Assembly (NCBI GenBank): GCA_011389535.1
Contig: JAABUE010000008.1
Location: forward strand, 1-41,953
Source of the DNA: Anaerolineales bacterium
GTDB taxonomy: Bacteria; Chloroflexota; Anaerolineae; Anaerolineales; Villigracilaceae
Direction of reading: 5' to 3'
DNA: 41,953 nucleotides
Positions 1 through 41,953 of the stretch are shown one piece after another. The notes beneath the pieces are model-generated. The model saw only the letters and a program-made list of their open reading frames with translations. It was not told the DNA's origin and did not search any database. The stretch's first letter is position 1, and each line of letters begins with the position of its first letter. The position numbers and the translations under genes are program-made.

Positions 1-18
1 TTATCTAATCCAACTCAT

Positions 19-225
19 CGAACGCCCCCGATTGTTACGCTCCGCGAACCCTAATCCCGTCGGGGCCGCCAAAGTTGAAACGAAAAAACCGAGTAAAAAA
101 CTCGGTTTTTTCGTTATTTTATGCCATTTTTCGGGCGAAAATTGGCATGTCTTCTTGTTACGCTCCGCGAGTTCAATAAATTGCTGTTATTTATCGGTGC
201 CGCGATTGGGCTCATTTATTTACGT
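19..225. repeat. Structured dispersed repeat, copy 1: 16-nt direct repeats flanking two hairpins
   Basis: TTGTTACGCTCCGCGA at 32-47 and 155-170; perfect 13-bp stem 81-93/101-113 (CGAAAAAACCGAG/CTCGGTTTTTTCG); second hairpin about 121-148; homologous to 31846-32055. Confidence 0.75.
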
Positions 226-339
226 TCTGCAAACTGAAAAATTGCCATATCTCCCCGACATGCATATCGCTTAGGTACATATACATCAACAGAAACAAGC
301 TACGGTGAAACAAAGGTATTTGATTAAGATGGTTTTTGA

Positions 340-3024
340 TTAGAACGGAGCGACGGGATCCAGTTCCAGTTCAAGCCGCCAACAATCTTCTTCTCTGTGG
401 GAGGTAAAATTGAATTTCATGGACAAGTTGAGCATAGAAGCGTTGTCTTCTAAGACGTACGCATACACCTTCTTGATCCCGCGCGCCTGGGCAATCTCTA
501 AAATATAGCGGGTCATGACGGTGCCCAATCCATGTTTTTGCCACGGATCGCCGACCACAATGGCGTATTCGGCTGTCTCGTTATAGGGATCGGCGGTTAG
601 CCTGACAACGCCGGCCATGCGTTTCCTGCCCCGTTCGTTCAGTTCGGCGATGATGGCTATCTCGCGGTCGTAATCGATCTGGGTATAACGTGCCAGCATT
701 TCGTGCGATTCCTTGACCGGCGCGAAAAAACGGAACCGCCTGGTTTCAGGCGACAGCGTTTTGAACAATTCTTCTTGCAGCGGCTCATCTTCCGGCCGAA
801 TGGGCCGGAGTAGCACCTGTCTGCCACGCCGGATCAGGACGGTCCGCTCGTACTCGCTGGGGTAGGGGCAGATCACCATGTGGGAGAACGGTTTGACACT
901 CTTCCCGGCAACGGTTTCATCCAAGATGATCTTGGCATCCAGGACGATGCCGCCGAGTTCGTCCACCGCAAATGGGTCGAGGTCCACTTCGCTGATCTCG
1001 GGGAAGTCCATGATTAGATAAGCAAATTTGTACAGGAGGAACTGGATCGCGGCCACATCCACAGCTGGCGTGCCACGGTAGCCTTTCAACAGAGTCGCGA
1101 TTTTGGTCCCGTCGATGAGCTGCTGGGCCAGGGCCATATTCAACGGTGGGATACCGATGTTCGTATCCTTGAAGACATCCACTGCCACACCGCCCATCCC
1201 AAATACGATTACTGGTCCGAAGATGGGGTCTTTCTTCGAGCCGATCAGTAGCTCGTGCCGTTTTTCGATCATTTCCTGCACGTACACCCCTAGGATTCGC
1301 GCGTCCGGCGCCCTGGCGCGCACGGCCTCAATGATCCGGTCGTAGGCCGGATGGATTTCCTCTTCCGATTGGATGTCCGCGATGACGCCTCCAAAGTCTC
1401 TTTCATAGATGATGTCCGGCGAGACTACCTTCAAGACAACCGGGAACCCGAACTGCGCGGCCAGGGCCCGGACTTCGGGCAGGCTCTTCGCCAAATCCCC
1501 CTTGGGGACCGGGATGTCGTAATTGACCAGTATCTGCTTGGCCTCCGGCGCCGTCAGGATGGTCCTGCCGGACGAGGCGATCTCTTCGATAATTTTCCTG
1601 TTCGCAGCCATATGAGGCGCGAATGCATGTGGGATGGTCGCAGGTGTTTCGGTGAGCAGGCGCAGGTTGCGTTGGTACTCAACCATGTTCAGGAACGACC
1701 TAACCGCATCTTCCGGTTTCTCGTAGGCCGGAATTTTGCCTTGCACGAGAATTCGCCGGCCTTCTGCCACGTCGTCCTCGCCCATGAATGAAGCAAATAC
1801 GTTTTTGTAAGCATCCTTGGCGTTTTCCACCAAAACCCTGGCCACGCCGGTTGCGTCGGTCATCGCCTGGGGTGTAAGAATGGCCAGGATGCCGTCCACG
1901 TTCGGATCACGCAGGCAGGCTTTTAGCGCGATCCGGTAGCGGTCCGGTCCGGCATCAGCGAGCATGTCTACCGGGTTGGCCCGGCTCCAGAACGGGGGCA
2001 TATGTGCGTCCAAGCTGCGCAGCGTTTCAGGAGAAAGCTCTGCCAGTTCCCCCTTCTGGTCGATGAGGGCATCGGTGGCGATCACACCCGGACCACCGGC
2101 GTTGGTGATGATCGCCAACCGGTTCCCGGTCGGCCGCCGTTGCATGGACAGGTTCTTGGCGCAATCGAACAGCTCGGTAATGCTGCTCACACGCAGCACC
2201 CCGGCGCGCTTGAAGGCGGCATCGAAAATCTGATCCTTGCCGGTGATGCTGCCTGTGTGGAATAGCGCAGCTTTGGCGCCCTCCTGGCTGCGGCCCACCT
2301 TGAGTACGATGATCGGTTTGGTGCGTGCAAAGCTCCTGGCCGCGCTCATGAACCTGCGCGCCTGGGTCAGGGTTTCCATGTAAATCAGGATCGCTTTGGT
2401 ATCTGGGTCGTTCCCAAAATAATCAATCAGGTCGTGAAAGCCGATATCGAGCATCTCCCCAACAGAGACGAAATAGGAAAAGCCGACATGTTCCTTGACC
2501 GACCAGTCCAGGACCGCGCTGCACAGGGCGCCGCTCTGGGAGATGAACGCCATGCCGCCTTTGTACGGTATCTTGCGGGAAAAACTGGCATTGAGGTTTA
2601 AAGTTGGACGGATGAAGCCTAGACAGTTGGGACCAAGAAGCGCCATGCCGCTCGCTTCGACTGCCCCCCGGAGTTGGTCCACCAGCCGGTTGCCCTCTTC
2701 TCCCGCTTCGGAAAACCCCGCCGATATCACCACGGCAGCCAAGGCCCCACAAGCGATGCACTCGTTTACCACATCCGGAACAATTGGAGCCCGTGTGGCA
2801 ATGATTGCCAAGTCGATCCGTTGAGGCAGGGCGGTCAGATTAGGATAGGTTTTCACCCCTTGCACGAGCTCCCGATTTGGATTGACCGGATAGACCGTTC
2901 CGGAATACCCGTTTGTGGTCAGGTTTCTGAAAAGGGAGTAGCCCACCTTCCCTGGTAAGTCAGACGCTCCGATCACTGCGATGGATCTGGGATTGAATAA
3001 AGTATGCAACTGCCTGGCATTCAT
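340..3024 (-). CDS. ADP-forming acyl/acetyl-CoA synthetase with C-terminal GNAT domain (Pat/Acd-like)
   Basis: ORF 340..3066; start likely MNARQLHTLFNPRSIAVIGAS at 3024; CoA-binding N-terminus, ATP-grasp middle, C-terminal GNAT-like segment (LRPIRPEDEP...GDPWQKHGLGTVMTRYILEIA). Confidence 0.88.
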   Translation of the reverse strand: MNARQLHTLFNPRSIAVIGASDLPGKVGYSLFRNLTTNGYSGTVYPVNPNRELVQGVKTYPNLTALPQRIDLAIIATRAPIVPDVVNECIACGALAAVVISAGFSEAGEEGNRLVDQLRGAVEASGMALLGPNCLGFIRPTLNLNASFSRKIPYKGGMAFISQSGALCSAVLDWSVKEHVGFSYFVSVGEMLDIGFHDLIDYFGNDPDTKAILIYMETLTQARRFMSAARSFARTKPIIVLKVGRSQEGAKAALFHTGSITGKDQIFDAAFKRAGVLRVSSITELFDCAKNLSMQRRPTGNRLAIITNAGGPGVIATDALIDQKGELAELSPETLRSLDAHMPPFWSRANPVDMLADAGPDRYRIALKACLRDPNVDGILAILTPQAMTDATGVARVLVENAKDAYKNVFASFMGEDDVAEGRRILVQGKIPAYEKPEDAVRSFLNMVEYQRNLRLLTETPATIPHAFAPHMAANRKIIEEIASSGRTILTAPEAKQILVNYDIPVPKGDLAKSLPEVRALAAQFGFPVVLKVVSPDIIYERDFGGVIADIQSEEEIHPAYDRIIEAVRARAPDARILGVYVQEMIEKRHELLIGSKKDPIFGPVIVFGMGGVAVDVFKDTNIGIPPLNMALAQQLIDGTKIATLLKGYRGTPAVDVAAIQFLLYKFAYLIMDFPEISEVDLDPFAVDELGGIVLDAKIILDETVAGKSVKPFSHMVICPYPSEYERTVLIRRGRQVLLRPIRPEDEPLQEELFKTLSPETRRFRFFAPVKESHEMLARYTQIDYDREIAIIAELNERGRKRMAGVVRLTADPYNETAEYAIVVGDPWQKHGLGTVMTRYILEIAQARGIKKVYAYVLEDNASMLNLSMKFNFTSHREEDCWRLELELDPVAPF

Positions 3025-3156
3025 GATTAATACCGCAACCAGATTAAATTGTAGGGTAGAAATCAATTCTTTACTTGAAATTTAGCAGGAATACCCTACA
3101 GCTTAAGGAAGTTGCGGCACTAACTGGTACCGCAACAACCTAACAATAGAATCTCA

Positions 3157-4557
3157 TCAAATGTTGATGGGAATTCCCTCCGCTCCATGCGCTGCTTCCA
3201 TGAGCACCTCCGAAAGCGTCGGATGGGCGTGGACATTGCGGGCGATCTCGTGCGGAGTCAGTTCCAGCATACGCGCCAGGGTCAACTCGGGCAGCAACTC
3301 GGTCACTTCCGGGCCGACCATGTGCGCGCCCAGAATCTCCCCGTATTTTTCGTCTACCACCAACTTGATCCAACCGACAGCTTCTCCCAGGCCGAGCGCC
3401 TTGCCATTGGCCTGGAAGGGAAAACGGCCTACTTTCACGCCGTAGCCGCGCTCCTTTGCCTGCGCTTCAGTCAGGCCGAAGGAAGCCACTTGCGGTGAGC
3501 AATAGGTGGCGCGCGGCATCATCTCGTAATCCAGCGTGATGGTCTCCACTCCAGCGATGTGCTCGGCGGCGATGATGCCCATCGCCGAGCCGACGTGCGC
3601 CAGCATCAGTTTGCCGGTCACGTCGCCGATGGCCCAGATGCCGGGGACGCTGGTCTGCATCTTTTCATCCACTTCGATAAAGCCGCGCTCGTCCAGCTTG
3701 ACGCCCAATTCTTCCAGGCCGAATCCCTTTGAGTTCGGGCGGAACCCGATCGCGACCAGGGCCTGCTCGGCTTCGAGAACCGTTTCCTTACCTTCGGTGC
3801 TGACCGCCACCTTGACCCCCATCCCTATCGCTTCTACCGCCTCCACCTTATGGCCAACCAGCGACTTGATGCCGCGCTTGTCAAAAGCCCTTTTCAGCTC
3901 CTTCCCGACCTCTTCATCCTCCGTCGGGAGTAAGGTGGGAAGCATCTCGACGATGGTCACCTGCGCGCCGTAGGCGTTCCAGACGGTAGCAAACTCCACC
4001 CCGACTGCGCCCGCGCCGATGATGATGACCGATTTTGGCAGTCTCTCCTGGGTGATAGCTTCCAGGTAGGTGACAACGTTCCTCCCATCTACTTTCCAGG
4101 CCGGGGGAACCAGGGAAGAAGCGCCCGTTGCCACGATGATGTTTTTAGCGGACAGCTCTTTCGGTGCTTCTGTGGAGCCGTTGACGGAAACAGTTCCTAG
4201 CCCGGTCAGGTACGCCCTCCCCATGTAAACGTCGATTTTGTTCTTCTTCATCAGGAACCCGACGCCTTTGACCAGCCGGTCGGATACCTGCCGGCTGCGC
4301 TGTACAGCCGCACAGTAGTCCAGCTTGAGGTTGTCGAAGGAAAAGCCGAATTCCTGACCGCGCTCGCGCAAGGTATGGGCCAGTTCGGCGTTCTTGAGCA
4401 ATGCCTTGGACGGGATGCAGCCCACGTTCAGGCACACGCCGCCCAGCCACTGCTTGTCAACGATAGCGGTCTTCTGCCCCAACTGCGCCGCGCGGATGGC
4501 GGCCACATAGCCGCCGGGGCCTGCACCAATCACAATCACGTCATATTGTTCGGGCAT
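3157..4557 (-). CDS. lpdA: Dihydrolipoyl dehydrogenase (E3)
   Basis: [20 protein letters not shown] motif, redox-active [14 protein letters not shown]-terminal [13 protein letters not shown]. Confidence 0.96.
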
Positions 4558-4638
4558 AAAGTTTCTCCAAGGAATTACTCATACAAGCGACTTCAATCGC
4601 TCTTATTTGAATAAAAGAGTGTTCGTTAGTACAGTTTC

Positions 4639-4767
4639 ACCGGAGATAAACGAGGATGAACAAGGATTTTCTCGATGAACGCGGTCCCCTTGAGGACCTT
4701 TTCTCGGAATGCCCGATTTCAAAACGTTTATCGAATAGAGTAACGCTTATCTCCGTTCATCTCCGGT
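4639..4767. repeat. Imperfect palindromic REP/MITE-like element
   Basis: Left ACCGGAGATAAACGAGGATGAA (4639-4660) against right TTATCTCCGTTCATCTCCGGT (4747-4767), in the intergenic gap. Confidence 0.55.
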
Positions 4768-4799
4768 TTGTTTTTTGGGCTGCCGAAGGCTTGATCCGC

Positions 4800-5045
4800 T
4801 CAGACCTTTTGCGCCTGCAAGTAATGCAGGATCTCGCCCATCGTGTTGAGCTTGCCCATATCCTTCTCTGAGATGTCGATGTGCAGACGCTCGCTCAGGG
4901 CGATAAAGAAGTTCAGGGCATCGAACGAGTCGATGTCGAGGCCTTCGCGCAGGTTATCGTCCAGGTCGAGCGCGGCAGGGTCAGAGCCGAGGGCGATCTT
5001 GGCCAGTTCCGCGATGATGATGTCCTTCAGTTCACTCTCGTTCAT
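4800..5045 (-). CDS. Acyl carrier protein
   Basis: 80 aa acidic protein with phosphopantetheine site [12 protein letters not shown]; overlaps the E2 start. Confidence 0.88.
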
Positions 5046-6376
5046 AGCTTTTCTACCTCCTGCAGGTTACGGTTCAATGCTTCCAGGAACAGGCCACCTT
5101 TGTGACCGTCCGTGGCGCGGTGGTCGCCCGCCAGCGTGGCCGTCATCACCTTGCGAACCGACAGCGTGCCGTTCTCAGCCCAGGGTTGCTCGGTAATCTT
5201 GCCCAAGCCAACCAGGGCCACCTGGGGCGGGTAAATGACGCCGAAGACCTTCTCTACGCCCCGATCGCCCAGGCTGGTGACCACGATCGTGGAGTCTGTC
5301 AGCTCAGACGAGCGCAGCTTGTTGCTACGCGTGCGAGTGATCAGGTCGTTCATCGCATCGCGCAGTTCGTCCAGGGTCTTCATGTCCGTATCGTGGATGG
5401 CGGGGGTGATCAAGCCGCCCTGTCGCAGATTAATGGCAAAGCCGATATTGATGGCTTCGCTGACCTGGTGCTGGCCATCGATCCAGAAGCCATTCAGCTC
5501 GGGCACTTCGGTCAGCGACTTGGCCACAGCCTTGAGCAGCACCACCACAGGCAACAGGCGCTCACGGATAGGACGTTTCAGATTTTCTTCCTCCAGCCAG
5601 GCCAGCGCTTTGGTCATGTCGATGTTGGTTTCCATGTAGTAATGCGGGATCTCCCGGTTGGACTTGCTCATGGCGGCGGCAATGGCTGCGCGCATGGCAG
5701 ACTGGAAGTCGGTTGGCTTTTTGACTTCGGGGACAGGCTCAGTACTGGCTTCCACAGGCAGCGGGGCGACCTTTTCTACGGGTGGTGCCTGAGGCGGGAC
5801 TTCCGGGGGTCTGGCTGATACCGGTTCGGGAACCCTGACCGGTTCCGGAGCGAGCACCGGTTTCGCCTGCGCAGCGCCCTCGATATCCGACTTCTGGATG
5901 GCTCCGCCCGGACCAGTGCCATGAACTGTCGTCAGGTCTACGCCCAGGTCTTCTGCAATCCGGCGCGCCAGGGGCGAGATACGGATGCGATCCCCGCTGA
6001 CAGCGGGTTGCGCGATGGCGGCTTTCATCGCTTCTTGAACCACTTGCGCTGCTGGCTTTGCCGGTTCAACGACAACGGCCTCAGGTACTTTTACAGGTTC
6101 GGCAGCTTTTTGCGCGCTTGCCTTCTGGCGAAATTCTGCTTCCGAGGATATCGTCGCCAGCACATTCCCGACTGGCACCTCCTGCCCCGGCTGGTAGAAA
6201 ATTTCATCCAGTATGCCATTCTCGAAACATTCGATTTCTATGACGCCCTTGGCAGTCTCCACCGCAGCGATGATATCGCCGCGCTTGACGGGGTCGCCCG
6301 ACTTTACTTTCCATTCAACAAGGGTGCCGGCGTCCATATCGGCGCCCAGGCTTGGCATTTTGAATTCGGTCATCAC
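5042..6376 (-). CDS. pdhC: Dihydrolipoamide acyltransferase (E2 of pyruvate dehydrogenase)
   Basis: Lipoyl domain ([11 protein letters not shown]), E3/E1-binding domain ([16 protein letters not shown]), catalytic [13 protein letters not shown]. Confidence 0.95.
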
Positions 6377-7389
6377 AGCACCAACTTTCTGACGGCGGCC
6401 GCAATGGTCTCAGGTTGTGGGACAGCCGCTTCTTCCATGTGCTTGGAATAAGGCATGGGAACCTCGGAGGCGCACAGCCGGTCGACTGGCCGGTCCAGTT
6501 CATAGAACAAGTTTTCCATGATCCGCGCGCTGATCTCGGCAGCGAGACTGCCGCTGCGCCAGCCTTCTTCCACGATCAATACCCGGTGCGTCTTGGCCAC
6601 CGAGGCAAAGATCGTGTCGTTATCTAACGGCCGCAGTGTGCGCAGGTCGATCACCTCGGTGTCGATCTCTTCCTGGGCCAGGGTTTCGGCGGCGGTCATC
6701 GACTTCGGCAGGCAGGAACCGTAAGTGATCAGGGTCACATCCTTGCCCGGCCGGCGCACCTTGGCATGGTCAATGTCCACAGGGACCGGGGTGGCAGAGA
6801 CCATCTCGGTCATGTTGTACATCACCTGCTGCTCGAAGATCAGCACCGGGTCGGGGTCTTCCAGGGCCGGCCAGAGCATGCCACGCATGTCTTCCACGGT
6901 TCCCGGGGCCAGGACCTTGATGCCGGGGATGTGCGCGTACCAGCCTTCCAGGCTGTGAGCGTGCTGCGCGCCAAGCTGCCGCCCGGAGCCCGTGGCCATA
7001 CGGATGACCACCGGCACATTGAAAAGTCCGCCCGACATATGCAGGAGGGTGCCGGCGGTATTGAGGATCTGGTCCAATGCCAGCAGGCTGAAGTTCACGG
7101 TCATGATTTCCACGATTGGGCGCATCCCATTCATGCTGGCGCCAATGCCGATGCCGGCAATGGCCGACTCACTGAGAGGCATATCGCGGATTTTCTCGGG
7201 GCCAAACTCATCGAACAGCCCTTTACTGACGGCAAAGCAGCCGCCGTAGCGACCAACGTCGGCGCCCATCAGGAAGCAGCGCTCGTCACGCAGCATGGCT
7301 TCACGGATCGCCTGGCGCATCCCTTCCCGATAGGTCATTTTCACCAGTTGCTGGGGTTCAGCTATCACGTTCTGAGATGGGAGAGTCAT
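6373..7389 (-). CDS. pdhB: Pyruvate dehydrogenase E1 beta subunit
   Basis: Transketolase-like fold motifs, [29 protein letters not shown]... Confidence 0.95.
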
Positions 7390-8402
7390 GACAGGCTCCT
7401 TTCTGTGTAAACGAAGCGGGTGAGATCTTCCACCTCTTCCCAGGGAGAGTTCTCGGCAAAATCGACCGAATGCTGCACGACCGCAGCGACATCCGCCTCT
7501 ATGGCCTGGATCTCCCCATCCTCGATCAAATTATTCTCTTTGAGATAATTAGTGAATAAGATGATGGGATCACGTTTCTTGTGCTCCTCTACCTCTGCTT
7601 TTTCCCGGTACAGCTCGGCATCGAACATCGAGTGCGGGCGGAAGCGGTACGTAATCGCTTCGATGAAGTAAGGACCTTTACCGGAGCGCAAGTAATCGCA
7701 GGCTTCATGGGCGGCTTGCTCCACCGCCAGGACATCATTCCCATCGATCTGGACGGCTTTGACGTTGTAGCTGGCCGCTTTTTCGGTCAGGTTGGGGTTC
7801 GATGAGTGATAGCGCAGCGCGGTCCCCATGCAGTACAGGTTGTTTTCGACAACGAACAGGGTTGGCGTTTGCCACAGTGCGCCCAGGTTAAGCGATTCGT
7901 GGAACTCGCCTTCCGCCACGGCGCCTTCCCCCAGGAAGCAGACGGTCACATTGGGTTTGTTCTGCATCTTATCGGCCAGGGCAATGCCGACTGCCAGTGG
8001 TAGGTGACTACAGACAATGGCGTTGCCGCCAAAGAAGCGATGCTCTTTATCGAACAGGTGCATCGAGCCGCCCCGGCCGCGGGCGCAGCCGGTCACCTTT
8101 CCGTACATCTCAGCCATGATCACGTCCGCGCTGACGCCACGGGCAAGGGCATGCCCGTGCTCGCGGTACGTTGCCACCACCGAGTCCTCGGGGGTGAGCG
8201 CCTGCATGACACCGGTAGCAATGGCCTCCTCACCAATGTAAAGGTGCAGGAAGCCCCGGATTTTAGAGGCCTGGTAGAGCTCGGCGGCCTTCTCTTCATA
8301 GCGCCGGATCAGGATCATCTGGTGCAACAAGTGATGATAGTGTTCCCTCTGCTCGGGCGACACTTTGTCCTTTTTTTCTTTTGTCACAGTTTTTGTACTC
8401 AT
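7386..8402 (-). CDS. pdhA: Pyruvate dehydrogenase E1 alpha subunit
   Basis: TPP-binding [54 protein letters not shown]. Confidence 0.95.
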
Positions 8403-10159
8403 TCTGCCGTCTCCAATGTGGACGTATCTCCCTCGGGCAGCCCAAGCTCGCGGGCCTTGAGCAAGCGCCGCATGATCTTGCCGCTGCGCGTCTTCGGGAG
8501 GTATTCCACGAATTCGATCTCTTTGGGAGCCACTGCCGAACCCAGCTTGATGCGTCCAAAGCCTTGTAGCTCCATGCGCAAGTCGTCGCTGGGATTGAAG
8601 CCGGGTTTGAGCGCTACAAAGGCCTTGACCAGCTCGCCGATGACCGGGTCAGGCTTGCCGATCACACCCACCTCGGCCACCGCAGGGTGCTCCATCAGGG
8701 CGCTCTCGACTTCGAACGGGCCCACCATATGCCCGGCGGTCTTGATGATATCGTCGGCGCGGCCGATGAACCAGAAGTAGCCGTCTTCGTCCCGTTCCGC
8801 CAGGTCACCGGTGATGTACCAGCCGTCCACGAAGCATTTCTTATAACGATCTTCGTCATTCAGGTACGTACGGAACATGGAGGGCCAGCCCGGCTTGAGC
8901 GCCAGTTCGCCTTCCACGTTCGGCCTGGTCTCGACCTCCACCTTGCCCCCCTCCAGCTTATGGATGATGGCAGGCTCGATCCCCGGCAGCGGCCGGCCCA
9001 TCGAACCGGGGCGGATATCCATAACACTGTAGTTCGAGATCATGATGCCGCCAGTCTCGGTCTGCCACCAGTTATCATGGATCAAAAGGTGGAGCATTTC
9101 TTTGCCCCACACCACCGCTTCGGGATTCAATGGCTCGCCCACGCTGGCCGAGAAGCGTAAGTGACTTAAGTCATAAAGCTCGCGCGGTTTCATGTCCAGC
9201 CGCATCAAGCGGCGGATGGCGGTGGGCGCGGTGTACCAGACAGTCACTTTTTGGTCCTGCAGGATGGTATACCAGCGCTCGGCATCGAATTCCGCTTCAT
9301 CCACGATGTTGGTGATGCCGTGCAGCAGCGGGGCGATAACACCGTACGAGGTGCCGGTCACCCAGCCAGGGTCTGCGGTGCACCAGAAAATGTCGTCATC
9401 GTGCAGGTCCAGGGCGTACCTGGCGGTCATATAGTGCACCATCACAGCCTTATGCACGTGTACGGCGCCTTTCGGCATGCCGGTGGTGCCACTGGTGAAG
9501 TGCAGGCAGGACATATCTTCCGGGTCGGTCGCCGGGATGGTGAATTCGGGCGATGCCTTGGCCATCAGTTTTGGCAATGAAAGTACGTTCTCCTGGAGGT
9601 CTTCCTCCACATCCGCCAGCAAAACGTATTTCAATTCCGGCAGTCTGTCCCAGATGCCTACGATCTTCCTCTTGTATTGCATCTTGGTTGTTACCAGCAC
9701 CTTGGCCTCGCTGCGGAACAGGCGCTGGTAGACCGGCTCAGCCCCAAAAGCGGAAAACAGCGGGCAGAACACGCTGACGTTCTTCAGCGCGCCCAGCGCA
9801 GCGATGTAAAGCGCAGGGATGCGGCCTGCCAGGACAGCGACCCGGTCGCCCTTCCCCACACCGAGCGTACGAATGAGATTGGCAAACCGGTTGGTTTGCT
9901 CTTTCAGGTCTCCATACGTAAAATCAATGATTCCCCCATCTTTGCCGAGCCAGCGCAGAGCGAGCTTATCTTTCTTCGGCCCTGCGGCGTGGCGGTCAAT
10001 GGCTTCATAAGCGATGTTGATTCCAGTGCCGTTGGGTAAGCCATCTAACTCCTGCAGAATAGAATCCCAGGAGAACTCTGAGTATGTTTGCTCGTAGTTT
10101 TTGAGGTTAGGAGGCACGGACCAATCGTCTGGAACCTTCTTGATCTGTTTGAATTCCAT
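8399..10159 (-). CDS. acsA: AMP-forming acetyl-CoA synthetase-like ligase
   Basis: [18 protein letters not shown] and WWQTETGG motifs; C-terminal [15 protein letters not shown]. Confidence 0.93.
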
Positions 10160-10958
10160 AGGTCCTTCTTTATTAAATTTGCAGGTACCCTTTCAAAAAG
10201 AGGGGGGAAGTGGGGCGCGCCCCACACCCCTATTGATTGAAAAGATACGATTGCAGCTATCTGCAGTTGGTCAGTCCGTGCGTTAGATACTTTGCGCGGC
10301 CTTCCTTTGGCGTTTTACCAACTGAAGTTCAGGAATCGACCTCGCAGCCAGATCCGGGGATTCTCCTATATCCCGTGAATCTGGGGATGAAAATCAAGGC
10401 TCCTTGTAAACAAAAAACGGCCTCCGTACTCTATCCAGAGAGAGCAGTAATGCGGGCGGTCTGGGTAGAGGGGAGCACCGGTGAATAGGACTTGTCGCCG
10501 GGCCGATGAAGGTGTTCTGATTCTCGTTCATGATTGCCTCAAGCTAGCTCGATATGGCAGCGAAGAGAGTATTCCTCAACGGTTATCCCGTTCATGAAGT
10601 GATTGGGAGGAGCAAATGAGTTTCTTTAGTTTAGTATTTCGTGAATGGCTTGACCTCCATTTTCCGCCGCCGTGGCATGGACTTAATCATTCCTCGTTCC
10701 CAGGCCCGGCGACAAAAAATGCCATAGACATGTTGTCTACGGCATCGATGAAATTGCAATGTATCAACCTGAAAGCAGAGACCGTCTTAGTTATAGCTGC
10801 GACGAATCTAGATTGTGATTAATTTCATTATAGGGTGAATGGCATGCGTTTTAATCTGCATTTCATCAGGGGAAAGGGGTGACATTCATCCTGTCCTTTC
10901 CATAGACAAGTGCAACTGCCTGCATAAATTTGTCGAAGTGTTCGCCACTGTTGCTAAC

Positions 10959-11036
10959 TTGACAATGTCACATTCGAAAAAGAATACCCAAATTTCGGGC
11001 TTCTCTCGAATAACTTGGCAAATGTGACATTGTCAA
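10959..11036. repeat. 78-bp inverted-repeat element with perfect 16-bp arms
   Basis: TTGACAATGTCACATT (10959-10974) and AATGTGACATTGTCAA (11021-11036). Confidence 0.8.
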
Positions 11037-11131
11037 ACTAATGTTTTTTCAAAACCGTCAAGGGCTTTTCTAGATGTCAAAATAAATGCCTTGGCAGGAA
11101 ACGTCACTTCCGAAATTTATATCCCAAGTTA

Positions 11132-11992
11132 TCAGTGTCCCTTTCGTCTAAGCCTATCGGAACCAAGAACCAGCACCAGGGAGAATAATCCCAACGCCAG
11201 CGCCGCGCTGTATGCGCCAATGTACTGGCGTTCTTCGAGGGCATGATAAATGAAAAGGGTGGTGGTCATCATTTTACCTTGCGCGGCCCCTCCAATAACC
11301 AGCACCGCGCCGAATTCGCCTAGTGCGCGGGCGAAGGTCAAAGTAATCCCATAGATCATCCCCCACCGCAAGGCGGGAAATGTTACCCGCCAAAAGGTTT
11401 GCCAACCGTTTGCCCCGAGTGTAGCTGCGGCCTTCTCCTGACGGGTATCGAAGGCTTCCAGCACAGGGATAAGTTCACGGATCATGAATGGCAGCGTGAC
11501 GAACAACGTCGCCAGGATCATTCCAGGGAAGGCAAAGGCAACCCGGATCCCCGTCGCTTCGACGAGCGGAGCCAATAGCCCATTCCGCCCAAACAGCAAG
11601 AGCAACATATACCCTGCTACCACTGGTGAAACGGCAAAGGGCATGTCCACCAGCCCGTTGATCAGATCGCGTCCGGGAAAGCGGTGACGGACGAACACCC
11701 AGGCGACGATGGTCCCAAAGACTGCATGAATCGACACGACGATCAGACCGATCCAGAGGGTGTTCCAGAAGGAAAGCAGGACATAGGACTGGCTGAAGGA
11801 AGCGATGACCGCTCCCAACCCTCTTTCAAAGGCATTTACAGTCAACGCGATCAACGGCGCCAAAATCAGGACGCTGACATACATTAGGACCACCCCAATC
11901 ATGATCCAACCGATCCACTTCCCCTTTTGTTTATCCACCGATTGGACGATCCTTGAGAGGAGCGCAGGGTTATTCGCAATTGAGTTCTTCAT
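11132..11992 (-). CDS. cysW: Sulfate-type ABC transporter permease (CysW-like)
   Basis: BPD permease motif EKAAATLGANGWQTFWRVTFPALRWG; ALGEFGAVLVIGG. Confidence 0.88.
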   Translation of the reverse strand: MKNSIANNPALLSRIVQSVDKQKGKWIGWIMIGVVLMYVSVLILAPLIALTVNAFERGLGAVIASFSQSYVLLSFWNTLWIGLIVVSIHAVFGTIVAWVFVRHRFPGRDLINGLVDMPFAVSPVVAGYMLLLLFGRNGLLAPLVEATGIRVAFAFPGMILATLFVTLPFMIRELIPVLEAFDTRQEKAAATLGANGWQTFWRVTFPALRWGMIYGITLTFARALGEFGAVLVIGGAAQGKMMTTTLFIYHALEERQYIGAYSAALALGLFSLVLVLGSDRLRRKGH

Positions 11993-12858
11993 TCAATCTC
12001 CTCGGGGGAACCTTTTTTGGAAAGTTTTCGCAGATAATTTGCAGCCATCATCAGACTGAAAGCGATTGCAACCATGGCGATGGACACGGCGCTGGCGCCG
12101 AGCCGGTTCTCCGACTCGACCTCACCGAACACGTAAACCGCCGCCGTCTGCGAAACGAGCGGGATGTTCCCGGCGACAATGACAATGGAACCAAACTCGC
12201 CGATTGCGCGGGCAAAACTGAGCAGCGCGCCGGTAAGAATGGGCAATGTCAGCGGCGGGAGAATGATGCGCCAGAAAATGGTCCAGCCTCCCGCGCCGAG
12301 CGTGGCGGCGGCGCGTTCCTGCGCCAGATCCAATTCCAAAAGCACCGGCTGGACGGAGCGTACTACAAAAGGAAACGTGAGAAAGAGCAGCGCCATTATG
12401 ATCCCCGGCGGGGCAAAGATGATGGAGGTGTCAAACTGCTCCTTCAACCAGGAGCCAATCGCCTCCTGCGGTCCGAAGAGCACCACCAGCATCACACCCG
12501 TCACCAGCGTGGGGATCGCCAGCGGCAGGTCAATTATTGCGTTCAGGATGGTCTTACCGGGGAATTCGTACCGCACCAGCACAAAGGCGGTCAGCGTTCC
12601 CATGATCGTATTGAGGACAACCATCATAGCCGAAGTCCACAGCGTCAGTTTCAAGGCGTGCCAGGCGATGGGGAGCGTAACCTGCCGCCAAAGTTCCACC
12701 AGCCCCTCCCGCATGCCGTCCTGCAGGATCACCAGTAGCGGGATGACGAGCATGACGATCAGGTAGGAGATGGCAACGGAACGCAGACCCCAGCGTCCCC
12801 AGGGGAGAGGCGTTCCTGTTGTTTTTGTTTTCGGGTTACCTGCAAGAAGTGTATTCAT
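11989..12858 (-). CDS. cysT: Sulfate-type ABC transporter permease (CysT/CysU-like)
   Basis: RAAATLGAGGWTIFWRIILPPLTLPILTGALLSFARAIGEFGSIVIVAGN. Confidence 0.9.
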   Translation of the reverse strand: MNTLLAGNPKTKTTGTPLPWGRWGLRSVAISYLIVMLVIPLLVILQDGMREGLVELWRQVTLPIAWHALKLTLWTSAMMVVLNTIMGTLTAFVLVRYEFPGKTILNAIIDLPLAIPTLVTGVMLVVLFGPQEAIGSWLKEQFDTSIIFAPPGIIMALLFLTFPFVVRSVQPVLLELDLAQERAAATLGAGGWTIFWRIILPPLTLPILTGALLSFARAIGEFGSIVIVAGNIPLVSQTAAVYVFGEVESENRLGASAVSIAMVAIAFSLMMAANYLRKLSKKGSPEEIE

Positions 12859-12922
12859 CGAAGATTCTTTTCAGGCGGCTGTCAGCGGCATTCCATGCGA
12901 CAACCGCCTGAATCTAAAGGGA

Positions 12923-13981
12923 TTATTCCGTGATCTGGATGCCCTGCACCTGACCCAAAATCTGGAAGAAAATGCCGTTCTCACCGAAATAGGCAGGCGT
13001 GGCTTCCCCCCAGCCGCCGAAATGCGCGACGGTGAACAGGTCTTCAATCAGCGGGTACTGGTCGGCGGTCGCCTGGGCAACTACGGGGTCGGGGGAGCGC
13101 AATCCATATTTCGCAAAGATCTGTTGCGCCTCCGCGCTGAACAAAAAGTCCAGGAAGGCTTCCGCGACTTCGCGCGTGCCATGCTTATCCGCATACGTAT
13201 CCACGATGGCGATCGGGTTGTCGATCTGCATGGTGGAGGTGGGAAGAACCAACTCATACGTCTGCCCAGCCTGCTGACCGACCAGCACCTCGTTTTCATA
13301 GGTGATGGCCAGATCGCCGATACCTTTCTCGAAATTTACAATGGAGTCACGAGCCGATTTGTCCATGACTGTGACATTTTTCAAGACAGCCAGCAGGAAA
13401 TCCTGAGCGCCTGCGTCGTCTGCTGTGAAGCCTTTTACATGTCCGCGCTGTGCCGCGCCATATAACCCCAAGATATTCCACATTGCGCCGCCGCTGGTTT
13501 TCGGGTTCGGGGTCAGGATGTCCAAATCTGGTTGAGCCAGGTCTGCCCAATCCTGAATGTTCCTCGGGTTGCCCTGCCGTACAGCGAACGCCACCACCGA
13601 GGTGCTGACCATGCCGCCGAAAGGTTTGCTCCGCCAGTCATGGGTGATCAACCCGGCATTTTCGAGGCGGATCACATCCGCTTCGAGGGAGAGAGCGACG
13701 ATGTCCGCTTCAAAGCCCTCCAACACCGCACGGGATTGCGCGCCTGAACCTTGATAGGATTCCTCGAACACGACCGTCTGACCGGTCTTTTCCTTCCATT
13801 GTTCCTGGAAGATGGGGATCAATTCACGATACGCTTCACGCGGGGTGGTGTAGGCGGCAAGAATTAGCTTGACCTCCCCACCGCTTGCTCCGGAGGCTGG
13901 TGCGCCCGCTGAGCACCCTGTGCTCAATAGGGCAATCAAAAGGAGGGAGAGTATCAGTGATTTGTATAGTTTGATAAACAT
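12923..13981 (-). CDS. sbp: Sulfate-type ABC transporter substrate-binding lipoprotein
   Basis: Lipobox LLSTGCSAG; Sbp-like ILAAYTTPREAYRELIPIFQEQWKEKTGQ...FEESYQGSGAQSRAV. Confidence 0.9.
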   Translation of the reverse strand: MFIKLYKSLILSLLLIALLSTGCSAGAPASGASGGEVKLILAAYTTPREAYRELIPIFQEQWKEKTGQTVVFEESYQGSGAQSRAVLEGFEADIVALSLEADVIRLENAGLITHDWRSKPFGGMVSTSVVAFAVRQGNPRNIQDWADLAQPDLDILTPNPKTSGGAMWNILGLYGAAQRGHVKGFTADDAGAQDFLLAVLKNVTVMDKSARDSIVNFEKGIGDLAITYENEVLVGQQAGQTYELVLPTSTMQIDNPIAIVDTYADKHGTREVAEAFLDFLFSAEAQQIFAKYGLRSPDPVVAQATADQYPLIEDLFTVAHFGGWGEATPAYFGENGIFFQILGQVQGIQITE

Positions 13982-14027
13982 TTTCGTCCTTTCAGTGACA
14001 TGGAATGATTTTGATGAAATATTCTGG

Positions 14028-15917
14028 TTAATAATAGTTAATCGTGTTTTTGTGATAATGCGACCTGACGATCAAGAGTGAGCAATTACCGGCATCTTTC
14101 ATGACCCCTTCGATGACGCCACCCAAGGAAAAACGTCCGTCCTTATTAGGCAGGGGAGCGCCCATGACCACCAGATCAAATTCTCCTTCCTTGATCTCTT
14201 GAACGATTTCTGTTTGCGGGTTCCCGTTTCTCAATTTGATTTGCGTGGGCACCCCGAACATTTCCAAGCTGTGGACACCCCCCGCCATGAAACGTTCGAT
14301 TTGCTGATGCTGATATTCAGTATTTGGCGCACTACTCGAAACATTGAGGAGTGTTGCGCTGGCTCCCAAATGACGAAGCAGGCGGCCCGCAAACATGACA
14401 TCGTCTTTTCCGGGTTCTCCGCTCGCAACACAGACGAGGGCTTTTTCGAATCGCGCGCCTGGGTGGGCCGCCAACAGCAAATGATGGTCACCCACCTGAA
14501 GGGTTTGTTCAGCAAGACCCATTCCTTCAACCGGTCTCCAACCGACAATGACGAGATCGACAGGTCGCTGCTCTATGGATCGTGCAATTGCAAAGCGCGT
14601 AGGGGCTCTGTCTGTGCGCACTTCAATGGAAGCCATGCCGCTACCAATTTGTTTGCGGGCATCTTGAAGAAAGGCATCCAACAGGTTTTCATCATCCCCC
14701 ACTCCGAGCAACACCGTGCGCGCATGGGCCATGCGCGCAAGATAACCTCCCAGGCTGATCGCGGACTGGCTACGCAAGGATCCATCCGTGACCACCAGAA
14801 AGCTCATCCCAGGATGAGATAAGGCGTGCAAGCGGCGGATTCCCACCCAGGCTTTTTCACCAACCGAAAGCGGTAGGGACGCAGCTTGTTCGGCTGTTCG
14901 GCTGGACTCTATCACCATATTTTGTTTCCCGAAGGGAACGACTGGTGCGATGGCACGTACGCCAGGGATCGCAGGCAATTCAAGCCTGATCCTTTCACTG
15001 GGGCCATTGAATCCCATATTGGTCACGACCCCTTCACCTAGGGGAGCACAGTCCAAAGAAGTCTTGCTGCTTGCCAGGACGAGATCCTCCGGACGAAACA
15101 CGACCTGTACCCTGCCATCGGGGCTGAACCGTGCGGCTTCATTGGCAAGCTCGAATCTATGAGGACCGATTTGAATTTGTTTGCCTTCTGTCTGGCCGAC
15201 CAGGATGTTCGCCGTCCCCAGGAAAGAGGCCACAAATTCGGTTTGGGGCCGGTGATAGAGGTCTCGAGGAGAACCCACTTCCACCAGCCGCCCATAGCTC
15301 ATGACACCAATCCTATCGGCCAGGTCAAATGCTTCCTCTTGATCGTGCGTTACAAGGATGGCTGCTACCCCCAATTGTTTTTGGATCGCTTTTAGTGACC
15401 TTCTCAATTCCCCACGGATCTTGGCGTCCAGAGCGCCTAGTGGCTCATCTAAGAGCAACACATCCGGTTCCAGGGCTAGCGCGCGCGCCAACGCCACGCG
15501 TTGTTGTTGACCACCGGATAATTGACGCGGCATTCGATCTCCCAGGCCGACCAGACCGACCAATTCCAAAAGCTCATCGCGTTTGAGCTGGCGTTCTTTT
15601 TTCGGCACTTTCTGAACCTGCAGACCAAACTCGATGTTCTCAGCTACCGTCATATATTCGAAGAGAGCGTAATTTTGAAATACAAATCCGACTTTACGCG
15701 CCTGTGTTGGAAGGTTGGTGACATCGCGCCCGTGCAGCAAGACCCGTCCCCCTTCTGCAGACACAAGGCCAGCGATGATATTTAAGACTGTTGTTTTTCC
15801 ACTTCCGCTAGATCCCAAAAGCACGAAAAATTCGCCATCCTTGATTTCCAAAGAAAGGTTGTTGACAACAATCTGTTGTTCGTAGCGCTTGCTTACGCCC
15901 TCGAGCACAATGGACAT
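14028..15917 (-). CDS. cysA: Sulfate-type ABC transporter ATPase (CysA-like) fused to tandem universal-stress-protein domains
   Basis: Walker A GSSGSGKTT, signature LSGGQQQRVALARALALEPDVLLLDEP, TOBE-like region, then two USP-like segments ending in DLVVMGAPLPNKDGRFSLGGVIEGVMKDAGNCSLLIVR; likely start MSIVLEGVSKRY at 15917. Confidence 0.88.
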   Translation of the reverse strand: MSIVLEGVSKRYEQQIVVNNLSLEIKDGEFFVLLGSSGSGKTTVLNIIAGLVSAEGGRVLLHGRDVTNLPTQARKVGFVFQNYALFEYMTVAENIEFGLQVQKVPKKERQLKRDELLELVGLVGLGDRMPRQLSGGQQQRVALARALALEPDVLLLDEPLGALDAKIRGELRRSLKAIQKQLGVAAILVTHDQEEAFDLADRIGVMSYGRLVEVGSPRDLYHRPQTEFVASFLGTANILVGQTEGKQIQIGPHRFELANEAARFSPDGRVQVVFRPEDLVLASSKTSLDCAPLGEGVVTNMGFNGPSERIRLELPAIPGVRAIAPVVPFGKQNMVIESSRTAEQAASLPLSVGEKAWVGIRRLHALSHPGMSFLVVTDGSLRSQSAISLGGYLARMAHARTVLLGVGDDENLLDAFLQDARKQIGSGMASIEVRTDRAPTRFAIARSIEQRPVDLVIVGWRPVEGMGLAEQTLQVGDHHLLLAAHPGARFEKALVCVASGEPGKDDVMFAGRLLRHLGASATLLNVSSSAPNTEYQHQQIERFMAGGVHSLEMFGVPTQIKLRNGNPQTEIVQEIKEGEFDLVVMGAPLPNKDGRFSLGGVIEGVMKDAGNCSLLIVRSHYHKNTINYY

Positions 15918-15962
15918 ATTCACCTCATCGTTCAATCTTTGCTCTAAAGATAACGCTGAGGT

Positions 15963-16002
15963 GTGACCAATCCGGTGATAGAGCTGTGACAATCTTGTGA
16001 CA
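15963..16002 (-). promoter_or_regulatory. PhoB-like direct-repeat operator array upstream of the cysA operon
   Basis: Minus strand TGTCAC-TGTCAC-TATCAC-GGTCAC, unit starts spaced 11, 11, 12 nt; TATCTT -10-like hexamer 10 nt after the fourth unit. Confidence 0.75.
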
Positions 16003-16039
16003 ATGAAATCTGTTTCCACCCCAGAAGTTTCGACCGTTA

Positions 16040-16735
16040 TTATCGATTTAGCAGAAAGGCATATCCTATTCCCTGCAAATTATGTATGTAGTATGGGTTA
16101 CCAGGATCCAGCTCAATTTTAGAGCGCAACCGCCGTACCAACTGCCTGAGCATTTCGGGACTGCCTCCTCCAGGTCCCCAGACATCGCTGATCAAATCAT
16201 CAAATGTGAGCACCTGCCCTCGGTTCAACATCAGGACTTCGAGCAACACACTTTCCAGGGCGGTCAGGCTTCTCATAGTTCCATTTTTCAGATGCACTTC
16301 CCTTAATTTTGGATTGAATTCGAGCCCTTCAACGGACATTTTGGCAGGCTGCGTTGGACCCGCCGTTCCCGCCCTCCGCAAAACAGCATGAATGCGCGCT
16401 ACCAACTGGCGGGGGCTGAACGGTTTTAGAACGTAATCGTCCGCGCCGATTTCCAGGCCGGTCACGATATCTTCTTCATCGTCTCGCACGGTGAGCAAAA
16501 TAATGGGAATGTCCGATTCGCTGCGAATCCGTTTACATATGGCAAAACCATCTTGCAACCCTGGCTTGCCGGGCAAGTTGACATCCAGGACGATCAGGTC
16601 CGGTTTATCCTCCGCCCAACGAAGCAGGGCGCTGGTCGCATCGTCAGCCACGATCGCCTCGAAACCCACGCGCCTGAGTGTAAATACGACCAGGTCCGCC
16701 AGAACACGGTCATCATCGACAACCAAAACCTTCAT
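16040..16735 (-). CDS. OmpR/PhoB-family response regulator
   Basis: MKVLVVDDDRVLADLVVFTLRRVG receiver, C-terminal winged helix; start 16735 overlaps the kinase stop (ATGA). Confidence 0.94.
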   Translation of the reverse strand: MKVLVVDDDRVLADLVVFTLRRVGFEAIVADDATSALLRWAEDKPDLIVLDVNLPGKPGLQDGFAICKRIRSESDIPIILLTVRDDEEDIVTGLEIGADDYVLKPFSPRQLVARIHAVLRRAGTAGPTQPAKMSVEGLEFNPKLREVHLKNGTMRSLTALESVLLEVLMLNRGQVLTFDDLISDVWGPGGGSPEMLRQLVRRLRSKIELDPGNPYYIHNLQGIGYAFLLNR

Positions 16736-18825
16736 ACCTGACTCCCGTTTGCCAGTGGCAGGGTAAACCAAAAAGATGTGCCGCCTTCCGGCAAGTCAGT
16801 AATTCCTACCTCCCCACCTTGAGCTTCAACAATGGCTTTGACCACCGAAAGACCCAAACCGGCGCCCTGCTTTGCTCGCTCATTCGCAACGTCAAGATGC
16901 GCAAATCGCCGAAAGAGATTATCACGGTGTTCGATTGGAACACCGCTGCCCTGATCATGGACTTCGATGCGCAGTTTGTCTGCCTCGAAAAAATGATTGA
17001 TTTGAATTAGACCGTTAACCGGGCTGTGTTTGATTGCATTCGAAAGCAAATTTACCAGAACCTGTACCGTCCGGCGCTTGTCCGCCAGGATCATAATCGG
17101 TTCTGTTACAGGCAGAGCAGACAGGCGCAAAGCATATTTTTTGGCGAGTGGTTCGATAACTTCTTGCGCATCTTTTAATATAACGTCATAGAGAACAGGT
17201 TGAATTGAAACCTTGAACCTTCCTGCTTCCATGCTGGCTGCCTCGATCAAGTTATCGATTAAAGCCTGTAAGTTCGTGATCCCCAGGTTCAAAGAGACCA
17301 ACAGTTCCTCGATTTCAGGTTGGGAAAGATTTGCAAGATTGTCCAACAACAATTCAGTCGAGGCTTGCAGTGCGGACAATGGGGTGCGAAATTCGTGGGT
17401 AACGTTGGCCATAAAGTCACCCAACAGGCGATGGATATATTCTTCGTTGGTAACATCGCGTATGACCAGGGCGCGCGTCCGGCTATCTGCCTCTGGAGGA
17501 ATGAAGTTTGTCTTCGAAATAGAGAGTAAGCGCTCCTGCCCATTTTTGAACTTTATAGAAACACGTCGTTGCTGGCCTGGGATTGGAAGCTGACTGGTGA
17601 ACGCCGCTTCTCCTTCAGTCGATAAGAAGATGTCATCTACATTTCGACCAAGGAGCTCTTCACCATCCGATTGCAAGATTTTCGCCACACCTGCGCTGGC
17701 AAATGTAATCCGATCCTGGTTATCCAGCGTAAGCAACCCTTCAACAATTGAGTTGAGCAGTTGCTCGATCCAGGCCTTCTCAGCCTGCAATTGTTCCATC
17801 GTGTGCTGGAGCGCCACACGCGCATCTTCAAGCGTATTGGCTAACTGGCTGATTTCCCAGATGGATGATTCAACAGATACGGGGGTTTCCAAATCCCTCA
17901 GCCGGAATTTAGTCGCGGCATTCGCAAGATTAACGATTGGTTGGCTGATTCGCTGGGATTGCCATATCCCCAGACCGGATGCAATCAGAATGATAAAGAG
18001 CAACCCCACCATCAGTGCATTGTTCAGGCTTTGCTGAATGGCTAGTTGGTCATCAACGTTGAGCGCGCTGACCACCTTAATGTTTAAGGATGGTTCAATC
18101 TCAGACGTAGCCAGCAGGTAACGGTGATTATCGATCCTCACCGCCCTTCGTGCAAGCGAAGTTCTTGGCGCTTGCCCTTCGCTATTTCGCAGGTTGTTTG
18201 CCAACCCTGAGGGTACCTCAAGGTTCTGGTTGCTTGAATGGATCACTTGACCCTGTTGAGTCAAAAAATACAAAAGGCCGGTTTCATTTTGGAGTTCCGC
18301 AAGGATGGTGGAGGTTCGTTTTCCTACGACGACCTGGTACGTGGAATTTTGAGAGGGTGATAAATTTGCTGTCGCATACAGATACAGGTCGTTCGCAGAT
18401 GGAATTTCAGCGTATCCGAGCTGTACATTTGTGGAACAGAGATCGGTGGTTAAAGCGCCTTGGTTAATGACGACTACTTCATTCTCCCCGGCGCAAACCA
18501 GGATCAAATCAAGATTGGCTCCCACTTGCAAGGTATCCAAATAGCGTTTCAGGGCTGAAGGATCGTTCCCTCCTAATAAATTTGTGAGCGTGGGGCGTTG
18601 GGAAACCACCAGCGCCAGGCTTTGCAGATTAGAACGTTCGCTGGCGATGTACGCTTGAGAAGCCAGACTCGTCTGGTCGAGGAGAAATTGTGCCTGGGTA
18701 ACAGCCTGCCTGTTGATTAAAACGATCACAGGCACGCTTATCGCTATACCAATCCCTAGAAAACCGGCCAGGAAGGCCAAGACTAGTTGAGATCTCAATC
18801 TGCGCGGATGATATTTGTGTTGCAT
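16732..18825 (-). CDS. Sensor histidine kinase (two TM, HAMP, PAS, HisKA, HATPase_c; PhoR-like layout)
   Basis: H-box FMANVTHEFRTPLSALQASTELLLDNL, N-box LVNLLSNAIKHSP, G-box GAGLGLSVVKAIVEAQGG; ORF 16732..18864, probable start MQHKYHPRRLR. Confidence 0.93.
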   Translation of the reverse strand: MQHKYHPRRLRSQLVLAFLAGFLGIGIAISVPVIVLINRQAVTQAQFLLDQTSLASQAYIASERSNLQSLALVVSQRPTLTNLLGGNDPSALKRYLDTLQVGANLDLILVCAGENEVVVINQGALTTDLCSTNVQLGYAEIPSANDLYLYATANLSPSQNSTYQVVVGKRTSTILAELQNETGLLYFLTQQGQVIHSSNQNLEVPSGLANNLRNSEGQAPRTSLARRAVRIDNHRYLLATSEIEPSLNIKVVSALNVDDQLAIQQSLNNALMVGLLFIILIASGLGIWQSQRISQPIVNLANAATKFRLRDLETPVSVESSIWEISQLANTLEDARVALQHTMEQLQAEKAWIEQLLNSIVEGLLTLDNQDRITFASAGVAKILQSDGEELLGRNVDDIFLSTEGEAAFTSQLPIPGQQRRVSIKFKNGQERLLSISKTNFIPPEADSRTRALVIRDVTNEEYIHRLLGDFMANVTHEFRTPLSALQASTELLLDNLANLSQPEIEELLVSLNLGITNLQALIDNLIEAASMEAGRFKVSIQPVLYDVILKDAQEVIEPLAKKYALRLSALPVTEPIMILADKRRTVQVLVNLLSNAIKHSPVNGLIQINHFFEADKLRIEVHDQGSGVPIEHRDNLFRRFAHLDVANERAKQGAGLGLSVVKAIVEAQGGEVGITDLPEGGTSFWFTLPLANGSQV

Positions 18826-18931
18826 AAAAACAACCTTGGCACGAATTGGAAAACCTGAACACACTTGATTCCATTATATTTTATTTCACCATTACGAATA
18901 TATATGCTTTTTATAAGAAAAAACTGAATTC

Positions 18932-18987
18932 TGTCACACCTTTGTCACAGTCCTATCACAATGCCTGTCACGATGCTTCGATATAGT
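18932..18987 (+). promoter_or_regulatory. PhoB-like direct-repeat operator array plus -10 box
   Basis: TGTCAC at 18932 and 18943, TATCAC at 18954, TGTCAC at 18966 (11, 11, 12 nt); TATAGT at 18982-18987, 10 nt after the last unit. Confidence 0.78.
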
Positions 18988-18992
18988 AAGGT

Positions 18993-19405
18993 ATGGTTAG
19001 AAGATTTATTCGTCCAAACACACATCTTACCTTTGCCCAATGGATGGGTAGCTATCGTTGGGTAATTTGGGCTGCAGGAATTCTGGCAGTGATTTTTGCA
19101 CTGTATTATGGTATTCAAGCACTTTTTCTTCGTGATCGTATCCCAGTCCGATTGGTTGTATATGCCTCCAGCGTGTAAGAAGAAGTTCTTTCATAGGGCA
19201 TTTTTCCTGCTTTTGAAGAAATCTGGGAAGCAAACACCGGTCGCGACTTAATCATCGAGGGCATCTTGGGACCATCCGAAGTCCTGACCAGGCAGATCAA
19301 TACTGGCGCACCAGCAGATATTGCCATGTTCAGCAATGCCCATTCGGTGACCACGCTCAGATTCGGAAAACTTGTGGATCGAGATACCCAGCCCTGCATA
19401 TCTTT
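18993..19405 (+). pseudogene. Decayed sulfate-type binding-protein gene (Sbp-like, membrane-anchored N-terminus, truncated)
   Basis: Frame reads RIPVRLVVYASSV*EEVLS*GIFPAFEEIWEANTGRDLIIEGILGPSEVLTRQINTGAPADIAMFSNAHSVTTLRFGKLVD; in-frame TAA at 19176 and TAG about 15 nt later; coding similarity stops near 19400. Confidence 0.75.
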
Positions 19406-19488
19406 ATTGGTATTTTGAAGAGTTCCTTGCGAAAAGTGTAATTTAGCGTTGCGATAGGCTTTTCATTCCGTAGAAATGGAGTCGTAAG

Positions 19489-20445
19489 ATGCAAAAATCA
19501 TATCGCTTGCTCGTTGTGGGATTAATGCTTACCCTGATATTTAGCGCTTGTGGCCCGGCCGATGCTTCTGAAATAGGAGGAGCGTTGAAGGGGAACATAT
19601 CCATCTCCGGAGCTTTTGCCCTCTACCCTCTCGTGACACGTTGGGCGGAAGAGTTCCAGCGCATCAACCCAGGAGTAAGTTTTAATATTTCTACTGGTGG
19701 AGCAGGCAAGGGCATGCAAGATGTTCTCGCCAGTAAAGTCGAAATCGGCATGATTTCTCGAGAGATTTCTGCTGTAGAAGAATCTCAGGGCGTATTTCAA
19801 TTGCCAGTTGCCAGGGATGCGGTGTTTGCGCTGATCAATGTAGAGAACCCGGTGCTGAATGAGTTGCTGGCTCAAGGTCTAACTCAAGAAACGCTGACCA
19901 AAATCTTCATTACTGGTCAGATTACAACCTGGGGAGAGGCGGTCAGGAATCCAGCCATCAGCGATGAAATACATGTTTACACGCGCTCAGATATCTGCGG
20001 CGCAGCTGTAACTTGGAGCGCCTTCCTCGGTGGAGAGCAGGAAGACTTACTCGGTGATGGCAAATTCGGTGATCCAGGCATAATGCAAGCCCTGCAGAGA
20101 GATCCGTTGGGCATCGGTTACAACAACCTGATCTATGCCTATGGACTGGGTGACGTTGCTCCACAGGGGACAACGATTTTGCCCCTTGATTTGAACGCAA
20201 ACAGAGAAGCAGACCTGGAAGAAATCCTGGATACCCGCGCAAAGGCAGCCAACGCGGTCGCATCCGGACTTTATCCTGCTCCTCCATCCCGTGAGTTGTA
20301 CCTGGTGACAAACGGAAAACCGGAAGGCATTGTGCAGGACTTTTTGAGATGGGTTCTGACTGATGGGCAAGCCTTTGTGGAGCGCTCCGGATACATACGA
20401 CTGACTGATGAACAATTGGGTATTTTCTTGGAGAAAAATTGGTAA
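19489..20445 (+). CDS. PstS-like phosphate-type substrate-binding lipoprotein
   Basis: Lipobox LIFSACGP; ISGAFALYPLVTRWAEEFQRINPGVSFNISTGGAGKGMQDVLASKVEIGMISREIS. Confidence 0.88.
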   Translation: MQKSYRLLVVGLMLTLIFSACGPADASEIGGALKGNISISGAFALYPLVTRWAEEFQRINPGVSFNISTGGAGKGMQDVLASKVEIGMISREISAVEESQGVFQLPVARDAVFALINVENPVLNELLAQGLTQETLTKIFITGQITTWGEAVRNPAISDEIHVYTRSDICGAAVTWSAFLGGEQEDLLGDGKFGDPGIMQALQRDPLGIGYNNLIYAYGLGDVAPQGTTILPLDLNANREADLEEILDTRAKAANAVASGLYPAPPSRELYLVTNGKPEGIVQDFLRWVLTDGQAFVERSGYIRLTDEQLGIFLEKNW

Positions 20446-20482
20446 AGTGAAAATTTCTGTTTGCTACTCAAAACCATCAAAC

Positions 20483-20615
20483 AAATTTCAGTAAATCACG
20501 AATTTGCCGTAGTAACGAATTTAGTCGTTTCAATGCCGGTCAAAACGCAGGTTTTCCGGTCGCAAAAGAGCGACTGAAGTCGCCACTACGATTGAATCTG
20601 TGATTTACTGAATTT
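20483..20615. repeat. MITE-like long imperfect palindrome
   Basis: AAATTTCAGTAAATCAC...CGTAGTAACGAATTTAGTCG against CGACTGAAGTCGCCACTACG...GTGATTTACTGAATTT. Confidence 0.75.
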
Positions 20616-20683
20616 AGGCTCTTTAGGAATCTCTGTGGTAGATACCCAAATTTGTAAAAAGAGTAAGGTAACAAAATACATAA

Positions 20684-20738
20684 TTGACTTTAGATTCTTT
20701 ATGTTTTACAATAACTATGTAATGTGATATTTGTCACA
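20684..20738 (+). promoter_or_regulatory. Sigma70-like promoter with downstream Rex/CRP-FNR-type palindrome for the formate-hydrogenlyase operon
   Basis: TTGACT (20684-20689), 17-nt spacer, TACAAT (20707-20712); palindrome TGTGA-TATTTG-TCACA at 20723-20738. Confidence 0.65.
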
Positions 20739-20833
20739 AAATCGTCTGTGTACACGCCAAAGGACGGTCTTGGGAGCATCTTGGAGCGCCATCTCAGTTT
20801 AGTGGGCGTTTTTTGTGTCCACAAGGAGGGCCT

Positions 20834-22906
20834 ATGCAAAGAGCTTCCATTGCAAGTGTGTGCCCGTATTGCGGTGTCGGGTGTGGGTTGTATATCAACA
20901 CCAAAGCGGGCAAGATCACCGACCTGGACTACATGACTGAGCATCCCGTTAATGAGGGGGCTTTATGCTCGAAGGGAAATGCCAGCCTGGATATCGTCTA
21001 TCACCATGACAGATTGCTGTACCCCATGCAACGGGTGGACGGCCGCCTCGAACGCGTTTCCTGGACCGAAGCGCTCACGACTGTTGCAGCGAACATCCAC
21101 CGTATCCAGGCCGAATCCGGACCGGATGCGGTGGGCTTTCTGGCCTCGGCCAAGGCGACCAACGAGGAGAATTATCTCTTCCAGAAACTTGCGCGCATGC
21201 TGGGGACCAACAACATCGACCATTGCGCCCGTCTCTGACACAGCCCCACAGTGGCCGGTCTGGCCGCTACCCTGGGCTCGGGCGCGATGACCAACCCCAT
21301 CGTTGACCTGGCAAACGCCGACTGCATCTTTGCGATCGGCTCCAATTTCGCTGAGAACCACCCGATCATATCCCGCTGGGTGCTGGATGCGAAACAGTGC
21401 GGCGCGACCCTGATCGTGGCCGACCCGCGCTTCACATCTACAGCCTGGTCTGCGGACCTATTCCTGCCGCTCCTGCCCGGCACCGATACCTCGCTGATCA
21501 ATGCGATGATGAACGTGATCATCGAAGAAGGGCTGTGGAACGAAGAATTCGTCCGCGAGAAGGTTGAAGGCTTTGATGAGTTGCGCGACCTGGTATCACA
21601 GTACCCGCCAGCTCGCGCAGCAATGATCACCGGCGTCCCGGCGGAAGACATTATCAAAGCGGCGCGGGCGTACGCCACATCTGAAGCCTCGTCTATTGTG
21701 TATTGCATGGGCGTTACCCAGCATATCTGCGGCACGGAAACGGTCAAGAACCTGGCCAACCTCGCCATGCTGACCGGCCAGATCGGGCGGCCTGGTACGG
21801 GAGTCAATCCTTTACGGGGGCAAGATAATGTCCAGGGCGCTTGTGACATGGGCGCGTTGCCCAACGTTTTCCCCGGGTACCAGCCAGTGACCGACGAAGC
21901 CAACCGCGAAAAGTTCGCCAGGGCCTATGACATGGAACCCGAGGATATATCACCCACTCCCGGCTTGACGCTGGTCGAAATGACGCGCGCCATCGATGAA
22001 GGCAAACTGCGCGGCATGGTCATTCTGGGTGAGAATCCGCTGGTGGGCGACCCGAACGCCGCGCATGTAGCCGAAGCGTTCAAGAAACTGAAATTCCTGG
22101 CTGTCATCGAGATCTTCCCCTCCGAGACAACCGAGCTGGCGCACGTGATCCTGCCGGCGGCGTCCTTTGCCGAGAAACGCGGCACCAAGACCGCAACCGA
22201 CCGCCGCGTGCAGTGGCTGGAACGCGCCGTCGAGCCGGTCGGTGAGGCCATGGCTGACTGGAAGATCATCTGCCGGTTAGCATCCCGAATGGGTTTCGAG
22301 AAGCAGTTTACCTACCCGCATGAGGAAGCCATTTTCTACGAGATCCGCGCGATGACCCCCAGCTACGCTGGTCTCAGCCCGGAGCGGTTGCAGAACATCC
22401 CCGGCGGCATCCCCTGGCCGTGCCTGGCAGCGAACGATCCCGGCACGCCGATCTTATACACTCAGTCCTTCAACCGACCCGGTGGAATGGGCAAGATGGC
22501 GCCGGTCGAATATATCCCACCCGCCGAAGTCACCTCAGACGAATATCCGCTGGTGTTGACCAGCGGGCGGGTTACCCTGCATTACAACGCCGGAGCAATG
22601 ACGCGCCGCACCCGTTCGTTACAAGAGCGCGAGCCGGAACTATTTGTGCAGGTCAACCCGCAGACGGCCGAATCGTACGGGGTGCGGGAGCAGGCCGAGG
22701 CATTGGTCACGACGCGCAGGGGAGAAGCCAAAGCGAGGGTGCGCGTGACCCGTCGCATCCCACCCGGGGTGCTGTTCATGCCCTTCCATTTCCCCGACAT
22801 GAATCTCCTGACCAACGACGCGCTCGACCCGACCGCAAAGATCCCCGAATACAAGGTGGCCGCCTGTCGCATCCGGCCCGCCGAGGAAGGAGACGGCCAT
22901 GTCTAA
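20834..22906 (+). CDS. fdhF: Selenocysteine-containing formate dehydrogenase catalytic subunit (FdhF/FdhA-like); Sec at TGA 21236-21238
   Basis: CPYCGVGCGLYI Fe-S motif; [30 protein letters not shown] read through TGA joins ORFs 20813..21238 and 21251..22906; RBS AAGGAGGG before ATG 20834. Confidence 0.95.
21242..21278 (+). promoter_or_regulatory. SECIS-like hairpin for the formate dehydrogenase Sec codon
   Basis: Stem GGCC/GGCC around loop GGUCU (21257-21261), extended by AGCCC/GGGCU; loop sequence matches E. coli fdhF SECIS. Confidence 0.8.
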
Positions 22907-23420
22907 AGTCTTTTATCTCGACGTGACGCGCTGCACCAGCTGCCGCTCGTGTGAAGTGGCTTGCGAGCGCGAGCATCACGGCCGGCCGAATATCTTCGTC
23001 CAGGTGATCGATGAAAGTTATGCCGTGCCGATCAACTGTCGTCACTGCGAGGAAACCCCCTGCATCGAGGTTTGCCCCACGCAGGCCATCCATCGTGAAA
23101 CGCCCGATATCGTCTCGATCGCATCGATGAAGTGCATCGGTTGCCAATTGTGCACGCTGGCCTGCCCGTTTGGCGCTATCTGGTTCGATAAATTGAACAA
23201 GGTAGCGCGTAAGTGCGACCGCTGCCTGGACCGGTTAGAGCGCGGCGAGGAACCGGCTTGCGTAACCACCTGCTCGGCGCGAGCGTTGGCCTACGGGGAG
23301 ATGCACGAGATGATGGAACTGGCCGAAAGACGCGGCGAACACGCCATCTTCCATCGCTCCAGCGGCACTTTCGGCACGCTGGTGACCATCCCGCGCAAGT
23401 GGAACGGAAAAGGAGAGTGA
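22899..23420 (+). CDS. 4Fe-4S ferredoxin-type electron transfer subunit (HycB/HydN-like)
   Basis: CTSCRSCEVACEREH, CRHCEETPCIEVCPTQAI, CIGCQLCTLACPFGAI, CDRCLDR clusters. Confidence 0.93.
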   Translation: MSKVFYLDVTRCTSCRSCEVACEREHHGRPNIFVQVIDESYAVPINCRHCEETPCIEVCPTQAIHRETPDIVSIASMKCIGCQLCTLACPFGAIWFDKLNKVARKCDRCLDRLERGEEPACVTTCSARALAYGEMHEMMELAERRGEHAIFHRSSGTFGTLVTIPRKWNGKGE

Positions 23421-23421
23421 C

Positions 23422-25203
23422 ATGCTGATAGACGCCAAGACAACCATCTCTCAAGACTTGCAGGAGCGCTTGCGGACCCCTTACATGCGGATCGACGAAA
23501 TCCGCGAGGACATGGTCATCGCCAGCGCTTCATCCCACGACCTGGTGTCTGCTGTTCGTTTTATCCACGATATGCTCGGCGGACGGTTCATCACCTCCGC
23601 CGGATCGGACACGCGTTCATTAACCGGTATGTATCAGGTGACACAGTTATTCGCCCTGGACACCGACAAAGCCTTCCTTGTGCTGAACGTGGAAATCGAT
23701 CCGGCGCAGGCCAGCATTCCCTCGGTTACAGACATCATCCCGGGTGCGGGCTGGGCCGAGCGAGAAGTGTATGACATGATCGGCGTGGAACCCATTGGAC
23801 ATCCCGACTCGCGCCGTCTGGTGCTGCCCGACGACTGGCCGGATAACGTCCACCCGCTGCGTAAGGATTTCAAGTTTGACGAACGTCCGCCTGCCGCGCC
23901 GGAGAACAAGGTGCGTATCAAGATCCCGCCCAAGGATTCCAGTGTTCTGCCGATCGGCCCGTTCTTCCCTACGCTGGAGGAGCCGGTCTTCATCAACCTG
24001 TTCGTGCATGGCGAAGAGATTGTCGGCATGGACTACCGCGGCTTCTACGGGCATCGCGGTGTGGAGAAACTGGCCGACGCCGAGTTGACCTACCAGCAGG
24101 TACCGTACATCGCAGAGCGTATCTGCGGCATATGAGGGTGCGTTCACAGTACGTGTTACTGTCAAGCGATTGAAAAAGCCGCAGGGATCGAAGTCCCCCG
24201 CCGCGCCCGTTATATCCGCACCATCCTGCTCGAGCTGGAACGCATCCACAGTCATCTCTTGTGGGTCGGGCTGGCCTGTCACTTCATCGGGTTCGACACG
24301 CTCTTCATGCAGTCCTGGCGCATCCGCGAACCGGTCATGTGGCTGACCGAATATTTGACCGGCAACCGCAAAACCTACGGTATGAACAAGGTCGGTGGCG
24401 TGGCCCGTGACCTGCCATCTGACTATGAGGAACGCATCCTGCCTGTAATAGGCACGATCGAAACGGAAACCCTGGGTGTCGTGGATGCTATTTTAGGGGA
24501 CTCGTCCCTGCAGGCGCGCCTGGCCGGGACGGGCATCATCACTCCCGAAGATGCGCGCGCCTTCTGTGTGCTGGGTCCTACTGCGCGCGGGTCCGGCGTG
24601 GATATCGATGCCCGCCGCGACCATCCTTTTGCCGCCTATGACGAGGTGGAATTCGAAGTCTGCGTGGAGCAGGGCTGCGACATCTGGGCCCGCACTCTGG
24701 TGCGCATCCGCGAGACGATCGAATCGATCAAGATTTTGCGCCAGCTCCTGGATAAAATGCCCGACGGACCGGTGATGGCCGAGTTCGACGAAATCCCGCC
24801 CTACCGGGTGGGTATCAGCTCGGTGGAAGCGCCGCGCGGCGAAGTCCATCACTACGCCATGACCGGCCCGGACAACCGTCCGTACCGCTGGCGGGTGCGC
24901 GCCCCATCCTACAACAACCTGCAAGTTATCCCGTCCATGCTGCGCGGCCAGCGGATCGCCGATGCGCCCATCAGCGTGGGCAGCCTCGACCCGTGCTTTT
25001 CGTGCACCGAGCGGATGGCCGTGATCGATCAAGATAGCGGCGCGGTCAAGGTTTATAAGCAGGAAGAATTATTGGAAATGTTCAATAGAGATGTCATTGC
25101 GAGGGAGCGTAGCGACCGAAGCAATCTCCTCGACCAAGGAGATTGCTTCGTCGGCCTCCGGCCTCCTCGCAATGACAGCCGGCGAGGAGGGGATGATGTT
25201 TAA
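23422..25203 (+). CDS. Fused NuoC/NuoD-type group 4-like [NiFe] hydrogenase large subunit (HycE-like) with predicted Sec at TGA 24133-24135
   Basis: ORF 23422..24135 and ORF 24259..25203 are the same frame: ...[57 protein letters not shown]...; L2 motif LDPCFSCTER intact. Confidence 0.88.
24141..24168 (+). promoter_or_regulatory. SECIS-like hairpin for the hydrogenase Sec codon
   Basis: Perfect 6-bp stem ACAGUA (24146-24151)/UACUGU (24157-24162), loop CGUGU, lower stem CGUU/AA(G)CG with one bulge. Confidence 0.72.
25092..25176. repeat. 85-bp palindromic REP/MITE-like repeat, in frame with the hydrogenase C-terminus
   Basis: TGTCATTGCGAGG (25092-25104)/CCTCGCAATGACA (25164-25176), inner arms GAAGCAATCTCCT/AGGAGATTGCTTC; encodes DVIARERSDRSNLLDQGDCFVGLRPPRNDS. 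Confidence 0.88.
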
Positions 25204-25732
25204 ACACACGATTTCCGAACTCAAAGAAGCCTTGGTCTGCCTGAAAGCCGGGCAGGTCACGCTGCCTTATCCCTTCGAGCCGAGCATTGTGGAGGATACC
25301 TTCCGCGGCCGACCGGTGCTGAACACGCGCAAGTGCATGTGCTGCGGCGCCTGCGCCAACGCCTGCCCGGCCCGCCTGATTACCCTCACCGATAGCGACG
25401 GCATCCGCGCCCTGCACTTCGAACTTGGGCGCTGCACCTACTGCGGCAACTGCCGGGATGCCTGCCCGCAGGAAGCTATAGAAATGTCCACGCAGTTCGA
25501 GACGGCCACGGCTAACCCGGATGATATCGTCATCCACGCCGAGTTTTACCTGCAGACCTGCCGGGAATGCGGGGCGGTGGTCGGCACGCAGCGCGAAGTG
25601 GATGTGGTACGCGAAAAATTGAGCAACAGCCCTGTCCGCACAAATTATGCTGATTACTTCGACCTGTGCATTACCTGCCGCCGTAAACAGGCCATCCATA
25701 CCCCGTCCCTGACGCTGGAGGTGGTGCCATGA
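25193..25732 (+). CDS. 4Fe-4S ferredoxin subunit (HycF/NuoI-like)
   Basis: CMCCGACANACPARLI and CTYCGNCRDACPQEAI; probable start ATGATGTTTAAACAC after GGCGAGGAGGGG. Confidence 0.9.
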   Translation: MMFKHTISELKEALVCLKAGQVTLPYPFEPSIVEDTFRGRPVLNTRKCMCCGACANACPARLITLTDSDGIRALHFELGRCTYCGNCRDACPQEAIEMSTQFETATANPDDIVIHAEFYLQTCRECGAVVGTQREVDVVREKLSNSPVRTNYADYFDLCITCRRKQAIHTPSLTLEVVP

Positions 25733-26196
25733 ATGACAGGATGAACAAAGCGCTTGAATGGTGTTTCAAGAAATCCATCTGGGTTTATCACGTCAACGCG
25801 GGCGGGTGCAACGGCTGTGATATCGAAATCCTGGATGCGCTCACGCCGTATTACGATGTGGAACGCTTCGGCATCAAGCTGGTCCATACCCCCCGTCATG
25901 CGGACGCGCTGCTCGTGGCCGGTCCGGTCACCCGCCAGGTGCGGGAAAGGGTCTTGCGCATTTATGATGCTACGCCAGATCCCAAACTGGTCATCGGCGT
26001 GGGCTCTTGCGCCATGGGGGGCGGTATCTGGCATAATTCCTATGCTACGCTGGGCGGACTGGGCAACGTGCTGCCGGTCGCCATTTATATCCCTGGCTGC
26101 CCGCCCCGCCCGGAAGCGATTCTCTACGGCGTGGCGCAAGCGCTCGGGATTGTCCCGCAGCAGGTGAAGAAGCAGGAATACGTGGAGGTGATATGA
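25729..26196 (+). CDS. [NiFe] hydrogenase small subunit (HycG/NuoB-like)
   Basis: GGCNGCDIEI, GVGSCAMGGG, IPGCPPRPEAI cluster ligands. Confidence 0.94.
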   Translation: MNDRMNKALEWCFKKSIWVYHVNAGGCNGCDIEILDALTPYYDVERFGIKLVHTPRHADALLVAGPVTRQVRERVLRIYDATPDPKLVIGVGSCAMGGGIWHNSYATLGGLGNVLPVAIYIPGCPPRPEAILYGVAQALGIVPQQVKKQEYVEVI

Positions 26197-27134
26197 ACCT
26201 TGCAGAGATTTCCCTTGCGGTTCTTTATACCCTGGTCTTCCCCGGCTTCCTGTTCACGGCGGCGGTGGGATTGTTGCTGACCTGGGTGGATCGCAAAGTA
26301 ACGGCCATTGTCCAAAGCCGCATGGGACCGCCCTGGTTCCAGCCTTTCGCTGACATTGGCAAACTGCTCTCCAAACGGATGATCGTTCCGAAAGGCGTAC
26401 GGACAGTGGGTTTTATCGGCGCGCCGCTACTCTCCATAATCGGTGCAACCTTGGCTTCCGTGATCGTCTTCCTGGCGCTGTTCAACCCGTCCGGCAGCTT
26501 CATGGGCGACCTGATCGTGCTGGTCTATCTTTCGACCATGCCCGCGATTGCGCTTATTATCGGCGGGGCATCCTCGCGTAGTCCGTTTGGCGCGATTGGC
26601 GCCAGCCGCGAGATGAGCATGGTGCTGGCCTACGAAGTCGGCTTTCTGCTGGCGATCGTGACTGTCATTATGCAGACCGGTTCGATCCGCTTTGCTGAAA
26701 TCCTGGCTTACCAGGCTCAGAACGGCGCGGTGCTGTGGAGTTTGTCCGGATTTGTTGCGGCAGCGGTCATGCTGCTGTGCATGCAGGCCAAGCTGGGCTT
26801 CCTGCCCTTCGACATCAGCGAAGCCGATACGGAGTTGATCGGCGGCCCACTGGCCGAATACTCCGGTGTGGGACTGGCGCTCTTCAAGCTCTCGCGGGCG
26901 ATGATGTTCTTCTTCCTGCCCGTCTTCATGGTGCTGATCTTTACCGGCGCGCCGCAACTTAGCCTGCTCTCGATCCTCGGCTTTCTGGTCAAATTTCTGA
27001 CCGTGCTGGTGCTGTTGATCCTGATCAAGATCACGCACGCCCGCCTGCGCCTTGACCAGGCCCTGCGCTTCTTCTGGATGAAAGTTGGCCTGGCGGGGCT
27101 GGTCGCTGTGGTGTTCGCCTTATTGGGGCTGTAG
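26193..27134 (+). CDS. Membrane subunit (HycD/NuoH-like)
   Basis: WVDRKVTAIVQSRMGPPWFQPFADIGKLL; ISEADTELIGGPLAEYSG. Confidence 0.94.
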   Translation: MNLAEISLAVLYTLVFPGFLFTAAVGLLLTWVDRKVTAIVQSRMGPPWFQPFADIGKLLSKRMIVPKGVRTVGFIGAPLLSIIGATLASVIVFLALFNPSGSFMGDLIVLVYLSTMPAIALIIGGASSRSPFGAIGASREMSMVLAYEVGFLLAIVTVIMQTGSIRFAEILAYQAQNGAVLWSLSGFVAAAVMLLCMQAKLGFLPFDISEADTELIGGPLAEYSGVGLALFKLSRAMMFFFLPVFMVLIFTGAPQLSLLSILGFLVKFLTVLVLLILIKITHARLRLDQALRFFWMKVGLAGLVAVVFALLGL

Positions 27135-27158
27135 GTCACGCTTAAAGCGTGACCTACA
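27130..27158. repeat. Perfect short palindrome (REP-like) overlapping the hycD-like stop codon
   Basis: TGTAGGTCACGCT (27130-27142), TAA, AGCGTGACCTACA (27146-27158); stop TAG 27132-27134 is inside the left arm. Confidence 0.85.
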
Positions 27159-27187
27159 AATGCGCTTGTAGAAAAAGAGGATATGCT

Positions 27188-28603
27188 ATGCTTGCAATCG
27201 CTACCTTTGGCATCCCCATCCTGGGCTCCATCTTGACATTGCTCGCAGACCGCGTCAATGGCCTGCTGCGCAACGTCCTGGCGGTGTTGACCGTCGCAGC
27301 CACGCTGGCCTGCGCTCTACTGCTCATCCCGATCTCGACTGAAGCAAAGACCGTCATGCTTGGGCCGTCAACTATTCCCGGCTTTGGCTTCAACTTCATT
27401 GTGGACGGGTTGGGCGTGTATGTGGCGGTCATGGCTGCGCTGATCGGATTGCTGATCGTCATCTACTCGGTTGGTTACATGCGTAACTACGAGCACCTGG
27501 GCGAGTACTACTTTTTGGTGGTGCTTTTCCTGGGCGCCATGATGGGATTGGTGCTCTCGGCCAACCTGCTGCTGATCTACATCTTCTGGGAGATCACCGC
27601 TATTTGTTCCTGGCGTTTGATCGGCTTCTTCCGTGACCCGGCCCACCTGCGCAGCGCGGACACGGCTCTGCTGATGACAGTCTTCGGTTCATTTTTCATG
27701 CTGGTCGGCATGGAGATGGTCTGGCACGAGACCGGTACGCTGACTGTGGCCGCCATCCGCGGGCATACCATCAGCGACCTGGCGATGTTCTTCATGTTCA
27801 TCGGCATCCTGGCTAAATCCGCTCAGGTGCCGCTACAGATCTGGCTGCCGGCTGCGGGCGTGGCCCCTTCCCCCGTCACTGCCCTGCTGCACGCAGCGGT
27901 GCTGGTGGTGATCGGCGTCTTCGCCTTTGCGCGCATCTTCATCGGCGCCTTCAACCTGCCGGCAAACTGGCAAACGTATACGTCCATCGTTGCTACGCTG
28001 ACCTTCCTGATCGCCGGTTGCGCGGCGTTGGTGGAAAATAATGCCAAGCGCATCCTGGCTTACTCCACGCTCGGGCAGCTGGCCTACGTCTACCTTGGCT
28101 TTGCCAGCATGACCACCATCGGCATTGTCGGCGGGCTGGTTTTCCTGCTGGCGCACAGCCTGGCGAAAGCGGGGCTGTTCCTGTGCGTGGGCATCATCGA
28201 GCACAAGACCCACACCAAGGACATTCGCGAACTGGGCGGTATGTTCAAAACTATGCCTGTCACGGCGGTAGCCTTCATCCTGTGCGCGCTGACCATCATC
28301 GGCTTCCCACCATCGGCCGGTTTCATCGGCAAGCTGATGATCATCATGGGCGCGCTGCAGGGTGACAAGGTCCTCTTTGCGGCGCTGGCGGTGCTGGGTG
28401 CGTTGCTCAGCCTGGCCTACATGCTGCGCCTGTTCAACGCCGTCTTCCTCGGTCAAAACCCGCGCTGGAAGGACGTTCGGGAGGGTACGCCCGGCATGGT
28501 ACTGACCGTGGTTGCGTTTGCTGTGCTCTCCATTCTGGTTGGACTGGCTGCCACGCCGTTGCTGGATGTGGTCCAGGTGCTGGTCAGCCAGATGACAGGG
28601 TAA
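27188..28603 (+). CDS. Proton-translocating antiporter-like subunit (NuoL/M, HyfB/MrpD-like)
   Basis: ORF 27149..28603, probable start MLAIATFGIP at 27188; LKSAQVPLQIWLPAA-type motif, LLAHSLAKAGLFLCVG. Confidence 0.9.
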   Translation: MLAIATFGIPILGSILTLLADRVNGLLRNVLAVLTVAATLACALLLIPISTEAKTVMLGPSTIPGFGFNFIVDGLGVYVAVMAALIGLLIVIYSVGYMRNYEHLGEYYFLVVLFLGAMMGLVLSANLLLIYIFWEITAICSWRLIGFFRDPAHLRSADTALLMTVFGSFFMLVGMEMVWHETGTLTVAAIRGHTISDLAMFFMFIGILAKSAQVPLQIWLPAAGVAPSPVTALLHAAVLVVIGVFAFARIFIGAFNLPANWQTYTSIVATLTFLIAGCAALVENNAKRILAYSTLGQLAYVYLGFASMTTIGIVGGLVFLLAHSLAKAGLFLCVGIIEHKTHTKDIRELGGMFKTMPVTAVAFILCALTIIGFPPSAGFIGKLMIIMGALQGDKVLFAALAVLGALLSLAYMLRLFNAVFLGQNPRWKDVREGTPGMVLTVVAFAVLSILVGLAATPLLDVVQVLVSQMTG

Positions 28604-28666
28604 CCCTCACCCCGGCCCCTCATCTCTTCACCCCTCTCCCACTGGGAGAGGGGCCGGGAGTGAGGG
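28604..28666. repeat. GC-rich palindromic REP-like repeat
   Basis: CCCTCACCCCGGCCCCTC (28604-28621)/GAGGGGCCGGGAGTGAGGG (28648-28666), inner CCCCTCTCCCA/TGGGAGAGGGG. Confidence 0.85.
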
Positions 28667-28676
28667 AGGAGGCTTC

Positions 28677-31076
28677 ATGAACACTTTACTTTTCTACTCA
28701 ATCGCCGTGCCCGTCCTCGTTGGGTTGGTCTGCTTGTTGACACGGAAACAGGCCAGGGCCCTGCGTGAAGCGCTGACGGTGCTCACCACGCTTGCCGCGC
28801 TGGCGCTGTCCATTTTTCTGTTCGTCCAGCCCGACCTGTCGGTCTCCATCCGCTGGCTGCAATTAACCCCGAATCTGACCATCGGCTTCGACCTGCGCAC
28901 CTCGGCCTTCGCTCGTTTTGCGCTTCTCACCATCGCTTCCTTTGGCTTTCTGGCAGGACTGTATTCTCTGCACTTCATGCGGGCGCACCCGCGCCACCGC
29001 GAATATTATGCTTACTACCTGATGGCGCTGGGCGTGACGAGCGGCGCAGTGCTGGCGGGTAACCTCATACTGCTGCTGCTCTTCTGGGAAATGCACGGAT
29101 TTCTGCTCTTCCTGATGGCGGGCCTGAACGGGGACTCGGCGCTGCCGGCTTCCTCGCGCACGCTGATGATTGCGGGCGTCGGCGACCTGACGCTGATGCT
29201 AGGCATCGGTCTGCTCTGGACCCAGACCGGCTCGCTGTCCATCGACTGGCTCGCGGCCCAGGCCCTGGCTCCGTCGACCCCGCTGCTCGGGACGGCCTTC
29301 ATAATGATCGTGCTGGGCGCGTTCGCTAAGGGCGGCGTGATGCCGTTGCATACCTGGATCCCGGCCATCTCCACCGAAACGCCTCTGACGGTGATGGGGT
29401 ACTTCACCTCGCTGGACAAGATGCTCGGCTTTTACCTGCTGACGCTGGTGTCGCTGCAAATCTTCGATATTTCCGGTTGGGCGGGCTGGTTGCTGATGAC
29501 GGTCGGCGCGGTGACCCTCATGGGCGGCGTGCTGATGGCCGTCATTCAAAAAGACTTCCGCCGCATGCTGGCCTTCCACTCGGTCTCGCAGGTCGGGTAT
29601 ATGGTCATGGGCATCGGCACGGGCACGCCGCTGGGCGTGATCGGCGGGCTGTTCCACCTGTTGAACATGATTATCGTCAAGGGCAGCCTGTATCTGTGCG
29701 GCGGCTCTGCCCAGTACCGGACCGGTAAAACCGATTTCGACGAAATGGGTGGGTTGGCCAGGGCCATGCCATGGACGTTCGTCTCCACGTTGATCGCCTC
29801 GCTGGCGATCGCGGGCGTGCCGCCACTGAATGCCTTTGTCTCCAAGTGGATGGTCTACCAGGGCATCATCGAGCGCGGCGGGGCAGCATTCCCGCTCTTC
29901 CTGCTCATCGCCATGTTCGGCTCCGCGCTGACTCTGGCATCCTTCATGAAACTGCTCTACTCGATGTTCTGGGGCGACAAACCCGCCGGACAAGGCGAAG
30001 TAAAAGAATCGCCCTGGACGATCACCCTGCCCGTTTTCGTGCTGGGTCTATTTGCGATCGGGTTTGGCGTGTTCTATCGCTGGCCGGTGGACGCACTGCT
30101 GACGCCTATCTTGGGACCGGGAGCGCAAGTCACGGAACTTGGATTGTGGAATTCAGGATTAGCGACAATTTTGTTGGTGGTCAGCCTGGTGATCGGCTTG
30201 GTCATTTACTGGGCCGGCCGGCCGCGCCACAGCGTAGAAGCGGACGTCTTCCTGGGCGGGGAAGCGCTCGATCCTGCGGTCTATCACGTGCCCGGAACCC
30301 ATTTCTATGGCCCGGTCAAGAACATGGACGGTTTAAAGCAGGCTTACGCGATGGCCGACCATGGATCGTTCGATCTTTACCTGCAGGGTTCGTTCCTGAC
30401 CAGGCAGGTCTCTCGCTGGGTCTACAAATACATCGACCAGGCGCTGGCCGATTTCTACCAGGAAGTCATCCCGGCCTTGCTATCCCTGATAGGGGAAATC
30501 CTGCACGTGCTCAACGCGCGCATGGTGTTGACCCATATCCTGTGGGCGCTGTATGCGCTGGGTGGCCTGGCAATCTTATTCATGCCCGGGCAATACGAGC
30601 TGATCACGTTGACGCGTATCATTGCTTGTGTCGGCATGATCGGCTGGGCCTTCCTGGCCTGGGTCGAGACCGACTTGCAACGCATGTTGGTGTTGGCAGC
30701 CACCAGCCAGCTTGGGTTTGTGGTGCTTGGCATCACGCTTTCCTCTGGAGTGGCGCTCTCTTACCTGGCGACAGGCAGTATCGCCCTGCTGGTGTTGTTC
30801 GCTGTCACATACTTTATCCGCCGCAGCCTGCACACCACGGACATCGACCAGATGTCTGGGCTGGCTGGCAAAATGCCGGTCGCCTTTGTCTTCTTCGTGC
30901 TGGCAGCGCTGTGGCTCTCCGGCTTGCCGCCCTTCGGCAGTTTCTTCAGCAAGTTCCGGCTGGGCGTTGCGGCGGGCGAGATCAGCCCGTTCCTGACGAT
31001 TGCCATCACCGGCGCGGCAATATTGACACTGGCGTATTTACTGAGGCCGATCCGTAGTTTCTTGCGGAACGAGTAA
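28677..31076 (+). CDS. Antiporter-like membrane subunit (NuoL/MrpA-like) with extra partial antiporter module at the C-terminus
   Basis: First module with KGGVMPLHTWIPAISTETPLTVMGY and FHLLNMIIVKGSLYLCGG; second partial module TDLQRMLVLAATSQLGFVVLG...GLPPFGSFFSKF. Confidence 0.9.
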   Translation: MNTLLFYSIAVPVLVGLVCLLTRKQARALREALTVLTTLAALALSIFLFVQPDLSVSIRWLQLTPNLTIGFDLRTSAFARFALLTIASFGFLAGLYSLHFMRAHPRHREYYAYYLMALGVTSGAVLAGNLILLLLFWEMHGFLLFLMAGLNGDSALPASSRTLMIAGVGDLTLMLGIGLLWTQTGSLSIDWLAAQALAPSTPLLGTAFIMIVLGAFAKGGVMPLHTWIPAISTETPLTVMGYFTSLDKMLGFYLLTLVSLQIFDISGWAGWLLMTVGAVTLMGGVLMAVIQKDFRRMLAFHSVSQVGYMVMGIGTGTPLGVIGGLFHLLNMIIVKGSLYLCGGSAQYRTGKTDFDEMGGLARAMPWTFVSTLIASLAIAGVPPLNAFVSKWMVYQGIIERGGAAFPLFLLIAMFGSALTLASFMKLLYSMFWGDKPAGQGEVKESPWTITLPVFVLGLFAIGFGVFYRWPVDALLTPILGPGAQVTELGLWNSGLATILLVVSLVIGLVIYWAGRPRHSVEADVFLGGEALDPAVYHVPGTHFYGPVKNMDGLKQAYAMADHGSFDLYLQGSFLTRQVSRWVYKYIDQALADFYQEVIPALLSLIGEILHVLNARMVLTHILWALYALGGLAILFMPGQYELITLTRIIACVGMIGWAFLAWVETDLQRMLVLAATSQLGFVVLGITLSSGVALSYLATGSIALLVLFAVTYFIRRSLHTTDIDQMSGLAGKMPVAFVFFVLAALWLSGLPPFGSFFSKFRLGVAAGEISPFLTIAITGAAILTLAYLLRPIRSFLRNE

Positions 31077-31558
31077 TGCTCGCCGAATTAAATTCGTATA
31101 TAGAAGGGAAACGCATTCTCCTCCTGGGCGTTGGGAACCGGCTGCGTGGCGACGATGCTGTCGGTTCCCTCTTGGTTGAGCGCCTTCAAGGAAAGGTGAA
31201 CATCCCCTTGATCGATGCCGGGGATGTCCCGGAAAATTATCTGGGTCCCATTGAGGAGGCTGGCGCGGAAGTGGTGCTGGTCGTCGATGCCGTCGACATG
31301 GGGGCGAACGTCGGTGATGTAGCTATTTTCGATATCGAGCAGGTGCAGGGGAAGTCCATCTCCACTCACACGGCCAATTTGGGGCTGCTGTTTAAAGTCA
31401 TTCCATCCGAGAAACGGCCGCAGGTCATCGTGATGGGTATCCAGCCGGGGAACACAGAGCCAGGTCAGGGATTATCGGAGCCATTGCACGCCACAATTGA
31501 GAGCCTGACAACAATACTCGTAGTTTCTCTGAAGGGGAGTACACACGACGAATCTTGA
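31076..31558 (+). CDS. Hydrogenase maturation protease (HycI/HyaD family)
   Basis: LLGVGNRLRGDDAVGSLLVERL; DAGDVPENY; VDAVDMGA. Confidence 0.92.
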   Translation: MLAELNSYIEGKRILLLGVGNRLRGDDAVGSLLVERLQGKVNIPLIDAGDVPENYLGPIEEAGAEVVLVVDAVDMGANVGDVAIFDIEQVQGKSISTHTANLGLLFKVIPSEKRPQVIVMGIQPGNTEPGQGLSEPLHATIESLTTILVVSLKGSTHDES

Positions 31559-31641
31559 TTGCTCTCATTGCGGCGGCAGCGGCAGGATTGAAGAAATCAT
31601 TGAGTACAAAAAAACAGGGATAGTCCACAATTGGGTAACAG

Positions 31642-31839
31642 TTGTTTCTGCTTCAAAAAATTCGCGCGGTTCGCAATGTGGAAATCCTGGAAAAGTGCGC
31701 GCTGGCCTACCTGCTGGCGATCTGCAGCGAACGCAAGATCAGCAAAATCCCTCTGGCTGTGCGCGAGGTCGCGTTTGCAAAACTACGTCGGGATCAAAAG
31801 AAAATCGAGCAGGGCAAACGTCTCACGAGTGGAGAATAA
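31642..31839 (+). pseudogene. Possible C-terminal remnant of a class II aldolase-like protein
   Basis: IRAVRNVEILEKCALAYLLAICSERKISKIPLAVREVAFAKLR resembles aldolase/epimerase C-termini; no N-terminal portion present. Confidence 0.4.
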
Positions 31840-31845
31840 TAATGA

Positions 31846-32055
31846 GCGAACGCCTCCGTTTGTTACGCTCCGCGAACCCTAATCCCGTCGGGGCCGCCAA
31901 AGTTGATATGAAAGAACCGAGTAGAAATACTCGGTTCTTTTGTTATTTAATGCCAATTTTAGCCTTAGAATTGGCTTATCTCCTTGTTACGCTCCGCGAG
32001 TTAAATAGAAAGTTGTTTTTTATCGGGATCGCGGTTAGGCATATCTATTGTAGGC
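31846..32055. repeat. Structured dispersed repeat, copy 2
   Basis: TTGTTACGCTCCGCGA at 31860-31875 and 31984-31999; perfect 13-bp stem 31911-31923/31928-31940 with GAAA loop; homologous to 19-225. Confidence 0.75.
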
Positions 32056-32185
32056 CGGCAACATAGAATCTCAGATCAGAGAATATAACTCTTCATCAGG
32101 CATTCCATCCTGTTTTTGGCAACTGGCGGTATATTTGATGGATACCGCATAGAGCAGGTTTTGCATACATGTTTATAATTGATCT

Positions 32186-34909
32186 ATGGCTGCACCAATT
32201 TTAGCTACTAAACTTTACGCGCCCCCGCCCCGGGTTAAAGTTGTCCTCCGCCCGCGCCTGATCGATCGCTTGAACGAGGGTTTGGCGATGGGTTGCAAAC
32301 TGACGCTCATCTCCGCTTCCGCCGGCTTTGGCAAGACCACCCTGGTCGGCGAGTGGATTGCCAGTTGTGGCAGGCCGGTTGCGTGGTTGTCGCTGGATGA
32401 AGGGGACAACGATCCGGTGCGTTTCATCTCTTACCTGGTAGCGGCATTACAAACCGTCAAGGCGGGAATTGGTGAGGGGGTGTTGGCTGCAATCCAATCC
32501 CCTCAGCCGCCGCAAGCCGAAGTAATTTTGACGGCACTGCTCAACGAAATTTCCATTATCCCCGAGCACTTTCTCCTCATCCTTGACGACTATCACGCGC
32601 TTGATTCCCAAGCAGTTGATCAAGCCCTGGCCTTCCTGGTCGAACACCAGCCGCCGCAGATGCATCTGGTCATCGCCAGTCGTGAAGACCCACCCCTGCC
32701 CCTGGCGCGTCTACGCGCCCGCGGCCAACTCACCGAGCTGCGCGCTGCCGACCTGCGTTTCACTCCTACAGAGGCTGCCGACTTCCTCAACCGGATGATG
32801 GGATTAAACCTTTCCGAAGCCGAGATTACCGCTCTGGAAGCCCGCACCGAAGGCTGGATCGCCGGTTTGCAAATGGCCGCTCTCTCCATGCAGGGGCAAT
32901 CCGATCCCGCCAAGTTCATTCAATCCTTCACCGGCAGCCACCGCTTTGTGTTGGACTACCTGCTTGAGGAGGTTTTGCAGCGCCAGCCCGTCAAGGTTCA
33001 GACTTTTCTGCTGCACACATCCATCCTTGACCGCCTGTGCGGGCCGCTGTGTGACGCTGTTTTGGAATCTCCCTCTGCTTCCGGGCAGGAAACTCTGGAA
33101 TATCTCGAGCGCGCCAACCTGTTTATCGTCCCCCTGGACAATGAGCGGCGCTGGTACCGCTACCACCATCTTTTTGGAGAATTGCTGCGCCAGCGGCTTG
33201 GCAAGCCAAAGGAACTTCCTGACTATCACCTGCGTGCCAGCGTTTGGTATGAGGCCAACGGCGACCTGGTCGAAGCCTTCCACCACGCCCTTGCGGCTGG
33301 CGATTTTGAGCGAGCAGCGCGCCTGGCCGAAGTGGCCTGGCAGGGCATGGATCGCAGTTTCCAGACCGCTGCCTGGCTTGGCTGGGTGAAAAAACTACCC
33401 AATGCGGTAGTTTGCTCCAGGCCCAGGTTATGTATGCAGCTTGGATGGGCCTTTTCGGATGTCGGAGACCTGGAATCGAGTGAAACCTACCTGCAAAACG
33501 CAGAGCGCGCCCAGGCTGGCGCGATGGATCAGGATGAGTCAAAGTCCTTGCCGGGGACCATTGCCCTGATCCGCGCCGGCAACGCCCAGATACTGGGGGA
33601 CCTGGCCGAAACGGTGAAATACGCCGAGCTGTCTATTCAGCTCATTCCCGAGGACGATAGTTACCTCCGCGCCTCGGCCGCCATCACACTGGGATTTACC
33701 CAATGGGCCACCGGTAATCTGGAAGCATCCCTGCGAGCCATGAACGCCTGGATGGAGGATATGCAACGATTGGGCAACCAGGTGTTTGTGATTGCCAGCG
33801 CCTTTGCCGTGGCTGATATGCAGGTGATATTGGGTCACCTGGGTGAAGCCGAAAAGGCCCTCCGGCAGGCCATCCAACAAGCCGTTGCGCAGGGGCAGGA
33901 GGCAGAGTCTGTGACCGCCCATCATCACCTGGGGTTGGCCCTGCTGGCTCACGAACGGGGCGATGATGCGGCTACAACGGAGCATCTGCAAACCGCCGCT
34001 GATCTGGGCCAACGCACCACCCTGGTGGACTGGTCTCACCGCTGGAACCTGGCCCAGGCCCGGCTCAAAGAATCCGCCGGGGAGTGGGATGCGGCGCTCG
34101 AATTGATTGATGAGGCCAGGCGGGTCTACGTCAAAAACCCGGTTCCCATCCTGCAACCGGTCGAAGCCCACAAGGCGCGGGTCCATCTCAAACAAGGACG
34201 GCTGGATAAGGCTCAAGCCTGGGTGAGGGAGCGGAGTATTTCAACGGGGGATGAGGTCCGCTACCTGGACGAGTACGAACATCTCACCCTGGCCCGAGTG
34301 CGACTGGCCGAAGGTTCCTTCGCCGGGGTCGGCGATTTGCTGGAACGCCTGCTGGCATTGGCAGAAACGCAAAAACGGACAGGGAGCGTGATCGAAATCC
34401 TGCTGACACAGGCGCTTGTCCATCAGGCGCAGAGCAACCAGCCCCAGGCCCTTACCGCGCTGGAACGCGCCCTGGCGTTGGCTGAGCCAGAGGGCTACCT
34501 GCGCATTTTTGTGGATGATGGCGAAGCGATGCGATTGTTGCTGTTGGATTTCCGATCGATGATTGAAAAACAGGGACGCTCTAACATTCACCCCCTGTTC
34601 AGTTATCTAAATAGACTTCTGGCTGCTTTCCCGGAATCGATGGAAGTCATGCCTCAATCCAAAATCGCAAGTCCAAAACACTTGCACCTGGCGCAAGTGC
34701 AGGTGTCGAAAATGATTGAACCTTTGAGCGAACGCGAGCTGGAAGTGCTCAAGCTGCTGCGAAGCGAATTAAGCGGCCCAGAAATTGCCCAACAACTGAT
34801 CGTGTCGCTCAACACCTTGCGCACCCACACCAAAAACATTTTCAACAAACTGGGGGTCAACAACCGCCGGGCGGCCATCCGCCGCGCCGAGGAACTCGAT
34901 CTATTCTAG
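32186..34909 (+). CDS. MalT-like LuxR-family ATP-dependent transcriptional regulator
   Basis: N-terminal LIDRLNEGLAMGCKLTLISASAGFGKTTLVGEW P-loop, TPR-like middle, C-terminal LSERELEVLKLLRSELSGPEIAQQLIVSLNTLRTHTKNIFNKLGVNNRR. Confidence 0.93.
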   Translation: MAAPILATKLYAPPPRVKVVLRPRLIDRLNEGLAMGCKLTLISASAGFGKTTLVGEWIASCGRPVAWLSLDEGDNDPVRFISYLVAALQTVKAGIGEGVLAAIQSPQPPQAEVILTALLNEISIIPEHFLLILDDYHALDSQAVDQALAFLVEHQPPQMHLVIASREDPPLPLARLRARGQLTELRAADLRFTPTEAADFLNRMMGLNLSEAEITALEARTEGWIAGLQMAALSMQGQSDPAKFIQSFTGSHRFVLDYLLEEVLQRQPVKVQTFLLHTSILDRLCGPLCDAVLESPSASGQETLEYLERANLFIVPLDNERRWYRYHHLFGELLRQRLGKPKELPDYHLRASVWYEANGDLVEAFHHALAAGDFERAARLAEVAWQGMDRSFQTAAWLGWVKKLPNAVVCSRPRLCMQLGWAFSDVGDLESSETYLQNAERAQAGAMDQDESKSLPGTIALIRAGNAQILGDLAETVKYAELSIQLIPEDDSYLRASAAITLGFTQWATGNLEASLRAMNAWMEDMQRLGNQVFVIASAFAVADMQVILGHLGEAEKALRQAIQQAVAQGQEAESVTAHHHLGLALLAHERGDDAATTEHLQTAADLGQRTTLVDWSHRWNLAQARLKESAGEWDAALELIDEARRVYVKNPVPILQPVEAHKARVHLKQGRLDKAQAWVRERSISTGDEVRYLDEYEHLTLARVRLAEGSFAGVGDLLERLLALAETQKRTGSVIEILLTQALVHQAQSNQPQALTALERALALAEPEGYLRIFVDDGEAMRLLLLDFRSMIEKQGRSNIHPLFSYLNRLLAAFPESMEVMPQSKIASPKHLHLAQVQVSKMIEPLSERELEVLKLLRSELSGPEIAQQLIVSLNTLRTHTKNIFNKLGVNNRRAAIRRAEELDLF

Positions 34910-34932
34910 TGGGCTCGAAATTACCAACCCCG

Positions 34933-34972
34933 GCCCCGGCAGGTGTCACAAACCACCTGCCGGGGCTTTTTT
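34933..34972 (+). terminator. Intrinsic terminator after the LuxR-family gene
   Basis: 13-bp stem GCCCCGGCAGGTG/CACCTGCCGGGGC followed by TTTTTT. Confidence 0.93.
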
Positions 34973-35072
34973 GTTTTCCACCATTAATCACCACATCAAT
35001 CACATCATGTGGTGATGACGCCTCACCACCTCGGGCGGTATCCTATGGGCAGATCAACCACGAGAGAAAAAC

Positions 35073-35756
35073 ATGAGGCACAAAATGATCGATAAACCGA
35101 ACTCGAATGCTCAGTCTTACGAAATCCGCCTCAAGGGACACCTGGAAGCCCACTGGGTGGATTGGTTCGACGGCCTGACCATCACGCTGGAAGAGGATGG
35201 CGATACGCTTCTAACCGGCCCGGTGGTCGACCAGGCGGCCTTGCATGCTTTGCTAAAAAAGGTGCGTGATCTGGGGATGCCTTTAATCTCGGTTGTTCAA
35301 GTCCGGTTCAATGAAAACCATCAAATTCGTTCAAAAAAAGGAGAAATAAAAATGATAACAAACGAAACCACTACTAAAAAGATCGATACGAAAGTTCTGC
35401 TCTCAACATTATGGATCGTTGTCATGATCAACATGCTGAAGGCAGACATTCTTTCATTGTATATCCCTGGGGCATTTGATGAATTGGCAAAAACCGCAGG
35501 TGACACTCCAATCCCTCTCCTTATGCTGGGTGGCGCAATCATGATGGAGATTTCGATCCTCATGATCATCCTTTCGCGCGTGTTGAAGTACAGCGTGAAT
35601 CGTTGGGTCAATATCATTACGAGCATCATCACGATCGCGTTTGTTATAGGCGGCGGAGCCACATATCCCCATTACATCTTCATAGCAACGATAGAAGTTG
35701 TGTGTCTATTGCTAATCGCCTGGAATGCCTGGAAGTGGCGTAACCCTGAAGGGTAG
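35073..35756 (+). CDS. Small soluble domain fused in frame to a four-TM membrane protein (DUF6326-like)
   Basis: N-terminal about 85 aa soluble part, then MITNETTTKKIDTKVLLSTLWIVVMINMLKADILSLYIPGAFDELAKTAG; internal ATG at 35352 preceded by AAAGGAGAAATAAAA. Confidence 0.75.
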   Translation: MRHKMIDKPNSNAQSYEIRLKGHLEAHWVDWFDGLTITLEEDGDTLLTGPVVDQAALHALLKKVRDLGMPLISVVQVRFNENHQIRSKKGEIKMITNETTTKKIDTKVLLSTLWIVVMINMLKADILSLYIPGAFDELAKTAGDTPIPLLMLGGAIMMEISILMIILSRVLKYSVNRWVNIITSIITIAFVIGGGATYPHYIFIATIEVVCLLLIAWNAWKWRNPEG

Positions 35757-35821
35757 CCCGGCAAATGCGCCAGCTATCAAAGCGTAATACTCATCCATAT
35801 CGTTCAATAAAGGAAATAAAC

Positions 35822-36481
35822 ATGAAAACCTTGCAGAAATCTGGTGGTTTCGCCGCGCTGTATATGGCAATCAGCCACCTGATCGGAATTGTCATCTTTC
35901 TCGTCATTCTGGACTACCTCAGCATAACCGACCCAGCCCAAAAGGTAGCCCTGAACGTCGACAAACAGATGGTCATCTTTTCAACCAATTTGCTCATGTA
36001 CGTGTTCTTTGGCTTTTTTCTGATCGTCCTGTCGCTGGCGTTGTACGACCGGTTGAAGTCCGGCGCACCGGCCATCATGCAGGTGGCAACCGCGATCGGG
36101 ATCATCTGGGCTGGCTCGCTGATCGCCAGCGGCATGGTCGCGAATGCCGGGCTCGCTACTGTTGTTTCAATCTATGCCAAAGACCCAGCCCAGGCTGCGT
36201 TGACCTGGCAGGGAATTGAATCCGTGGCAAACGGGTTGGGTAACGCCAATGGCGAAATCCTGGGGGGTCTTTGGGTGCTGCTGGTCAGTCTTGCTGCGCT
36301 GCGGGCTGGCGGGCTTCCCAAGGGACTGAATATCCTCGGCTTGTCCGTCGGCGCGGTGGGCATCATCACGATCATCCCAGCGCTGAACGCTTTAACCGGC
36401 GTCTTTGGCTTGGGACAAATCATCTGGTTCGTCTGGCTGGGTATCACCCTATTGCGCAACAGTCCAAGCCGGGCGGCGTAA
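35822..36481 (+). CDS. Multi-TM membrane protein (DUF4386-like)
   Basis: ORF 35765..36481, start likely MKTLQKSGGFAALYMAISHLIGIVIFLVILDYL; six-TM-like profile. Confidence 0.7.
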   Translation: MKTLQKSGGFAALYMAISHLIGIVIFLVILDYLSITDPAQKVALNVDKQMVIFSTNLLMYVFFGFFLIVLSLALYDRLKSGAPAIMQVATAIGIIWAGSLIASGMVANAGLATVVSIYAKDPAQAALTWQGIESVANGLGNANGEILGGLWVLLVSLAALRAGGLPKGLNILGLSVGAVGIITIIPALNALTGVFGLGQIIWFVWLGITLLRNSPSRAA

Positions 36482-36525
36482 TACCAACAGTCTTTTCGTC
36501 TTCAAGCTTCAACAGCAAACAAGAG

Positions 36526-36558
36526 TATTGGAGAGGTTGACTCTCAACCTCTCCAATA
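36526..36558. terminator. Perfect hairpin between the DUF4386-like gene and the oxidoreductases (no strong T-tract)
   Basis: TATTGGAGAGGTTGA / TCAACCTCTCCAATA with CTC loop. Confidence 0.5.
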
Positions 36559-36585
36559 TTGAATAAGTATTCCGGAGGAAACCCC

Positions 36586-37521
36586 ATGAAAGCGATTGTA
36601 TACACAAAATATGGACCGCCAGATGTTCTTCAGCTAACAGAGGTAGAGAAACCTGCGCCCAAGGACAATGAAATACTGGTAAAAGTATATGCGACAACAG
36701 TATCATCAGGGGTGTTGTGGGCTCGTACTGGCAAACACCCAGATTCTAGATTTTTTACTCTCGTGGTGCGAATAGTGTTTGGTCTCACAAAACCCAAAAA
36801 TAACATACTAGGGTATGAGGTATCCGGGGAAGTTGAAGCAGTGGGCAAAGATGTAAAACTGGTTAAGAAGGGTGACCAAGTTTTTGGTACTACCACTGGG
36901 CTGGGGGCTGGTGCTTATGCCGAGTATGTATGTCTTCCTGAAGAATGGAAGCAAGGAGTAGTAGCCAAGAAACCTGCGAATATGACCTATGAGGAAGCCG
37001 CCGCCGTTCCTATCGGGGGTATGGCAGCGTTAGATCTTCTTAGAAAAGCAAATATCCAGAGGGGACAAAAAGTCCTTATCTATGGCGCTTCTGGAAGTGT
37101 AGGTACTTTTGCGGTGCAGATTGCCAAGTACCACTTTGGGGCAAAAGTAACCGGGGTGTGCAGTACTTCAAATTTAGAATCGGTAAGCTCCCTGGGAGCT
37201 GATAAAGTAATTGATTACACTCAAGAGGATTTCACCCAGAACGGTGAGACCTATGATGTTATTTTTGATGCGGTGGGCAAGATTTCGTCTTCACGCAGTA
37301 AAAGCTCCCTGAAGAAAAAAGGGATATATCTAACCGTCAAATCCCCGACAAGCGAAAAGACCGAATATCTGATCTTACTCAAAGAGCTTGTTGAGGCGGG
37401 AAAGATAAAGGTGGTCATTGATAGATGCTATCCGCTGGAACAGATCGCTGAGGCTCACCGCTATGTCGAAAAGGGACACAAAAAGGGAAATGTGGTAATA
37501 ACTTTGGAGGAAACCCCATGA
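36586..37521 (+). CDS. Zinc-type alcohol dehydrogenase/quinone oxidoreductase family protein, copy 1
   Basis: [66 protein letters not shown]. Confidence 0.9.
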
Positions 37522-38477
37522 AAGCAATTGTTTACACAAAATTTGGCCCGCCAGAGGTTCTTCGACTCCAAGAGGTGGAAAAGCCCACCCCTAAAGCGAA
37601 TGAGGTGTTGATAAAAATAGTTGCGACAACCGTCGTAAAAGAAGACCCAGACATGAGGGCTTCCCCGGGATTTAATGGATTCCTGAAACCCAGACATCCG
37701 GTCCTGGGGCAAGAGTTAGCTGGGGAGATTGAATCTATCGGCAAAGACGTGACCCGATTCAAACCCGGCGACCAGGTATTTGGCTTCGACATGTTTGGCG
37801 CGTATGCAGAATACAAATGCATGCCTGAAAACGGGGCGCTGGCCATCAAACCGACTAACCTGAACTATGCGGAGGCAGCCAGCGTTCCGAATGGGGCATT
37901 AACCGCGCTGCCTTTCCTAAGAGATAAGGGCAAGATCCAGAGCGGACAAACTGTGCTGATCTATGGCGCTTCCGGATCGGTCGGCGCAGCCTCAGTACAG
38001 CTGGCCAGGTATTATGGGGCGGAGGTGACCGGGGTATGCAGTACTGCGAATTTGGATTGGATTAAATCTTTGGGAGCCGATTACGTGATTGATTACACCC
38101 AAAGGGATTTTACCGAAAACGGCAAGGCCTATGACATTATTTTTGACACGGTTGGCAAGCGTTCGTTTTCAGAGTGCAAAGGCTCGTTGACGGATGAAGG
38201 TATCTATCTTGCCACGGTTCCTACGCCGGTAATGATGCTCCAAGCATTATGGCCTGCAAAACGCGGCAGCAAAAAGGTAAAGTTTGAGGCTGCGGGTTTG
38301 AGGCGGGCAAGTGAGAAGGTCAAAGACCTTGTCTTCCTTACAGAGTTGATTGAGGCGGGCAAGCTCAAACCAGTCATAGACCGGATCTATCCAATGGAAC
38401 AGCTTGTCGAGGCGCACCGCTATGTTGAGCAAGGGCATAAAAAAGGCAATGTCGTTATCACGGTGTCATCCTCATAA
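37518..38477 (+). CDS. Zinc-type alcohol dehydrogenase/quinone oxidoreductase family protein, copy 2
   Basis: [34 protein letters not shown]; overlaps copy 1 by ATGA; shares the leader GGAGGAAACCCCATGAAAGC. Confidence 0.9.
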
Positions 38478-38506
38478 ATCGGAAGGCAGAGGCTGCGGCA
38501 TTATAA

Positions 38507-38780
38507 TTGATCTATGTCTGCACTAAATACGGTTCACCGGATGTCCTTCAGCTCCAGGAGGTGGCAAAACCCGCTCCCCAGGATGATGAAGTCTTGATCA
38601 GAGTCGACGCGGCATCGGTAAATGCGCGAGACTGGCGTTTCATGAGAGCAAAACCGTTCTTTATCCGCCTGGTGCCAGGAGGCTTCCTTCAACCCAAAAA
38701 CAAGATACTCGGGGCTGATCTAGCCGGACGGGTTGACTCAGTTGGCAGTAACGTCAGGCAGTTTAAGCCAGGCGATAGTC
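38507..38780 (+). pseudogene. Truncated third oxidoreductase paralogue
   Basis: IYVCTKYGSPDVLQLQEVAKPAPQDDEVLIRVDAASVNARDWRFMRAKPFFIRLVPGGFLQPKNKILGADLAGRVDSVGSNVRQFKPGD, then similarity is lost. Confidence 0.8.
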
Positions 38781-38852
38781 ACCTGCCATGCCCCTTGACA
38801 CGGACGTCGAGGATCTGTTCGCCGACAGATCTGTTAGGTCTAGTCAGATACA

Positions 38853-38950
38853 AGACCTGACAGGTTTTAATGGTTGGCTTGCCTGCCGGTCCGTCTGGGG
38901 GACCTTTTTGATTTGCTCTGCCATATTGCCTTCCAAAACCTGTCAGGTCT
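38853..38950. mobile_element. MITE-like element with perfect 16-bp terminal inverted repeats
   Basis: AGACCTGACAGGTTTT (38853-38868) and AAAACCTGTCAGGTCT (38935-38950). Confidence 0.75.
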
Positions 38951-39047
38951 CTAGAAGTCCTTTGTTCGAAATGATTTATTGCCCTGGGAATATCGAGCAT
39001 CCCTGCAATAGGCGGACCGTCACAACTTCGGACTTCCTGTAATCCTG

Positions 39048-41201
39048 CTAAAGCGCCGCCCGACGTAGCAACTGTGCATTGATGGCAACCACGATCGTGC
39101 TAATTGACATCAGCACAGCACCCACCGCAGGCGAAAGAAGGATGCCCCAATTCGCAAGCACACCTGCCGCCAGTGGAATGGCAATAATGTTGTATCCAGC
39201 TGCCCACCACAGGTTTTGGATCATCTTGCCGTAACTTGCGCGGCTTAGTTTGAAAATCTTGACTACATCCAATGGATTGCTGTTGACGAGGATCAAGCCA
39301 GCGGATTCGATGGCAACGTCCGTGCCACCGCCGATGGCAATGCCCACGTTCGCGCGGGTGAGGGCGGGCGCGTCGTTCACGCCGTCGCCGACCATTGCCA
39401 CGCGTTTTCCAAGCTTTTGCAACTCTGACACTTTCTGGTCTTTGTGCTCGGGCAGAACTTCGGCAAAGACGCGTTGGATGCCCAGTTGATTCGCAACGGC
39501 TTTCGCCACGGCTTGACTGTCCCCTGTCAGCATGGCGACTTCGATGCCCATGTTGTGCAATTCATTAATCGCTTGTTTGCTTTCGGGGCGGATGACATCT
39601 GCGATGGAGATTGCTGAGATGATTTCCTCGTTTGTGGTGAGATACACGACCGTTTGGGAATTGTTGTTGGCAGATTCAGTGAACGAGGCAAGGTTCGATG
39701 TGGGAGTGAGGGAAAGCATTTCGAGCAGGCGCGGTCCGCCGACATAATAGGTCTGGTTATCGAAATCAGCCTGGACGCCGCGTCCTTTCAGGGCGGAGAA
39801 ACGGCTGATGGGTGGAATGACCAGTTTTCGGTCACGCGCGAAGCGGCGGATGGCCTGGGCGATGAGATGCTCGGAGTCCGCTTCCAGCGCGGAGGCGAGG
39901 GCAAGCGCGCGGTCGGAATCCCAGCCATCCGCGGTCGCCATATCCACCACGCCGAATTGACCTTTTGTGAGCGTGCCTGTTTTGTCGAAGATGACCACAT
40001 CGATCTCGCGCGCGGCTTCGAGCGCGAGGCGGTCGCGGACGAGGATGCCGTTCTTCGCGCCCATCGCGGTGGTGATGGCAACGACGAGCGGAACAGCCAG
40101 CCCGAGCGCATGCGGACAAGCAATGACCAGCACGGTGACAACACGGTTGAGGACTTCGATGTTGAAGGTGTCGGCGATCGTCCACGCAACGCCAGTGACG
40201 AGCGCGGCGGCGAGGGCAATATAAAAGAGCCAACCCGCGGCTTTATCGGCGAGGACCTGCGTTTTGGATTTGGATCCCTGCGCCTGCTCGACGAGGCGCA
40301 TGATGCCGGCGAGGGCAGTCTCGTCCCCCGTGGCAGTGACCTTTACGCGCAGGCTGCCATCGCCGTTAATTGTGCCAGCGATGACTTTCATGCCGTTCAT
40401 TTTGTGGACGGGTTTCGATTCACCCGTGATCATTGCTTCATTAACATCTGAATGACCATCCATGACCTCGCCATCGGCAGGGACACTGGCCCCAGGGCGA
40501 ACGAGAAGGAGATCGCCGTGTTTGAGTGCTGAGACGGAGACAGTCTCGGTCGTGTCGCCGTGATGAATGCGCTCGGCGGTGTCGGGCATGAGCTTGGCGA
40601 GTTCGTTGAGCGCACCCGAAGCCTGACGGACAGAACGCATCTCCAGCCAGTGACCGAGGAGCATGATGTCGATGAGCGTGACGAGTTCCCAGAAGAAGCC
40701 TTCGCCCAGATTGATGAACTGTGCCGCGACGCTGTAAATGAACGCGACCGAGATCGCCAGCGAGATGAGTGTCATCATGCCAGGCTTGCGGTCTTTCAAT
40801 TCGGGAACAGCCATGTTGAGAAATGGCAAGCCGCCGTAGGCAAAGATGACGACCGAAAAGACGAAGGGAATCCATTCGCTGAACGGGAATGCGGACGGCG
40901 TAAAGCCAAGCCACATCTGGATCATTTCGCTGTAGAGCAAAACTGGAATGCTCAGTAATAGGCTCCACCAGAAGCGGACGCGGAACATCCCCTCGTGCCC
41001 GCTGTGGTCTGTGCCGTGACCGGCGTGAGTGGAGTGGTCTTCGTGAGACATCTCTGCTTTGGGTATGTCATGTCCCTGATGCACGGAATGGTCCATGTTG
41101 TGCATCGAAAGATCCATTCCGCTATGCTGGGAGTGATCTTCTATTAGCTCAGCTGTATGACTTGAATGATCCTGCATATTGTGTTGGGTTGTTGAGTTCA
41201 T
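39048..41201 (-). CDS. copB: Copper-translocating P-type ATPase (CopB-like, CPH motif, His-rich N-terminus)
   Basis: [34 protein letters not shown]-terminal Met/His-rich region. Confidence 0.93.
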
Positions 41202-41286
41202 GTTTGCCTTTAAACTTTCTTTCTTTTTTGAGACACATTGCCTGTTAGAACGCTACCATTACTATCTATACTTGCATCATTTTCAA

Positions 41287-41953
41287 TTATTTCTCAGCAG
41301 GTTGATATCCCAGCCGACCGCGCGTGGCAATGATCAAAGTAAGCGCGAGAAGCCAAATTAAGATGACAGTAAATTGGAATGGTCGTGCGCTGTTGTCCGA
41401 GAGCAGGTTCGCCCAGGTATTTTGCGATGCATGCAGTAGAGTGACGATGAGGAGACTGCCCTTCGTCATATTGAAAACGTAAATGTAGACGACCACGGCA
41501 GCCGCGGAAAAGGCGAAATACCAGTACACACCAACGGTTTGGAAGAAAGGATTTTCGTTGGTCCAGAACAGCGGCAAATGAAGCAGCACTTCTGGAATCG
41601 TGATGAGTAAGGCGGCGATCGATGCGCCATAGCGACTTTGCAATCGCGGCAGGGCAAAGCCACGCCAGACGACCTCTTCGGTATTGAACAAAAATCCAAG
41701 CAGAACGAGTACGAGAAAGATCAATGCAGTCTGCCAGAGAGGTTTTTCTGCCGCAGGGATGGTGGGCATCGCACCACCAAAAAGCACATGCAGACCAATG
41801 CCGCCAAGAATGATGGCAGCTAGCAGGAAGGCGCCGATAAGATACCAACGCAAACCGACTCTCCAGATCAAAAATCGCTGCAATAGTTCACGAGCCCCCA
41901 TGCGCCCTTCAATCACTACTGAGACGATAATTGCGGCGATTGCAGGAGCCCAA
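41287..41953 (-). CDS. CPBP-family intramembrane metalloprotease-like protein, 5' part beyond window edge
   Basis: NTEEVVWRGFALPRLQSRYG (EExxxR-like) and LLHASQNTWANL; frame is open to the window edge. Confidence 0.8.
   Translation of the reverse strand, partial: WAPAIAAIIVSVVIEGRMGARELLQRFLIWRVGLRWYLIGAFLLAAIILGGIGLHVLFGGAMPTIPAAEKPLWQTALIFLVLVLLGFLFNTEEVVWRGFALPRLQSRYGASIAALLITIPEVLLHLPLFWTNENPFFQTVGVYWYFAFSAAAVVVYIYVFNMTKGSLLIVTLLHASQNTWANLLSDNSARPFQFTVILIWLLALTLIIATRGRLGYQPAEK

Follow-up and report, generated by a model that had tools for sequence, protein, structure and literature searches.

A repeated two-hairpin element in an Anaerolineales contig corresponds to the 3' end of a tRNA-Asp gene with its terminator and likely borders a cargo island

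An element with two hairpins occurs twice in the window, by which we mean the whole 41,953-nucleotide stretch of Anaerolineales DNA analyzed here, and it is neither a new RNA nor a transposase hairpin. Judged by its sequence, each copy is the 3' fragment of a tRNA-Asp gene, lacking the 5' half, together with the terminator of that gene. The DNA between the copies (positions 221-31847) is likely an integrase-less, CIME-like cargo island lying between attachment sites, with each copy joining successive islands at the tRNA-Asp 3' end. The element probably marks the places where metabolic gene blocks, here a 31-kb hydrogenase block, were spliced in.

This provides a sequence signature for the borders of gene islands in the Anaerolineae, a large and mostly uncultured group for which we found no published tRNA-Asp islands or FtsK-type integrative elements in the open-access literature. 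A complete hydrogenase/formate-hydrogenlyase-like operon lies as one block between the attachment sites, a possible route for the spread of fermentative energy metabolism. Furthermore, the covariation of the hairpins receives a simple explanation, since the terminator of the tRNA is carried along with each attachment copy.

Results

Organization and identity of the two copies

Copy 1 (20-220) and copy 2 (31848-32050) are 83% identical when aligned. They share an identical 47-nt core that includes the tRNA-Asp 3' end and that an earlier note on this DNA had missed, as it had the third palindrome, which begins with the second repeat. The 16-nt direct repeat TTGTTACGCTCCGCGA is found at 32-47 and 155-170 in copy 1 and at 31860-31875 and 31984-31999 in copy 2. 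The earlier note had placed the repeats of copy 2 124 nt apart and had described a two-hairpin layout kept in that copy, and both statements agree with our analysis, as both copies fold two hairpins between the repeats. With an expectation of 0.05, the window holds four occurrences of the repeat core TTACGCTCCGCGA. The remainder of the 2.6-Mb assembly has none, and no further full copy of the 203-nt element was found there either. Copy 1 is located at the contig edge, 20 nt from the end. The features are as follows:

11-31, plus strand: RE (right-end) sequence belonging to the preceding island; it reads CAACTCATCG..., is truncated by the contig start and resembles the RE of relatives, CAACT(T)CATCG-n15-GTTACGC
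32-47, plus strand: repeat R1 of copy 1, TTGTTACGCTCCGCGA
53-70, plus strand: tRNA-Asp 3' end remnant of copy 1, matching the intact tRNA-Asp(GTC) of G001, a genome of the same genus, at 18/18 positions
79-115, plus strand: hairpin 1 of copy 1, the predicted rho-independent terminator of tRNA-Asp
120-149, plus strand: hairpin 2 of copy 1, its stem not conserved in relatives
155-170, plus strand: repeat R2 of copy 1, at the left end of the likely cargo island
221-31847, no strand: likely cargo island between both attachment modules
31844-31859, plus strand: right-end sequence of the likely cargo island beside R1 of copy 2, aligning with copy 1 and placed like the RE of relatives
31860-31875, plus strand: repeat R1 of copy 2
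31881-31898, plus strand: tRNA-Asp 3' end remnant of copy 2
31908-31943, plus strand: hairpin 1 of copy 2, the predicted terminator with an A-U to G-C compensatory change
31952-31975, plus strand: hairpin 2 of copy 2, 64.6% paired over 19 modules
31984-31999, plus strand: repeat R2 of copy 2
31994-32034, plus strand: third palindrome, CCGCGA..TCGCGG
32186-34909, plus strand: MalT/LuxR-type regulator, the first gene right of copy 2

The sequence that follows the first repeat, AATCCCGTCGGGGCCGCC, is the 3' end of tRNA-Asp(GTC) in those relatives to which ARAGORN was applied, and it occurs only once per genome in most relatives having a match. The remnant of copy 1 comprises a portion of the T-loop, the 3' strands of the T-stem and of the acceptor, the discriminator G and CC. 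ARAGORN finds no tRNA in the window because only this 3' part is present. Neither the window nor its own assembly (65% complete) contains an intact tRNA-Asp with this end, and the head of the array is unseen. Hairpin 1, with its U-run, has the sequence features of the rho-independent terminator behind tRNA-Asp. Two other assignments were rejected: tRNA-Glu, a first guess from the acceptor sequence, because relatives give tRNA-Asp(GTC), and repeat R as a part of the tRNA anticodon arm, because the intact genes differ in sequence there.

Pairing and covariation of the stems

Between the two copies, the A-U to G-C double change claimed for stem 1 is real, and in addition the closing C-G pair of this stem becomes U-G and one U-A pair is added. 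In stem 2 a U.U mismatch is lost and a C-G pair becomes A-U. Shuffled sequences are far less stable than stem 1 (z about -7) and stem 2 (about -3.3), and this holds for each copy. When 19 aligned modules from four genera were compared, 91.9% of the cells of stem 1 were paired and both sides had changed in 5 of its 13 pairs, one of them being A-U in 8 sequences and C-G in 8, while stem 2 was 64.6% paired and mostly broken except for CC/GG and UUUU/AAAA, and palindrome 3 was 81.8% paired. The whole structure exceeds slid versions and shuffles in paired cells and in covariation score, with no excess in the number of pair types, and the relatedness of the sequences limits the weight of the shuffle comparison.

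The earlier note had proposed selection on pairing, which the alignment supports for stem 1 but not for stem 2; likewise, the additional copies lacking covariation that it had set against its own proposal are found among the 19 modules for stem 2 and not for stem 1. The mismatch it saw repaired in stem 2 is indeed lost in copy 2, but the stem is not kept over the relatives, and this "repair" is particular to the lineage of the window. Stem 1, where a terminator is required, thus covaries genuinely, and stem 2 shows little covariation; the simple explanation is that the tRNA terminator travels with each attachment copy.

A structured regulatory or small RNA, or a riboswitch-like leader, conserved for its two hairpins would account for the strong folds of both copies and for the true covariation of stem 1. 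We consider it very improbable, however, given that stem 1 is the terminator behind tRNA-Asp in relatives, that stem 2 is not conserved, that the conserved unpaired sequence is the 3' end of a tRNA, and that Rfam families gave nothing above threshold in gathering and permissive runs.

Contents and flanks of the island

The 31.6 kb between the copies is flanked on both sides (20-220 and 31848-32050) by modules of the attL/attR type, which carry the 3' end of tRNA-Asp and R repeats and are oriented alike. This DNA carries CoA-ligase and 2-oxoacid dehydrogenase genes, an ABC transporter, a two-component system, and a formate-hydrogenlyase/hydrogenase-4-like operon with HycI. All the large open reading frames of 221-31847 scanned with Pfam are metabolic, transport or regulatory, with no integration or transfer genes among them, and no match to the tyrosine integrase family (PF00589) is found on the contig of the window. 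The hydrogenase DNA has a patchy distribution, being found in 5 of 152 genomes of the family; it is 82-83% identical in a genome of another genus (G024) and absent from the same-genus G001. The GC content of the island (0.558) is unremarkable, which counts against the island reading, as do the missing intact tRNA-Asp, the position of copy 1 at the contig edge and the failure to find an integrase demonstrably active in its own genome.

Left of copy 2, a 63-aa open stretch (31648-31836) has no relative in any comparison locus and is possibly a decayed gene at the right end of the island. The MalT/LuxR-type regulator right of copy 2 is also the neighbor right of the remnant in G071. The right flank of the window was tried as conserved chromosome, and this failed, as the MalT-DUF6326-DUF4386 genes matched 57 of 152 genomes, mostly without nearby modules. 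A 26-nt direct repeat (92%) at 32173-32198 and 38501-38526 spans two start regions, that of the MalT-like gene and that of an alcohol dehydrogenase-like open reading frame that is truncated.

Modules and islands in relatives

Repeat R joined to the fragment (GTTACGC..GC) was found in 7 of 150 relatives, the reversed control pattern giving 0. The GTDB collection gave 6 contigs with it, each bearing Chloroflexi/Chloroflexota, Anaerolineae or Anaerolinea in its title, and neither this combination nor the fragment with reversed R was found in viral contigs. A search for the fragment with GTTACGC 72 to 102 nt behind it matched 20 places, spread over 10 of 152 genomes of the family (most compared genomes being drafts), and the control matched none. 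The 19 aligned modules show a conserved order: RE (CAACTCATCG...), R1, tRNA 3' end, terminator, hairpin 2, R2 and an inverted piece of the T-stem. This piece, ACGAACCCGCGATC, forms the third palindrome with R2; in relatives this palindrome reads GCGGGTTCG..CGAACCCGC, an inverted piece of the T-stem of tRNA-Asp.

According to ARAGORN, a complete tRNA-Asp precedes 4 of the 20 modules (G166, G071, G094 and G189); R1 replaces it at most of the other places, and unrelated sequence does so at two (G210 and G110:C186). In three genomes an intact tRNA-Asp lies upstream of a fragment on the same contig and strand, at 10.6 kb (G071), 10.8 kb (G030) and 11.8 kb (G189), so that the intact tRNA is at one border and its 3' end is repeated at the other. 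The window itself shows the fragment type alone, with no intact tRNA border, and G023 has two fragments 5.8 kb apart. In genus g3, the DNA that begins within about 7 nt after an intact tRNA-Asp in G064 is about 77% identical to the DNA that follows the remnant in G083 and G103. G064 thus represents the empty site, with the fragments of G083 and G103 at the far end of insertions. In the window's own genus, the tRNA-Asp of G001 sits at a contig end.

On contigs with more than one module, 5-32 kb of cargo lies between them. Proteins scanned in the cargo of relatives include transporters, regulators, a two-component system, a STAND-WD40 protein and enzymes, and no integrase was found among those scanned between tRNA and fragment. 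The STAND NTPase with WD40 repeats (1272 aa; locus L160, 5356-9174, in G189:C86) is island cargo with a defence-type architecture. At least six R-tRNA fragment modules are present in G110, several contigs of which end near a module (loci L131-L137: C88, C92, C117, C160, C177, C194 and C156), and these modules probably form one or more tandem arrays.

Transposon ends of the IS200/IS605, REP or MITE type, recognized as single-strand hairpins, would also show hairpins and direct repeats and would be multi-copy in some genomes, as with the six modules of G110. Yet the IS200/IS605-like transposase whose recognition the earlier note had proposed to test was not seen among the Pfam-scanned genes of the window, nor was any other transposase, only two copies exist in their own genome, every copy has the same tRNA-Asp 3' end, and 5-32 kb of cargo separates modules on one contig. 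We give this origin hardly any credence. An integron-like array, with the R...R units as attC-like folded sites, deserves no more: the R1-R2 spacing of about 124 nt, the folded palindromes and the arrays with varied cargo recall such a system, but GTTACGC does not fit the attC core GTTRRRY, the core is a tRNA 3' end, the cargo consists of many genes and not of single cassettes, and no integron integrase was identified near the modules.

An excisionase-like gene and an FtsK-type element at tRNA-Asp

In G083, a 73-aa HTH protein of the excisionase family (TIGR01764, above cut-off) starts about 85 nt past tRNA-Asp. A search with it returned nine loci from 8 of 120 genomes, and each lies 60-150 nt behind the 3' end of tRNA-Asp with a reversed repeat of the GTAAC type. 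The tRNA is intact at three of the loci and a fragment at six. The sequence G[C/T]GTAAC was present within 14 nt in 7 of 56 distinct flanks of intact tRNA-Asp, a count and not a rate, since this set is enriched for the loci searched. In G083:C23 (L065/L094), the excisionase-like gene stands by itself, with tRNA-Asp on one side and a glutamate-1-semialdehyde aminotransferase-like gene on the other, and seems to lack its integrase.

Contig G080:C112 has the order tRNA-Asp, reversed R, xis, FtsK/SpoIIIE, actin-like gene, tyrosine recombinase, AAA_25, CHC2 and a second recombinase, and a second set of the element genes is found in G080:C118. Positions 1-10250 of the former (L115) hold a nearly complete integrative element of the FtsK type, located at tRNA-Asp and occurring outside the Actinobacteria. 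The first integrase of the G080 element is not close to either of the two integrase matches in the window's own genome (34% over 144 aa, and 24%).

Discussion

Each copy would link the right end of one island (RE-R1) to the tRNA-Asp 3' end and its terminator, and these in turn to R2 and the palindrome, with which the following island starts on its left. Therefore 221-31847 would be one cargo island between two such sites. The tyrosine integrase and excisionase encoded in the FtsK-type element may recombine a core in the T-arm and acceptor of tRNA-Asp, with the GTTACGC/GCGTAAC repeats as putative protein-binding sites, and may act in trans on cargo islands without an integrase of their own. Islands keeping the module could in this way be moved or accreted by the enzymes of the FtsK-type element, and the island of the window may have been acquired by the same route. 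Excision and the choice of the acting integrase we infer from sequence comparison. Also against this best explanation, the bases next to R1 in the window, GCGAACCC, differ from those of the tRNA, GCGGGTTC, and the crossover point is therefore not defined. Furthermore, a chimeric join could be present in the draft assembly.

Ordinary homologous recombination could have duplicated the tRNA-Asp 3' region segmentally, without site-specific integration, which would agree with cargo that lacks an integrase and with the nearly identical terminators at the two ends in G071. The sharp junction with GTTACGC beside the tRNA fragment is conserved in several genera, however, as are the left and right ends; this junction also carries an excisionase-like gene, and g3 has an empty site, all of which make such a duplication improbable. 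Returning to the cargo island, a broader and tentative proposal, which we would not favor at present, is an operon-scale, cassette-like capture in the Chloroflexota, in which the integrase and excisionase of FtsK-type elements would work in trans wherever a standard module (RE-R1-tRNA-Asp 3' end-terminator-R2 palindrome) is present, stringing, excising and exchanging metabolic blocks of 5-32 kb at one tRNA-Asp locus.

Comparison with known systems

AICEs have been reported as confined to the Actinomycetales (PMC3218068). G080:C112 resembles them in its FtsK/SpoIIIE translocase (PF01580), tyrosine integrase (PF00589), xis-like protein and tRNA 3' end site. Of the AICE replication proteins among the criteria of that work, RepSA, RepAM and Prim-Pol, however, neither RepAM (DUF3631) nor Prim-Pol was seen in it, and it carries an AAA_25 ATPase and a CHC2 zinc finger (DnaG zinc ribbon) instead. 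Tycheposons, described for Prochlorococcus and reported in Methylophilaceae (PMC10872708), are the nearest analogue as cargo islands, being tRNA-bounded and loaded with metabolic genes; they carry a tyrosine recombinase, whereas there is none inside the cargo island of the window, whose contig has no PF00589 match.

CIMEs keep attL and attR at their ends, lack integration and transfer genes, and are mobilized in cis after accretion with an ICE (PMC5704250); CIMEs and the tandem accretion of ICEs and IMEs at tRNA genes are described by Pavlovic et al. 2004, as reviewed in PMC5704250. Compared with CIMEs as that review outlines them, the islands described here differ in that many kinds of cargo share one module, including the tRNA terminator and the extra R2 palindrome, and in that the host belongs to the Chloroflexota; their mobilization would follow by analogy. 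Within the same outline, the likeness extends to cargo between retained attachment sites at a tRNA 3' end, to the absence of integration genes, to tandem arrays, and to a related autonomous element with an integrase at the same site.
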